Part shown: piece after piece, positions 1 to 64,000 of the stretch
How the letters are laid out: the number at the start of each line of letters is the position of its first letter
Position numbering within the stretch: the first letter of the stretch is position 1
Assembly (NCBI GenBank): GCA_030729385.1
Contig: JANQXM010000033.1
Span: forward strand, 1 to 64,000
DNA: 64,000 nucleotides
Source: Opitutales bacterium
Lineage (GTDB): Bacteria; Verrucomicrobiota; Verrucomicrobiia; Opitutales; Coraliomargaritaceae
Reading direction: 5' to 3'
The notes under the pieces: generated by a model
What the model saw: only the letters and a program-made list of their open reading frames with translations
The model's database searches: none
Told to the model about the DNA's origin: nothing
Position numbers and translations under genes: made by a program

Positions 1-33
1 AATTAAACCGTCCAGACTAACACATGCTCTGGC

Positions 34-516
34 TCAGTTTGGGTAACTCGACCAACGCCCAACGAGCTGCGCGCTCAATTCACGCCCGTCATTCAATTCA
101 ACCAGTATCTCATCTGCCGCCGCACCGTCCTCGGTCGAGATCACATGGTTGTTAGTCAAAATATAACCCTCTGCCGAAATCACGACACCCGAGCCAATAC
201 CTTGAGGCACACGGCGCTCCTCAAATGTGGGTGCTTTCTGACGTGGCAGCGGCAATCCAAAATAGCGCCGCATCAACTCCTCGCGAGGATCCATTCCACC
301 AGAACGTATCACCTTCAATATCCGTGCTGAATGCACAGACACCACCGCCTCTTTCGCGGGCTTAATAACAGGCGCGTAGCTCGTTAAATATTTTGGATCA
401 TCGCGATCCATCGGCGGGCTATCTAGAGGCAAATCAAAGCCTTTAGCTTGACTAGCCGACACCGAAATAAAGAGAAACGCGACAATACATTTAATCGATT
501 GAAATCCAACTCTCAT
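34..516 (-). pseudogene. Truncated HtrA/DegP-type trypsin-like serine protease
   Basis: The 160-residue product starts with a signal peptide (hydrophobic core about residues 9-20, likely cut after SQA at 22-24). It continues into the first beta-barrel of a DegP/HtrA protease, with the GSGVVIS and ILTNNHVI motifs placing the catalytic His at about 124. Family members then have an Asp in a DxxTDLAV-like motif, a GNSGG serine and usually PDZ domains. Here the reading frame stops right after ELSAQLVGR, and none of the three frames over the last 36 bases of the window resumes the family sequence. Two of the three catalytic residues are therefore missing, so the fragment should be inactive. It could be a real pseudogene, a rearrangement breakpoint or an assembly join. 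It lies 74 bp downstream of metG on the same strand. Confidence 0.6.
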
Positions 517-590
517 AGATACCTCACTAAAACAAGCACCGCAAACAGTGCAAGATTTAGACCGAGAAATACCCGTAGAAAATGGATGCG

Positions 591-2132
591 TTACGCCTTA
601 CGTTCTGGGCGCGGAAACAAGATCGCCTTTTCACCAAGCGTGCAACCTTCGAGAGTATTACCCCAAACCAATTGCCCATCGAGACGATCAAAACTTGGAG
701 CGCCTACCAAGCCGCGGATCTTCTCAGAAATTTCCGGCATGACTGGCGTCAACATGACCACCGCCAAACGCAAAGCCTCTGCCATATAGGCAAGCGAGGT
801 ATGCAGTTTTGCCTGATCTGCTGGATCTTCCGACTTAGCAAGTTTCCAAGGTGCACGTGTTTCGGCATACTTGTTAATGCCTGATACGAATGTGAAAATA
901 CGGTCCAATGCCTTGTGAAACTGAAAGCCCTCGAAGAGCGGCATGAGTTCAACTTCGACTTCCGACCACAAATCCTTGAGCGCTTTTTCCGGCTCTTCTT
1001 CGACACTAGCAGCCGGCACCTTACCTTCGGTGTAACGACCACCCATGTTCAATAGACGGCTGACTAGGTTACCCAAGTCATTCGCCAAGTCACTATTGTA
1101 GCGGCTCATAAACAACTCGATCGAAAATTCGCTATCCTGACCAACGTTCATTTCACGAGTCACAAAATAGCGAAAAGCGTCTGTGCCAAACTGCTCGATA
1201 AGATCCAGCGGATTGACCACTTCTCCTGTGCTCTTCGACATCTTCGCACCCGAGCTCAACCACCAACCATGAACGAGGAAGCTCTTGGGCAATTCGATAT
1301 CCAGCGCCTTCAACATAATCGGCCAATAAATCGCATGCGGTGGCACCAAAATGTCTTTACCGATCACGTGGTAATCCGCTGGCCAATTCTTTTCAAACTC
1401 GTCGGTGCCATAGCCCGCCGCAGTGATATAGTTCGTCAAAGCATCGAACCAAACATAAGTTACGAAATTAGAATCGAACGGCAACTCGATGCCCCACTCC
1501 AAACGCTCTTTTGGTCGCGAGATACAGAGATCGTTGAGTGGCTCTTTTTTTAAGAACTGCATCACATCCGCACTGCGGAAGCGTGGATAAATCATGCTCT
1601 CATTGCTCTGAATCGTTTCGATCAACCAGTCCTGATATTGGGCGAGCTTGAAGAAATAATTACTCTCCGTCACTTGGACGACTTCGCCATAAATCTCAGG
1701 CCACTTACCATCGACCTTCTCTTTTTCAGTCACGAACTGCTCCTGGCGCACACTATAGAAGCCGTTGTAGTCTGCTTTATAGATTTCGCCCTTATCAAAC
1801 AGCTTCTGTAAAATATCCTGCACCACATTTTTATGACGAGTCTCCGTCGTGCGAATGTAGTCATCGTTCGAAATCGATAAACGCTCACAAAGACCCTGAA
1901 ACTCCTTTGCCAAACTGTTGCAAATCTCGATCGGAGGCACGCCCTGCTTCTCAGCTGCCATTTGCACTTTCTGCCCGTGCTCGTCCAGACCAGTAACGAA
2001 TTTCACCTCATCGCCCATCAAACGACGGAAACGTGCGACGATATCGGTCAGCACTTTTTCGTAGGCATGCCCCAAGTGTGGCGAGCCATTGGCGTAGTCA
2101 ATTGCGGTAGTGATGTAGAATTTCTTGCTCAT
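591..2132 (-). CDS. metG: Methionyl-tRNA synthetase
   Basis: This class I aminoacyl-tRNA synthetase charges tRNA-Met with methionine in the cytoplasm. The HIGH-type motif is HLGH at residues 19-22 and the KMSKS loop is at residues 297-301. The connective peptide region contains [10 protein letters not shown] and no cysteine knuckles, which points to the zinc-free form. At 513 residues it is the short version without the C-terminal EMAP-like tRNA-binding domain. The start was set at the ATG at 2132 because [13 protein letters not shown] is the usual N-terminus; the frame stays open for 24 more codons upstream, but those do not resemble the family. No clear Shine-Dalgarno sequence is seen. It is divergent from lexA across about 157 bp. 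Confidence 0.95.
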
Positions 2133-2250
2133 GAAAACCGAGGACGTTGGGCAATTTACCACCACGGCGCAAGTCCGTAGGCAAAAGAGTCTAGAAACAA
2201 TCAAAACAAGCGCATTTGCGCCAAAAACCGCACCAAACAGCGACTACCAC

Positions 2251-2289
2251 TTGACAATGGACAAGTGTTCACCTAAACAAGTGAACACT
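2251..2289 (+). promoter_or_regulatory. lexA promoter with overlapping palindromic operator
   Basis: A TTGACA box (2251-2256) is followed after 17 bp by TAAACA (2274-2279), a plausible promoter. Overlapping it is a perfect inverted repeat, AGTGTTCAC at 2264-2272 and GTGAACACT at 2281-2289, with an 8-bp spacer. The second arm touches the lexA start codon at 2290. The TGTTC/GAACA half-sites resemble LexA boxes, so this is probably the autoregulatory SOS operator. The predicted transcription start would fall at or next to the ATG, which fits the lack of a Shine-Dalgarno sequence. Confidence 0.65.
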
Positions 2290-2931
2290 ATGAAAGATCT
2301 GACTACTCGGCAAAAAGAAATCCTCACTTTCATCGAACACCACGAATGGCGCAACGGCTACTGGCCAAGTATTCGTGAGATTCAAGAGAAGTTCGGCTTC
2401 CGCAGCACCAATGCGGTCATGGGGCACCTCCGAGCACTAGAAAAGAAGGAAGCCATCGAACGCATTCCCGGCCAAGCCCGCACCTTTCGAATCAATCGTC
2501 CCGATAGCCCCGAAATCCCCTCCATGCCAGACGATGCCACCGAGGTGGTCGACATCCCAGTCATGGGCGACATCGCTGCAGGCTACCCCGACCGCGTCGA
2601 GCCCGCCGGCGAGATTGGCCGTCTTCAAGTCGACATCCAAAGCGCTGGCTTCTCCAGCCGCCGACGCACCTTTGCCCTTCAAGTGCGTGGCGAAAGTATG
2701 GTCGATGCAGAAATTTACGATGGTGACATGGTCATCATCGAACCCCGCGACGCCCACGACGGCGATATCGTGGCGGCGTTGATCGATGGCGAAACCACAC
2801 TTAAGCGCTACATTAAGAAACCGGGCGAACACCCCTATCTCAAAGCTGAGAATAAATTTTACCCGGAGCTCTACCCCGTCACAGAGCTCTGTGTGCAAGG
2901 CGTCGCCAAAGCAGTGGTCCGGAATTTGTAA
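2290..2931 (+). CDS. lexA: LexA repressor, SOS response regulator
   Basis: LexA represses DNA-damage genes and inactivates itself by self-cleavage when RecA filaments form. The 213-residue protein has an N-terminal winged helix (about 1-70, with RQKEILTFI and SIREIQEKFGF) and a C-terminal S24 peptidase domain. The scissile Ala-Gly bond is A97-G98 in GDIAAGYP, the nucleophile is S136 in GESMVDA, and the general base is K172 in TTLKRY. The start is the ATG at 2290, since upstream codons lie in the promoter/operator and do not match the family. The palindrome ending one base before the ATG argues for autorepression. A 7-bp stem (TTCAGCC 2941-2947, GGCTGAA 2953-2959) follows the stop but has only a weak T-run. 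Confidence 0.95.
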   Translation: MKDLTTRQKEILTFIEHHEWRNGYWPSIREIQEKFGFRSTNAVMGHLRALEKKEAIERIPGQARTFRINRPDSPEIPSMPDDATEVVDIPVMGDIAAGYPDRVEPAGEIGRLQVDIQSAGFSSRRRTFALQVRGESMVDAEIYDGDMVIIEPRDAHDGDIVAALIDGETTLKRYIKKPGEHPYLKAENKFYPELYPVTELCVQGVAKAVVRNL

Positions 2932-3049
2932 ACTAACGCATTCAGCCAACTAGGCTGAAACCGCTCACTTTACACTTTCACTTTTAGCGCTTCGACGCGG
3001 ATTATGCAATAGGATGAGATGTGTGCTTTGCAACTGAAGCGCAAGGGAG

Positions 3050-3077
3050 CGTATATATATATATATATATATATACG
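3050..3077. repeat. (TA)12 dinucleotide tract inside a 28-bp palindrome
   Basis: An uninterrupted (TA)12 run spans 3052-3075 and is bounded by CG on both sides, so that the whole 28 bp is self-complementary. Long TA runs are rare in bacterial chromosomes of moderate GC. The tract may melt easily, extrude as a cruciform, or vary in length by slippage. Confidence 0.85.
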
Positions 3078-3147
3078 TGACTGCAGTGCGGATAGGCAGC
3101 TAAAGTGCGCATGTCGCCTAAGAGTTTTACGAACACCATATGGGTGA

Positions 3148-3180
3148 CCACATTTTTGATGCGATGCATTAGAAATGTGG
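3148..3180. repeat. Spaced inverted repeat upstream of the VOC gene
   Basis: CCACATTT at 3148-3155 and AAATGTGG at 3173-3180 are perfect 8-bp arms separated by 17 bp. It lies about 85 bp upstream of the VOC-family gene, so it could be an operator or a folded leader; function unknown. Confidence 0.5.
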
Positions 3181-3265
3181 CTGATCTATCATTACTTAGA
3201 CACCTAGAATTCCCATTCGGAAAACTCGTTTGCATTATTCGCGTTCAAAGTATTACTCTGAAGTT

Positions 3266-3652
3266 ATGCCTGTTACATTCGACCACACCCGTATCCGCGT
3301 CTCCAATTTAGAGCAATCCATCGACTGGTATTGCCAAACCTGTGGCTTCGAAGTCCTTCGCCGCACAGACAAATCGCCCAGCGGCAATCAACTTGCGCAC
3401 CTCCAGATACCTGGCAGCGCCCACAAGCTGGAGCTCACCCACTCGGCCGACTACGAAGTCAATGTGCCGGAAGACCTCGCCCATACTTGTATCCGCGTCG
3501 ACGACATCGCCGCCTATTGCGAAATGCTCGAAGGCTTGGATCTTAAAATCGACCTCTGGCCCAGCAAATGGCGCGAGAAATTCATCGATGGCAAAAAGAT
3601 GGCCTTCATCACCGATCCCGACGGCTACGAAGTCGAGATCCTAGAGCACTAA
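3266..3652 (+). CDS. VOC superfamily protein, glyoxalase I-like
   Basis: The 128-residue protein has two beta-alpha-beta-beta-beta modules typical of vicinal oxygen chelate metalloenzymes. Four residues sit where glyoxalase I binds its metal: H7 (FDHTRIRV), E56 (HKLELTH), H73 (LAHTCIRV) and E124 (DPDGYEVEILE). Lactoylglutathione lyase is the closest functional match, but the family is broad and the true substrate cannot be told from sequence. The ATG at 3266 was chosen because MPVTFDHTRIRV is the usual VOC N-terminus; an in-frame ATG 12 codons earlier adds unrelated residues. It converges on ispF with only 10 bp between the stops. Confidence 0.8.
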   Translation: MPVTFDHTRIRVSNLEQSIDWYCQTCGFEVLRRTDKSPSGNQLAHLQIPGSAHKLELTHSADYEVNVPEDLAHTCIRVDDIAAYCEMLEGLDLKIDLWPSKWREKFIDGKKMAFITDPDGYEVEILEH

Positions 3653-3662
3653 GCGAGACTGA

Positions 3663-4142
3663 CTACTCGCCAACAGCTGTCACGATGACAGTTGCGTGAA
3701 TACCTAAGCCGCGACCCACGTCGTTCAATTGCTCACCCGTCGTTGCGGTGATGCACACGTCCGCGACTTCCAAGCCTAGCAAACCCGCAATCGATTCGCG
3801 GATCACAGGGACTTTTGGGTCGATCTTCGGACGCAAGCATTCCAGCGCAATCGAAACATGGCTCAACCGCCAGTCTCCCAGACTCTCCAGAGCCACTGCT
3901 AGATAAGCCTTACTATCGGTCACCCCAGCACGGCACATTTTGTCCGCCACAGCACCGATCACCGTCACACCGGTCACGCCGCTGATCGCGTCGGTCAATG
4001 CGTGTAAAATCACATCCGCATCACTATTACCGGAAAGTGCGGGTGCGTCGTCAAAGACGACACCACCCAGCACAAAAGGCTTCTCTGTTTCGCCTTCGAC
4101 GAAACGATGACTATCCAGCCCCAGTCCGGTTTTAACTTTCAC
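3663..4142 (-). CDS. ispF: 2-C-methyl-D-erythritol 2,4-cyclodiphosphate synthase (divergent)
   Basis: IspF converts CDP-ME 2-phosphate to the cyclic diphosphate in the MEP isoprenoid pathway and works as a trimer. The product is 159 residues, the usual length. Metal-site residues D10 and H12 (GLDSHRF) and H47 (DADVILHALTD) are present, as is the C-terminal TATTGEQL...GRGLGI motif. Two spots are unusual: the loop that normally reads DIG..FP is VIGAVADKMC, and the EKLGFTGRG motif is EQLNDVGRG. The overall match is still good, so ispF is the best call. It follows ndk by 3 bp and is probably cotranscribed with it. Confidence 0.85.
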   Translation of the reverse strand: MKVKTGLGLDSHRFVEGETEKPFVLGGVVFDDAPALSGNSDADVILHALTDAISGVTGVTVIGAVADKMCRAGVTDSKAYLAVALESLGDWRLSHVSIALECLRPKIDPKVPVIRESIAGLLGLEVADVCITATTGEQLNDVGRGLGIHATVIVTAVGE

Positions 4143-4145
4143 AGT

Positions 4146-4550
4146 CTATAGCTCAGGAAAGAAGCGCTTTTTCTCAGCAATCGCTGCCGCTGGGCTATCA
4201 GAAGCATGCACCACATTGCGCATCATATCAGTGCCTAAATCACCACGAATCGTGCCTTTAGGTGCATCTGCAGAATTTGTAGGTCCGAGTAATTCGCGCA
4301 CCTTGGCAATCACATCATCGCCAGCAAGTATCATTGGCATCACTGGACGGCTGCTCATGAAGCCTTCAATCTCAGGAAAGAAAGGTTTATCCGCAACGTG
4401 CGAGTAATGCTCACGAAGAATCGCGCTATCAAGACGCATAATCTTGGATGCAATGATCTCGAAACCAGCTTGCTCGAAACGTGAAATAACCTCACCTGCA
4501 ATGCGTTTTTCCATGCAGTCTGGTTTAAGAATAATAAGTGTTTGTTCCAT
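4146..4550 (-). CDS. ndk: Nucleoside diphosphate kinase
   Basis: Ndk passes the terminal phosphate of ATP to other nucleoside diphosphates through a phosphohistidine, balancing the NTP and dNTP pools. The 134-residue protein begins with the typical TLIILKPDCMEK and carries the active-site His115 in RNVVHASDSP, which is the NxxHGSDS motif with Ala in place of Gly. FMSSRPVMPMIL matches the family segment around the nucleotide site. The C-terminus ends AEKKRFFPEL, slightly shorter than E. coli Ndk. ispF follows after 3 bp. A terminator-like hairpin of the upstream lol operon lies just before it. Confidence 0.93.
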   Translation of the reverse strand: MEQTLIILKPDCMEKRIAGEVISRFEQAGFEIIASKIMRLDSAILREHYSHVADKPFFPEIEGFMSSRPVMPMILAGDDVIAKVRELLGPTNSADAPKGTIRGDLGTDMMRNVVHASDSPAAAIAEKKRFFPEL

Positions 4551-4606
4551 AAGTCTTTAAATAAAAGCACCATCGAATGGCTAAAGAGTCCACCGATGAC
4601 AAGATA

Positions 4607-4643
4607 AAAGGCCACATCAGATAGGAGGATTACCTTATCTGAT
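4607..4643 (-). terminator. Probable terminator of the lol operon
   Basis: Arms ATCAGATA (4616-4623) and TATCTGAT (4636-4643) form an 8-bp stem right after the lolD stop. Read on the minus strand, the stem is followed by GTGGCCTTTT. The short T-run makes it a moderate intrinsic terminator. Confidence 0.55.
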
Positions 4644-4646
4644 CAC

Positions 4647-5345
4647 TCAACTAAACTGCCCCAAATGCAATTGCAATTGCCGCTGTGTTCGCGCAGCAAA
4701 GTCAGGGTTATGTGTGACTAAGACCAAGCTTTTTTCTTCTTCGGTTGCGAGAGACAATAGAAGCTCCATCACCGCCTCACCTGTCGCTTCGTCCAAATTA
4801 CCTGTCGGCTCATCAGCCAAGACCAATGGCGGATTGTTGATCAATGCGCGGGCCACCGCCACACGCTGACGCTCGCCACCTGAAAGCTTAGTCGAGCTAT
4901 GCTTCAAGCGATGCCCCATCCCAACTTTCTTCAAAAGCGCCTCTGCGCGATCCACTACAGCTCGATCGACTCGACCGGCGATACGTGCGCCGAGCAAGAC
5001 GTTCTCAAGTGCATTCAGCTCCGGCGCCAAGTAGTAAGCTTGAAATACAAAACCGATAAATTTCGCCCGCCGTGCAGCCAGCCAAGAAAGCGAACGTTTG
5101 GAGACACTTTCCCCATTCCACAACAGGTCGCCACTCTCTGCCGTCTCGAGTCCGGATAAAACATTCAACAAGGTCGACTTACCGCTACCGGACTCACCTC
5201 GAATGCTCACGGTTTCACCGCGCGAGATTTTAAAGTCGATACCGCTCAACACAGAGATTTCGCCCTCAAGCCCTCCGGGAAATGATTTCACCAGACCTCT
5301 GGACTCCAATAGTATGTCGCTTGAATTATTCACTACGCAAAGCAT
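4647..5345 (-). CDS. lolD: Lipoprotein-releasing system ATPase LolD
   Basis: LolD is the cytoplasmic ATPase of LolCDE, which extracts outer-membrane lipoproteins from the inner membrane for handover to LolA. The sequence has Walker [10 protein letters not shown], the Q-loop region [13 protein letters not shown], the signature [15 protein letters not shown], Walker [13 protein letters not shown] and the H-loop LVTHN. The start is taken at 5345 ([17 protein letters not shown]), giving 232 residues; 23 further codons are open upstream but would lie deep inside lolC. The start overlaps the end of lolC by 20 bp, so translation is probably coupled. MacB-type ATPases share these motifs, but the pairing with a LolC/E-type permease supports LolD. 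Confidence 0.88.
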
Positions 5346-6558
5346 CGGCGGGTTTAAGACGAGCAGCTCGCAAGGCGGGGACCAAACCCGCGAGCGTGGA
5401 AATAATAATAGCAAAACAAGTCACCGTCACAAAATCAGAGGCCAAATAATGCACTGGAATTTCATAGACGTCGTAGACCCCCAAGAAATTCACCTCCGAA
5501 TTGGTTAACTTCGTATAACCAACCAGAATCGGTCGACGAAAGTGTAAACAAAGCAATGCCATCCCAATGCCACAGACCGTGCCAATTGTGCCGATCACGA
5601 AACCCTGAAAACAAAAGCTATAAGCCACCTGCCTAGGTCTAGCACCCATCGCAACCAAGAGCCCGATTTCGCGTGTCTTACGCATCACCGCCATCATCAA
5701 AGCAATCGTGATTGAGAAAGAAGCCACTAGTATAATGAAAATGATGATGAACGAAATCACGCGTTTCTCCTGTTCGATTACAAAAAGAAAATCACGATTC
5801 GACTCTAACCAACTCACAGCCTCTAAGCCAGGGCGCAATACACGGGCTTCCAATTCATTCGAATACTCTAGGGCATCCACTCCGGGGCGTAGCTTAACAG
5901 ATATCCCATGCGCACCTTCATCTAGGCCATACAGTTCCTGCATCACACGCAGCGTGGAAATCATCATATTACCATCCACCTGCGGTGAACCTGTGCGAAA
6001 AAGACCGATAACGGTGAACTCACGCGGCAGCAAAACCTCATCTTTCTTCAAGCGCTCCAACATCAGCGGAGTGAAGACCTCAACCACAGAGCCAGGTCCC
6101 GCCTTCAAGGCATAAGCCAAACCTTCACCTAAAAAGACACCTTCATCATCAAAGTCGTCGAGGTTACCTAAAGTCAGGAAGCCCTCTAGATCGATCACTT
6201 CGGACTCTGCAATGGGATCAACACCACGAATCATTGGAAACTGTGGCCGGCTCTGATGCTGCAGCATCACGATCCCCTCAGCGAAAGGTGCCGCGGCAAC
6301 AACCATGTCTTCCTCCCGCAATTGCTCGATATAGGTCTCCCAATCGTAAACGACCTCATTCGAGCGTATCCGTATATCGCCCTGAGTTTCCACCAATCGC
6401 TGACGAATGCCTTCACCGAAACCATTCATCACACTCTGCACAATAATCAGCACGCAGACGCCCAACATCACCCCCATGATCGACATGAGAGAGAAGAAGG
6501 AAAAGAAACGCCCAGAAGGAAACAACTGCTTCAAGGCATGGTAAAGATACCAAGGCAT
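5326..6558 (-). CDS. lolC: Lipoprotein-releasing system permease LolC/LolE family
   Basis: The 410-residue permease has the LolC/E plan: one N-terminal membrane helix (about residues 19-45, with [15 protein letters not shown]), a large MacB-like periplasmic domain, then three helices (about 270-300, 315-345, 365-395) in an FtsX fold. It includes the [13 protein letters not shown] segment that couples FtsX permeases to their ATPase, and ends [17 protein letters not shown]. Only one permease gene is present, so the transporter is probably a homodimer as in organisms with a single LolF-type protein. The start is the ATG at 6558, preceded by GGGAGAGAAG; an in-frame ATG 32 codons upstream adds non-homologous residues. 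It overlaps lolD. Confidence 0.88.
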
Positions 6559-6616
6559 ACACTCTTCTCTCCCATCCTCCGTAGAAGGAAAAGAGAAAAA
6601 TGTAGACTCGCCCGAA

Positions 6617-9190
6617 CTAAGTTTCAGATGACACCTCATAAGGCGACCGCGCACGGTGCCCTCGAAGCACTGAAACGATCTCTCTCACGGTCGGCACAGA
6701 GGCACCCTTCGCACGATTTGCTGCACCGATATGGAATGCCAATGCCCACTGCGCACACAAGACCCGCCATGCCTGCAGGATGCTGTTCTTGGGATCATAA
6801 ATATCCGTCGATTCCGAAGAAACTCCGTTTAACTCCAACACCCGGATGCCCTCGCCCTCAGCCATCATCTCTCCACTCGGCACACGTAAATCAAATCGCC
6901 CGAAATAAAAGCCCTCATACGTCGACAGCAACTCATCCAACTTAAGACGCAGCGCTTCACTTTTGTAACGATTGCCATCAAGGAAGATAGCACCTCGGCA
7001 ATGCGTGCCCAGTTCGACTAACTGTATGTGCGCACCATCCTCAGGCACTTCACCCAGTCGAGCCCCGTTCACTTTTAAATAATGCTTCGCCAAAGCCACC
7101 GCCCTTGCGTCATCCAAGATCAAGCGTTCTACCGTGCGCACACCGTCTCCGATCAACTCGGGCAAACGCTTCTCTGTGATTGAGAACAACTGACTCTCCT
7201 CGCAGGGTTCTCTTATATAAAAGACCCCAAACTCCACCCCGGAGATAAAGCGCTGAGCGATCACCAACTCCGTATTTTCACGCAAATACAACTCCGCTTG
7301 GGTCTGATCATGGATCACAGCCACACCCTCACCTCGTTGACCGATATTGGGCTTCAAAACCAGAGGCCAGGTGAGCGCCTGCGCCTCTTGGAAATCTGAC
7401 AACGCCCGCAGCCGATCCCCTAAAGCATCCGAAGGCTGGATACACACCCAATCCGCAACACAATCAGCATTCGGATTGAGCGCAGCGAGGATTTCGCTCT
7501 TCGACTCCAAGGCCAAGCCGCTGGCAGGATACATACCTGGGTTACACGCCGCCCATACTGTCGCGCTGCGATAACGAACCGCCAACCAACAACCATAGAA
7601 AAACACCGGTAAATACACGGGCAACGCTGGCCAAAACTCCCACTGAGTTAAACGAACCCAACGACCGCGAATTGAGCGCCTGCCTCGATAAGTCATCGAC
7701 TGCGTGAGCAAATGCAGCACGACATACAAGCACACCAATCCGAGTGCGATTAAGGGCAACACAGCCACCCCAGATCGCTCCCACCACTGCATTAATGGTT
7801 GCCCCGCCAAATAAGCGACGGATACCAAAATCGGCGTCCACACTGCTGCGGCAACCGCCAACCATAAGCAAAAGCGTGGAAACGGCAGCTTCATGACCCC
7901 CGCGGTGATATAAGCAATCACACGACTTCCCGGAATAAAACGCGTCAGAAAAACAACCTTAAAGCCGCTTCGTTCATAGCCACTACGCAAACGAGTGAAC
8001 GAACTCCCCTCACTGGCCTTAGCGACAAAACTTAAACGCAAAGCACGACCACCCAAAATACGCCCAATCAAATACAAACCTAGGTCGCTTACAAAGATCC
8101 CCAAGAAACAACCGATGATCGCAGCAGGCAATGTGACAGCCCCACTCGCCGCCAAGATACCTCCAGCGATGCACGCTAAATCTTCTGAAAAGAAGACAAA
8201 TACGAATAGCAAAGTAGCCAGCATAGCATCCTGAAAAAACGATGGCTTTTCTGGCAGTTGGATGCTCGCCGCAGGTTGATCACCTCGGCGAAAGATTTCC
8301 AACATTGAGCCCCTGGCTTCAACCTTTTCAATAAACTGATTGAGCGCATCGGCATACAACTCCGTATCGCTGAACAATCCCAAATGCCCCCCGGGCAGTT
8401 CATAGAAATCCGCCTGAGGCAATAACATCGCATGTGCTTGAGCCGCCGCGAATGGCACCAAGCGATCATCGACCGCATGCAATATCAAAGCTGGGCTATC
8501 CAATTGCCTCAAAATGCTTTCATTCCGCCGCAGGTCGGTGTCCGCAAAGTTCTGCGCGGTGGCGGGACCAAACATCGGCGCGTCAAAATATCCGAAATGC
8601 GGCGTCAACCAACGCAACGACCAGAGAAAACCGCGATAGGCGGTATAGATCGGTTGGTTCCATTCATAACGCCCTAGTAGTTCATGCTCCTGGAGTCCGA
8701 CACCTGCGATGAAAGTCACACTAGCCATCCGCAATGGGGCACTATTGGTCAGCTCCAAGGCAACTGCACTACCCTGAGAATAACCGACTACATGGACCTG
8801 ATCGAGCGCCATCGCATCCATCCAGTCGAGCAATACTGCGACTTGATTCTCGGCCGAGTAACGCAACAAGTTTCGCTCAGTAAAGCCCAGACCGGGCAAA
8901 TCCGGAATCAAAATACGTCGCTCTGCACCAAGCGCTTTTGCCAACGGCAGCATGGCTCGACCAGCCATGGGGTTACCGTGCAACAACAGTATTGGCACCC
9001 CAGGTTTTTGTGGGTTCAAATCACGATAAGCCAAGCGCACACGACCACTGCTCGCCACCGAGGGTGCCACCTCGGCAACATAAACAAGTTGATCCACCTG
9101 CGGCGGAGACACCAGTCCACGAAACACTCGATATCCTGTAGATAGCACTAAGGCTAGTATCCATAATATGATAACGAATCTTAAACGCAT
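6617..9190 (-). CDS. Three-domain fusion: alpha/beta hydrolase, DedA-type membrane domain, ATP-grasp domain
   Basis: This 857-residue protein joins three modules. Residues 1-20 form a membrane anchor. Residues about 65-290 are an alpha/beta hydrolase with oxyanion motif LLHGNP, nucleophile S138 in GYSQG, acid D241/D242 in HAVDDRLVP and H269 in GGHLGL. Residues about 320-500 are a DedA/VTT (SNARE-associated) domain with several helices and the signature [16 protein letters not shown] near 417-432. Residues about 600-820 resemble an ATP-grasp ligase: [29 protein letters not shown], then FGRFDLRV and [10 protein letters not shown] as metal-binding segments. Each family is well known alone; the combination suggests one envelope-lipid or wall-precursor function, but the substrate is unknown. 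It lies between the NRDE gene and lolC in a minus-strand run. Confidence 0.85.
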
Positions 9191-9227
9191 CTTTCTCTAC
9201 TTTTCAGATTCGCCCAAAGAATACCAA

Positions 9228-9953
9228 TTATAAAAGTGGTATCCGAAACGCTTCGGCCTCGCTCAACACTGGTGGATTGCCTCGCACAGTTTGAAACCAC
9301 ATATGTGCATTATTCGGTCCGACAACAATTTCTGTAATCGAATCGGTCGCAGCGTCTTCACGCACCATCACTGGACCGAGTGCGGGATCATCCAAGTTAA
9401 ATGAACCATGTTTTGCCTTCAACGCAGTTCGTTCCCGATTTTGTCCAGCTAACAAATCAAAGCGAAACGCCTCACAATCTTCCCGCCGGAAAGAAGAAGT
9501 AGTCAGCACGTGCAAGCCTCCCTCACCAGTCAAAGAAAGCTCAGTCAGTGACTCGCCATCCCACGCACGGGCGAGTGGCCCATCTTCACGACCGAATGCG
9601 AATAAGAGAAAACCGGGATAAATAGATGCATCTAAAGCACTCATCACCTCCATACAATCAGCTGCCGTCTCACAGCGATCGAGCAATTCCAAAACCAGTT
9701 TACCGCGGCTACGTTGCCCCGGTTGAGCCTCCTGAAAAAAAGGATAATTATTTAAGACCGCGACAATCAAGCCGCACTCATTCACCCCCACCCATGTGCC
9801 TCCTGCATCCGGATCACGCGGCGTTAAGATCGATCGACCGGAATCGCCTTCGATCACACGAGGCACCTCGCCATGCGAACGCGTCCGCTTCTCATCGCGA
9901 TTAAATACGATGCCGCGCTCGGTCTCGACTGCCCACCAACTAAGCGTGCACAT
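9228..9953 (-). CDS. NRDE family protein (TANGO2-like)
   Basis: The 241-residue protein opens MCTLSWWAV and has the diagnostic NRDE motif in VFNRDEKRTR, followed by DPDAGGTWVGVNECG, which together define the NRDE/TANGO2 family. Cys2 sits where N-terminal nucleophile enzymes have their catalytic residue, although an enzymatic activity is not settled for this family. Human TANGO2 has been tied to lipid and heme handling, so a link with the lipid genes upstream is possible but is inference. The start is the ATG at 9953, 6 bp after the stop of the DinB-like gene, suggesting cotranscription. Confidence 0.85.
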   Translation of the reverse strand: MCTLSWWAVETERGIVFNRDEKRTRSHGEVPRVIEGDSGRSILTPRDPDAGGTWVGVNECGLIVAVLNNYPFFQEAQPGQRSRGKLVLELLDRCETAADCMEVMSALDASIYPGFLLFAFGREDGPLARAWDGESLTELSLTGEGGLHVLTTSSFRREDCEAFRFDLLAGQNRERTALKAKHGSFNLDDPALGPVMVREDAATDSITEIVVGPNNAHMWFQTVRGNPPVLSEAEAFRIPLL

Positions 9954-9959
9954 AACCAG

Positions 9960-10487
9960 TTATGAAGACGCGGGGTACTTACCTTGCTCATAGCGCTGCG
10001 TCGAAGGCGCCACTCCAAAACTCGTAGGCAAAGCAACGCCACGTCCATGCGCAATCATAGCAATCAAGGCGTTATGATGCACCGTGTGGCCAAGTAAAAA
10101 TTGCAACTCACGCCCGAGCGAACTGGGCAGCCAATCTCGGTGTAGAACCCCTGCTTCACTTTCTTCGCGCACTTCAAGCGTGATTTCTTCATGCGACCGC
10201 AAAGCATCCAATTGAAGCATATACTTTCGTATCAATTCTGCAGCAACTTCTCGCGATTCCTCGATCATCGTGTTTCGCTCACGGCATTCGTAGTCAATAC
10301 GCCGCACATCTAAACCATCGAAGAACGCTGTGAAATGCCCAATATTATGGCGTAAATGCATGCCTACACTACTGGTGTAAAATCCGTCCGTCGGGGCGCG
10401 GTAATATTCAGCTGAAAGCACCGCCAGCAAGTCGAGCTCCTGCTCTAAGGCCGAATGAACTGCGTCTATTATTGAATCAAATCTCAT
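9960..10487 (-). CDS. DinB-like four-helix-bundle protein
   Basis: The 175-residue protein is almost all helical. It has histidines spaced as in the DinB/YfiT metal-binding superfamily: MHLRHNIGHF near residues 43-52 and LLGHTVHHNALI near 131-142. Members are metal-dependent thiol transferases or uncharacterised damage-induced proteins. No substrate can be named. The gene sits between pgpA (48 bp upstream) and the NRDE gene (6 bp downstream) and is probably part of the same transcript. No SOS-like box is seen in front of it, so DinB here means fold only. Confidence 0.7.
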   Translation of the reverse strand: MRFDSIIDAVHSALEQELDLLAVLSAEYYRAPTDGFYTSSVGMHLRHNIGHFTAFFDGLDVRRIDYECRERNTMIEESREVAAELIRKYMLQLDALRSHEEITLEVREESEAGVLHRDWLPSSLGRELQFLLGHTVHHNALIAMIAHGRGVALPTSFGVAPSTQRYEQGKYPASS

Positions 10488-10534
10488 ATTGTCTGTTTCG
10501 AATAGGACGCAGTGCGGCTTGAATTATTCCGAAC

Positions 10535-11065
10535 TTAAAAGATAAAATGCAAAATCAGATGCAGACAGACACAGGAAACGACGCCTGCCGCCAAGTCATC
10601 CACCACGCAACCTAAGCCTCCGGGCAAATTCTGTAGTTTCGAAATCCCAAAAGGTTTAAAAATATCAAATATTCGAAACAGCGCAAAACCACCGAGCAAC
10701 ACAGGCCAACCACCATGTGTGGCAATCAGACCATTGTGCCCGCCCATACCAAAGAAAACCAGCGGCACGGCGATGAACTCATCCAGAATAATCATGCCCG
10801 GGTCACGCATTTGCAGACGACGCTCAGCTGCATCGCAAATACCGATCGCCAGATAAGTCAACAAAGCCGCCCACAAGACAAAGCCCAAAAACGAACTATT
10901 ATAGAACAAGACTCCATAAAGCCCGATACCAGCCACGCTGCCGACAGTGCCAGGTCCTTTTTTGACCAAACCAAGTGGTCCTAATGTCGCCAAGCCGACG
11001 ACCACGGACGTCGAGAGCAACGACGTCCAAGGGAAGTAACGCTGAAAACTATTCGGATTTACCAT
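10535..11065 (-). CDS. pgpA: Phosphatidylglycerophosphatase A
   Basis: PgpA removes the phosphate from phosphatidylglycerophosphate to give phosphatidylglycerol. The 176-residue membrane protein shows the family pattern: [14 protein letters not shown] near the N-terminus, [17 protein letters not shown] in the middle, [16 protein letters not shown], and [14 protein letters not shown] near the C-terminus, with the acidic residues expected at the active site. About four hydrophobic stretches are present. It overlaps the end of pgsA by 17 bp, so the two consecutive steps of phosphatidylglycerol synthesis are translationally linked. Confidence 0.88.
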
Positions 11066-11651
11066 CGTTTTCTCCTGTAAAAATAGACCAATACTTCACC
11101 ATATACATCGTGCCCGAAGATACCGTCAGCAAGGTGGCCACGACGAAAAAGCCGAGTCCGCCCCAATGCAAGGTGTCGCCTACGACAGCTGGCACCAATT
11201 CGGGGAAGTCTTTACGCACCGCGATCGCCATGAGTAATAGAATCGCCGAAACCATTTGCGAGACGGTCTTGTGCTTCCCGGATTTTTCAGCAGCCAAAAC
11301 CACACCAGAGCTAGCCGCCACTAAACGAAGCCCCGTGATTAAAAATTCACGACTAAGAATCAGTAGAAGAAGAAATAGCGACCAAAGGCCTGGCAATACA
11401 CCCATCACCAAAAGTGCAATAAACAGACCGACCATGAATACCTTATCGGTGAGCGCATCCATCAGTTTGCCGAAATTCGAGACGAGGCCCTGCTTCCGCG
11501 CGTAATAGCCGTCTGCCCAATCCGTCAACGCACCGATGATAAAGAGTATAAAAGCAATCGTGCTAGCTCCTGTGAACTGAGCATGCAAAAAGGCAACAAC
11601 CCCGAAAAGTATCGGGATACGGGAGAGTGTGAGAAGATTTGGTAGATTCAC
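11049..11651 (-). CDS. pgsA: CDP-diacylglycerol--glycerol-3-phosphate 3-phosphatidyltransferase
   Basis: PgsA makes phosphatidylglycerophosphate from CDP-diacylglycerol and glycerol 3-phosphate in the inner membrane. The CDP-alcohol phosphotransferase motif D..DG..AR........G...D...D is visible from [12 protein letters not shown] to [10 protein letters not shown] (about residues 43-69). The 200-residue length and about six hydrophobic stretches fit. The N-terminus [14 protein letters not shown] is the family standard, which fixes the start at 11651. It is the first gene of a minus-strand run continuing with pgpA. Confidence 0.92.
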
Positions 11652-11779
11652 GCGTGCTAGGCTGTCCCCAGATGAGCTCGCGGGCTAGCCCAAAATACAA
11701 AGACTTCACTCGAATTGTGGTATCCTTTGCTTTGACTCCGAGTTTGTAACAAACATAGTTGAGTTTTTAACTACCCGAC

Positions 11780-12751
11780 ATGAAAGCAATAATCTGGGGC
11801 TCATGTGCCTCACTCCCCTCACCAGCATCTTCTGAAGTCATTCGACAGAAGGTCAAAAATGCTCTATGGGGAGCACGTAACGAGCGTTTTCAAACCGAGG
11901 GCGATGTTGACAAATACTTGGAACGCCTACCGCACAGCGCACATGGCACCTACAAGGCAAATACCTCTTGCGTCCAAATCGATGCTGGCACCGAGGATGT
12001 CATCATTTGCGATGCAGGCACAGGCATACGGGACTACGCATTGAGTATCGATCCCAGCACCTACCCAAAGACCTACCACATTTTCATCTCACATTTACAT
12101 TGGGATCACATTCAAGGCTTTCCCTTCTTCGCACCCGCCTATGTGTCTGGAAACCGCATTATTTTCCACGGGTTCCACTCAACCATCGAAAGCGCGATTC
12201 GTGAGCAGATGCAACCTCCCTGCTTCCCTGTCCCCTTTGAAACGATGCAAGCCACGATCGAATTCGATATACGCGAAACCGGCGATTCCTTCAAAGTCGG
12301 CGATGTCGAGGTGAGCACGATCAAGCAAGATCACCCCGGCGACTCATGGGGCTATCGATTCGAACAAGCGGGCAAATCTATCATCTACTCTTCCGATTCC
12401 GAGCACGGCCCGGAAGCCAAAGACGAAGATTACCACTTTATCGATTTCTTCAAAGACGCCGACGTGCTTATCTTTGATGGACAATATACCTTCGAAGATG
12501 CCAACAATGCCAAGCGCCACTGGGGACACTCAGACCACATGACTGCTGTAGAGCTCGCGGCTCGGGCAAAAGTCAAAAAGCTGACAGTCTTCCACCATGA
12601 ACCAGCTCACTCTGACCGTGATATCGAAAATATCCATGAAGAGGCACTCGCATACAGTGAAGCTTACAATCGCACCGCCACTCCTGAGGCCAGCCATCTC
12701 TACCCCGAGCAAATCACACTCGCTTACGATGGCTTGATCCTCGAAGCTTAG
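11780..12751 (+). CDS. MBL-fold metallo-hydrolase
   Basis: The 323-residue protein has the metallo-beta-lactamase metal motif HLHWDH at residues 105-110 (SHLHWDHIQGFPFF), further ligand candidates in IKQDHPGDS and IIYSSDSEHG, and a late His in KLTVFHHEPAHSD. It belongs to the RNase Z/cyclic-phosphodiesterase-like side of the fold, but it is not a standard RNase Z and the substrate is unknown. The Trp in place of Ser/Thr within the HxHxDH motif is seen in several uncharacterised MBL groups. It has no signal peptide. It begins a plus-strand pair with the ribonuclease D-like gene 30 bp downstream. Confidence 0.8.
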   Translation: MKAIIWGSCASLPSPASSEVIRQKVKNALWGARNERFQTEGDVDKYLERLPHSAHGTYKANTSCVQIDAGTEDVIICDAGTGIRDYALSIDPSTYPKTYHIFISHLHWDHIQGFPFFAPAYVSGNRIIFHGFHSTIESAIREQMQPPCFPVPFETMQATIEFDIRETGDSFKVGDVEVSTIKQDHPGDSWGYRFEQAGKSIIYSSDSEHGPEAKDEDYHFIDFFKDADVLIFDGQYTFEDANNAKRHWGHSDHMTAVELAARAKVKKLTVFHHEPAHSDRDIENIHEEALAYSEAYNRTATPEASHLYPEQITLAYDGLILEA

Positions 12752-12781
12752 ACTGCGCTCTTATTATAATTCTCCCATCAA

Positions 12782-13396
12782 ATGTCCGATTCGACCACCC
12801 CAGAAACACGAAGTATATCCAAAGCTGAAATTAATGACCTACCCTTGATCGCATGGGAAGGACCCATCGAGATTTTAAACACGGTCGAAGAAATGACTGC
12901 GGTCTGCGAAAAACTGACGCAAGAATCACATCTTGGTTTCGACACTGAGACACGCCCCACTTTTAAAAAAGGTGAATACTACCCTCCCGCGTTAGTCCAA
13001 CTGGCAACTGAAGATTGCGTGTATTTGTTCCGCATTTCTAAAGTCCAGACCCTCGCACCACTGCTGCCGATACTTGAATCTCCCGAGATATTAAAGACAG
13101 GCGTCGCCATTAAAGATGACGTAAAAGAGCTCCGCGCCATGGAGGATTTCGAGCCAGCGGGCTTTTACGAAATTGCCGAGCTCACTCGCAAATTGGGCTA
13201 CGAAAACCGCGGCCTCCGTGCACTTGCTGGGCTCTGCCTCGGCGGACGCATCAGCAAAGCCGCTCAAGTCTCGAACTGGGCACGTAGCGAACTAGACGAT
13301 AAGCAAATTCGCTACGCCGCCACCGATGCCTGGATCAGTCGAGCCATTTACCAAAAGGCCATCCAAGAACAAGCCCTCCAGCAAACGAATGCCTAA
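12782..13396 (+). CDS. Ribonuclease D-like 3'-5' exonuclease (DEDDy)
   Basis: The 204-residue protein is a single DEDD exonuclease domain. Exo I is FDTET with D54 and E56, Exo II lies in GVAIKDDVKEL with D112/D113, and Exo III is YAATDAW with Y178 and D182, giving the DEDDy subtype of RNase D and WRN-type exonucleases. The HRDC domains of full RNase D are absent. Such stand-alone domains act on RNA or DNA; which applies here cannot be decided. It directly follows the MBL gene. Confidence 0.85.
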   Translation: MSDSTTPETRSISKAEINDLPLIAWEGPIEILNTVEEMTAVCEKLTQESHLGFDTETRPTFKKGEYYPPALVQLATEDCVYLFRISKVQTLAPLLPILESPEILKTGVAIKDDVKELRAMEDFEPAGFYEIAELTRKLGYENRGLRALAGLCLGGRISKAAQVSNWARSELDDKQIRYAATDAWISRAIYQKAIQEQALQQTNA

Positions 13397-13518
13397 ATCG
13401 ATCTAATAACTTTAGCTATTAACATCGGATCGCTTGACCTTAAACTGCCAAATGTCTCTTAATACCTAATTCCACACTGAGATAATACATCTCCAAATTT
13501 ACCCAAAACTCCCATCTC

Positions 13519-14901
13519 ATGATCACCGAGCCAAAAAAGCGCAAAATCAACCCCATGCTGCTGAACGTCATTCTGATCAGCTTGCTGTTACACGTTGTAG
13601 CAATCTTCATTCTGGGAAGTATCACGATCATCAAATACATCATCCCGGATGACGCAAAATTTGAAGAACCTCCGGTAATCGAAGAAATCGAGCCGCCGAA
13701 AGAGGTGAAAATTGAGATCAAGCAACAAGCCGCGCCTCAAAACCAGCCGATGAACAACTTGCGCATGAAGCAAGTCGGCAATATCGCAATTTCCAACATC
13801 GATGTCGAACTTCCCACGATGGAAGAATCATTCACTGTCAGCTCTGGAATCGGTGGACTCGGTGGCGGCAGCCTTCTCGGCGGCACCAAAGGTTCGCTCG
13901 GCATGGGCATCTCAAATGTCAGTGTTTTCGGACTCAAAACAAAAGCCGAACGCTTACTCTTCATCATCGATGCCAATCGTGAAATGGTCACCGACAAAAA
14001 AGGTGGCTTGAACAGCTACAAAATCATTAAAGACGAGATCACCGACATGGTAGGCAATCTCTCCGCGGGCACGCTCTTCAACGTCATGCTCTATGACCGT
14101 AGCAGAACCATGCTCTATAAGCCTCAACTCTCCTCTGCAGGAACGGAGGCACACCAGGGCTTGGTGCAGTGGGTTAGCGCAATCAACTCTGTAGATACCA
14201 ACATTGGACTCGAGGGCAACCGCCTCGCAAAAAGACCACAAATTGTCACACTCAACGACGATGAAGAGGTATTCCCTACACTTAGACACGGGTGGCGCGG
14301 GAATGAAACCGCATTCCTAACTCAATACGCACTGGAGCAGGACGTGGACGCGATTTTCTTCATCACCGGATATCATCGTGGATTCGAAACTTTGCGCCGC
14401 ACGCCGAATGAACGAGAAGAAGCTGAATGGCAGCGTAAAATCGCACAGCCTAGTTACATTAAACAACTTGCAGCGCATAACCTGGAGAAGCCAGAAATGC
14501 AAAAACGTATCGACGCAGAGATGGCCAAGATTAACAAAGCGCGAGCCGCCAAAGGAGAACCAGACCGCATCCTTGCGCAACGCCACGGCATCTACTCGAA
14601 TGCCAACGAACTCAAGCTCCCATGGAAAACGTCTCACCCCGGACATAGACCCAGCTTCGAAATTAGCGACCAGTTAGTCGGCAAGTATTTCAAAAAGCTC
14701 ACTGATACTCTTTATAAGGATAAAAATAAGACAGAGCCATCGATCAACGTCGTGCTCTTTCTCGCGGGCGATGAGAACTTCAATGAACAGTCGGAAGCTC
14801 AGCTTAAAGACTATGTCCGACAGTTCTCTGGAAAATATCGCATCATTCGCGGCTTGAATGAAATCCAGTCTGCACGCTCTTCAAAGGAAACGACAAACTA
14901 A
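13519..14901 (+). CDS. Membrane-anchored TonB-like/VWA-like protein of unknown function
   Basis: The 460-residue protein has a short cytoplasmic start, one membrane helix (about 14-41), and a TonB-like acidic/proline segment (FEEPPVIEEIEPPKEVKIEI). A glycine-rich linker follows (SSGIGGLGGGSLLGG, about 110-130). From about residue 145 a domain begins LLFIIDANREM, reminiscent of the first strand of a von Willebrand A domain, but without the DxSxS metal motif. The remainder includes an Arg/Glu/Lys-rich helical stretch around 300-350. Family function is unknown. A strong hairpin terminator follows the stop, so it is probably monocistronic. Confidence 0.65.
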   Translation: MITEPKKRKINPMLLNVILISLLLHVVAIFILGSITIIKYIIPDDAKFEEPPVIEEIEPPKEVKIEIKQQAAPQNQPMNNLRMKQVGNIAISNIDVELPTMEESFTVSSGIGGLGGGSLLGGTKGSLGMGISNVSVFGLKTKAERLLFIIDANREMVTDKKGGLNSYKIIKDEITDMVGNLSAGTLFNVMLYDRSRTMLYKPQLSSAGTEAHQGLVQWVSAINSVDTNIGLEGNRLAKRPQIVTLNDDEEVFPTLRHGWRGNETAFLTQYALEQDVDAIFFITGYHRGFETLRRTPNEREEAEWQRKIAQPSYIKQLAAHNLEKPEMQKRIDAEMAKINKARAAKGEPDRILAQRHGIYSNANELKLPWKTSHPGHRPSFEISDQLVGKYFKKLTDTLYKDKNKTEPSINVVLFLAGDENFNEQSEAQLKDYVRQFSGKYRIIRGLNEIQSARSSKETTN

Positions 14902-14911
14902 GGTCCCAACA

Positions 14912-14941
14912 AAAAGGGCGCGCCTTGCGGCACGCCCTTTT
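14912..14941. terminator. Bidirectional terminator between convergent genes
   Basis: AAAAGGGCG (14912-14920) pairs perfectly with CGCCCTTTT (14933-14941). The A-run before and T-run after the stem allow it to terminate both the plus-strand TonB-like gene and glgP on the minus strand. Confidence 0.85.
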
Positions 14942-14962
14942 GAAATTATTCTAAGCTGACGG

Positions 14963-17488
<2,526 letters not shown>

Positions 17489-17655
17489 GGAAATTGAATA
17501 ATTGTGTGGTTATTGGCGTCAAAAATCCCGCCAAGAGCGAAAACCCATAGTGTTTTCGGGCGTCTATGGAAGAAGAAAGCATCAATGAGGGTCTTTATCA
17601 GGAAATGTGATATTTAGAGCAAAACTTGTGCCACCCTGATGCTACGCCCCTCTGC

Positions 17656-19086
17656 TTACACTTCAACACAGGGCAGTAGTGCCGCATCCTTCATACCGTG
17701 GATAATTTTCTTATCCGCCGGACAGAGCGTCGCCAAAATGCCATGCAACTGGGCGGCGTGCGCTTCTTCATCCACAAAATAATATGGGCAAAGACGCATA
17801 CGACCTTCCATTTGGTAAATACCACTCCCATCAGGCGCATACACAGGATGGCTCAGGCGCTTCGGCTTCTCGTAGGTCTGCAAAATATGCAGCGAGGTGT
17901 CCGACATCGTGATCGCCTGCTGAATAGCCGACTCCCAGTCCACCCGAGACGAATCACTCCCCAAGGTCACACTACGAGCCCCCCACGCACTTTCGTGAAA
18001 ACCACTGATCTTAATAATCAAATTCCGCTCCTTTTTAGTCGCATCGACCAATTGTGACCAAGTCGTGATCGGCTTACCTCCGATATAAGGTGCATCCAGC
18101 ACCGCATTGGGTGGCAGCTCAACAGGGTCCATCACCCAAGTCTGCGGAATCACACGCTTCAGCACACGATAGGACTGCTTCGGCAGGCTCTCCTGCCAGT
18201 AATCCTCAAGAACATGGTGGCGGAAGAGTGCTAAACTGAGCTTCTCCTCCTGGAAAGGTCGCATCGGTGGCGTCAGACTGAGCTGCGCTTCTCGTCGGGC
18301 TTTAAGTAAAAACTCGGCAATCGAGACATTCGCCAAATCAAACAACTCCCAAAATCGATAAATCACATCTACTTGCTGAGGATCGCCGTCAATGCCGACG
18401 CAGATCTTATCTCCAAGCGGCATCACATCGTTCGGGTGAAACACATGCACCCGGCGCCCGCGCTGCCGAAGTTGTGAACTGAGCCACTCCATCTCTGGAC
18501 GGTAAGTCGCCGCCTCATCACTCACGACAATCGCAATAAAGGGTGCAGTCATCGCGGGGGCACGCGAACAAAGCGCTCCATAGAAAGCCTCAATCATGTC
18601 TTCCCCTCCGGCGCCGATCAAAGCATCACCATGAAACGGGATGTAGAGACGATTTAAGAACGCCGTCAGCCCAATGCCTCCTGGCACCGAATCGATCTCA
18701 GTCATCGCAAAGCCCGAGTCGGTCATCAATAGGTCCGGGCGTATCACCATCGGCGTCGTTCCGCGCAATGCCTTCGAACGCGCGTGCTCAATCAGGGATT
18801 CTGGCTTACCCCGATCCAAATATTCCGCCACCCATGGAGCTTTTAATTCGCGATTGCGTAGCAAATTCTTCCCTTCCACCGAGCGCAAATACAGCGTCTC
18901 TTGCGCACGATAAAAATCATAACAAGCCTGTCCGATCAGACGTATCTCCTTCACTTGCGCGGAAGTGAGCGGAAAAGCGTCGGGTGAATAACGCCAAGTC
19001 TTGTTCTCAAACAAAGACTGATCGGAAAACGCCTGAAGCGCATCTTCGTAGCGGAGACCGCCGGTGCTTTGTGTGGTTTCATTCAT
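17656..19086 (-). CDS. Uncharacterised protein with ATP-grasp-like features
   Basis: I do not recognise a named function for this 476-residue soluble protein. The segment VIRPDLLMTDSGFAMTEIDS followed by VPGGIGLTAFLN resembles the metal- and nucleotide-binding core of circularly permuted ATP-grasp enzymes (glutathionylspermidine-synthase-like and related peptide ligases). NLIIKISGFHESAWGARSV in the C-terminal half could supply the ATP-binding lysine. There is no signal peptide or membrane helix. It stands alone between prfB and glgP. The assignment rests on motif resemblance only. Confidence 0.45.
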   Translation of the reverse strand: MNETTQSTGGLRYEDALQAFSDQSLFENKTWRYSPDAFPLTSAQVKEIRLIGQACYDFYRAQETLYLRSVEGKNLLRNRELKAPWVAEYLDRGKPESLIEHARSKALRGTTPMVIRPDLLMTDSGFAMTEIDSVPGGIGLTAFLNRLYIPFHGDALIGAGGEDMIEAFYGALCSRAPAMTAPFIAIVVSDEAATYRPEMEWLSSQLRQRGRRVHVFHPNDVMPLGDKICVGIDGDPQQVDVIYRFWELFDLANVSIAEFLLKARREAQLSLTPPMRPFQEEKLSLALFRHHVLEDYWQESLPKQSYRVLKRVIPQTWVMDPVELPPNAVLDAPYIGGKPITTWSQLVDATKKERNLIIKISGFHESAWGARSVTLGSDSSRVDWESAIQQAITMSDTSLHILQTYEKPKRLSHPVYAPDGSGIYQMEGRMRLCPYYFVDEEAHAAQLHGILATLCPADKKIIHGMKDAALLPCVEV

Positions 19087-19174
19087 CCTAGATCCAAGCG
19101 CAACTAATCACGCCCGCCTATTCATCCAACACGAAGCCGACGGCGTCAAGCCGCAGCCTAGAGTTTTCGGAAAA

Positions 19175-20336
19175 TCACTCGTCACCAAAATCTCTATCCG
19201 CCGCCGCCTTTCGAGAGGTTGGTCCCCCCGCACGTAGCCATGCATGGATAAACGGATCGAGCTCCCCATCCATCACCGCCTGCACGTTACCGGTTTCCAC
19301 TCCAGTGCGCAGGTCTTTAACCATCTGATACGGCTGGAAGACATACGACCGGATTTGATTCCCCCATGCGATGTCGCCCTTTTCACCATAGAATTTCTCC
19401 ATCTCATTGCGCTTCTCATCCTCCTGCTTTTCGTAGAGGCGCGATTTCAATGTGCGCATCGCAGTGGCCTTGTTCTTGATTTGTGAGCGATCATTCTGAC
19501 AAGTCACCACGATCCCCGAAGGAATGTGCGTGAGGCGCACGGCCGACTCTGTCCGATTCACGTGCTGCCCGCCTTTACCGCTGGCGCGATACACATCCGT
19601 GCGAATCTCTGAAGGATCGATGACAATATCTGCATCATCCTCCAGCTCAGCAATCACATCGACCGAAGAGAAAGAAGTATGTCGACGCGCATTTGAATCA
19701 AAGGGGCTGATCCGAACCAATCGGTGCACCCCGCGCTCCGCCTTGGCATAGCCGAAAGCATTCGGTCCCGTAATGCGCATCGTGGCGGAACTAATGCCCG
19801 CCTCTTCACCGGGCTGTATGTCCAACACTTCCACGCTAAAGTCAGCACTCTCCGCCCAACGCGTATACATCCGCAGCAACATGTCGGCCCAATCACAAGA
19901 CTCCGTGCCACCTGCACCGGAGTTCACCGTGAGCAAGGCATTGCAACCATCGTTCGGTCCACTGAGAAACGAAGCCAGCTCCAGTTGGTCCAACTTGGGC
20001 TGCAAACGATGTAAGGTATCGATCACTTCCTGCTGATACGCTTCCGCATCCGGATCGTCGTCCATCTCATCCACCAATTCGAGCATCGCCTTCATGTCAG
20101 CAATCTCCGCATTAAAGGCAGCCGCCGGATTCACCGTATTCTTTAAACGGTTCGCTTCGCCGATAACTTTCTGAGCCGCGGTCTGATCGTTCCAAAAGGA
20201 CGCCTCCGACATTTGCGCGTCTAACTCAGCAATACGTGCCTGCTTCGCAGCGCCGTCAAAGATACCTCCAGATATGGCCCGCGCGACGGGTCAATTCTTG
20301 GATTTGAGAACGGATTTCTGGAGTTAGTAAATTCAT
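19175..20336 (-). CDS. prfB: Peptide chain release factor 2 with programmed +1 frameshift
   Basis: RF2 ends translation at UGA and UAA. Translation starts at the ATG at 20336 and reads 26 codons to an in-frame TGA (20258-20256). A +1 shift at CTTTGAC (20261-20255) then joins the long frame 20257..19175, for about 386 residues. An internal GGAGG just upstream of the slip site is the usual stimulator. The main frame has the RF2 tripeptide SPF in [10 protein letters not shown] and the catalytic GGQ in [12 protein letters not shown]. The first ATG of the second frame is at 20212, so a start there would miss the N-terminal helices. Low RF2 slows termination at TGA and favours the shift, giving autoregulation. 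Confidence 0.95.
20255..20272 (-). promoter_or_regulatory. prfB programmed frameshift site
   Basis: Read on the minus strand: TGGAGGTATCTTTGAC. It has an SD-like GGAGG, a short spacer, the slippery CTT T and the in-frame TGA followed by C. This is the canonical RF2 recoding element. Confidence 0.93.
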
Positions 20337-20354
20337 AGCTCACATAGGAACAAG

Positions 20355-20393
20355 AGAACGTCGAACGTCCAACTCAAAACATTCAATTTTGAA
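20355..20393. repeat. Family C repeat, partial copy
   Basis: GAACGTCGAACGTCCAACTC is followed by CATTCAATTTTGAAC. It matches the larger inverted repeat at 29383-29467 (GAACATCGAACGTCCAAC arm, then CATTCAACATTC). It sits between prfB and ribE and is probably a decayed copy of an intergenic repeat family. Confidence 0.6.
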
Positions 20394-20419
20394 CAAGCTC
20401 AGGGAAAATCTCGCCCCAA

Positions 20420-21013
20420 CTACTGGACGTTCCCAAAGAGCTTTTCCACGTATTTCGCGATCAAATCATATTCCAGGTTCACGCCATCGCCCACCTGCTT
20501 GGTGTGCAAATTCGTCACTTCCATCGTGTGCGGGATCAACCAGATCGCAAAACCCGTCTCATCCACCTCAGAAACCGTCAACGAAATACCATCCACGGTG
20601 ACACAGCCCTTGCTCACAATATACTTCAACTTATCGGCATCCGGTTTAATACGAAAAAAGAAATCCTTCCCACGCGGCTCGATCGCTTCAATTAAGCCCG
20701 TGCCGTCCACGTGACCCGAAACAAAGTGCCCGCCCATACGCGTCGAAGGCAGCAACGCACGTTCCAGATTTACCTTCCCGCCTGGACCAACGCCATCGAT
20801 TGAAGTCAGTCGCTTGGTTTCGCCCAGCAGATCAAACTCGATCCGATTCTCCGAAAATGCCACCGCAGTCAGGCAGCAGCCATTCACTGCTACGCTATCT
20901 CCCATCTGTAGATCCTTTGTGACCACCTGTGCTTCCAGCACAAGGCGCCATGAGTTCGCTTGCTCCTTAAAGGAAACAACCGTCCCCGTTTCTTCAATTA
21001 TTCCGGTAAACAT
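20420..21013 (-). CDS. ribE: Riboflavin synthase, alpha subunit
   Basis: The enzyme dismutates two 6,7-dimethyl-8-ribityllumazine molecules to riboflavin. The 197-residue protein has two lumazine-binding repeats: the first starts [12 protein letters not shown] with [14 protein letters not shown], the second starts about residue 98 ([13 protein letters not shown]) with [16 protein letters not shown]. The ATG at 21013 is fixed by the conserved MFTGIIEE start. It stands apart from other rib genes here. I saw no FMN riboswitch pattern in the roughly 375 bases upstream. Confidence 0.93.
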
Positions 21014-21111
21014 AATTTAGCTATCAAACCCATTACCGATTAAAAGTGAATCGTTAATGAACAATTCTGAAGATTCATCAGAAACACTCATCAGGTAACA
21101 CAGACAATTAA

Positions 21112-21138
21112 TGGAGGGCGATGCTCCGTCATCGCCGC
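21112..21138. repeat. Family A repeat, single hairpin
   Basis: TGGAGGGCGATGCTCCGTC continues to ATCGCCGC. The stem is GGCGATG (21117-21123) with CATCGCC (21130-21136) and the loop is CTCCGT. The same TGGAGG-stem-CTCCGT-stem-CCG pattern recurs at 27241, 44734, 45843 and 52760 with different stem sequences that stay self-complementary. Confidence 0.75.
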
Positions 21139-21194
21139 AAGAGTCATTAGCACTGCACGGCAGTTCAAAGCTGCTCTCATCCGGCTTCATACAC

Positions 21195-21225
21195 AAAAAA
21201 GCCCCCGGACCGAATCCGAAGGCTT
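21195..21225 (-). terminator. Minus-strand terminator after the tRNA relic
   Basis: Arms AAGCC (21199-21203) with GGCTT (21221-21225) and CGGA (21206-21209) with TCCG (21215-21218) form a stem. On the minus strand it is followed by TTTTTT. Confidence 0.75.
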
Positions 21226-21234
21226 AATTGAAAA

Positions 21235-21334
<100 letters not shown>

Positions 21335-21341
21335 AGAACAT

Positions 21342-21382
21342 AAAAACAAAATAGGCCCCCGATCTACAATCGGGAGCCTATT
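21342..21382 (-). terminator. Terminator of tRNA-Met
   Basis: AATAGGC (21350-21356) with GCCTATT (21376-21382) and CCCGA (21358-21362) with TCGGG (21370-21374) make a long stem. On the minus strand it is followed by TTGTTTTTA. Confidence 0.8.
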
Positions 21383-21388
21383 AAAAAA

Positions 21389-21463
<75 letters not shown>

Positions 21464-21545
21464 GAATAAGAAAGAGCGTAGGAAAAGGTTACCAAACGCC
21501 AAGTCAAGCGAAGATTGGTTTCTAACGACAACTTTGGAAGAAAGT

Positions 21546-21580
21546 AAAAAACCGCCCCAGATATGCTCCGAGACGGTTTT
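21546..21580 (-). terminator. Terminator of tRNA-Cys
   Basis: AAAACCG (21548-21554) pairs with CGGTTTT (21574-21580). On the minus strand the stem ends in a run of six T. Confidence 0.7.
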
Positions 21581-21586
21581 AAAAAG

Positions 21587-21660
<74 letters not shown>

Positions 21661-21861
21661 TTGTAAATAACAATGGCGCAAGTAATTGCAGGAAGCGCCT
21701 GAAATCAAGTGAAATTTCATCATTCATCAAGTAATCTGCGCCACCCCAGCCTTCTCTGATGCATTCAAATCGACTACGGAGCATGGCTTGAGTGAGTTTT
21801 TGATTTATTTGCCCACCATTCTCTGCAAGTTTCATGCACCTAACATCATTGCCAATCCGAC

Positions 21862-22152
21862 ATGACTTCAAAATCCTCTCGCTCTAGCCGTAGCTCTAGC
21901 TCACGAACCAAATCTAGCCGGTCCTCCAGCGCTAAATTCATCCCGAATTTGACCCAAATCAACACCGCTGCGAAGGACCTACCCGATCCAGAAATCTGGC
22001 CGGAAGATACTTTTCTCTGCCCAGTCATGGTAAATGAAAAACAAAAAGCGGTGGAGTTCAGCCGTATCCAGATCACACGCGGCAGCACACGCCCGTATCG
22101 CTGGATTTACGAAGGAAAAGTGCTGATTCGAAATCGGGACGTGTCAGAGTGA
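21862..22152 (+). CDS. Small protein with Ser/Arg-rich N-terminus
   Basis: This 96-residue protein has no recognised function. Residues 1-25 are almost only Ser, Arg, Lys and Thr, as in an RS domain. Residues 26-96 look folded, with PDPEIWPEDTFLCPVM, then a strand-rich part with RIQITRGSTRPYRWIYEG. The O-antigen ligase-like protein at 36666-39194 has a similar Ser/Arg-rich start, so this may be a lineage-specific tail. It is transcribed away from the tRNAs with no partner nearby. Confidence 0.6.
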   Translation: MTSKSSRSSRSSSSRTKSSRSSSAKFIPNLTQINTAAKDLPDPEIWPEDTFLCPVMVNEKQKAVEFSRIQITRGSTRPYRWIYEGKVLIRNRDVSE

Positions 22153-22333
22153 CTTCTCGCGGCACAGCGAGTTTAGCCGCCTAAATTAGGCGACCAAGAT
22201 AGGTCCGCGGTTCGGGCTAATAGCGGCGTTTCTGCCGAAATCGCGATTGACCTTCGGAACGGTTTTTCTTAGGATAGCTTCAGCGCGAAAGCAAAGCACT
22301 GAAGTATCTATCCACCCCGAACCCCCAGATGTC
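22153..22333. other. Leader region with a perfect palindrome
   Basis: These 181 bases hold CGCCTAAATTAGGCG (22178-22192), a perfect 15-bp palindrome, and a GCTTCAG...CTGAAG stem closer to the monooxygenase start. No T-run follows the first, so it is not an obvious terminator. Function unknown. Confidence 0.4.
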
Positions 22334-23599
22334 ATGTTCAATCACAAATCAGTCGATATCGCAGTCCTTGGCGCTGGCCCCGTCGGACTAACTGCCGCCC
22401 ATACCCTTGCCGATGAAGGCATGGATTTTGTTCTCCTCGACCGAGAAAAAAGAGCCAATATCCACAGCTACGCATTGGCTCTGCACCCCGAGACACTGGA
22501 ACTACTTGATACGCTCGGCATCATCGATCCGATCTTGAAGAATGCGCACCGCATTCGACGATCGACAATATTTGACAACACACAGAAGCAACGTGCAGTC
22601 ATCGATTATGGTGAGTTGCCTGTGAAGTATCCGTTCCTTGCGGTGATTGGGCAAAACGAGTTGGAAGACATCTTGGTCAAAACCTTGGCAGATAAAGGTC
22701 ACCACCCTCTGTGGAGGCACCGCGCCCGCTGTATCGAACCGAACCCAGACCATGTCGCATTCACCGTCGACCGATTGACTGAGGGTATGACTGGCTATGC
22801 CGTCGCTCATATGGAAACGGAGATCGACAAGATCTTCGAATATAAAGCGAACTACCTCATTGCCGCAGATGGTTACAATTCGATGGCACGCCGTGCCGCG
22901 GGGATCATCTACCCGGAAATCGCACGCAGCATGGACTACGCGATTTTTGAGTTTGAGACCAATGCACGGTTATTGACGGAAATGCGGATGATCGTGGAGA
23001 CCAACAAAACGCACATCTACTGGCCACTGGGTGATGGTCGGTGTCGTTTCAGTTTCCAAATGAAACCTGGGTTTGCTAAACATTCGTCGTTCAATAAAGA
23101 CCATGAATTGATGGACCACAAAGCGCAACATGCGCCGGAGCTAAGCAACATGCACCTCGATCACTTGTTAGAAAAACACGCCCCTTGGTTTGTCGGCTCT
23201 TCAAGCGACGTGAAATGGCGAGCCATGGTGCACTTCGAAAAACACCTCGCCGATCAGTTCGGCAAGGATCGCATTTGGCTCGCTGGCGACGCCGCCCACA
23301 TGGCACCTCCCGCAGGTATTCTCAGCATGAATGTCGGCATGCACGAAGCCGCCGATCTAGCCAAACGCTTGTGCACAGACGATAGTGACGACGTGCGTCA
23401 ATTCCGCCTACACGCCTACAATGCTGATAGGATGGGTGAATGGCAGCGCCTGCTCGACATGAACCACCATGTCATAGGACACGATGCCACCGCCGCTTGG
23501 CTACTCGAACACCGAGAGAATGTCATCGGGAATATCCCCGCTTCAGGTGAATCACTCGCCGCCGTGCTCAAACAGTTACACCTGACCGAAGCCGCTTAA
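22334..23599 (+). CDS. FAD-dependent monooxygenase (PHBH/UbiH-like)
   Basis: The 421-residue flavoprotein has the Rossmann FAD motif GAGPVG near residues 11-16 (AVLGAGPVGLTAAHTL). It also has the class A monooxygenase GD motif WLAGDAAHMAPPAG, in which Asp binds the FAD ribityl chain. Such enzymes hydroxylate aromatic or polyketide substrates with NAD(P)H and oxygen. The substrate is unknown and no aromatic pathway is adjacent. The ATG at 22334 was chosen because MFNHKSVDIAVLGAG gives a normal N-terminus; an open upstream stretch of 29 codons lacks similarity. Its stop overlaps that of the converging pseudouridine synthase by 4 bp. Confidence 0.82.
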   Translation: MFNHKSVDIAVLGAGPVGLTAAHTLADEGMDFVLLDREKRANIHSYALALHPETLELLDTLGIIDPILKNAHRIRRSTIFDNTQKQRAVIDYGELPVKYPFLAVIGQNELEDILVKTLADKGHHPLWRHRARCIEPNPDHVAFTVDRLTEGMTGYAVAHMETEIDKIFEYKANYLIAADGYNSMARRAAGIIYPEIARSMDYAIFEFETNARLLTEMRMIVETNKTHIYWPLGDGRCRFSFQMKPGFAKHSSFNKDHELMDHKAQHAPELSNMHLDHLLEKHAPWFVGSSSDVKWRAMVHFEKHLADQFGKDRIWLAGDAAHMAPPAGILSMNVGMHEAADLAKRLCTDDSDDVRQFRLHAYNADRMGEWQRLLDMNHHVIGHDATAAWLLEHRENVIGNIPASGESLAAVLKQLHLTEAA

Positions 23600-24576
23600 T
23601 CACTCAGACGCTGCTCGAGTTGCTGCATATCACCTGGAATACGCGATTCGAAGCGGATATAACGTCCATCATCGGGGTGCTTGATGCCAATCGTCGCCGC
23701 ATGAAGCGCTTGGCGCTTAAACTGATACGGTAGCTTCGCGCCCTTTTTCTTCACCGCTTTTTGCGTGCCCTCGTGATAAGATCGATCCCCGAGCAGCGCC
23801 ATGTCATGTGCAGCTGCTTGAATGCGGATCTGGTGCTTCAAACCTGTCTCCAAGCGAATGCGCAGCTTGCTGACGTGGTGACGCTCAAAAACCTGTTCAA
23901 CGGCGTAGTGCGTGACTGCTTCCACGGCGCCCTCGGTGTCAGGCTCGACGATGGTTTGATTATAACCGGATTCATCGAGCAGCATGTGGTTACGCCAAGT
24001 GCCTTCAGGTGTGGGTGCGTCGCCGTCAGCATAGGCAATGTATTCACGAAGGAAATCGTGACTGCGAAGCTGCTGAATCAAGGAATGACGCGCAGTGTCA
24101 TTCATCGCGATACACAGTAGACCGCTGGTATATTGGTCGAGACGGTGGACTGGCAGCGGTTTCACCTTGTCAGCCTTACCAAAAAAGCTGCGACGAGTCG
24201 CCTCACCACGCGGGTCATTCAAATAATTCGCCAACACTTCTATCGCAGAAATACCATCTTGCCCATCACTCGGAACAGATAAAAGGCCAGCTTCTTTGTC
24301 GATAATTGCGAGTGATGCATCTAAATGCACCAAAACTACTTTTGGATGAATGCGCTTACGATGCCCCCAATTACTCGGTGCTTTATCAGGCGCACCCATC
24401 GTGAAACGATCGCCGGGATCGGCCATACGGAGGCCCGCTTTTGTCACAACGGCACCATCTAGGCAAAAGCGCCCAGCCACGAACCACTCTTTGATCCGCT
24501 TGCGCGGGGAATCGGGACACAGGCGCACCGCCCATTCCAACAATGTTTTTTCTTCGGGTGCTTCTTCGGGATGCAT
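23596..24576 (-). CDS. Pseudouridine synthase, RluA family
   Basis: The 326-residue enzyme should isomerise uridines in rRNA or tRNA to pseudouridine. An S4-like N-terminal domain (about 1-80, RKRIKEWFVAGRFCLDG) precedes the catalytic domain. The catalytic Asp lies in VHRLDQYTSGLLCIA, and LETGLKHQIRIQAA is the conserved substrate-binding motif (RTHQIR in many relatives). The ATG at 24576 is preceded by GAGG eight bases upstream; a TTG at 24612 would add 12 residues but has no ribosome site. The exact target cannot be named. Confidence 0.85.
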   Translation of the reverse strand: MHPEEAPEEKTLLEWAVRLCPDSPRKRIKEWFVAGRFCLDGAVVTKAGLRMADPGDRFTMGAPDKAPSNWGHRKRIHPKVVLVHLDASLAIIDKEAGLLSVPSDGQDGISAIEVLANYLNDPRGEATRRSFFGKADKVKPLPVHRLDQYTSGLLCIAMNDTARHSLIQQLRSHDFLREYIAYADGDAPTPEGTWRNHMLLDESGYNQTIVEPDTEGAVEAVTHYAVEQVFERHHVSKLRIRLETGLKHQIRIQAAAHDMALLGDRSYHEGTQKAVKKKGAKLPYQFKRQALHAATIGIKHPDDGRYIRFESRIPGDMQQLEQRLSD

Positions 24577-24786
24577 CCAATAGACCTCGTCGATTAGACG
24601 CGCTGTGCGCAAGCTCTTTCATACCTGCTACTTTCCTGCTACATGCCCCTAACCAACAATCGGGCATTGCTTTAATAGGCATATCGAGTCATTTCACACG
24701 TGTGTGACATAGGCCTCGCCACGTGCATATAACTATAGAGAATCCATTTTGAACGAATTTAAGTCCCGAACTCCAATTGAAATCAC

Positions 24787-25767
24787 ATGAGAACCGGTAA
24801 AGAACTAATTTTAGCCACTAAAGAATATGCGAAGGACAACACAGCGAAAAGCTGGTGGGCCGTTCTCTCAACCACACTACTCATCCTGCTCGTCGCAGGT
24901 GGCACGCTTTACAATATACACTGGATCGCTCAATTTGCCTGCTCGATTCTACTCGGTCTACTCATGGTGCGCTTGTTCGTCATCTACCACGATCATCAGC
25001 ATAATGCGATTTTGACGAAATCCAAAGCGGCAAAAGTGTTTATGCAGGCTTGGGGCATCATCGCGATCACACCTACCAGCATCTGGACGCACTCGCACAA
25101 CCATCACCACAACCACAATTCTAAGCTGCGCAGCGCCCACATTGGGTCCTACCCGGTGATGACCAAAGAGCGCTATCTACGCGCCTCTCGCAAAGAACGC
25201 ATCCAATACCTCGCGATGCGCCACCCGCTCACTATACTCTTCGGCTACTTTTCCATTTTTCTGGTTGGCATGTGCATCGTGCCCGCGCTTACCGACACCA
25301 AAGACCACAAAGACTCCGCCCTCTCATTGATCCTGCATATCGCGCTCTACGCATTTGTGGTGACTACCTTTGGATGGGCCACGGCGCTCTTTGCCATCTT
25401 CATCCCCTACTTTATCGCCTGCGCTATGGGCTCCTACCTCTTCTATGCGCAGCATAATTTCCCAACAGTCGTCTTCAAAGAAAACAACGGCTGGACCTAC
25501 GAAGGTGCCGCACTCGAATCTTCCAGCTTTTGCAAGATGAGCCCGATCATGCACTACTTCACTGGCAACATCGGCTATCACCATATTCATCACCTGAATT
25601 CAAAGATCCCCTTTTACCGCCTGCCGGAAGTTTACTCCAAAATGCCGGAACTACAGGATGCCAAGACGACGACACTCAACCCGATTGAAGTGCTCCGTTG
25701 CCTCCATTTGAAAGTATGGGACGGCGATAAACAAAAACTCGTGCCACTAAAAGAACTGGCTGCTTAA
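24787..25767 (+). CDS. Membrane fatty acid desaturase
   Basis: The 326-residue integral membrane protein has the three histidine clusters that hold the di-iron centre: HDHQH near 69-73, HNHHHNH near 104-110, and HHIHH near 266-270. Hydrophobic helices flank them (about 24-62, 140-165, 180-220). It probably introduces a double bond into membrane acyl chains using oxygen, which implies an aerobic host. The subtype (delta-9 or delta-12) cannot be fixed. The next gene starts 18 bp downstream on the same strand. Confidence 0.88.
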   Translation: MRTGKELILATKEYAKDNTAKSWWAVLSTTLLILLVAGGTLYNIHWIAQFACSILLGLLMVRLFVIYHDHQHNAILTKSKAAKVFMQAWGIIAITPTSIWTHSHNHHHNHNSKLRSAHIGSYPVMTKERYLRASRKERIQYLAMRHPLTILFGYFSIFLVGMCIVPALTDTKDHKDSALSLILHIALYAFVVTTFGWATALFAIFIPYFIACAMGSYLFYAQHNFPTVVFKENNGWTYEGAALESSSFCKMSPIMHYFTGNIGYHHIHHLNSKIPFYRLPEVYSKMPELQDAKTTTLNPIEVLRCLHLKVWDGDKQKLVPLKELAA

Positions 25768-25785
25768 GTTAAAAACTCCAGCAAG

Positions 25786-27183
25786 ATGCAGTGGTTCAAA
25801 AAACTGACGCTCACATGCGCTCTATGCGCCCTCATCCAAGCAACGGGGTTTGGTATTTCCTTATCCAATAAAGACGGCCGCGTCATCGAAGTCGAACTAC
25901 TGGAAATTCAATCGACTCAAATTAAAATCCGTTTAGCAAACGGACAAGCTATCTGGTATGACCGCGCGCTCCTCTCAGCTGAGAGCCAAGCAACCATCGC
26001 TCAACAGAAAGACGCCGAGCGCGATCAATACCGTGCCATCAACGAGCTGCTAGGCATCCCACTTTTCAACGACAGTCAGCTCTGGGACGACACTGCTAAT
26101 GCAGTCGCTGAAAGACTCGGCTGGCGCCTAGAATCGAAAACCGACAGCCAATCCAGCTACCGCACATACCCAAAACCGGATTACCGCATACTTTCCAGCC
26201 GCCCCTACTCTGCTGTGCTCTACGGCGAGAATGACCGCGCCCAACATCTAAGTATCGTCTTTGCCAACAAAGGTGACTTCAAATTCAGCGAGACACCCAC
26301 CGAAAGTGAAATCCGAGCCATGGAGTCCGCCATCGATGACGACGCCAAACGCATCGAATCGCTCCTCAGTAAAACACTCGGCTCGCCCGATCGCCAACAA
26401 TTCGGCGCAGGTCGTGGCATCAAACAATTGATCGAACGCTGGGACTGGAAAGGACACGCCTTCCTCCTCGCCTCGCAGGACGGCGAATACGTCAGCCTTA
26501 AGATCATGACCGCCGAGGCAGCCGACAACAAAGGTCGCGCCGCAAAACTATCCGACGCCGCACTGCGCGGGCTCACCACCGAGAACATCATCACCCGTCC
26601 CAACGGTGACGTCTTGGTCGGCAATATCCCGATGGTCAATCAAGGTCCGAAAGGCTACTGCGTCCCCGCCACCTTCGAACGCTACCTCCGCTATATGCAG
26701 ATCCCCGCCGACATGTATATCCTCGCGATGGCAGGTCAAACCAGCGTCGGCGGCGGCACCAGCCTCAGCGCCATCATCAGTTCGATCGATGGCTACATCG
26801 CCTCTCAAAGCCGGTCGATGAAACAGGAACGCCAAGAAATTAAAGTCCGAAATATTCAAAAGCATATCGATAAAGGCCTCCCCATTATCTGGACACTATT
26901 CTCAACAAAAGAATACAACGACATCGCCAATCAACGCACCAAGGACCGCCGCGATGTGACCGACTGGGAGCAATGGACCGATCAAATCAAATCCGAAACC
27001 CGCGGCATTGAACTACAAAAAGACTACACTACCGCGCACGCTTGCATGATTATTGGCTACAACAAAGACACCAACGAAATCGCTGTCAGCGACTCGTGGG
27101 GACCATCTTATCAGGAGCGTTGGATCTCAGCCGAACTAGCCGAGCAAGTCTCACAAGGCTCGGTCTACATCATCGGATTTTAG
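25786..27183 (+). CDS. Secreted protein with C39-like peptidase domain
   Basis: The 465-residue precursor has a signal peptide (about 1-22). A small SLA1-homology/SH3-like beta segment follows (SNKDGRVIEVELLEI to ANGQAIWYDRALL, about 26-64), a combination common in Verrucomicrobiota and Planctomycetota. The C-terminal third is a papain-like C39-type domain: PMVNQGPKGYCVPATFER gives Cys292, TTAHACMIIGY gives His418, and AVSDSWGPSY gives Asp436. All three catalytic residues are in place. The target is unknown; no ABC exporter or leader peptide is next to it, so it is unlikely to be a bacteriocin processor. Confidence 0.75.
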   Translation: MQWFKKLTLTCALCALIQATGFGISLSNKDGRVIEVELLEIQSTQIKIRLANGQAIWYDRALLSAESQATIAQQKDAERDQYRAINELLGIPLFNDSQLWDDTANAVAERLGWRLESKTDSQSSYRTYPKPDYRILSSRPYSAVLYGENDRAQHLSIVFANKGDFKFSETPTESEIRAMESAIDDDAKRIESLLSKTLGSPDRQQFGAGRGIKQLIERWDWKGHAFLLASQDGEYVSLKIMTAEAADNKGRAAKLSDAALRGLTTENIITRPNGDVLVGNIPMVNQGPKGYCVPATFERYLRYMQIPADMYILAMAGQTSVGGGTSLSAIISSIDGYIASQSRSMKQERQEIKVRNIQKHIDKGLPIIWTLFSTKEYNDIANQRTKDRRDVTDWEQWTDQIKSETRGIELQKDYTTAHACMIIGYNKDTNEIAVSDSWGPSYQERWISAELAEQVSQGSVYIIGF

Positions 27184-27240
27184 GCTAAGTATTACGCTAA
27201 GTCGAATGGCGCTAACTTAAGAATATGTTTGGTGAAAAGC

Positions 27241-27323
27241 TGGAGGGTTGCGCTCCGTCGCAACCGCCGATAGTTCGAAGCGTTTAGGCGTTTCTGCGGC
27301 AATGAGCGGAGCATTGCCCTCCA
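27241..27323. repeat. Family A repeat, two-hairpin copy
   Basis: The left hairpin has stem GGTTGCG/CGCAACC around CTCCGT (27246-27265). The right hairpin has stem GGCAATG (27298-27304) with CATTGCC (27312-27318). The ends TGGAGGG and CCCTCCA are inverted. It lies between two convergent genes. Confidence 0.85.
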
Positions 27324-27377
27324 AATAAAGTTACATATCTCATCTCGATAAAGTTGCTTAAGTTAGCGCCATTCACG

Positions 27378-28097
27378 CTAAGTCACGACATACTCCACAG
27401 GCTCCTCTTCGTCGCCAGCCGTGCCTATGCGACGATCTGCGACATAGAGCATATAGGCCGCACGCTTCGCACGTGCATGGACTTTAGCCGGCACAGCCTG
27501 CACCTTAAAGCCGACCCGCTTCAGTCGCTGTTCAAATGAAACATCCTGCTTCGCCGACCAAAAAACAGCCCTACCTTCCGGCTTCAAAGCACCCCAGATA
27601 CGTTTCAAACCCGTATTGGAATATAGCGACACATTCGAGTCAGCCACCATCGCGAAAGGACCATTGTCCACATCCACGATAATCGTGTCATAGAGCGCCT
27701 TCGCTTTTTTGATCACGTCGACCACATCGTCGACAAACACATCGACCCCAGCGTTGTCAATCAGCTCGCCATTCAGGTCCTTTAAAAAAGTCTTATTCCA
27801 TTCAATCACTTCCGGCACGAGCTCAGCCACATCGATCAATGCATCCGGACCGACCGCATCGATCACACTGCGCAAAGTAAACCCAAGCCCCAGCCCACCA
27901 ATCAAGATACGCGGAATTTCATCTAGCGGCACGCGCTCGATCCCGAGACTCCCCATCAGCCGCTCCGAAGCACAAGCCTCCGAGTGCATCAGCTCTTGCC
28001 CGTTCACACTCATCGAAAAACTACCATCATGCTCATACAGAGCCATGACAGCACCACCCACGATAGGCGCTTCAGCTAATTTGATTTTTGGTTTCAT
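27378..28097 (-). CDS. Spermidine synthase-like methyltransferase-fold protein
   Basis: The 239-residue protein has a class I SAM-fold core of the spermidine synthase group: ILIGGLGLGFTLRSV as glycine loop, DVAELVPEVIEWN as the acidic strand and YDTIIVDVDNGP at the active-site end. It lacks the canonical GGGDG and catalytic Asp pair of true spermidine synthases, so polyamine synthesis is doubtful. The ATG at 28097 fits the fold (MKPKIKLAEAP); the 23 codons upstream have no similarity. It is divergent from the aminotransferase. Confidence 0.7.
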   Translation of the reverse strand: MKPKIKLAEAPIVGGAVMALYEHDGSFSMSVNGQELMHSEACASERLMGSLGIERVPLDEIPRILIGGLGLGFTLRSVIDAVGPDALIDVAELVPEVIEWNKTFLKDLNGELIDNAGVDVFVDDVVDVIKKAKALYDTIIVDVDNGPFAMVADSNVSLYSNTGLKRIWGALKPEGRAVFWSAKQDVSFEQRLKRVGFKVQAVPAKVHARAKRAAYMLYVADRRIGTAGDEEEPVEYVVT

Positions 28098-28218
28098 GCC
28101 TATGACCTCGTAGATCGCAATAGACTTTGGCAATCGAAAAGCCTCAGACTTCTTTGTGAATAACAATCCCGCAAAATGATTTGCAGGAAAGCGCTGTCGA
28201 GTTGATCGTCTTCACCAC

Positions 28219-29376
28219 ATGACCGCACACAGCTACAATTTCGACACCTGCCCAGACCGCACTGGCTATGGCAGCCTCAAATGGGACAAATACAAAGGCC
28301 GCGACATCCTACCACTTTGGGTCGCAGATATGGACTTCGAGACCGCGCCCGAGATCTTAGTAGGTCTGCAAAAGCGTCTCGATCACGGTATTTTCGGCTA
28401 CACCATCCCATTCGAAGCACCCTCCGAAGCGGTCGTGAACTACCTAAATCGGGCGCATGGCTATAGCGCCAAGGCACATTGGCTCAATTTCCTCCCTGGT
28501 CTCGTGCCGGCGATCAACCTCTGTTGCCACGCCTTCACCGAGCCGGGCGACTCGGTAATGACTGCCACGCCAGTTTACCCGCCATTCATCTCTGCTCCCG
28601 ACTATGCTGGTCGTGAACTGATCAAGGTGCCCCTCTGCCTCAATGCCGACGACCAATGGACGCTCGACATCGAAGCAATGGAAGCTGCGGTCACACCGAA
28701 GACCAAGATTTTCGTGCTTTGCAGCCCGCACAATCCAGTCGGTCGGGTCTTCTCACGCGAAGAGCTCACAGGCATCGCGGACTTCTGCGAGCGCCACGAC
28801 CTCATTCTGATCTCCGACGAAATCCACTGCGATCTCGTATTCGATGAGCAGACCAAGCACATCCTCACATCGACCCTCAACGATACCATCGCCGCGCGCA
28901 CGGTCACACTCATGGCACCGAGCAAGACCTACAACTTACCCGGACTTGCTTGTGCTTTCTCCGTAATCGAAAATCAGGAGCTACGCCTCCAATTTCAAAA
29001 AACAATCCGCGGAATCATCACCGAAGTAAATTGCTTTGGCTACGCGGGATGCGAAGCAGCCTACAACCACGGTGAAGCATGGCGCCTAGAGCTCATCAAG
29101 TATCTCCGCAGCAACTACGATCTGCTCTACAAGTTCATCAACGAGCAAATCCCCGAGATCACTTTCCGTCCGATGCAATCAACCTATCTGGCATGGTTTG
29201 ATGTCGCGAAGCTCGGGCTCGACAACCCTGTCAAGTTTTTCGAAGACCACGGCGTCGGGCTCTCCGATGGCGTTCCATTCGACGGGCATCAACACGTGCG
29301 CCTCAACTTCGGTTGCCCACAAAGCCGCCTCATCGAAGGCCTCGAAAAAATGACTAGCGCAATCAAGCAGCGCTAA
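28219..29376 (+). CDS. MalY/PatB-type PLP aminotransferase
   Basis: The 385-residue fold-type I PLP enzyme starts with DRTGYGSLKWDKY and PLWVADMDFETAP, the signature of the MalY/PatB group that cleaves cystathionine (C-S lyase). The PLP lysine lies in MAPSKTYNLPGL and the cofactor Asp in LISDEIHCDLVF; CSPHNPVGRVF binds the cofactor. The most likely role is cystathionine beta-lyase in methionine synthesis, though relatives also act as regulators. It is followed by a large inverted repeat. Confidence 0.87.
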   Translation: MTAHSYNFDTCPDRTGYGSLKWDKYKGRDILPLWVADMDFETAPEILVGLQKRLDHGIFGYTIPFEAPSEAVVNYLNRAHGYSAKAHWLNFLPGLVPAINLCCHAFTEPGDSVMTATPVYPPFISAPDYAGRELIKVPLCLNADDQWTLDIEAMEAAVTPKTKIFVLCSPHNPVGRVFSREELTGIADFCERHDLILISDEIHCDLVFDEQTKHILTSTLNDTIAARTVTLMAPSKTYNLPGLACAFSVIENQELRLQFQKTIRGIITEVNCFGYAGCEAAYNHGEAWRLELIKYLRSNYDLLYKFINEQIPEITFRPMQSTYLAWFDVAKLGLDNPVKFFEDHGVGLSDGVPFDGHQHVRLNFGCPQSRLIEGLEKMTSAIKQR

Positions 29377-29382
29377 GAAACG

Positions 29383-29467
29383 TTGAACATCGAACGTCCA
29401 ACATCGAACTGCGGCAAAGCCGCATACTCAGGCATTCAACATTCAAAGTTGGACGTTCGATGTTCAA
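29383..29467. repeat. Family C repeat, 20-bp perfect inverted repeat
   Basis: TTGAACATCGAACGTCCAAC (29383-29402) is exactly complementary to 29448-29467. Between the arms is a second small hairpin, GCGGC-AAA-GCCGC (29411-29423). A partial copy is at 20355. It lies between the aminotransferase stop and the S4 gene and may act as a transcript-end structure. Confidence 0.88.
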
Positions 29468-29485
29468 TGTTCCCATTTCAAAGAA

Positions 29486-29866
29486 ATGGATAGCGTTCGT
29501 TTAGACAAATGGCTTTGGGCGGTGCGCTTATATAAGACGCGCACTGATGCCGCTGAAGCTTGCCGTGGTTCGGCAGTGCGCATCAATAACGTCATCGCCA
29601 AGCCATCCGGCAAAGTCCACATCGGCGACACTGTGATCGCACGGACCAAGGCCATCACCAAGACACTCCATGTCGTCGGTCTGACTGAAAAACGAGTCGG
29701 CGCAGCAGCGCTGCCCGAATACTTCGAAGACCGCACTCCAGAGTCCGAATTCGAGGCTGCACGTGAGAAGCAAGCCAACGCCAAGCTTTTTAGCCACAAG
29801 GGCACCGGACGCCCCACCAAAAAGGATCGCCGTGATATCGAAAAGTTAATTGGCCCGGATTTATAA
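29486..29866 (+). CDS. S4-domain RNA-binding protein, Hsp15-like
   Basis: The 126-residue protein has an S4 domain at its start (VRLDKWLWAVRLYKTRTDAA, then RINNVIAKPSGKVHIGD) and a basic C-terminal tail (KGTGRPTKKDRRDIEKL). This is the plan of Hsp15 (HslR), which binds stalled 50S subunits carrying peptidyl-tRNA. The ATG at 29486 directly precedes the S4 motif. The only upstream element is the family C repeat. Confidence 0.85.
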   Translation: MDSVRLDKWLWAVRLYKTRTDAAEACRGSAVRINNVIAKPSGKVHIGDTVIARTKAITKTLHVVGLTEKRVGAAALPEYFEDRTPESEFEAAREKQANAKLFSHKGTGRPTKKDRRDIEKLIGPDL

Positions 29867-29941
29867 TCCGCAGCACGCTTGACCTGCATCTTTTAAACGA
29901 CACTGGCTTGTCTTTAACTTAAACAGTGACAGCCTACTGGC

Positions 29942-31267
29942 ATGGAATCCTGCAATACCCCCGCATGTCAGTCCGCCCGCGATATCTTCCACGAACTCGA
30001 AGACTATTACGACGACCACAACCTCTACTTCCAAACCGTCAGTTCGGTGCTCGAAGCCGCCAATGCGCTTGAGGTGCCACACCGCCTCAAACTGATTCTC
30101 AGCCAGCCAAAAAATGAGATTATGTTTCACTGCCCTGTGCAGATGGACGACGGCACATGGCAACTTTTTAAAGGCTACCGTGTGCAGCACAACAATGTGC
30201 TCGGTCCCTACAAAGGTGGCATCCGCTACCACCCCGAAGTTAAACTCGATGAGGTGAAGACACTCGCCCTACTGATGACGATGAAATGCGCCCTCGCTCG
30301 CCTGCCCTATGGCGGCGCTAAAGGCGCACTTAAGATCGATCCGCGTGCCGTGAGTCGTGCCGAGCTACAACGCGTGACCCGCCGTCTGACTGCTGCACTA
30401 GGCAACAATATCGGCCCCGACTACGACATCCCAGCACCCGACGTAGGCACCAATTGTCAAATCATGGCTTGGATGGCCGACACCTATATTAATTTCGCGG
30501 AGTCTTCCACCAAGGTCACCGCACGTGGTGTGGTCACTGGTAAACCTTTAGAGTTTGGCGGCTCCGCTGGTCGTGAAAAAGCCACAGGGCAAGGCCTTGT
30601 CTACGTGCTCGACGAACTCCTCCCGGGAATGGGGATGGAGATAGGCAAACTCTCTTACAGCCTAATCGGTTATGGAAATGTCGGTTCTTGGACCGCACGC
30701 CTGCTGCAACAGCGCGGCTCTACCTTAATAACAGTGATGGATCACACTGGCGCTATTTTCCACGAAACCGGTATCGACGCGCAAAAATTGGCCGAACACG
30801 TGAAAGTCACCGGCGGCGTTGCAGGCTATCCCGACGCAGAAGTCATCTCCAGCGAAACATTCTATAGCACACCGGTAGATCTCTTCATCCCAGCTGCGCT
30901 GGAACAAATGGTCGATTTGGAACACGCCAAACTCATCAGTTGTAAAGTGCTAGTCGAAGCGGCCAACGCACCGACCACGCCACACGCAGAACAATATCTA
31001 CTCGATAAGGGCGTGGCAATCTTGCCCGCAATCCTCTGCAACGCGGGTGGCGTCACTGTCAGTTACTTCGAATGGAAACAAAACCGTCAGTCGGAGACAT
31101 GGGACGAAGAGGTGGTCGATGAGCGCCTACGAAAAGTCATGGTCGGCTCCGCCAAACGCGTCCTCGAAATGGCCGACCGACTCAAATGCAGTATGCGCGT
31201 CGCCTCCTACGCCTCCGCGATTGAGCACCTCGATAAAGTCTATAAAATGCGCGGCGTTTTCCCTTAG
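29942..31267 (+). CDS. Glutamate dehydrogenase (Glu/Leu/Phe/Val family)
   Basis: The 441-residue enzyme links 2-oxoglutarate and ammonia with glutamate. The substrate half has the conserved YKGGIRYHPEV, MTMKCALARLPYGGAKG (catalytic Lys in the final GGAKG) and DIPAPDVGT. The nucleotide half has GYGNVGSWTARLL and a DHTGAIFHETG segment. The family also contains leucine and phenylalanine dehydrogenases, but overall length and motifs favour GDH. An AGCCGC/GCGGCT hairpin overlaps the region just after the coding end. Confidence 0.87.
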   Translation: MESCNTPACQSARDIFHELEDYYDDHNLYFQTVSSVLEAANALEVPHRLKLILSQPKNEIMFHCPVQMDDGTWQLFKGYRVQHNNVLGPYKGGIRYHPEVKLDEVKTLALLMTMKCALARLPYGGAKGALKIDPRAVSRAELQRVTRRLTAALGNNIGPDYDIPAPDVGTNCQIMAWMADTYINFAESSTKVTARGVVTGKPLEFGGSAGREKATGQGLVYVLDELLPGMGMEIGKLSYSLIGYGNVGSWTARLLQQRGSTLITVMDHTGAIFHETGIDAQKLAEHVKVTGGVAGYPDAEVISSETFYSTPVDLFIPAALEQMVDLEHAKLISCKVLVEAANAPTTPHAEQYLLDKGVAILPAILCNAGGVTVSYFEWKQNRQSETWDEEVVDERLRKVMVGSAKRVLEMADRLKCSMRVASYASAIEHLDKVYKMRGVFP

Positions 31268-31298
31268 CCGCAAGCGGCTAGCGGCTCAATCTTGCCCC

Positions 31299-31381
31299 TA
31301 ATCATAATCTTCCAACAGAGCATACGCCCTCGAGTCTCCACCCAGATGAATCGATTAGGATTACGAGTAAGATTATGATTA
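31299..31381. repeat. 13-bp inverted repeat (family G)
   Basis: TAATCATAATCTT (31299-31311) is exactly complementary to AAGATTATGATTA (31369-31381), with 57 bp between. The downstream arm contains the ATG at 31375 used as the apparent start of the next gene. Confidence 0.8.
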
Positions 31382-31917
31382 AGACAAAATGCCCGCACCT
31401 ACCTGCTCCGGATTTGGAGATGACACATCGTTGTCTAACCGAGTTAGACGCCACGGCAGAGCCTGCCTTATTTTACACCACCGCCCTCCGATACGGTCAT
31501 ACCCTTTGGCATAAAGACCATGCTGGGCGAGCAATTCTCGCCATCACTCGTGCACTGTATGCTGACATCCGGGAAGACGATCTGGTGCTAGCTAAATGGC
31601 CACTACCCTATGCCGCAATGGCTTGGATTATAGCCGAACACCAAAGCGATGACTTTCCCGGCAACCCACGTATCAGCTTTCAACATCAGGCCACGAGGCT
31701 ACGCGGCGAGCGACAATACCTACGCCGCGCACGGGCTTGGGCTGTATGGGCAATCATCTGCAAAGTGCGCCCGCAACTAGCTGCAGACCACGAACAAGTA
31801 TTCACTGAACCCGAGGTAGATGAGATCGAGTCGCTGCTCCAGCAACACGGACACCGCAACGAAGCCAAACTCTGGAAAGACGTCTTGAACCACGTCCCAG
31901 CAACGCTATCACAGTAA
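31375..31917 (+). CDS. Hypothetical protein upstream of a DUF4250 gene
   Basis: I do not recognise this 180-residue soluble helical protein. Visible landmarks are RYGHTLWHKDHAGRAILAIT, WPLPYAAMAWIIAEH and RQYLRRARAWAVWAII. The ATG at 31375 lies inside an inverted-repeat arm, so the real start may be the ATG at 31420 (MTHRCLTELD), which would still leave the core. It ends 2 bp before a DUF4250 gene, and translational coupling is likely. Confidence 0.65.
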   Translation: MIKTKCPHLPAPDLEMTHRCLTELDATAEPALFYTTALRYGHTLWHKDHAGRAILAITRALYADIREDDLVLAKWPLPYAAMAWIIAEHQSDDFPGNPRISFQHQATRLRGERQYLRRARAWAVWAIICKVRPQLAADHEQVFTEPEVDEIESLLQQHGHRNEAKLWKDVLNHVPATLSQ

Positions 31918-31919
31918 CT

Positions 31920-32108
31920 ATGGACTGGAGTCAATACGCTACAATGGATCCGCACCTACTCGTCGGACTCGTCAATACGGAGCTACGCAACCACAGCGAC
32001 TCCCTCGAAGATCTTTGCCGCACGCACGACGTAGAACAAGACGGTCTCGTCGCACACCTCGCAACGGGTGGTTACGACTACATGCCCGAGCAAAAGAAGT
32101 TTAGGTGA
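31920..32108 (+). CDS. DUF4250 family small protein
   Basis: The 62-residue product fits DUF4250: MDPHLLVGLVNTELRNHSDS, then LEDLCRTHDVEQ and a C-terminal GYDYMPEQKKF. The family is common but has no known function; the helical pattern suggests a small helix-turn-helix-like bundle. It starts 2 bp after the preceding hypothetical gene and ends 17 bp before the first GxxExxY cassette. Confidence 0.75.
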   Translation: MDWSQYATMDPHLLVGLVNTELRNHSDSLEDLCRTHDVEQDGLVAHLATGGYDYMPEQKKFR

Positions 32109-32125
32109 TGAGGACGGGAGGGGTT

Positions 32126-32569
32126 CTCACAAAGGCACTAAGACACTAAGATCGGGGTAACTGTTAGAGCTGACCATTAATCGTCCGTGTAATTCCGTCT
32201 TTCATTAGGGCTTCACCGAAATTGAGCAGAAACCCAAGCTTCATCCCAGTTAATCGTAGATAAGTGAGCGTCTGTTTTTTATGTGATGCATTCACTTTTT
32301 CCACAGACTTCAATTCAACAATAACTTTTTTATTAATGATTAAGTCCGCCCGAAAACCTTCTTCATACAATTCCCCATCAAATTTTATAGGGACTTGAAC
32401 CTGCCGCTCGATATCGAGTCCGCGTTTTGTCAATTCACGCGCCAAAACCGCTTCATATACAGACTCCATCAGCCCGGGTCCTAGGCTACGATGTATATAA
32501 ATAGCCGCATCCACAAGAATCCGGCCTATTTCATTCTCATCCATCTTTGTGTCTTAGTGCCTTTGTGAG
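32126..32569 (-). mobile_element. GxxExxY cassette 1 bounded by a 27-bp inverted repeat
   Basis: The left end (32126-32152) reads CTCACAAAGGCACTAAGACA and on to CTAAGAT. The complement of the right end (32543-32569) is the same except for one base (26 of 27). Between them is only the GxxExxY gene, whose start codon overlaps the right repeat and whose stop is 11 bp from the left one. The unit is 444 bp. No transposase and no clear target duplication are seen, so calling it mobile is inference. Confidence 0.6.
32164..32544 (-). CDS. GxxExxY protein, PD-(D/E)XK nuclease-like
   Basis: The 126-residue protein carries the family signature GLMESVY (residues 24-30). It also has a nuclease-like core: RADLIINKKVIVELKS supplies D67, E77 and K79 of a D...ExK site. 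Members are very common in environmental genomes, often within repeats, and no activity is established. It is only weakly similar to the second GxxExxY protein 900 bp away, so the pair is not a fresh duplication. The conserved residues suggest that it is intact. Confidence 0.82.
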   Translation of the reverse strand: MDENEIGRILVDAAIYIHRSLGPGLMESVYEAVLARELTKRGLDIERQVQVPIKFDGELYEEGFRADLIINKKVIVELKSVEKVNASHKKQTLTYLRLTGMKLGFLLNFGEALMKDGITRTINGQL

Positions 32570-32575
32570 ATCAAT

Positions 32576-33418
32576 TCATTCCACCGCAGCCATTTCTTTC
32601 TCGATCGTAGTCAAGCGGCGCTGTTTCACACCCAACTTTGGAATACAGGCGATGAGTGCTTTCGTGTAGGGGTGCTGCGGGTTGTTTAATACATCTTCAA
32701 CAGGACCTTGTTCGACGATTTCTCCGCGATACATGACAATGACTTCATCGGCGAAACCTTTAACAATGCCAAAATTATGTGTGATCAGTGCGATACTCAT
32801 GCCGAGACGTTCGCGTAAATCGCGGAGTAGATCCATGATCTGTGCTTGGATCGTGACGTCGAGGGCGGTAGTTGGCTCGTCTGCAACAAGAAGCTTGGGC
32901 TCGCAGGCCAGTGCCATGGCAATCATGACGCGTTGCTGCATGCCGCCACTCATTTCATGTGGATATGCCTTGTAGCGCTTTGCCGCATCGCGAATGCCGA
33001 CCAGCTCAAGCAACTCAACCACACGTCCCTTCACATCTTCGATATCCGGGCGATGTAGGCGCACAGCTTCAGCTATTTGATACCCAACTGTGAAAACTGG
33101 GTTCAAAGAAGCCGAGGCCTCTTGAAAGACATAAGCAATACCATTACCGCGAACTTCACGTATGGCTTTGGCATCCATTGAAAGAATGTCCTTACCCTCA
33201 AATTCGATTTTCCCTTGAACGGTGCAGGTAGGTGGCTCGGGCAATAGTCGAGTCAACGAAAGACAGGTCACGCTCTTCCCGCTGCCACTTTCACCAAGTA
33301 TCGCCACGGTTTTGCCGCCTTCAGCGATTGAAAAGTTAATGCCTTTCACCACTTCATTCGATTCACCACGTGAATGAAAAGCGATACGGAGATCAGATAC
33401 TTTTAGGAGTTTGGACAT
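32576..33418 (-). CDS. Oligopeptide/dipeptide ABC transporter ATPase (OppD/DppD-like), isolated
   Basis: The 280-residue ATPase has Walker A GESGSGKS, signature MSGGMQQRVMIAMAL, Walker B LLVADEPTTALDV and the H-loop region ALITHNFGIV, as in DppD/OppD. The typical end HPYTKALIACIPKLG is present, but the protein stops soon after; the usual tail with a cysteine-rich GCxFxxRC segment is absent, leaving it about 40-50 residues short. The stop is 6 bp from cassette 1 and the start 19 bp from cassette 2. Neither permeases nor an OppF partner are in this window. Confidence 0.78.
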   Translation of the reverse strand: MSKLLKVSDLRIAFHSRGESNEVVKGINFSIAEGGKTVAILGESGSGKSVTCLSLTRLLPEPPTCTVQGKIEFEGKDILSMDAKAIREVRGNGIAYVFQEASASLNPVFTVGYQIAEAVRLHRPDIEDVKGRVVELLELVGIRDAAKRYKAYPHEMSGGMQQRVMIAMALACEPKLLVADEPTTALDVTIQAQIMDLLRDLRERLGMSIALITHNFGIVKGFADEVIVMYRGEIVEQGPVEDVLNNPQHPYTKALIACIPKLGVKQRRLTTIEKEMAAVE

Positions 33419-33437
33419 AGGTTGGGAAATTGATTTT

Positions 33438-33894
33438 AACCGCTTAAATACGCTTAATCTACGCTTAACTAGCAGGGATGTATTCTTTTAAAATAAAACG
33501 TTTCCATTCTACCGATGTTTTAGTTCCGAAATTAATCAAATATCCGACTGCCTTCTTGGTAAGGTGCATATAGTTCAAAAGTTGTTGTTCGTGCTCTGGC
33601 AGTAATGCCTTAACCGCTTTCAACTCTGTGACAATTTCCTTCGAAACTAATAGATCTGGAATGTATCTCTTCTTCAAACGATGGCCCTTATAATACGCCA
33701 CCAGTTCAGACTTTGGCGAAAATTCAATCTCCTGAAATCCCAACTCAAGCTCTAGGCTTTCTTGATATATTTCCTCACCCAAACCATAGCCCAGCTCTTT
33801 GTAGACATCAAAAACCGCCCCCATCAACGCGTAACCTTCATGTCCCATATACTCCAGATTTTCATTCATAAAATTTAAGCGTTTTTAAGCGGTT
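33438..33894 (-). mobile_element. GxxExxY cassette 2 bounded by a 20-bp inverted repeat
   Basis: AACCGCTTAAATACGCTTAA (33438-33457) matches the complement of 33875-33894 at 19 of 20 bases. Only the second GxxExxY gene lies between, with its stop 7 bp from one arm and its start 5 bp from the other. The layout copies cassette 1, but the repeat sequence is unrelated to it. The unit is 457 bp. Confidence 0.6.
33465..33869 (-). CDS. GxxExxY protein, PD-(D/E)XK nuclease-like
   Basis: The 134-residue protein has the signature GLGEEIY (residues 29-35). It has a clearer nuclease motif than its neighbour: P71-D72 in YIPDLLVSKEIV, followed by E82-L-K84 (TELKAVK). The C-terminal part (EQQLLNYMHLTKKAVGYLIN) matches the family. 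Orientation and flank layout match cassette 1. Whether it cuts DNA or RNA is unknown. Confidence 0.82.
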   Translation of the reverse strand: MNENLEYMGHEGYALMGAVFDVYKELGYGLGEEIYQESLELELGFQEIEFSPKSELVAYYKGHRLKKRYIPDLLVSKEIVTELKAVKALLPEHEQQLLNYMHLTKKAVGYLINFGTKTSVEWKRFILKEYIPAS

Positions 33895-33933
33895 TCAGCG
33901 AAGCTGAATCATGATAGTCTTCTACAAAATATG

Positions 33934-34932
33934 TTATTCGCTTTTCAGGTCGCGGCTCATAAGCGACTGCAATGCCTCAAGCGGCACTTTGCTTTCATAA
34001 AGAATCGCATAGATTTGCGATAGGATCGGGGCATCCACAGCTTTTTCTTCGCAAAGCCGTTTCATGCACTCAGTCGCTCGATAGCCTTCGACCACACTCT
34101 TCTGGTTCGCGACGACTTCGGCGGGTGTTTCTCCTTTGCCTACTCGTTCACCAAAGGTGCGGTTACGGCTCCAACTACCCGAACATGTCGCCACCAGATC
34201 ACCAAATCCACTCAAGCCGTAAAACGTCTCAGACTGACCGCCCAATAGTTCACCTAAGCGTATCATTTCACTCATGCTACGAGTCAATAAGGCTGCCTTA
34301 GCGTTATCCCCAAGCTTTAATCCGTCACAAAGACCGGAAGCGATCGCGTAGATATTTTTTAATGTGCCACCGAGTTCAGTGCCACGCACGTCGCGTGATA
34401 AATATGCGCGAAATGAAGCACTGCTGATCGCCTGCTGATAGCGCTCGGCTTCCGCAAATCCTGCATCCACCGCCAACGCGGCAGCTGTAGGCTTACCTGC
34501 CGCTACCTCACCTGCGAAAGTCGGTCCGGACAAAACGCCACATGCAACCCCAGGAAATATCTCACTCACAATCTCCGCCGGCGTTTTGAAAGTCTCCAAT
34601 TCAAGCCCTTTGCACATGATGACAAATAACTTCAATTGCCATGCCTGAGCCACACCTTCGCGCAAGCTCTCGCAGAGCGCTCGCAATGCCTTCGACGGAC
34701 AGGCGAGAAACACGATCTCGGCTTCCATCAGCACCGGTGCAACTTCGCAACCGACTTGAATGCGATGCGGCAGCTTATAACCGGGCAGATAATCGACATT
34801 CTCGCGCGAGGAGGCAATCGCGAGCGCATGCTCCATACGTCGAGGGACCAATGTGACAGAATGACCGCAGCGGTCTAAATGAAGGGCCATGGCAGTGCCC
34901 CAGGCACCGGCTCCAAGAATACAACAGTTCAT
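33934..34932 (-). CDS. gpsA: Glycerol-3-phosphate dehydrogenase [NAD(P)+]
   Basis: GpsA reduces dihydroxyacetone phosphate to sn-glycerol 3-phosphate, the backbone of phospholipids. The 332-residue protein begins with the NAD(P) loop [11 protein letters not shown] (GAGxWGTA) and has the catalytic region [20 protein letters not shown] with its conserved Lys, and [14 protein letters not shown]. Length and motif order are standard. Its ATG overlaps the panB stop by 4 bp, so the two are cotranscribed. The following cassette 2 starts 40 bp past its stop. Confidence 0.93.
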
Positions 34933-35705
34933 GATGGGAACTTTCGGTTGCGCACATCGTCGGCGTAAGCAGCAAACGCCTTGCGTGCCTGATCTCCGAG
35001 TTTGGCGTATTGCTTCACAAAGGACGGGATGTAACCACTGTTTAAACCAAGCATGTCATTACTGACCAGAATTTGCCCATCACAGTCAACTCCGCTGCCG
35101 ATCCCAATTAAAGGCACTTTCAGCTCCTCGGTAATCGCCGCAGTTACTTTTGGATTCACCATCTCACACAAGACCGCAAAGCAATTAGCCTCTTGGAAAG
35201 CCAATGCATCAGCCAACAAGGACGACTTCTCTGCTTGGTTACGCCCAAACTTGCGATAACCGCCGAGCTGATGGAAATTCTGAGGAAGGAGCCCGATGTG
35301 CCCCCACACGGGAATCCCCGCGTTGGTTAGGCGCGCAATGGCAGGTGCCATCGAAGCATCTCCCTCAATTTTAACCGCCTCTGCCCCAGCTTCTTGCATA
35401 AGGCGACGACAGGCACTCAATAGCGCCGAAAAGTCATCGTGAGCGATCGCAAAAGGAATATCGGCCACGACTAAGGCTTTGGGCTTAACGCGGGCAACCG
35501 CTGCGGTGTGATGCACCATCATGTCCAGCGTCACAGGCACCGTGCTATCGTAGCCCAACTGCGTCGTGCCGACCGAGTCACCTACTAGGATAAGGTCGAC
35601 CCCTGCTGCATCCGCATAGCCAGCCATGACAGCATCGTAGGCAGTGACAGCGACAATTGGACGCTCACCTTTTAACCGGGAAATTGTTTGTGTAGTTATT
35701 CTCAC
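34929..35705 (-). CDS. panB: 3-methyl-2-oxobutanoate hydroxymethyltransferase
   Basis: PanB makes ketopantoate for pantothenate and coenzyme A, using methylene-tetrahydrofolate. Family motifs are plain: [36 protein letters not shown] (metal Asp), KIEGD, and [13 protein letters not shown]; the catalytic base is in the EMVNPK region. A GTG at 35705 gives 258 residues with a normal start ([14 protein letters not shown]). A TTG at 35774 would add 23 atypical residues. It is the first gene of a panB-gpsA pair. Confidence 0.9.
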
Positions 35706-35813
35706 AATTAGTGAATTAGAATTGAAAAATGAAATAGATGGAATGAATCTGTAAGACCTTCGCGGTTTTGACAACTCTTAGTCTTGATTCAAACATCGAA
35801 GTCTCTCGATTCC

Positions 35814-36086
35814 ATGCTAAAGCTTTTCTACAAATGGCGCTATCAACGCGCACAAAGAGCCGGTTCCTTCAAGCTCCCCAAGGCGGGTGGCATTGTCGGC
35901 AACAATCGCATCACATTGGGCAGTTATTTGAATCAAACTTCAGTTCGGGGCAGAACCTTTGACCGCTTCGACCTACCGAATAAACGCAGGCGAGGGCTTC
36001 AATTTCTCTTTGCTATAGCCATGCTTTCGGGGCTCTGCTGGCTGGTTTACGAAAGTCTCAACGCGATCGCGATGTTAAGCCGATAA
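35814..36086 (+). CDS. Small single-pass membrane protein
   Basis: I do not recognise this 90-residue protein. It has a basic N-terminal region (LFYKWRYQRAQRAGSF), a central part with GGIVGNNRITLGSYL, then a basic patch (NKRRRG) directly before one membrane helix near the C-terminus (about 62-82). The ATG at 35814 is preferred to a TTG at 35784. It is divergent from panB and converges on the response regulator with 8 bp between. Confidence 0.55.
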   Translation: MLKLFYKWRYQRAQRAGSFKLPKAGGIVGNNRITLGSYLNQTSVRGRTFDRFDLPNKRRRGLQFLFAIAMLSGLCWLVYESLNAIAMLSR

Positions 36087-36094
36087 TTGGGGCA

Positions 36095-36664
36095 TTAACC
36101 TTTGCGGAGACCATCCATTTCCGGCTTCACCTGCTTAGTATAGCAAGTCGGGCAGATACTATGGCTAAAACTGGTTCCGGTGTGGTTCGAAATGTATGTC
36201 TCTACCTGCTGCCAGTAGTTATTATCATCTCGCACTTTTTTACAATATGAGCAAATCGGGAGCATGCTTTCCAGGTGCTTGATCTCAGTGGCATAATGTA
36301 AGATACGTTCGGCCACTTTAAGGCGCATCCAAATCTGATCACGATCCAGCGGCTTCGCTAGAAAGTCGTCGATCCCTGCATTCATCGCCTCCATGTAGGT
36401 GTCTTTGCCCTGCACGTTCGCCGTAAGCAAAATAAAGTAAGTATACTCCGTAGATTTACGCGCTCGCACTTTGCGACAAAAGTCCAAGCCATCCATACCT
36501 GGCATTAACCAGTCACTGACGATCACCCGGACTGGTGCCGCGTCAAAGGCTTCCCATGCGTCCGTGCCATTCTCAAATATGGCGACTTCGTGCCCAAATT
36601 GCTTGAGTGTCGTCGCCAACAACTTACGTGAAATTCGATCATCTTCGGCTATTAAAATTTTCAT
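36095..36664 (-). CDS. Response regulator with C-terminal cysteine-rich tail
   Basis: The 189-residue protein has a full receiver domain: acidic pair in IAEDDR, phospho-acceptor D51 in VIVSDWLMPGMDG, the Thr in FILLTANVQ and the Lys in DDFLAKPLDR. In place of a DNA-binding domain it has a segment with ICSYCKKVRDDNNYWQQVE and FSHSICPTCYTKQV, a pattern often found beside receiver domains and diguanylate cyclases. The CxxC pairs could bind metal. It starts 1 bp after the stop of the O-antigen ligase-like gene, so they are probably cotranscribed. Confidence 0.82.
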   Translation of the reverse strand: MKILIAEDDRISRKLLATTLKQFGHEVAIFENGTDAWEAFDAAPVRVIVSDWLMPGMDGLDFCRKVRARKSTEYTYFILLTANVQGKDTYMEAMNAGIDDFLAKPLDRDQIWMRLKVAERILHYATEIKHLESMLPICSYCKKVRDDNNYWQQVETYISNHTGTSFSHSICPTCYTKQVKPEMDGLRKG

Positions 36665-36665
36665 A

Positions 36666-39194
36666 TCATTCTATATCATCACGAACCAGACGAAGGTAAT
36701 CATTATAAGCATACCAACTCTCTATCAAATCATTCATTAGATAAAAGATCTCTGCACGCCAATAATACACGTAAGCAGGCGGATTGCGCGTCTTCAAAAT
36801 AGCATCGGTCACTGTCAGGGCCTTCATCCACTCGCCTTGTTCAATAAAGGCACGAAGTAACGCTGTCCCCTTAACAATATCCTCTGGCATAACCGCGAAC
36901 TCTCGTGACATACGTGGCAAGGACCGATCATCCACCTTGACGAAAGGTATTGTAGGCGCAGCCACATTTTCTCGAATATAAGCCACCGCCTCAGCGAACT
37001 CTGTTTGTTCTTTACGCAATAAAGACCAAAGCAACCAAGCATCTTTAAAACCTTTACCGTAAGTATTTAAATAAGCTTCTGCCGCATCGAGATCACCCTT
37101 CTTGATCCAACGTGATAGAATACGCTTACGTTGCTTTAGATCAAACTGCCCTAAGGAAGGATTATCTTCCAAATCCGCATATATCTCAGGCATCAACAAC
37201 GGCTCCGACAACGAACACAACATCATCGTTCTGTAGTGATGATCAACCTTAGACATTATGATCATAGCCTCCATCAGCTTTGGATCCTTTCGCCCCGCCT
37301 CCAACATCGACTGATAAGCCTTATCCTTGTCCTCCAATTCCCGAAACAAGGTTTTATGCCAAGCGGATACGGCTCGCCCGACATCATAAGGCAGCCACAC
37401 ATAACCTTCACGCAAACTCAAATCACCAAGAACAGGCTCAAGATAGCGTGCACGGCGAAAATCGGCAGCAGCGTCGCCGCGATGCCTACTCGACGAGAGT
37501 GTAAATTGCGCTCTCTGAAAATATGCGCGCCAATCCATCGGTTTCCATTTGAGGACCTTCTCAATACTTTCAATCGCCGCTGTATAATCTCCGGCTCCGC
37601 TTTCTTCAGCGGCTTTCCTTTCATGCACAGGAACCGCCGTTTTTGAATGAAATGGCGCTCGAGTTATCCCAGACAACATCCACAAGCAACCGACCGCCGC
37701 TAGGCATAGTCCAATCAAACGCCAATAAATCGGCGGCATAGACGGCTTCTCTTCCCCGATACGCGGCATCGCCAAAGCGGCAAATAATATCGCAAAATAG
37801 ACGGTCCCAGGGCGGTGAGCAGGCACGTCCACCAAACTGTGTAAAACAAAGATCACCACCGCGATCATCGCAATCACTCGATACGGCCCCCCCCGACCAA
37901 GGGTGAAGTCACGTATGCTCACCCGAAAGCCCCAAGCGAAAACTATCAAAAACGCCAAACCAAGAAAGCCAACTTCGGCTAAAAACCACAACAGATCGCT
38001 CTCAGGGTGTAACGCTAACTGAAAACTCCGAGAATCGTCCCTATACTGAGGGAAAATCGCCGAGAAATTCCCCAGTCCAACTCCGGTAACAGGCGCCTCG
38101 CTGATCATATCGAACGTATCTTTAAATATAGCCGTGCGCGACTCCTCACCCCAATCCGTGGGCGCACTCGCAAATTCCACAATCCGTTCAACAGCTTTAT
38201 TGTTACTCGAAATGACAAAACTGAATGCGAGCAGTAACAGCGGAAAACCAATCTTAAATATAGAAGGAATCGATCGCGCGCGCAGGCGGCAGATAAACCA
38301 GAGTCCTATACCAAAGAAATATAGCAATACACCCGCTCGGCAGGCGCATAAAGTCAAAGCCGCTAAGCAAGTCACGCTAGTCAACACGCCTACCAAATAA
38401 ATCAGCTTACGCACCTTCAAACCTTCGATTGAAAATGCAAAACTCACCACACCTGCTAGTGCTAAAAAATTAGCGGTCTGATTGCGGTTTGGGAAAAAAC
38501 TAAAGACCTGCGAGTCTTCCGCCCCTGGGTATCGAACGCCGTAAAAATTCCCCCAAATCACCGCTGTTGCAAATCCTAAACCCACCAAGGACAATGCAAC
38601 GTGAAAATACTTCCGACCCGATGCATTGATCCGCCAATTCGAGGCAGCATAAAACCAGGCAAAGCCAGCCAAAGCCATAAACCAAGCCTCCATGCTCAAA
38701 AGCGGCTGCACACTCAATACCGAGGGCAAATCAATACCCATATCGCCTTCTGCAACTCGTCGCCAATCCATTGTCGGCCAGTAAAACTGAGGCACAAAAG
38801 CCAACAGCATACTGCCCAATAAGCCGAGCACGCCGACATCAATCCACTTGCCAAGACTTACCTTAGGCGGGCTGATGAGCAAAGCCACAGCAGGCAGTAT
38901 TAAAGCAAAACCAAGTGTAAATGGATGATGACTGCCACCCAACAAAATCAACAAACATACCCCCAGCAGCCCAAACAGGTAACCGATCCATACTGCTGCA
39001 CCATGCCTAGGCTCCGGGAAACGCACAGCCTCTCGAGAAGGCAATGGTGTGGGTGTAATCGATGAGCTCCTCGAGCTCGAATGACTAACTCTGCTGCTGG
39101 ACTTCGATTTCCTCGAAGAACTCTTCGAGTGCTTGCGACTGCTGCTCGAACTTGATGTTCGACGACGTCGACGCTTACCAAAGCCAAAATTCAT
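36666..39194 (-). CDS. O-antigen ligase-like membrane protein with TPR-like C-terminus
   Basis: The 842-residue protein starts with about 45 residues rich in Arg and Ser (RRRRRTSSSSSSRKHSKSSS). Then come about 11-12 membrane helices (about 65-500) with a periplasmic loop. The Wzy_C/WaaL-type motif LHPESDLLWFLAEVGFLG places it among O-antigen ligases and polymerases. The last 330 residues are helical, with TPR-like units (YTAAIESIEKVLKWKPMDWRAY). A role in surface polysaccharide ligation or polymerisation is inferred. The neighbouring tyrosine kinase tail remnant supports a polysaccharide locus. Confidence 0.75.
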   Translation of the reverse strand: MNFGFGKRRRRRTSSSSSSRKHSKSSSRKSKSSSRVSHSSSRSSSITPTPLPSREAVRFPEPRHGAAVWIGYLFGLLGVCLLILLGGSHHPFTLGFALILPAVALLISPPKVSLGKWIDVGVLGLLGSMLLAFVPQFYWPTMDWRRVAEGDMGIDLPSVLSVQPLLSMEAWFMALAGFAWFYAASNWRINASGRKYFHVALSLVGLGFATAVIWGNFYGVRYPGAEDSQVFSFFPNRNQTANFLALAGVVSFAFSIEGLKVRKLIYLVGVLTSVTCLAALTLCACRAGVLLYFFGIGLWFICRLRARSIPSIFKIGFPLLLLAFSFVISSNNKAVERIVEFASAPTDWGEESRTAIFKDTFDMISEAPVTGVGLGNFSAIFPQYRDDSRSFQLALHPESDLLWFLAEVGFLGLAFLIVFAWGFRVSIRDFTLGRGGPYRVIAMIAVVIFVLHSLVDVPAHRPGTVYFAILFAALAMPRIGEEKPSMPPIYWRLIGLCLAAVGCLWMLSGITRAPFHSKTAVPVHERKAAEESGAGDYTAAIESIEKVLKWKPMDWRAYFQRAQFTLSSSRHRGDAAADFRRARYLEPVLGDLSLREGYVWLPYDVGRAVSAWHKTLFRELEDKDKAYQSMLEAGRKDPKLMEAMIIMSKVDHHYRTMMLCSLSEPLLMPEIYADLEDNPSLGQFDLKQRKRILSRWIKKGDLDAAEAYLNTYGKGFKDAWLLWSLLRKEQTEFAEAVAYIRENVAAPTIPFVKVDDRSLPRMSREFAVMPEDIVKGTALLRAFIEQGEWMKALTVTDAILKTRNPPAYVYYWRAEIFYLMNDLIESWYAYNDYLRLVRDDIE

Positions 39195-39218
39195 AATAAC
39201 GATACTTTTACTTAGCCG

Positions 39219-39446
39219 CTAAGCACTTGTCGCGCTCTCTTCATTACGCTTAGGGTCGGTGTAATATTCGGAGTAGCGGTAATAATGATAGCCAGGTTGA
39301 GAGACATCAACATAGTTTAGAATCAATCCTCCAATATCAATATAAATCGATGATCTCATCTTCACCTTGGAGAGCGAAGATGGCACACCAGGTGGCCCAC
39401 CAGAGGATCCACCAGATGACCCTCCAGTGATCTCTGAATAACACAT
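39219..39446 (-). pseudogene. Probable C-terminal remnant of a capsule-type tyrosine kinase
   Basis: The 75-residue frame contains IDIGGLILNYVDVSQPGYHY followed by YRYSEYYTDPKR. This resembles the end of bacterial tyrosine kinases (Wzc/CpsD), where GVVLNxVD precedes a tyrosine-rich tail. The first 25 residues are a Gly/Ser/Pro run without similarity, and a terminator hairpin lies directly upstream, so no kinase domain is left. It sits 24 bp before the O-antigen ligase-like gene on the same strand. It could also be a real short protein. Confidence 0.45.
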
Positions 39447-39449
39447 TTC

Positions 39450-39479
39450 AAAAGCCCCCGTTCACGACAGGGGCTTTTT
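39450..39479. terminator. Strong hairpin between kinase remnant and recD2
   Basis: AAAAGCCCC (39450-39458) pairs with GGGGCTTTT (39470-39478), with A- and T-runs on both sides. It can act on either strand. Confidence 0.8.
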
Positions 39480-39539
39480 CGTGTCTAGATTAACGCACGG
39501 GTTGACCTTCACGCTCAGCCAATTAGCTATAGTTCAAAC

Positions 39540-41855
39540 ATGGCGAACACACCCCAAAGCGATCAGACCATTACCGGAGTCCTTGAGCGAATAATTTTCT
39601 TCAACGAGGAAAACGCTTACTGCGTTGCCGAAGTCCAAGTCGCCGAAGGCAAGCAACCTGTCACCGTGCTCGGCAATCTGCCCGGCGTGCAATGCGGCGA
39701 AACCCTAAAGCTAAACGGTGAATGGACACGCCACGCCACGCACGGCGACCAATTCAAAATAGCCAACTTCAAGTCTCAGCTACCCGCCTCGATTCATGGC
39801 ATCCGTAAATACCTTGGCAGCGGCATGGTGCATGGCATCGGCAAATCCTACGCAAAAAAAATCGTCGACCACTTCGGAGCCGACACGCTCACAGTAATCA
39901 GCGAAGATTCCGGTCGTCTACATGAAGTGCCAGGCATTGGCAAAACGCGTGCAAAATCCATCAAAGCAGCATGGGATGAACAAGCCGCCGTGCGCGACGT
40001 CATGATGTTTCTGCAAACCTATGGCGTCACCCCATCGCAATGCGTGCGCCTCGTCAAAAAATACGGCAGCGGTGCAAAACGTATCCTGCAAGACGAGCCT
40101 TATCGACTCGCTGAAGACATTGAACGGATCGGTTTCAAGACAGCCGACAAACTCGCACTCAACCTGGGGTTCCCCACCAACTCTAAAGAACGCGTTGACG
40201 CAGGCATCTTACACACGATGCAAAACCTCGAGGACGAAGGCCACACCCTAGGCACTGAACAAGCGATTACTGAACACGCGCTCAAATTACTAGGTGTCGA
40301 GCCACATCTAATCCAAGATCGTATATGCGCGCTGATTGAAAACGACCGCCTCTTCTCGGTCACCGCCTACAACGAAAAACAAGAAGCCCTCGGTCCCGCC
40401 TGCCAACGCCCGAAACTAGCTGGAGCCGAAAAGCGCATCGCCGACTCACTACATCGGATCGACCAAACCGCATCCACCATACCGCCCATAAAGCTAGATG
40501 CCGCCATTGCATGGGCACAGGACAAAGCAGGCTTTCAGTTCGCCGACCAACAAGCCGCTGCGCTCAAAAAAGCACTCAGCTCAAAGGTCGCCATCATCAC
40601 TGGTGGACCAGGCACCGGAAAGACCACCATCCTCCGCGCCATCGTCGACATCCTCCGCGCCAAACGCGCGCGCATCCTACTCGCCTCTCCCACTGGCCGA
40701 GCAGCTCAACGTCTTGCCGAAGCCTCAGGCGCCGAGGCCAGCACCATACACCGCCTATTAAAATACGACGGTGCCACCCGAGAATTCGCCTACAACGAAG
40801 ACAACCCACTACCCTGCGATCTCCTCATCGTCGACGAAGCCAGTATGCTCGACACCCGCCTCGCAGATAGCCTCTTTCAAGCTATTCCTAGCACCGCCCA
40901 CCTCTTACTCGTCGGCGACTCCGACCAGCTCCCTTCCGTCGGTGCCGGAAATATCCTTGGCGATCTGATGACCGCTCCGCCCGCACAAGTCACTCGTCTT
41001 GATACGATCTTTCGCCAAGGCGAAACCAGCGGCATCATCATAACAGCCCACTCCATCCTCAAAGGTGAATCGCATCCTGGGAAAACCATAAAAAGCCTAC
41101 GCGAGCTCGACGCCACCAGCGACTTCACCTTCATCGAAGCAGACGATGCCGAGCAATGCGCCAAAGCCATTACGTATTTGGCCCGTGAATACATTCCAAA
41201 AGCGCACAATATCGACCCTATCAAAGACCTGCAAATTCTCTCCCCCATGCATCGTGGCACAGGAGGCATCACCGCGCTCAACCTTGCCCTACAAGATAGT
41301 TTAAACAGTAAAGAGAAGGCGCTCTCCCGCCTACGCTCAGATCCCGACTACACGCCTGCAAAACAATCCCACTTCCGCGAAAAGACGCGCAAGCCACTAC
41401 CCGCAGAACTGGCCTACGGAACAACGACTTTCCGCATCGGTGACAAAGTCATCCAGACACGAAACAACTACGATAAAAACATCTTCAACGGCGACACTGG
41501 CATCATTCGAGGCATCGCCCCAGATAGCTCTGGCCTCACTGTTAATTTTTCGGGCGAGCCTGTCGAATACACTAAAGGCGAACTCTCCGAGATCCAACTG
41601 GCTTACGCCATCAGTATCCACAAAAGCCAAGGCAGCGAATATCCCGTCGTCGTCATCCCCCTACTCAAGCAGCACTTCATGATGCTCCAGCGCAACCTCG
41701 TCTATACCGGGATCACTCGCGCGAAAAGCAAAGTCTACATCGTCGGCTCCGTTGACGCCTACGCAATGGCCATTCGCAATAATGAGCAACAAGTCCGCCG
41801 CACACACCTACAAGCACGCCTAAGAAAAGCCGCTGAAGTAAATTCAGCCGAGTAA
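39540..41855 (+). CDS. recD2: RecD2-type ATP-dependent DNA helicase
   Basis: RecD2 is a stand-alone 5'-3' SF1B helicase involved in repair and replication-fork maintenance. The 771-residue product has the long N-terminal region of this class, with helix-hairpin-helix elements (HEVPGIGKTRAKSIKAA near 125-140). Helicase motifs follow: I as IITGGPGTGKTTI, II as LLIVDEASMLD, III as LLVGDSDQLPSVGAG, and late motifs LAYAISIHKSQGSEYPVV and LVYTGITRAK. No recB or recC is nearby. uvrA begins 50 bp downstream, so they may be read together. Confidence 0.92.
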   Translation: MANTPQSDQTITGVLERIIFFNEENAYCVAEVQVAEGKQPVTVLGNLPGVQCGETLKLNGEWTRHATHGDQFKIANFKSQLPASIHGIRKYLGSGMVHGIGKSYAKKIVDHFGADTLTVISEDSGRLHEVPGIGKTRAKSIKAAWDEQAAVRDVMMFLQTYGVTPSQCVRLVKKYGSGAKRILQDEPYRLAEDIERIGFKTADKLALNLGFPTNSKERVDAGILHTMQNLEDEGHTLGTEQAITEHALKLLGVEPHLIQDRICALIENDRLFSVTAYNEKQEALGPACQRPKLAGAEKRIADSLHRIDQTASTIPPIKLDAAIAWAQDKAGFQFADQQAAALKKALSSKVAIITGGPGTGKTTILRAIVDILRAKRARILLASPTGRAAQRLAEASGAEASTIHRLLKYDGATREFAYNEDNPLPCDLLIVDEASMLDTRLADSLFQAIPSTAHLLLVGDSDQLPSVGAGNILGDLMTAPPAQVTRLDTIFRQGETSGIIITAHSILKGESHPGKTIKSLRELDATSDFTFIEADDAEQCAKAITYLAREYIPKAHNIDPIKDLQILSPMHRGTGGITALNLALQDSLNSKEKALSRLRSDPDYTPAKQSHFREKTRKPLPAELAYGTTTFRIGDKVIQTRNNYDKNIFNGDTGIIRGIAPDSSGLTVNFSGEPVEYTKGELSEIQLAYAISIHKSQGSEYPVVVIPLLKQHFMMLQRNLVYTGITRAKSKVYIVGSVDAYAMAIRNNEQQVRRTHLQARLRKAAEVNSAE

Positions 41856-41905
41856 ACTTCACCTGTTACTCGCATTTCTCTCAGTTCCTATTCCCTTCTT
41901 CATCT

Positions 41906-47545
<5,640 letters not shown>

Positions 47546-47569
47546 TCGGAGTCTCCCCTGGTATCAAAA

Positions 47570-48124
47570 ATGAAACCACACATCCGCACCTTCGAAGACG
47601 CCTGTGAGTTTGTCCTCAAACATAAAGTAGTCACGGTCTTCGGCAGCAAAAACTCCCCCTATCCTTCACTCTGGGACAACACTGATTTATCAGAGGACAA
47701 ACCAGCGGAAGGTGGCTGGAACCCAAAAGTAGTGGCTGTTTGGGACTGGAAGACACGCATCCCACAAACTTTCCCTGACGAGATCTTTTACGGTAAAGTG
47801 CCTGGCGGCGACGCGGTGTTGATGGAGATGAACCATCTGCGCGATGTCCACTATCCAAAAGCTTACCAGTCGGTTACCGAGCTACCCGAGCTTTGCCAGC
47901 AAATCTACGAATGCATTCGAATAGAGCCCTGGTTCACCGGCGATTTACGTAAGCACGCAGTGTCCGAATTTCACACAACAAAGAGCCGATTCGACACCGC
48001 ACTGAAGAAGCTACAGATCAGCCTCAACATCGTCCGATCGATGGATCCCACGATCGAGAATGACCTCTGGATCCCCTTCAGCGAAGTGCACCTCGATATA
48101 GTAGAGCGCTACGCAACAGACTGA
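47570..48124 (+). CDS. AlkZ-related/hypothetical protein next to uvrA
   Basis: The 184-residue protein has a pattern I associate with AlkZ-related proteins: RTFEDACEFVLKHKVVTVFG, YPSLWDNTD, VVAVWDWKTRIP and EIFYGKVPGGDAVLM. A helical C-terminal part follows (RFDTALKKLQISLNIV). AlkZ glycosylases repair interstrand crosslinks, but this is much shorter and the active-site motif is not evident, so activity is uncertain. It starts 24 bp after uvrA, which fits a repair-related transcript. Confidence 0.5.
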   Translation: MKPHIRTFEDACEFVLKHKVVTVFGSKNSPYPSLWDNTDLSEDKPAEGGWNPKVVAVWDWKTRIPQTFPDEIFYGKVPGGDAVLMEMNHLRDVHYPKAYQSVTELPELCQQIYECIRIEPWFTGDLRKHAVSEFHTTKSRFDTALKKLQISLNIVRSMDPTIENDLWIPFSEVHLDIVERYATD

Positions 48125-48258
48125 GACCACTCACTTTCTAGCCGAGAACCGACAAAGTTGAGTTCATAGTCTCTCAGGGCATCGAAACTGTCGCGGTCGC
48201 TCCAAAAAGCCTCGCTTCATCTTGATCTTTCGTCGCCGCAAAGGTCTAATCACGGTTC

Positions 48259-48945
48259 ATGGAAAACGAAGAATACCCGCTACTCTCGACAAACGAAGTC
48301 CGCGTCCTTGGCTGCCTCATGGAAAAGGCTGCGACCACTCCGGATGCCTACCCGCTCACGCTCAACAATCTCGTCTTAGCCTGTAATCAGAAGACCAACC
48401 GTGATCCTGTTGTCGAGTTTGACGAAGACACTATCATCGAAGCGATTGATGATCTTCGCAAAAAAGGCTTTGTCTTTCGCGTCGATGTCGCTGGCTCACG
48501 TGTAGCTAAGTATCGGCACAACATCGACGAGCTGCTAGGTCTTAGCCGAGCCAGCAAAGCATTGCTCACCGTCCTACTTCTTCGCGGGGCTCAAACGCTC
48601 GGCGAACTACGCACCCGCAGCGAACGAATGCACTCCTTCGTAACGACGGAATCGGTCGAAGAAGAGTTAGTCGAAGTCGCCGAAGAAATCGACCGCCCAC
48701 TATGGGTCAAACTCCCCCGTGCACCCGGTAAAAAAGAAGAGCGCTATCAACATCTACTCTCCGGCGAGCCTGACCTTGAGGCAATCGAGCACGGCACACC
48801 ACCTGCAACCATCGACCCCGCAACAGCCAAACTAGCAGCTCGCGACGAACGCATCCAAAATCTTGAAACAGAAGTGGAAAGCCTGAAAGAGGAGCTCAAG
48901 TCGCTCAAAGATGCGTTTGATGCATTCAAGCAGGAATTCATGTAG
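48259..48945 (+). CDS. yceH: YceH family protein (DUF480)
   Basis: The 228-residue protein matches Yce[21 protein letters not shown], then [20 protein letters not shown], an [20 protein letters not shown] second winged helix and [20 protein letters not shown]. It consists of two winged-helix domains; the last 35 residues form a coiled coil ([20 protein letters not shown]). Molecular function is unknown. The gene appears to stand alone. Confidence 0.88.
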
Positions 48946-49059
48946 ACCCAAATCGAGTCCGTATCGATCCGCACAACAGTAGCTTCACCGACTCTTCTAA
49001 CCAGCTAGTAGAAAGCCAAATAGCTTGCCCACTATTGCACTCAAAACCATAACTACCCA

Positions 49060-50997
49060 ATGAAAAACAAAAGCCTACTCCTTCTCTTTTGCGGTCTCTC
49101 GATAGTCGCTGGAATAGTTATTGGCTACTATATCCCGAAGACTTCGCCCCAGAAGGCTAATACACCCTCAGAACAAGCAGCGCTGAGCAAGCAGCCAGCG
49201 ACCAACGTTGCCCAATTCGGCGATACCCCCGACATTGAAGCGCCAACCTCATTGACGTCAGCCGATATACAAGCGCTCACAATCGAGCAAAAAACCGCAC
49301 GGATTGATCGCTTAAAGGACACCAGCTCCATTACCGGCACCATTGAAATGCTCACTCTACTGACGACCATGTCGGAAAGTGAGCTTCAAAAGTTACTAGC
49401 AGACTCATCAAAGAATGGCATGGGGAGCATCAATGATTTCTTTGTGCCCTACTATATTTTTCAAGCATGGGTGGATAAAAACCCGGAAAGCGCATTTAGC
49501 TTCTATCAGAACGAATCGAACCCGATGCAGAAACAAATGTTCGCGCAGTCTTTGTTTGCCGCATGGGGTAACCGCGATCCAGACGGAGCACTCGTCGCAG
49601 CGCAAGCCATTGAGAATAAAAACGAAAGAAGCCAAGCCATAGCAGCGATTGCGATGTCGGTCGCAGGCAAAGATCCAGAAGCTGCATTCGACCTAATCAT
49701 TGCCCAAGACGACATGGAGCCCTACCAGCTTTCAACCGTCTTCATGCTCTGGGGCGGACAAGATGCTGATAAAGCGCTGGCCAAGATTAATACTATGGAA
49801 ACGGGCGAAAACCGCACCTTTGCACTTTCAGGTCTCATTAGCGGCATCGCCCAAAAGGATATCAACCGTGCGGCAGAAATGGCCATGTCTTTGAACACTG
49901 AAGAGGAGCGCAATCAATCAATCCAGTCGATCATGTATACTTGGATACAGCAGGATATTGATGGCGCCATTGACTTCCTTAGAAATATGGAAGACGGGAA
50001 AAGCAAAAATGACATCGTCCGCAGCGCGATGTGGTCGATCTCGCAGCAAGACCCAGATAAGGCGCTGGAGTTCGTCAACTCCAGCATGACTGGGCGGGCA
50101 CGCGATGACGCTGTCAGCAATGTGCTCAGGAATATGGCAAATGATGATCCGGAGAAGGCCGCTTCGATGCTCGCAGAGCTGCCCTACGGACGCGTTTATG
50201 CGAATACTATTTCCAATGTCGCGAGAAGCTGGGGGAAAAAAGATCCGATAGCAGCCTTGGCTTGGGCGCGTGGCATGGAAGAAAGCCAAGAGAAACAAGA
50301 CGCCCTACGAAATGTGCTCAATAGTTTTGCCAACCACAAAACTGAAGAAGCCAAGACATACCTACTGCAAGACCAGGATGACAAGGAACGCAAAGATCTC
50401 GCTTCCGGCATCAGCCAAAAACTTGCCAATGAAAACCCAGCCGCCGCAATCACTTGGTCAAATAGCCTAAGTGATGAGACCTTGTCAAAAAGCGCTTATG
50501 ATAGCGCCATCAGCACTTGGATTGGCAAAAATCCGTCAGACGCAGTCGACTACCTACTTTCCAGCAACGACACCGACACCATTAACAAAAACGCATCCAA
50601 CATCGCATCGAGCTGGGCCAGAGAAGACCTCAATGGTGCTGCAGCATGGGCGGAGCAATTAGAAGACACTTCTGCGCAAAAAGATGCGATTGAGCGCATT
50701 TCAAACGAATGGCTCGACCATGACACGGAAGCCGCCTCCATCTGGATATCAGAACTGGAAGGAGGTGATGGACGCGATCAAGCAATTGAAAACCTAGTCA
50801 ATAAAGTGAACCGCTCCGACCCCACTTCCGCTTTCATTTGGGCAGCCACTATCGACGACGAAAAGCTACGCCAAAACAATACCGCCAGCGTGATCAATCA
50901 ATTGAAGCGAACAGATCCGGATGAAGCAAAGAGACTCATCAATTCAAGCGATCTCTCCGACCAAGAAAAAACGAAACTACTAAAGTCGGTGAAGTAA
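49060..50997 (+). CDS. Membrane-anchored protein with 16 helical repeats
   Basis: I do not recognise a named family. The 645-residue protein has an N-terminal membrane anchor or signal (about 5-25), a low-complexity linker, and then from about residue 125 sixteen consecutive units of 31-32 residues. Each has the pattern W-x3-DP-x2-A-x2-W/F-x2-L followed by a polar loop and a short helix, for example AARSW-type VARSWGKKDPIAALAWARGM and IASSWAREDLNGAAAWAEQL. They should stack into an alpha solenoid, a protein-binding platform in the periplasm. No enzymatic motif is visible. Confidence 0.75.
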   Translation: MKNKSLLLLFCGLSIVAGIVIGYYIPKTSPQKANTPSEQAALSKQPATNVAQFGDTPDIEAPTSLTSADIQALTIEQKTARIDRLKDTSSITGTIEMLTLLTTMSESELQKLLADSSKNGMGSINDFFVPYYIFQAWVDKNPESAFSFYQNESNPMQKQMFAQSLFAAWGNRDPDGALVAAQAIENKNERSQAIAAIAMSVAGKDPEAAFDLIIAQDDMEPYQLSTVFMLWGGQDADKALAKINTMETGENRTFALSGLISGIAQKDINRAAEMAMSLNTEEERNQSIQSIMYTWIQQDIDGAIDFLRNMEDGKSKNDIVRSAMWSISQQDPDKALEFVNSSMTGRARDDAVSNVLRNMANDDPEKAASMLAELPYGRVYANTISNVARSWGKKDPIAALAWARGMEESQEKQDALRNVLNSFANHKTEEAKTYLLQDQDDKERKDLASGISQKLANENPAAAITWSNSLSDETLSKSAYDSAISTWIGKNPSDAVDYLLSSNDTDTINKNASNIASSWAREDLNGAAAWAEQLEDTSAQKDAIERISNEWLDHDTEAASIWISELEGGDGRDQAIENLVNKVNRSDPTSAFIWAATIDDEKLRQNNTASVINQLKRTDPDEAKRLINSSDLSDQEKTKLLKSVK

Positions 50998-51062
50998 TAG
51001 TGCTTCGCACAGAGATTAAAACGGCAGCTTCAACGACGCAGGCAGTATGACGATCAAAGTTT

Positions 51063-51139
51063 AGGTAGGGCGCGATTATCCTTATCGCACCGAGCGAGAC
51101 TCATGCAAGTGGTTCATTAAGGATAACGACCCCCACCTA
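51063..51139. repeat. Family B intergenic repeat with 9-bp stem
   Basis: TAGGTAGGG at one end and CACCTA at the other; TTATCCTTA (51076-51084) pairs with TAAGGATAA (51118-51126). It lies between convergent genes and its end overlaps the last bases of the PQQ gene. Confidence 0.7.
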
Positions 51140-52714
51140 CTCGCCCACGCAGATGAGCTCTTTCATCGTGCGGTGGTAAAGCTTACCGTTGGCGTATGTC
51201 GGCGTGCTCAAGGACCAACTTTCGCTGCGCTTGCCGAGAGGATTGAGCGCAATAAAGGCTGACCGGTCGAACACTTCAGCAGTTGTATCGAAGGTATAGC
51301 AGTTGCCGATCATGGTGGTAAAATATAGTGTGTCGTTCACACGCATGGGATTGGCATTAAAACACCACCACCAGCCATCTCGCTTGGAACGTATGTCGGG
51401 CGTAGGCGAAAGACCTCTGGAGTTTTCCGCGCTGGTCTTGAGCTCTTCTTGCCAGAGATACCTGCCCTCGTCGTCGATATGGACGGGCACTTCAAGATAT
51501 TCAACTTTGTCAGTTTTTAAATTCACCCGCCCGAATGCATAGCGCGGTGAGAGTTGCATCTTCTTTTTGAAAAGTGGTTCCACGAACTCATCTTTGAAAC
51601 ACATGAAATAAAGGTGATCACCTACGATGATATTGGTATACCACGCAGGAAAGACATTCGGGTTTTCGGTCTGACTGAGATCAAAGTCTTTTTGCAAAAC
51701 ATAGACTCCTTTCCCTTGGTCGAAGGTGCGCAAGTCAACTTGCTTGCGTAGGTCGATCCTCTTAATCGCTTCACCGGTCTTTGGATCGAGGAGAACGACA
51801 GCGCTATCCGTTTCGGAAATCCAGACCGCATAGTCTTTAGTGAAGGCGGCGTTGTAGAGCGCGGAGCCTTTGATCTGCGGATACTGCTGCTGCCAGATAA
51901 GCGAACCATCACTGAGATCGATCATTGAGTAACCCGTTGGTTTCTCTGGCACGCCGTGGTGCCCTCCCCGACCGACCATCGCAGTTGGCTTGCCCAGGGC
52001 ATCGGTTGAAAAATATGGCGTGTTGTAGTGCGTCAAACCGTCTTCGGATATCCACTTGAGCTCACCCGTTTGACTATCCAGACCGTAGAGATAATGCCAA
52101 CCAAGCTCGCGCGCGCCGTCGTCACTATCGTAGGGCTCCATATTAACGAAGGTGTCGCCGACGAGGAAAGGCTCGAACTGTTTATTGAAGGGGAACTTCC
52201 TCTTCGGGTTGAGCACTTCGTTGTCGGAACGCCAACTGCGCTCCCAAACAAGATCACCCTTCATATTCAAGCAGACGATTTTGCCGCTAGCATTGGTGAA
52301 CCACACAAGCTCACCATCTGTAATCGGCGTCGGTGTCGATGAATCGCTAAAGCCATACATATACATACTCGGCGCGCTGCCTACGATCTCATACTGCCAC
52401 AGATTTTTTTGCGTCTTCGCGTCGATACAAAGTGCGTGAATGGTGGCACCTTTGGGCGTGTCTTGCCCATCGAGCCCGAAGGGCTTCATAATCGTGAGAA
52501 AGATTCGATCCTCCCATACCGCTATACCACTCTGACCGCCCTCAAGCAAAGGCTTCGTCCAGAGGATTCCCTCTCCTGTTGCGACGTTAAACTTAGCGGG
52601 GGCATTGCCTCTGACCTGCGCGGACCAATCACCGTTCGCGCAGGAAGCTTGCGGCCAATTTTGAGCGCAGGAGATATTGAGCAACGAGAGACAAAGAATA
52701 AGTGGTAGTTTCAT
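51137..52714 (-). CDS. PQQ-like beta-propeller lipoprotein
   Basis: The 525-residue precursor starts MKLPLILCLSLLNISC, a lipoprotein signal with Cys16 in the lipobox. The body is built of beta-propeller blades with the PQQ-repeat pattern, for example NLWQYEIVG, GLDSQTGELKWISED, LSDGSLIWQQQYPQ and LLDPKTGEAIKRIDL. Such proteins are either scaffolds like BamB or quinoprotein relatives. The cofactor-binding residues of PQQ dehydrogenases are not apparent. The start at 52714 is preferred to 52729 because it gives a proper signal peptide. Confidence 0.78.
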   Translation of the reverse strand: MKLPLILCLSLLNISCAQNWPQASCANGDWSAQVRGNAPAKFNVATGEGILWTKPLLEGGQSGIAVWEDRIFLTIMKPFGLDGQDTPKGATIHALCIDAKTQKNLWQYEIVGSAPSMYMYGFSDSSTPTPITDGELVWFTNASGKIVCLNMKGDLVWERSWRSDNEVLNPKRKFPFNKQFEPFLVGDTFVNMEPYDSDDGARELGWHYLYGLDSQTGELKWISEDGLTHYNTPYFSTDALGKPTAMVGRGGHHGVPEKPTGYSMIDLSDGSLIWQQQYPQIKGSALYNAAFTKDYAVWISETDSAVVLLDPKTGEAIKRIDLRKQVDLRTFDQGKGVYVLQKDFDLSQTENPNVFPAWYTNIIVGDHLYFMCFKDEFVEPLFKKKMQLSPRYAFGRVNLKTDKVEYLEVPVHIDDEGRYLWQEELKTSAENSRGLSPTPDIRSKRDGWWWCFNANPMRVNDTLYFTTMIGNCYTFDTTAEVFDRSAFIALNPLGKRSESWSLSTPTYANGKLYHRTMKELICVGE

Positions 52715-52759
52715 AGGTAAGAAGTGCACGGAATAGTAGAATCTTAGTTTGAACTAAAC

Positions 52760-52854
52760 TGGAGGGAAACGCTCTGTCGTTTCCGCGTATCCAAGTGGCG
52801 GCAGATCAATTTGACCTGCCTTGACGAACGGCAATGACGGAGCATTGCCCTCCA
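52760..52854. repeat. Family A repeat, two-hairpin intergenic copy
   Basis: TGGAGGGAAACGCTCTGTCG begins it; the stem GGAAACG/CGTTTCC encloses CTCTGT. The right hairpin has GGCAATG with CATTGCC around ACGGAG, ending CCCTCCA at 52854. The middle differs from other copies. Confidence 0.85.
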
Positions 52855-52879
52855 ATTGAAAAGAGCGACATTGTATGAC

Positions 52880-53716
52880 TCAGATTTGATATAGCTTTGC
52901 GGCATTTCCGTAGAGCCAGGCATCTTGTTCGTCAGCGCTGAGTTTCGCGGCGTATTGCTTCGTGCAATCGAGCCAGTTATCTAGGCCGCCGCCGAGTTCA
53001 CATACGGGCCAATCACTGCCCCATAAAATACGATCTGCGCCAAAGAGTTCGAGGCAGGTGTTGAAGTAAGGAGAGAGCTTTTCGAGTGCATTGTCCTGCG
53101 GACTGATTTGTTCGATAATACCGGAGAGCTTGCAGTAGAGGTTCGGACAATCGGCAAGTTTCTGCAGGCTACTTTCCCATGCGGCAAAGTCATGCTCCGC
53201 AATTTGCGGACGACCACAGTGATCGAGGATAAAGGTCGTCTCGGGGCAATGCATGATCAATTCGTAGCAAGCTGGATACTGCGTTTCAGACACACAGAGA
53301 TCGAAAGTAAGCTTACGTGGTCCAAGTTGCTTTACGTTTTCTTTGAATAAATACTGGCTCGGCAGATCTACTGCCTGCGTGTAGAGGACGCGACGTATAC
53401 CTTTGAGCGCCGGATGGCTGATCGAATCGAGGTAACGCTCGAAGTTAGGATACTCCGGTCGAGCCGATGCTATCACGCCCTTCAACTTATTATCCGAGTT
53501 TTCTGCCAACTGACAAAAATGAGAAGCCTCTTTATCTAGCTGCTGCTCGTGCGGATCAACTTCGATAAATAGACTGCCTTCAATCGGAAAATCTTTTATT
53601 AGCGATTGATACTGCTCGATGGTAAAACTGCGCTGCAGAGCCGGCGCAGAATCGATCCAGGGATAATCAAAAATCTCAGGGCAAATGAGATGCTGGTGGG
53701 TATCAAAGGCTCTCAC
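52880..53716 (-). CDS. Amidohydrolase 2 family, sugar-lactonase-like
   Basis: The 278-residue TIM-barrel hydrolase starts MRAFDTHQHLICPEIFDYPW, the metal HxH motif and the DYPWI pattern of fuconolactonase-type amidohydrolases. It ends with RILWGSDWPVCELGGG, carrying the catalytic Asp; FILDHCGRPQI holds a further ligand. The likely reaction is hydrolysis of a sugar-acid lactone. A GTG at 53716 gives the standard N-terminus; a TTG at 53740 is the alternative. It lies 28 bp after the DHDPS-family gene in a catabolic cluster. Confidence 0.78.
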   Translation of the reverse strand: MRAFDTHQHLICPEIFDYPWIDSAPALQRSFTIEQYQSLIKDFPIEGSLFIEVDPHEQQLDKEASHFCQLAENSDNKLKGVIASARPEYPNFERYLDSISHPALKGIRRVLYTQAVDLPSQYLFKENVKQLGPRKLTFDLCVSETQYPACYELIMHCPETTFILDHCGRPQIAEHDFAAWESSLQKLADCPNLYCKLSGIIEQISPQDNALEKLSPYFNTCLELFGADRILWGSDWPVCELGGGLDNWLDCTKQYAAKLSADEQDAWLYGNAAKLYQI

Positions 53717-53744
53717 TTGGAGTAACAGATATGGCGACAAAAAG

Positions 53745-54761
53745 TTATTTCTGATTCAGACTGTCCATCACGGACTTCACGATGGCTTCGACATCGATAG
53801 GAGCACCGGAGATGACGTTCGATGTGCAGTTCCGAGTCTTACAGGAAGCGGCTGCTTCAGAGAACCCGCAATCGGTCAACAAGCAGGCCACGTGATTGCG
53901 GACTTCCTGCATTTGTTCAGCTTCAGCACTTGATAGCGGATAACGTGCAGGACCGATCGAAAAGCCACGCATCTCATAACCAGCTCGGAAACCTGAAGGG
54001 AAGTTAGGAGCCGTAATCATCGCATTAAACAGTTCGAGAATTTTAAACTGCAACTCCTTTGCCTTCTCCCAGTCTTTCGCCTTAGCGGTTTCGTAGAGCT
54101 TCATGATCACTTCGGGAGCGACACCTGCAGTGGAGAGCGTGCCGCCATCGCCGCCCATCATCATGGTGGGGACGAGCAACTCTTCCCACCCAACCAAAGC
54201 GGAAAACTCAGGTCGCTGTGGTTTGATCTCATTCAAAACGTGAATGAAACGACACATGTCCTTACTGCTGTCTTTGGTGCCAACAATACGCGGGCAATCC
54301 AACGCAAGACGTTTGAGCACAGGAACGGAAATTTCATTGGCGAAAGCCGGAATATTGTAAATCACGATATCGATCGGCGAACGCGCTGCGATCTCACGGA
54401 AGTAAGCCTCGATGCTCTCTTGGCTAACTTGATAGTAATACGGACCGGTAATCGAAACTGCCTCACAACCAAGATCCGCAGAGTAGTTGCACATCTCAAT
54501 CACAGCATCGACATTGGGCTCTGCGGCTCCTGCAAGAATAGGCACCCGCCCTCTCGCTTCGTCGGCAATGATCGATACGACACGCTTGCGCTCCTCAAAG
54601 CTCAGGCGAATAAACTCTCCGATACTACCATTCGGGTAAATACCGCTCACTCCTTTGTCGATCAGCCAAGATACAATTTTGCGCAACTCGCCCTCGTTAA
54701 TCTTCTGATTATCGAGGTAAGGAACCGCTGTCGGAACGTAGATGCCTTGGATAGGTCTCAT
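53745..54761 (-). CDS. DHDPS/NAL-family aldolase
   Basis: The 338-residue class I aldolase has the family motifs PNGSIGEFIRLSFEER (a GxxGE element), ITGPYYYQVS, IVIYNIPAFA with the catalytic Tyr, and IVGTKDSSKDM with the Schiff-base lysine near residue 163. It most likely cleaves or forms a 2-oxo acid with pyruvate, as in 2-keto-3-deoxy sugar-acid aldolases or N-acetylneuraminate lyase, and not as DapA. About 35 residues at the C-terminus (SCKTRNCTSNV onwards) extend beyond the usual fold. It sits between the symporter and the amidohydrolase. Confidence 0.8.
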   Translation of the reverse strand: MRPIQGIYVPTAVPYLDNQKINEGELRKIVSWLIDKGVSGIYPNGSIGEFIRLSFEERKRVVSIIADEARGRVPILAGAAEPNVDAVIEMCNYSADLGCEAVSITGPYYYQVSQESIEAYFREIAARSPIDIVIYNIPAFANEISVPVLKRLALDCPRIVGTKDSSKDMCRFIHVLNEIKPQRPEFSALVGWEELLVPTMMMGGDGGTLSTAGVAPEVIMKLYETAKAKDWEKAKELQFKILELFNAMITAPNFPSGFRAGYEMRGFSIGPARYPLSSAEAEQMQEVRNHVACLLTDCGFSEAAASCKTRNCTSNVISGAPIDVEAIVKSVMDSLNQK

Positions 54762-54813
54762 GGTATACTCTAAGTCGAGAAGTCGCGTTTAGATGAAAGA
54801 TAAATTCGGTGAA

Positions 54814-56493
54814 CTAGCGGAACGTATAGAAAAGCCCCACCATGGTGACGAATAAAATAATGCTCAAGACCCTATAATCTTTCAAACCCGAACCTCCCCC
54901 CGAAAGCATGAGCGGCTCTAGTGGAGTCTTCCAAAACAAGACCGAACTCTCCTCCGTGTGAACATGCGGCTTCCAATAGCTCAACACTGTCATCACCACA
55001 CTGCAGATCACGAAAAGATAAAACGGCACCATAAGGAACGGAGTGTTACCAAAGATTTTATAACCAACCATGTCGCATGCGAAGACGGTGCCCCCCATTG
55101 CTGTGCCGATGTAGAGCGTCCACTGTGCGGCAAAGGCCGAGGCACGCTTCCAAAAGACACCAAACAGGAAAACGGTCGTAATCGGTGGCGCCACATTGCC
55201 AATGACCGAGTTAAACCCTTCCATCAAATTCCCAAAGCGATCGATATTGGTCGACCACAAGATCGCGACAAACATCGCCAACACTGCGACAATACGTCCG
55301 GCGAGAACGAGCGTTTTATCCGAAGTGTCCGGACGCACACGCTTGAGTAGATCATAGCTGAAGAGCGTGGAGATCGAATTCAAAGCCCCCGAAACCGTGC
55401 TCATCAAAGCGGACAACAGAGCCGCCGCCACGATCCCCTTCACGCCCACAGGCAAAAGTTCACGCACCATGAAGGCATACGTGCCACTCGTGTCTTTCAC
55501 CATTTCGCCATCCACCATCTTCATAGGAAACTGGCTCACATCGAGAATGCCCTGCTCCAACATGGCCGAGCACATGAGACCTGGAAGAATGAAAATGAAG
55601 ACCGGTAAAATTTTGATGAAGCCTGCGAAGATCGCACCTAAGCGCGCTTGATTCTCATCTTTTGCTGCCAACACACGCTGCACAATCGTCTGGTCGGTGC
55701 ACCAATACCAAATACCCAGCACAGGAAAACCAAGTAGCACAGAATACCACGGCAAACCCGAACTATCTCCAGTCGGGCGCAACATCGTCAGGTGCACCGG
55801 ATCAACCGACATCGCCATACCATCCCAACCGCCGACCTTAAACCATGAGATCGCAGTTAAAATGATCGCACCCAGCAGCAGGATGATCGTCTGAATCGAC
55901 TCGGTAATCACCACTGCCATTAAGCCACCCACCACAGTGTAGAGACCTGTCAATAAGGCTACACCAATGATACTAGCCTCCAACGGAAAACCAAACATAC
56001 CCTTCAGGACAACTGCCCCGGTAAAGAGCGCGAAACCAATGTGTATGAAGATTGCGGATACAATCGACAGCACAGTCAACATGTCGCGACTGGGACGACT
56101 ATAGCGCTTCTCCAAAAAGTCCGGCAGTGTCGCCACCTTTGCACGGACAAAAAACGGCGCAAAAAAGAGCGCCAAGATCAACAGCGTGAAGACCGCCATC
56201 CATTCGAAGTTGCCGTAGGCTAGACCAAAGTCGAAACCACTTTGCGCCAAACTGACCAAGTGCACGGTCGAGATATTCGTCGCAAAAAGCGCAAGACCGA
56301 TCACCGGCCATTTAAGAGAACTACCGGCGAGGAAATAGTCGTTCGCCTTGGTTGCTGCATGCGCTTTTTTGTTACGGATTCCCGCCCAACAGCCCAAAGC
56401 AACAATGCCCAGAATATATAAAATGATAATTGAAACATCGATCGCTCCGATCTCGGAACTCACGGAAGTAATGGCAGTATTTGGATTTTCCAT
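54814..56493 (-). CDS. Sodium:solute symporter (SSS family)
   Basis: The 559-residue transporter has about 13-14 hydrophobic helices and the SSS pattern: FLAGSSLKWPVIGLALFATN near the start, and VVGGLMAVVITESIQTIILL. AALLSALMSTVSGALNSIST is the conserved sodium-binding segment. It probably imports the sugar or sugar acid handled by the aldolase and amidohydrolase downstream on the same strand. The gene order matches fuconate/sialate-type clusters, but the substrate is not decided by sequence. Confidence 0.88.
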   Translation of the reverse strand: MENPNTAITSVSSEIGAIDVSIIILYILGIVALGCWAGIRNKKAHAATKANDYFLAGSSLKWPVIGLALFATNISTVHLVSLAQSGFDFGLAYGNFEWMAVFTLLILALFFAPFFVRAKVATLPDFLEKRYSRPSRDMLTVLSIVSAIFIHIGFALFTGAVVLKGMFGFPLEASIIGVALLTGLYTVVGGLMAVVITESIQTIILLLGAIILTAISWFKVGGWDGMAMSVDPVHLTMLRPTGDSSGLPWYSVLLGFPVLGIWYWCTDQTIVQRVLAAKDENQARLGAIFAGFIKILPVFIFILPGLMCSAMLEQGILDVSQFPMKMVDGEMVKDTSGTYAFMVRELLPVGVKGIVAAALLSALMSTVSGALNSISTLFSYDLLKRVRPDTSDKTLVLAGRIVAVLAMFVAILWSTNIDRFGNLMEGFNSVIGNVAPPITTVFLFGVFWKRASAFAAQWTLYIGTAMGGTVFACDMVGYKIFGNTPFLMVPFYLFVICSVVMTVLSYWKPHVHTEESSVLFWKTPLEPLMLSGGGSGLKDYRVLSIILFVTMVGLFYTFR

Positions 56494-56721
56494 GCGGGGG
56501 TAGGTAGGCTGTCTGAGTGGTAGTCATGTTACGACCCGGGCAACGTCGCAACAATCAGATTGTCTGTTTAATCGAGCTTGAGAAGCCTCCCATAACTCCA
56601 TTATTATATACAATAAAGTCGACACGCCCCTAACGATTAATCTAAATAAAAAACTATTATCAAAAACAATAAGTCAAACGAAAAGAGCCAAGCACCCGCC
56701 CTGGAAAAGGGCTTACTAATC

Positions 56722-57420
56722 TTGGAATGTCTAAGCAATCAACCTGAGCCACTCACCCTCTCGCAGCTAGCGAATGAGATGGACAGAAGCGTGTCGGAGA
56801 TTCAGCGCATGGTCACGGTGTTGCATAATTCAGGCTACTTGATCCGCAGCGCGCAGGGCGGCTATTCTTTAAGCAGCAAACTGTATCGGATGGCGCTACG
56901 CTACCCACCCTATCGCGATTTGGAAATAGTCCTACGCCCCGCGATGTATGCCTTTGTCGATGCCACCCAAGAGTCTGTGCACCTCAGCCTCCTCCAAGAA
57001 AGCCAAATGGTGGTGATCGCTCAAGTCGAGAGCCCAAAGCTCGCACGTATCAGTCTCCAGATTGGACAACATCAAGATCCTGTCGAAACCGTCTCGGGTC
57101 GCATCCTACTTTCAGGTCTACCCGAAGATGAGCTCAACAGCTTCCTCCAAAGAAATTCACTGAGCCCAAAAAAGTTAACTTGGTTACACGAACGCCTCGA
57201 AGCCATACGAAGCAATGGCTTCGAAAAAATGGAAAGTAACCTCTACGCTGGAGTTTACGATTTAGGCATCCCGGTCAAAGGCGCCAACGGCAACGTCATC
57301 GCCGCGCTCACCACCACCTGGCTCGCCACCAAAGAAACCCAAGCCAAGCAGAGCCAAACCGAGATCGAGAAGAAACTACTCAGTGCGCTACAGCATGCAC
57401 TGGAGAACTGTCAGATATAA
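56722..57420 (+). CDS. IclR-family transcriptional regulator
   Basis: The 232-residue protein has an IclR winged helix (LTLSQLANEMDRSVSEIQRM, about 12-31, then VLHNSGYLIRSAQGGYSLS) and an effector domain (SVHLSLLQESQMVVIAQVES). It is divergent from the symporter cluster and probably controls it. The annotated start is a TTG at 56722, but the frame stays open to 56650 and upstream codons read APALEKGLLI, continuing into ILECLS, which is the normal IclR start. No ATG, GTG or TTG lies there, so the true start may be a rare codon such as ATT at 56656. Confidence 0.83.
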   Translation: MECLSNQPEPLTLSQLANEMDRSVSEIQRMVTVLHNSGYLIRSAQGGYSLSSKLYRMALRYPPYRDLEIVLRPAMYAFVDATQESVHLSLLQESQMVVIAQVESPKLARISLQIGQHQDPVETVSGRILLSGLPEDELNSFLQRNSLSPKKLTWLHERLEAIRSNGFEKMESNLYAGVYDLGIPVKGANGNVIAALTTTWLATKETQAKQSQTEIEKKLLSALQHALENCQI

Positions 57421-57434
57421 ACGACCTAGCAGCC

Positions 57435-58355
57435 TCAACGCACTTGCCACAGATCTTTAGGCACAAGCACTTCACGAACTTCTTCGCCACGCAACCAAAC
57501 ACGGGCAGCGGCGTCGTCTTTCAGATACGTATCGAGAAAAGCAGTGGTGAGCGGAAGAATGGCTTTATGATAACGCGCATCATTCTTTCGATAGTCGCCG
57601 AAGATCGAATGGGCACCTTTATCAAAAACCACTTGGTAAGCCTCCTTCGACCCTATATTGGCATAGACTAGTTGACGGCTTTCCGCAGTCACTTCTTTCC
57701 GAATCGGACTCGTATCTTTAGTGCCTGTCATACAGAGCACAGGTGCCTTAACCCCAGCAAAAGCCTTCGCGTCGCTCAGCTTTGTGCTCTGCGATGGACT
57801 CATTAGAATAAAGCAATCAAAGCGCTCTTCTATATAACTAAGGACGCCGAAATTTTCGAACCGCTGCCCCATCAAAGCCTGCGAAGTCACTGCACCAAAA
57901 CTGTGCCCTGCCATCGCCATACGCTCTGTATTCACCTTACCCTCAAGCAAACGCCCCAGCTCCGTTTCAGTATCTTCCAGATGATCCAATACCCGCTTCA
58001 CATCGTTTATACGCTTAAAAAACTGCTCCGCTGAGGCTCCACTCTTAAGCGCTTGACCACGCTTGAAAAGCGGCGCGTCCTCCCAAACCGATTTGTCACT
58101 GCCGGGGTGTTGCACAAAGACCACCACATAGCCGACTGCCGACCAATGCTCTCCTAAATAGACATTCCCCTCTCGCGAACCACCGAGGCCATGCGAAAAG
58201 AACACCACAGGTGCGGGCTCTGCTAAATCGGTCGGCAAGTATACTTTTACTGGGATCGGATAGGACTCGCCTTGAACATCCAGTAATACAGATGCCGCCG
58301 AAAGACTGCTTACCCAACAGCCAAGAAATAGAACAATACAAGTTAAGGTGCGCAT
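57435..58355 (-). CDS. Secreted alpha/beta hydrolase (PAF-acetylhydrolase/chlorophyllase-like)
   Basis: The 306-residue precursor has a signal peptide (about 1-21, ending SLSAAS). The fold follows: VVFFSHGLGGSREG as oxyanion loop, AMAGHSFGAVTSQAL with the nucleophilic Ser, CMTGTKDTSP with the Asp and DKGAHSIFG with the His. It should hydrolyse an ester outside the cytoplasm; the substrate is unknown. It converges on the IclR gene with 14 bp between. Confidence 0.8.
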   Translation of the reverse strand: MRTLTCIVLFLGCWVSSLSAASVLLDVQGESYPIPVKVYLPTDLAEPAPVVFFSHGLGGSREGNVYLGEHWSAVGYVVVFVQHPGSDKSVWEDAPLFKRGQALKSGASAEQFFKRINDVKRVLDHLEDTETELGRLLEGKVNTERMAMAGHSFGAVTSQALMGQRFENFGVLSYIEERFDCFILMSPSQSTKLSDAKAFAGVKAPVLCMTGTKDTSPIRKEVTAESRQLVYANIGSKEAYQVVFDKGAHSIFGDYRKNDARYHKAILPLTTAFLDTYLKDDAAARVWLRGEEVREVLVPKDLWQVR

Positions 58356-58485
58356 AATTAATCCAATAGTTAACTACAGCAAAAAGTTTCAGCCTTCAAA
58401 TCAGAAGCTGATATAAACGGGACTCGAGAAAATTAGCGCCCCCTTACAATTGCAATGCGCTCCACTTTCAGAAAAATCACGCCCT

Positions 58486-59670
58486 ATGAGAATGCACCGC
58501 ATCTTAGCCAAAGCCGCCGCCGACATCATTCAGTCCTCCTTAAACGAGGGTAAGGTGCTGGACCATGCCTTGGCCAAGGCCTTCGAGGCGAACCCCAAAT
58601 GGGGCAAGCGCGATCGCAGTTTTATCGCTGAGACAGTCTTTGAGGTCATCCGCTGGCGACGTGCCCTTCAATTCTTAGTCGAGAGCGAAGAGGTTCCTGC
58701 ACTCTGCGCTGCTCAGTGGATACGCATGGGCTTTGAACTACCAGACTGGTGGAAGTATGCTGGTGCTACCTCCGATGAGATCCACACACGAGAGGCCTTA
58801 CTCGCCGAGCAACCGCGCGCCATTCGCGAATCCATCCCCGATTGGTTGGATGCTCTTGGGGCAGAAGAGCTCGGTGAAGCGTGGGACGCCGAACTCACTG
58901 CACTCAATCAACGCACCCGCGTCTACCTGCGCGTCAACACTTTGAAGACCAGCCCATCGGCAGCGATAACATGGCTGGCATCGGAGTACCACATCACCGC
59001 CGAAGCTGTCGAAGGGCTACCCAACACCTTGGCACTACTGCCGGGCAAAACGATTCCCAAATCAGTGCGCATGGATGGTCGCGTCGAGATACAAGACGCC
59101 GGCTCACAAATGATTGCGCCGCTACTCAAACCGCAAGCCGGCGAGTTTGTTATCGATACGTGCGCAGGTGCCGGCGGTAAGACATTACAACTCGCAGCAC
59201 TGATGCAAAACGAGGGGCGTATCATTGCCATGGATATCCATTCACGGAAGTTACAAGAGCTAGAGCGACGCGCCAATCGTGCCAAAGCCTCGAAGAGCAT
59301 CGAAACACAAGTCATCACACCTGACACGATAGATACATACCGCGAAGCCGCAGACTGCCTGTTGATCGATTCCCCCTGCTCCGGACTCGGCACATTAAAA
59401 CGACAGCCAGATCTCAAGTGGCGGCTGACTGCGGATCAATTGCAACGCGTGCGCGCGACTCAAGCCGAGCTCCTCGCAAGCTACACCCAGATGTTGAAAC
59501 CTGGCGGACGCTTGGTCTATGCCACATGCTCCGTCCTACCATCTGAAAATCGCGCCGCAGTGGATCGCCTCATCACCGAAGGTAATTTCAGCCTCGTCGA
59601 AGAGTGCATCGTCTCGCCCGCAGCCACTGGCTATGATGGATTTTACGCAGCCGCACTAGTGAAAGCGTAA
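58486..59670 (+). CDS. RsmB/NOP-family RNA cytosine-C5 methyltransferase
   Basis: The 394-residue protein has an N-terminal NusB-like helical domain (about 1-130) and a SAM-dependent domain. Its motifs are VIDTCAGAGGKTLQLAAL for SAM binding, LLIDSPCSGLGTLKRQPDLK with the PC cysteine and YATCSVLPSENRA with the TC catalytic cysteine. These match 16S rRNA m5C967 methyltransferases (RsmB). Two in-frame ATGs (58486, 58492) fit; one at 58450 adds unlikely residues. Confidence 0.85.
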   Translation: MRMHRILAKAAADIIQSSLNEGKVLDHALAKAFEANPKWGKRDRSFIAETVFEVIRWRRALQFLVESEEVPALCAAQWIRMGFELPDWWKYAGATSDEIHTREALLAEQPRAIRESIPDWLDALGAEELGEAWDAELTALNQRTRVYLRVNTLKTSPSAAITWLASEYHITAEAVEGLPNTLALLPGKTIPKSVRMDGRVEIQDAGSQMIAPLLKPQAGEFVIDTCAGAGGKTLQLAALMQNEGRIIAMDIHSRKLQELERRANRAKASKSIETQVITPDTIDTYREAADCLLIDSPCSGLGTLKRQPDLKWRLTADQLQRVRATQAELLASYTQMLKPGGRLVYATCSVLPSENRAAVDRLITEGNFSLVEECIVSPAATGYDGFYAAALVKA

Positions 59671-59715
59671 ACGGCTAGACCTACTCACGCTAACTCGCGT
59701 GCGCACAAAATTTCA

Positions 59716-60399
59716 CTACCTCGACAACTCGTCCAGATATTCAGGACAAACGCCCTTCATCCACAGATGGTCTTGGTCGATCTTACTCGCATACACGAGA
59801 CGCCCGCGGCCAATGCCAACAAATATACCCACTAATAAAGTAACAAACCCGAACAGCCCGAGCCCGCCGGACTCCATTCCGATCGCGCAAACGATTAATA
59901 CAATCGCACTGAGGCACAACGCCCAAGACAACTTGATCGCACCCTTAACCTTAGCTCGGTGAAATTCACAGACTGGCACATCGACCGTCGCTTTTTTCGA
60001 GGTTAATGCAGCCACAACTAAAAGAACGAGAATGTTAATCAGCAGTAATAAGTAGATCGCTGGATGATTATAGGATAGCTTCTTTGTCCAAGGCTCGCCT
60101 TCAGCGGGCTTATTGCATTTTACACAGCGATGCGGCAACTGCGCACCCTTCGCCATGACTAGGACTGAGCCCTCTCTGCGAATATCTTGAGTCCTCGTCA
60201 CCGAAATCGACTCGCTCAACGATGGCACTTTCGCAGGCTCACTCACACCGGTAAGCGAGCCGTGTGTTTGCCAATCCCCGAGGCCCTGATGCCACACCAT
60301 CGTCGATGGTTGGATCAAGCCCGCATCCACTAAAGCGTTAAATTCTGTTTCCGATATCGGACCCTATTGCTTTTGACCGTCTGAGTAATACCAATCCAT
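59716..60399 (-). CDS. GYF-domain membrane protein interrupted by an amber codon
   Basis: From the ATG at 60399 the frame reads MDWYYSDGQKQ, then TAG (60366-60364), then GPISETEFNALVDAGLIQPS, which together make a normal GYF_2 domain (about 1-50). Downstream is a region with a CVKCNKP zinc-like pair, then helices at about 105-125, 155-175 and 180-200. The shorter frame beginning at GTG 60330 yields 204 residues but lacks half the GYF domain. So the gene is either broken by one base change, restarted at the GTG, or read through. Confidence 0.65.
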
Positions 60400-60498
60400 T
60401 TTATAGTGCGTTGAGTTACATTCGTAGAATGACCGCATTAAGCTCAGTTAAACGAATCAGGTCAAGTTTCGCATCACACGCGTATCTCCAAATACAAA

Positions 60499-60526
60499 AA
60501 AAGGCCGCCCTCGCGGACGACCTTTT
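60499..60526 (-). terminator. Terminator of the rpsP-trmD-rplS operon
   Basis: AAAAGG (60499-60504) pairs with CCTTTT (60521-60526) around further GC pairs. On the minus strand it ends in a run of seven T, 22 bp after the rplS stop. Confidence 0.85.
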
Positions 60527-60547
60527 AAAAATGCAGTTAAGCGCAGG

Positions 60548-60915
60548 TTATTTTCTTTTCGCTTCAAACAAGCGTTTTTCTTTAACCAAGTTAGCAGCCT
60601 TACCGATACGGTCGCGCATGTAATACATACGAGCACGCATAGTGACCGACTCGCGATCGATTTCAACCTTCTCGATTGTTGGGCTGTGCACAGGGAACAC
60701 CTTCTCAACACCCACACCGGATGCGATACGGCGAACCGTGAAAGTTTCTTGAAGACTACCACCCTTGCGAGCGATAACGATACCAGCAAAAATCTGGATA
60801 CGTGTCTTGTCACCTTCTTTAACCTTAAGGTGAACGCGAACGCCGTCGCCGACTTTAAAGTCTGCACGATCGCTCTTCAATTGATCTTGTGTAATTTCTT
60901 CTAGGATTGCTTGGC

Positions 60916-60919
<4 letters not shown>
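60548..60919 (-). CDS. rplS: 50S ribosomal protein L19
   Basis: The 123-residue protein has the L19 core VHLKVKEGDKTRIQIFAGIV followed by IARKGGSLQETFTVRRIASG and VFPVHSPTIEKVEI. L19 lies at the 30S-50S interface. The ATG at 60919 overlaps the trmD stop by 4 bp; an in-frame ATG at 60991 would add 24 residues inside trmD and is unlikely. Confidence 0.95.
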
Positions 60920-61605
<686 letters not shown>

Positions 61606-61645
61606 AAGAGCAATCGGTCGAGTTCCCGAAATCGGGAAAAATGAT

Positions 61646-61945
61646 TTACGCTTCGGCTTCAGCTGCTGCTGGAGCTTCTGCTTCAACTGCTGCTGGAGCA
61701 TCACGACGTGCCTTACGGATAAGACTAGCAGCTGTGTCAGTTGGCTTTGCACCTACAGACTTCCAGTAATCAACGCGATCAAGCTTGATCTTCACTTCGT
61801 CCTCAGAGCGTTTAGCTTGAGGCTCGTAAGTGCCAAGCACTTCAACAAAACGGCCATCGCGACGAGCGAGTGCTTCAGTGACTACCATGCGGTAAAAAGG
61901 ACGGTGGCTTGCGCCATGACGTTGGAGACGGATTTTAAGTGCCAT
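61646..61945 (-). CDS. rpsP: 30S ribosomal protein S16
   Basis: The 99-residue protein starts MALKIRLQRHGASHRPFYRM, the S16 signature, and has the GTYEPQAK and DRVDYWKSVGAKPTDTA segments. The last 20 residues are an Ala/Glu tail (VEAEAPAAAEAEA) found in several phyla. It is the first gene of the operon. Confidence 0.96.
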   Translation of the reverse strand: MALKIRLQRHGASHRPFYRMVVTEALARRDGRFVEVLGTYEPQAKRSEDEVKIKLDRVDYWKSVGAKPTDTAASLIRKARRDAPAAVEAEAPAAAEAEA

Positions 61946-62048
61946 AATGAAAAGTTTCTATAGATGTCAGGGCCTAGGGCCGGATTTTGGAAAAGGGAGG
62001 AAAAAAGGGACTCTTCACCCGACTGTCAAGCGCGGAGAAGCAGAATTT

Positions 62049-62279
62049 CTAATCCGGTCGCACCACATCGGGTGAATCTGTCCAAGGTAGTGGAAACGCG
62101 CTTTTCTGCCAATCTTTGCGTTCGTCGCCGATTTTAGCGAATTCGTCCTCTTCTCCTTCGATCAAAACGCCCGAGAATTTATAACGATTCTCCTCCCCCG
62201 TCATTCGCACAAAGCGTTTACCACTATAAGAAACCAGTGTGCGCGGGGTCGCATAATCAATCTGACGAATTTTGGACAT
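62049..62279 (-). CDS. Hypothetical protein
   Basis: A 76-residue soluble protein of unknown function: MSKIRQIDYATPRTLVSYSG, then KRFVRMTGEENRYKFSGVLI and an acidic stretch. The start is the ATG at 62279; 20 more open codons upstream fall in a purine-rich repeat and are probably not translated. It follows rpsP by about 100 bp on the same strand, though in reading order it comes first. Confidence 0.6.
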   Translation of the reverse strand: MSKIRQIDYATPRTLVSYSGKRFVRMTGEENRYKFSGVLIEGEEDEFAKIGDERKDWQKSAFPLPWTDSPDVVRPD

Positions 62280-62283
62280 GGGA

Positions 62284-62404
62284 AAGAAGTTAGAAGGAAG
62301 AAAGAAGAAGTTAGAAGTTAATACAGCCATCGCATCCACAAATCTGACTTTTAATCACAACCCGCTCCTTCTTCCAAATTCTACCCCCTTTCTTCTAACT
62401 CCTG
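62284..62404. repeat. Purine-rich inverted repeat (family E)
   Basis: AAGAAGTTAGAAGGAAGAAA type sequence near 62284-62320 is matched on the opposite strand near 62365-62404 (CTTCTAACTCC). The clearest shared unit is AGTTAGAAG. It fills the space between a small hypothetical gene and the ferredoxin. Confidence 0.6.
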
Positions 62405-62467
62405 AAAAACGCGAGTTTTGCACAATCAGTTTGCATTCCTCAATTTCGGCAATTGCCTCTGTATTAT

Positions 62468-62728
62468 ATGGCAAAAATCATTTTTCAAAAATCCGGCACC
62501 TCCTTCGAATGGACAGGCGGCGAAGAAAGCATCCTAGAACTCGCTGAGGCCAACGACCTCGATCTCGACTACGGATGCCGTATGGGCAACTGCACGGCTT
62601 GCCAACAAAAGGTCACTTCTGGCGAAGTCGAATACCCGAACGGTCACACTGGCGAGCCGGACGAAGGCCACGCCCTACTCTGCTGCTGCCAACCAAAGGG
62701 CGACGCCGATGTGACGATCGACGCTTAA
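62468..62728 (+). CDS. 2Fe-2S ferredoxin
   Basis: The 86-residue protein has the plant-type cluster motif C-x4-C-x2-C in [12 protein letters not shown], with a downstream CCC near LLCCCQPKG supplying the fourth ligand. The surrounding YGCRMGNC and SGEVEYPNG sequence is typical. It is a small soluble electron carrier; the partner is not evident. The ATG at 62468 is preferred ([10 protein letters not shown]); one five codons upstream is also open. It overlaps the end of the YmdB-type gene by 4 bp. Confidence 0.88.
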
Positions 62729-63513
62729 GCGTCTTTCGCGACTTCGATCCGCTCAAAGCTGAGCGCCAATCCAGTCGCCGGATCGACATCGATCAAACAA
62801 CCGCAAATACGCACATCACCTTCCGCCACAGGGAAGCGACGTTTCATGCCATCTAGAAAACTAGCGATCACTTGGCTGCTATCCCGCCCAAGCACACCTT
62901 CATAAGGTCCGCACATGCCGGCATCACTCAAATAAGCCGTGCCATTCGGCAGCACGCGACCATCCGCTGTCGGCACGTGCGTATGCGTGCCCACCACTGC
63001 GGCAGCACGCCCATCCAAATGCCAACCTAATGCAATCTTCTCAGAAGTTGCTTCCATATGTGACTCCACAAAAACCGCGTCACATTGATCGGCTAACTCG
63101 GCGAGCTTCGCATCCGCCATTTGAAACGGGCAGCTCGATTTTAAAGTCAGATAGTTACGCCCCAACACTGTGAACACGCCGACGCGAAAACCGCCTTTCT
63201 CGATCACTACATGTGTGCGCCCGGGATTTTGCTTCGGCAAATTCGCGGGACGACAAACCGTATCCAGTTCATCGATCTCGTTTTCAAAATTCTTTTGATC
63301 CCAAACGTGGTCGCCTAATGTAATCGCATCCACACCTGCAGCCGTCAGCTCTTCGGCAATCTTTTTAGTGATGCCCGCGCCACCCGCTGAGTTCTCCGCA
63401 TTCGCAATCACAAAGTCCGCTCCAGTTTCTTCACACAGCGAAGCCAAGCGCTCTTTTACAAAAGCACGGCCCGGTCGTCCAACGATGTCTCCAAGAAATA
63501 AAATCTTCGGCAT
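62725..63513 (-). CDS. YmdB-type metallophosphoesterase
   Basis: The 262-residue protein belongs to the TIGR00282/YmdB group, whose Bacillus member hydrolyses 2',3'-cyclic AMP. Metal motifs are [39 protein letters not shown] and [12 protein letters not shown]. The ATG at 63513 ([13 protein letters not shown]) matches the family start; an ATG 12 codons upstream is not used. The substrate in this organism is inferred from the family only. Confidence 0.87.
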
Positions 63514-63659
63514 ACCCACAAAGCTGAAAGCATCTGCCGCGCCCCGCAAGCCAGATTACCCACACCCCACTCCACAACCAACTCCGCCACTCAAAGATCC
63601 GCCCACGTTGCCACTATTCCAAAAATTATTCTGCCTAAAAATCACTCCACCTTCAAAAA

Positions 63660-64000
63660 TCACATCTCCACTCGCTTCTCGCGCATCGCCTCCGCCACCA
63701 ATTTGGCATTCATTACATTGCTCTTGAAAGCCACGTCCAACAAATCGCCGAGCACAGGAATCGCACCGATCAACCAGTCGATCAATACATTGAGAAGCAT
63801 CCGAGCTAGGACCTTGTAACCCACCTTCAAGCGAATTGCTTCATACAGCAAATAGCACTGGGGCAACACGGTCAGCGTATCGCCCGCCACCGGAATCAAT
63901 CCAATGATGGCATCCCAGCCAAACTTGATCGTCGTGCCTGGGATCGTGAACTTCGAATCCAACAACTCCGCAAGTTTCTCAATCCGCTGTATGCGCGGGG
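63660..64000 (-). CDS. DUF4112 family protein, 5' end outside the window
   Basis: The visible 113 residues run PRIQRIEKLAELLDSKFTIP, then FGWDAIIGLIPVAGDTLTVL, a membrane-associated glycine/proline pattern typical of DUF4112, and IGAIPVLGDLLDVAFKSN. The frame is open up to base 63998, so the gene is cut by the window edge and its start is not visible. Function is unknown. The apparent TTG start at 63965 is internal. Confidence 0.82.
   Translation of the reverse strand, partial: PRIQRIEKLAELLDSKFTIPGTTIKFGWDAIIGLIPVAGDTLTVLPQCYLLYEAIRLKVGYKVLARMLLNVLIDWLIGAIPVLGDLLDVAFKSNVMNAKLVAEAMREKRVEM

Follow-up and report, generated by a model that had tools for sequence, protein, structure and literature searches.

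Proteins with a VTT domain move or scramble lipids, and ATP-grasp enzymes of the Ddl/GshB/cyanophycin group convert a carboxylate into an acyl phosphate that is passed on to an amine. PlaF and ABHD6 have a layout in which an N-terminal membrane helix is followed by a lipase-like alpha/beta hydrolase. The OlsF homologues of Vibrio cholerae have been shown to make ornithine lipid, and one of them, VCA0646, stands at the end of the putative operon VCA0649-VCA0646, which comprises four genes (PMC12186959). For human TANGO2, modelling has suggested an Ntn hydrolase whose possible target is a C-N bond of some membrane component (PMC7612213). TANGO2 deficiency in humans is tied to lipid imbalance, and the role of the protein in heme handling is disputed (PMC11179719). 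The bacterial TANGO2 homologue HtpA (SO0126) from Shewanella has been reported as a heme-trafficking protein, the only neighbour described for it being the independently transcribed metal-transporter gene SO0127 (PMC10470608). Here we describe a fusion protein in which a hydrolase, a VTT domain and an ATP-grasp domain are found in one chain. Among the forms of a widespread gene module, apparently undescribed so far and connected with aminolipid synthesis and a TANGO2-family protein, it is the most compact; no description of the fusion or of the gene set was found in the open-access literature.

Architecture of the fusion protein

The window, by which we mean the whole analysed stretch of 64,000 nucleotides, comes from a draft genome (2.59 Mb) of an Opitutales bacterium. 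The fusion frame runs uninterrupted from ATG to stop over exactly the range given in Table 1. The preliminary description had claimed a single uninterrupted frame of 857 residues with three domains; the frame was borne out, although on the minus strand, which that description omits, and the domains were recovered by Pfam (hydrolase and VTT) and by structure (ATP-grasp). A missed stop between the domains, which had been considered as an objection, does not occur, as the same frame is present in other full-length relatives and in the sister MAG Opitutales bacterium HE327_NSB101 (68% identical across the whole protein and the sole match in the genome-contig search). An assembly or frame artefact is ruled out by 25 full-length copies including that of the window. 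The full-length AlphaFold2 model (pLDDT 90.3, pTM 0.71) has one low-confidence linker, residues 296–311, separating hydrolase and VTT domain. A Foldseek search of the PDB with this model listed alpha/beta hydrolases only, and the ATP-grasp part was therefore modelled separately.

Table 1: Fusion protein, its domains and the neighbouring genes in the window.
Feature	Position	Strand	Evidence
857-aa fusion protein: N-terminal TM helix, alpha/beta hydrolase, VTT/DedA, membrane-associated ATP-grasp	6617..9190	(-)	
N-terminal transmembrane helix, residues 1-24	9119..9190	(-)	hydropathy maximum 2.11; helix 2-24 in model
Alpha/beta hydrolase domain, residues 35-292, Ser138/Asp242/His269	8315..9088	(-)	Pfam, alignment, model, Foldseek
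VTT/DedA membrane domain, residues 318-498, RFIPGSR at 417-423	7697..8239	(-)	Pfam VTT 6e-15
ATP-grasp domain, residues 500-857, membrane-associating WEFWP...helix at start	6620..7693	(-)	AF2 model, Foldseek, invariant residues
TANGO2/NRDE family protein, 241 aa, upstream partner	9228..9953	(-)	Pfam PF05742 1.2e-12
DinB-like protein, 175 aa, upstream partner	9960..10487	(-)	weak Pfam DinB; alignment
pgpA, phosphatidylglycerophosphatase A, neighbour in this genus only	10535..11065	(-)	
pgsA, CDP-diacylglycerol--glycerol-3-phosphate 3-phosphatidyltransferase, neighbour in this genus only	11049..11651	(-)	
LolC/E-like lipoprotein-releasing permease, ORF overlapping the 3' end of the fusion gene	5326..6654	(-)	
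LolD-like ATPase	4647..5414	(-)	

The first domain belongs to the alpha/beta hydrolases by its Pfam match (Abhydrolase_1/6 at residues 66–282, E 1e-18; Abhydrolase_1 68.3 bits versus a cut-off of 25.8) and by its Ser-Asp-His triad, which the alignment places where the preliminary description had read it. Its Foldseek neighbours are esterases, the membrane phospholipase A PlaF (6i8w) and ABHD6. Among 23 aligned full-length relatives the triad is kept in 14 and lost in nine, eight having glycine for the serine and one more being without the rest of the triad. The eight glycine variants (loci L066, L067, L069, L070, L080, L071, L072 and L079) have kept VTT and ATP-grasp, and their hydrolase is, as read from the alignment, a fused pseudoenzyme domain. 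The hydrolase is not a fixed part of the architecture, since many relatives do without it and others have a catalytically degraded one, and a TANGO2 gene adjoins 13 of the 14 intact copies versus one of the nine degraded ones (Fisher p 1.6e-4, kinship ignored). ATP-grasp and VTT domain therefore form the core and the hydrolase is a removable activity, perhaps one coupled to TANGO2.

The central domain is a member of the DedA/VTT family: Pfam VTT matches residues 345–460 (56.2 bits versus a cut-off of 33.9, E 6e-15), the DedA signature named in the preliminary description was confirmed, and the motif RFxPGxR is found in nearly all aligned relatives. The NCBIfam model for the undecaprenyl-phosphate transporter UptA matches weakly at residues 340–496 (7.6e-11), its 42.4 bits being far under the equivalog cut-off of 250.

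For the C-terminal part none of the Pfam ATP-grasp models passed its own cut-off (ATP-grasp_3 reached 20.2 versus 23.2 bits), and NCBIfam gave weak cyanophycin-synthetase/Ddl matches only. The AlphaFold2 model of residues 500–857 (pLDDT 94.1, pTM 0.91) nevertheless has the ATP-grasp fold, the presence of which the preliminary description had left to a structure model. Its best PDB match by Foldseek is cyanophycin synthetase (7wae, E 5.8e-10), with bifunctional glutathione synthetase and D-Ala:D-Ala ligases as further matches (probability 1.00), and the family profile recovers cyanophycin synthetase, glutathione synthetase and D-Ala:D-Ala ligase by sequence as well. K613, G620, Q646, E653, K674 and D767 are identical in all 36 aligned sequences and E786 is identical in 33 of them; the motifs noticed before are thus present, with the residues expected of an active enzyme invariant or nearly so. 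The fold, the ATP-binding lysine pair, the glycine-rich loop and the metal-binding Asp/Glu/Asn place the domain in the ATP-grasp superfamily. It does not belong to the D-Ala:D-Ala ligases as defined by Dala_Dala_lig_C, which gave no match in the fusion at E 0.001 or in the C-terminal part at E 1 and stayed below its cut-off in the Vibrio relative (16.3 versus 24 bits). A chance resemblance or misreading of the ATP-grasp part is ruled out by the fold and the invariant residues, and a phage origin by the lack of any tblastn match of this part in 50,697 phage records.

The stretch preceding the ATP-grasp domain (residues 499–522) contains six Arg/Lys and one acid, and the short hydrophobic helix 522–539 would be in-plane or re-entrant, because the ATP-grasp domain must face the cytoplasm. 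The N-terminal helix has a basic start (MRLRF), and both basic elements appear compatible with a hydrolase outside and a ligase inside.

Directly upstream of the fusion gene the window encodes a TANGO2/NRDE protein and a DinB-like protein. The former is a family member by its PF05742 score (48.9 versus 22.6 bits), its N-terminal cysteine and its NRDE motif; Cys2 and the NRDE motif are conserved across the family alignment, in which column 113 is a proline column and not the heme-binding tyrosine position, and a profile of bacterial TANGO2 reaches the solved human TANGO2 structures (6.7e-7). The DinB-like protein stays below the Pfam DinB/DinB_2 cut-off (16.1 versus 23 bits in the window, 19.5 in Vibrio), and the invariant histidines of its family (H44, H47, H134, H137 and H138) together with RefSeq names in Salinivibrio suggest a distant DinB member. 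The preliminary description had located the gene among phosphatidylglycerol and lipoprotein genes. This is accurate for pgsA/pgpA upstream and the LolC/E-like and LolD-like genes downstream, but it is weak evidence, as this gene order was seen in this genus only (the window and L075), and the relevance of these genes was downgraded. Beyond lolD, ndk and a YgbB (IspF-like) gene are found (3666–4550, minus strand), so the fusion sits within an ordinary housekeeping run in this genus. The informative neighbours are the DinB-like and TANGO2 genes and, in relatives, acyltransferases of the ornithine-lipid type. In the window genome the OlsF-like gene is not adjacent to the fusion but sits on a different contig, whose end truncates it.

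Distribution and gene neighbourhood

A search with the full protein gave matches at 1e-30 in 38 of 388 Verrucomicrobiota genomes, and the ATP-grasp profile matched in 40 of the 388. The proteins recovered around the matches are 25 long fusions (window included), 11 proteins with VTT and ATP-grasp and four near ATP-grasp size. Groups outside the Verrucomicrobiota were sampled through plasmid and chromid records only. Two-domain and single-domain forms occur in Proteobacteria as well. In these records VTT and ATP-grasp are fused in Azospirillum and encoded side by side in Vibrio, Photobacterium and Salinivibrio, and in Paracoccus all three parts, ATP-grasp, hydrolase and VTT, come from separate neighbouring genes; a Paracoccus-like hydrolase is located beyond ATP-grasp and OlsF in G385. 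The maximum-likelihood tree of the ATP-grasp domain contains at least four changes between the long fusion and other forms on well-supported branches. The same parts have therefore been joined or separated repeatedly, which is evidence that they work together. Two ATP-grasp relatives, G269:C1:1518207-1519215 and G356:C2:36176-36535, show several stops or frame changes and are likely decaying copies.

We mapped the neighbourhood of 41 verrucomicrobial loci by tblastn, the loci being chosen only by their match to the fusion or the ATP-grasp domain. DinB and TANGO2 genes were found in 25 loci each, OlsB/OlsF in nine, YHS in seven, and PlsC/OlsA and DoxX-like genes in four each; ten loci have the long fusion only, without any partner. 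The gene order DinB–TANGO2–fusion is repeated in many genera. TANGO2 and the ATP-grasp family (28 and 40 carriers) occur together in 21 of 388 genomes (Fisher p 4e-18, phylogeny ignored), and the nine OlsB/OlsF loci, which come from several Verrucomicrobiota families, compare with a chance expectation of 0.14 (binomial p ~2e-14, phylogeny ignored); these p values for co-occurrence and linkage are inflated by phylogenetic non-independence. PF13444 is found in 217 of 388 genomes of the phylum, so its mere presence is weak and its proximity is the evidence.

Loci without the hydrolase gain OlsB or OlsF, an OlsA-type PlsC, YHS-domain and DoxX/MauE-like genes. All nine OlsB/OlsF loci have the two-domain or stand-alone forms and hydrolase-fused loci never have OlsB/OlsF adjacent, so for the three-domain fusion the link rests on the shared DinB/TANGO2 partners and on the tree. 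In the latter the window groups (97/90) with L051, L052, L053 and L060, which all adjoin TANGO2, YHS and DoxX genes, and L051, L053 and L060 also adjoin OlsB/F and PlsC/OlsA.

Outside the phylum, Vibrio sp. THAF64 and Photobacterium show the same arrangement. In Vibrio sp. THAF64 genes for VTT, ATP-grasp, DinB, TANGO2, YHS, MauE/DoxX and an OlsF-like protein are contiguous on one strand, Photobacterium has the same gene order, Salinivibrio carries VTT, ATP-grasp, 'DinB family' and 'NRDE family' genes, and Variovorax has ATP-grasp with an OlsB-like gene. The OlsF-like partners match at E 4e-128 and 1.2e-120 (1.5e-118 for the OlsF-like gene of G000), and the OlsB and OlsA partners at 9.8e-40 and 1.6e-43. 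With 397–429 bits the full-length OlsF-like matches remain under the NCBIfam equivalog cut-off of 620, as OlsB/OlsF do in general under theirs; by these scores, which do not fix the amino acid specificity, they are of the same family as OlsF. Two acyltransferase types, the one-gene OlsF and the two-gene OlsB/OlsA, take the same position, so the link is to the pathway and not to one gene, and the pathway product would be what the loci share.

The YHS gene of the Vibrio cluster (L082:10941-11417 and relatives) belongs to the 'YHS domain-containing (seleno)protein' subfamily. A further, unannotated protein family, c13, of 235–269 aa with the conserved 'VDSKC...PG.LK.HRACAIRCISGG', recurs near the module (L055:3980-4789, L056:14176-14931 and L074:3871-4578), and two members that were scanned gave no Pfam match at E 0.01.

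A possible role in aminolipid tailoring

We tentatively propose, with nearly an even chance of being right, that an aminolipid-tailoring module is built around the fusion. Given that the cluster contains an aminolipid synthase and that the partner is embedded in the membrane, an aminolipid whose head-group carboxylate or amine is extended would be the simplest substrate. An OlsF- or OlsB/OlsA-type acyltransferase would make an acyloxyacyl amino-acid lipid, and at the cytoplasmic face the ATP-grasp domain would activate a carboxylate as acyl phosphate and join it to an amine, giving an additional amide bond on the aminolipid; the head group might, for example, gain a second amino acid or an amine. 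The VTT domain would then scramble or flip the product. The hydrolase, set outside by the N-terminal membrane helix, may cleave an ester of the lipid, and inside the TANGO2-type Ntn protein may use Cys2 as its nucleophile to break a C-N bond in this class of lipid, both serving its trimming or recycling. A metal-dependent role as a further partner is probable for the DinB-like protein. The proposal of TANGO2 as a C-N hydrolase (PMC7612213) agrees with a gene pair in which one enzyme forms and the other cuts an amide in the same lipid class. YHS and DoxX point to some metal or redox component for which the aminolipid model does not account. The preliminary description had spoken of a 'transmembrane lipid- or cell-wall-linked conjugation machine', of which the lipid-linked part comes close to our reading, for a different reason (the DinB, TANGO2 and Ols neighbours), and the cell-wall part is not upheld, as there is no peptidoglycan gene among the annotated neighbour families.

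Alternatively, the ATP-grasp domain might make N-acyl amino acids directly, by turning a (hydroxy) fatty acid into an acyl phosphate and transferring it to an amino acid, with VTT as exporter and the hydrolase freeing the fatty acid from membrane lipids. Activation of fatty acids as acyl phosphates has been discussed for Legionella acyl histidines and ATP-grasp enzymes (PMC11631085), and the ATP-grasp fold and a lipase-like hydrolase near PlaF/ABHD6, fused in cis, would suit this route. We consider it unlikely, however, since an OlsB/OlsF N-acyltransferase already adjoins in nine loci and would make the step redundant, and the nearest solved ATP-grasp structures are amino-acid and peptide ligases.

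The Ddl structures among the Foldseek matches, relatives annotated as 'D-alanine--D-alanine ligase' and the weak UptA match would agree with a cell-envelope peptide ligase of the Ddl kind acting on a peptidoglycan- or undecaprenyl-linked precursor, the VTT domain being an UptA-like undecaprenyl-phosphate flippase. Such a role is very improbable, as the Dala_Dala_lig_C and UptA scores fall short of their cut-offs and the recurrent neighbours are lipid, TANGO2, DinB, YHS and DoxX genes.

Metal binding is common for DinB-like histidines and YHS domains, and with YHS in seven loci one could think of a heme- or metal-handling module in which TANGO2 traffics heme, YHS, DoxX and DinB are redox or metal partners and the fusion modifies or moves a tetrapyrrole. 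The report on HtpA (PMC10470608) favours this, but the heme role of TANGO2 is itself disputed (PMC11179719). The OlsB/OlsF/OlsA neighbours point to lipids and the recurrent families showed no gene for heme synthesis or cytochrome maturation, which leaves this explanation with a slim chance.

We give equally little credence to a role in the synthesis or breakdown of aminoacylated phosphatidylglycerol, in which the fusion would parallel MprF and an aminoacyl-PG hydrolase, although a flippase and a synthase in one chain resemble the logic of MprF and pgsA and pgpA, which would then be the relevant context, lie directly upstream in the window and the sister genome. Both genes are adjacent in this genus only, and the known aminoacyl phospholipids are made from aminoacyl-tRNA and not by ATP-grasp enzymes (PMC11631085).

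Extending the proposed aminolipid tailoring further, it is conceivable, though rather doubtful, that one lipid-moving ligase-hydrolase and a TANGO2-type amidase build and recycle an undescribed class of membrane lipids, namely aminolipids with an ATP-grasp-made amide. If so, TANGO2, the function of which is disputed in human disease, would gain a chemical role as hydrolase of amide-linked membrane lipids. If the tailoring reading itself is right, it would add a ligase step to aminolipid biosynthesis and point to a candidate substrate of DedA/VTT proteins beyond undecaprenyl phosphate. The cluster would then also be a tractable bacterial system for the function of the TANGO2 family, that is, an Ntn amidase acting on membrane lipids versus a heme carrier.

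Comparison with known systems

The fusion shares the ATP-grasp fold and catalytic residues with cyanophycin synthetase, glutathione synthetase and D-Ala:D-Ala ligase, but it is distant from them (~16% identity, TM-score 0.35–0.54), has no Mur-ligase or GshA partner, starts with its own membrane-associating WEFWP helix and is tied to a VTT domain. With the DedA/VTT family including UptA it has the VTT domain and RFIPGSR in common; it differs in being joined to a hydrolase and a ligase, in its UptA score and in the SEDL(T/A)C of the N-terminal part of its VTT domain. Its own N-terminal part has the same layout as PlaF (6i8w) and human ABHD6, except that the chain goes on into VTT and ATP-grasp. 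The TANGO2 protein of the window has Cys2 and the NRDE motif in common with human TANGO2 and Shewanella HtpA, and unlike HtpA it shares a conserved gene cluster with a VTT-ligase. Finally, the acyltransferase families that adjoin the ATP-grasp gene are the same as those of the OlsF and OlsB/OlsA loci for ornithine, glycine and glutamine lipids, whereas these known pathways consist of two acyltransferase steps, with no ATP-grasp ligase, VTT, TANGO2 or DinB protein found described for them (PMC11631085, PMC12186959).
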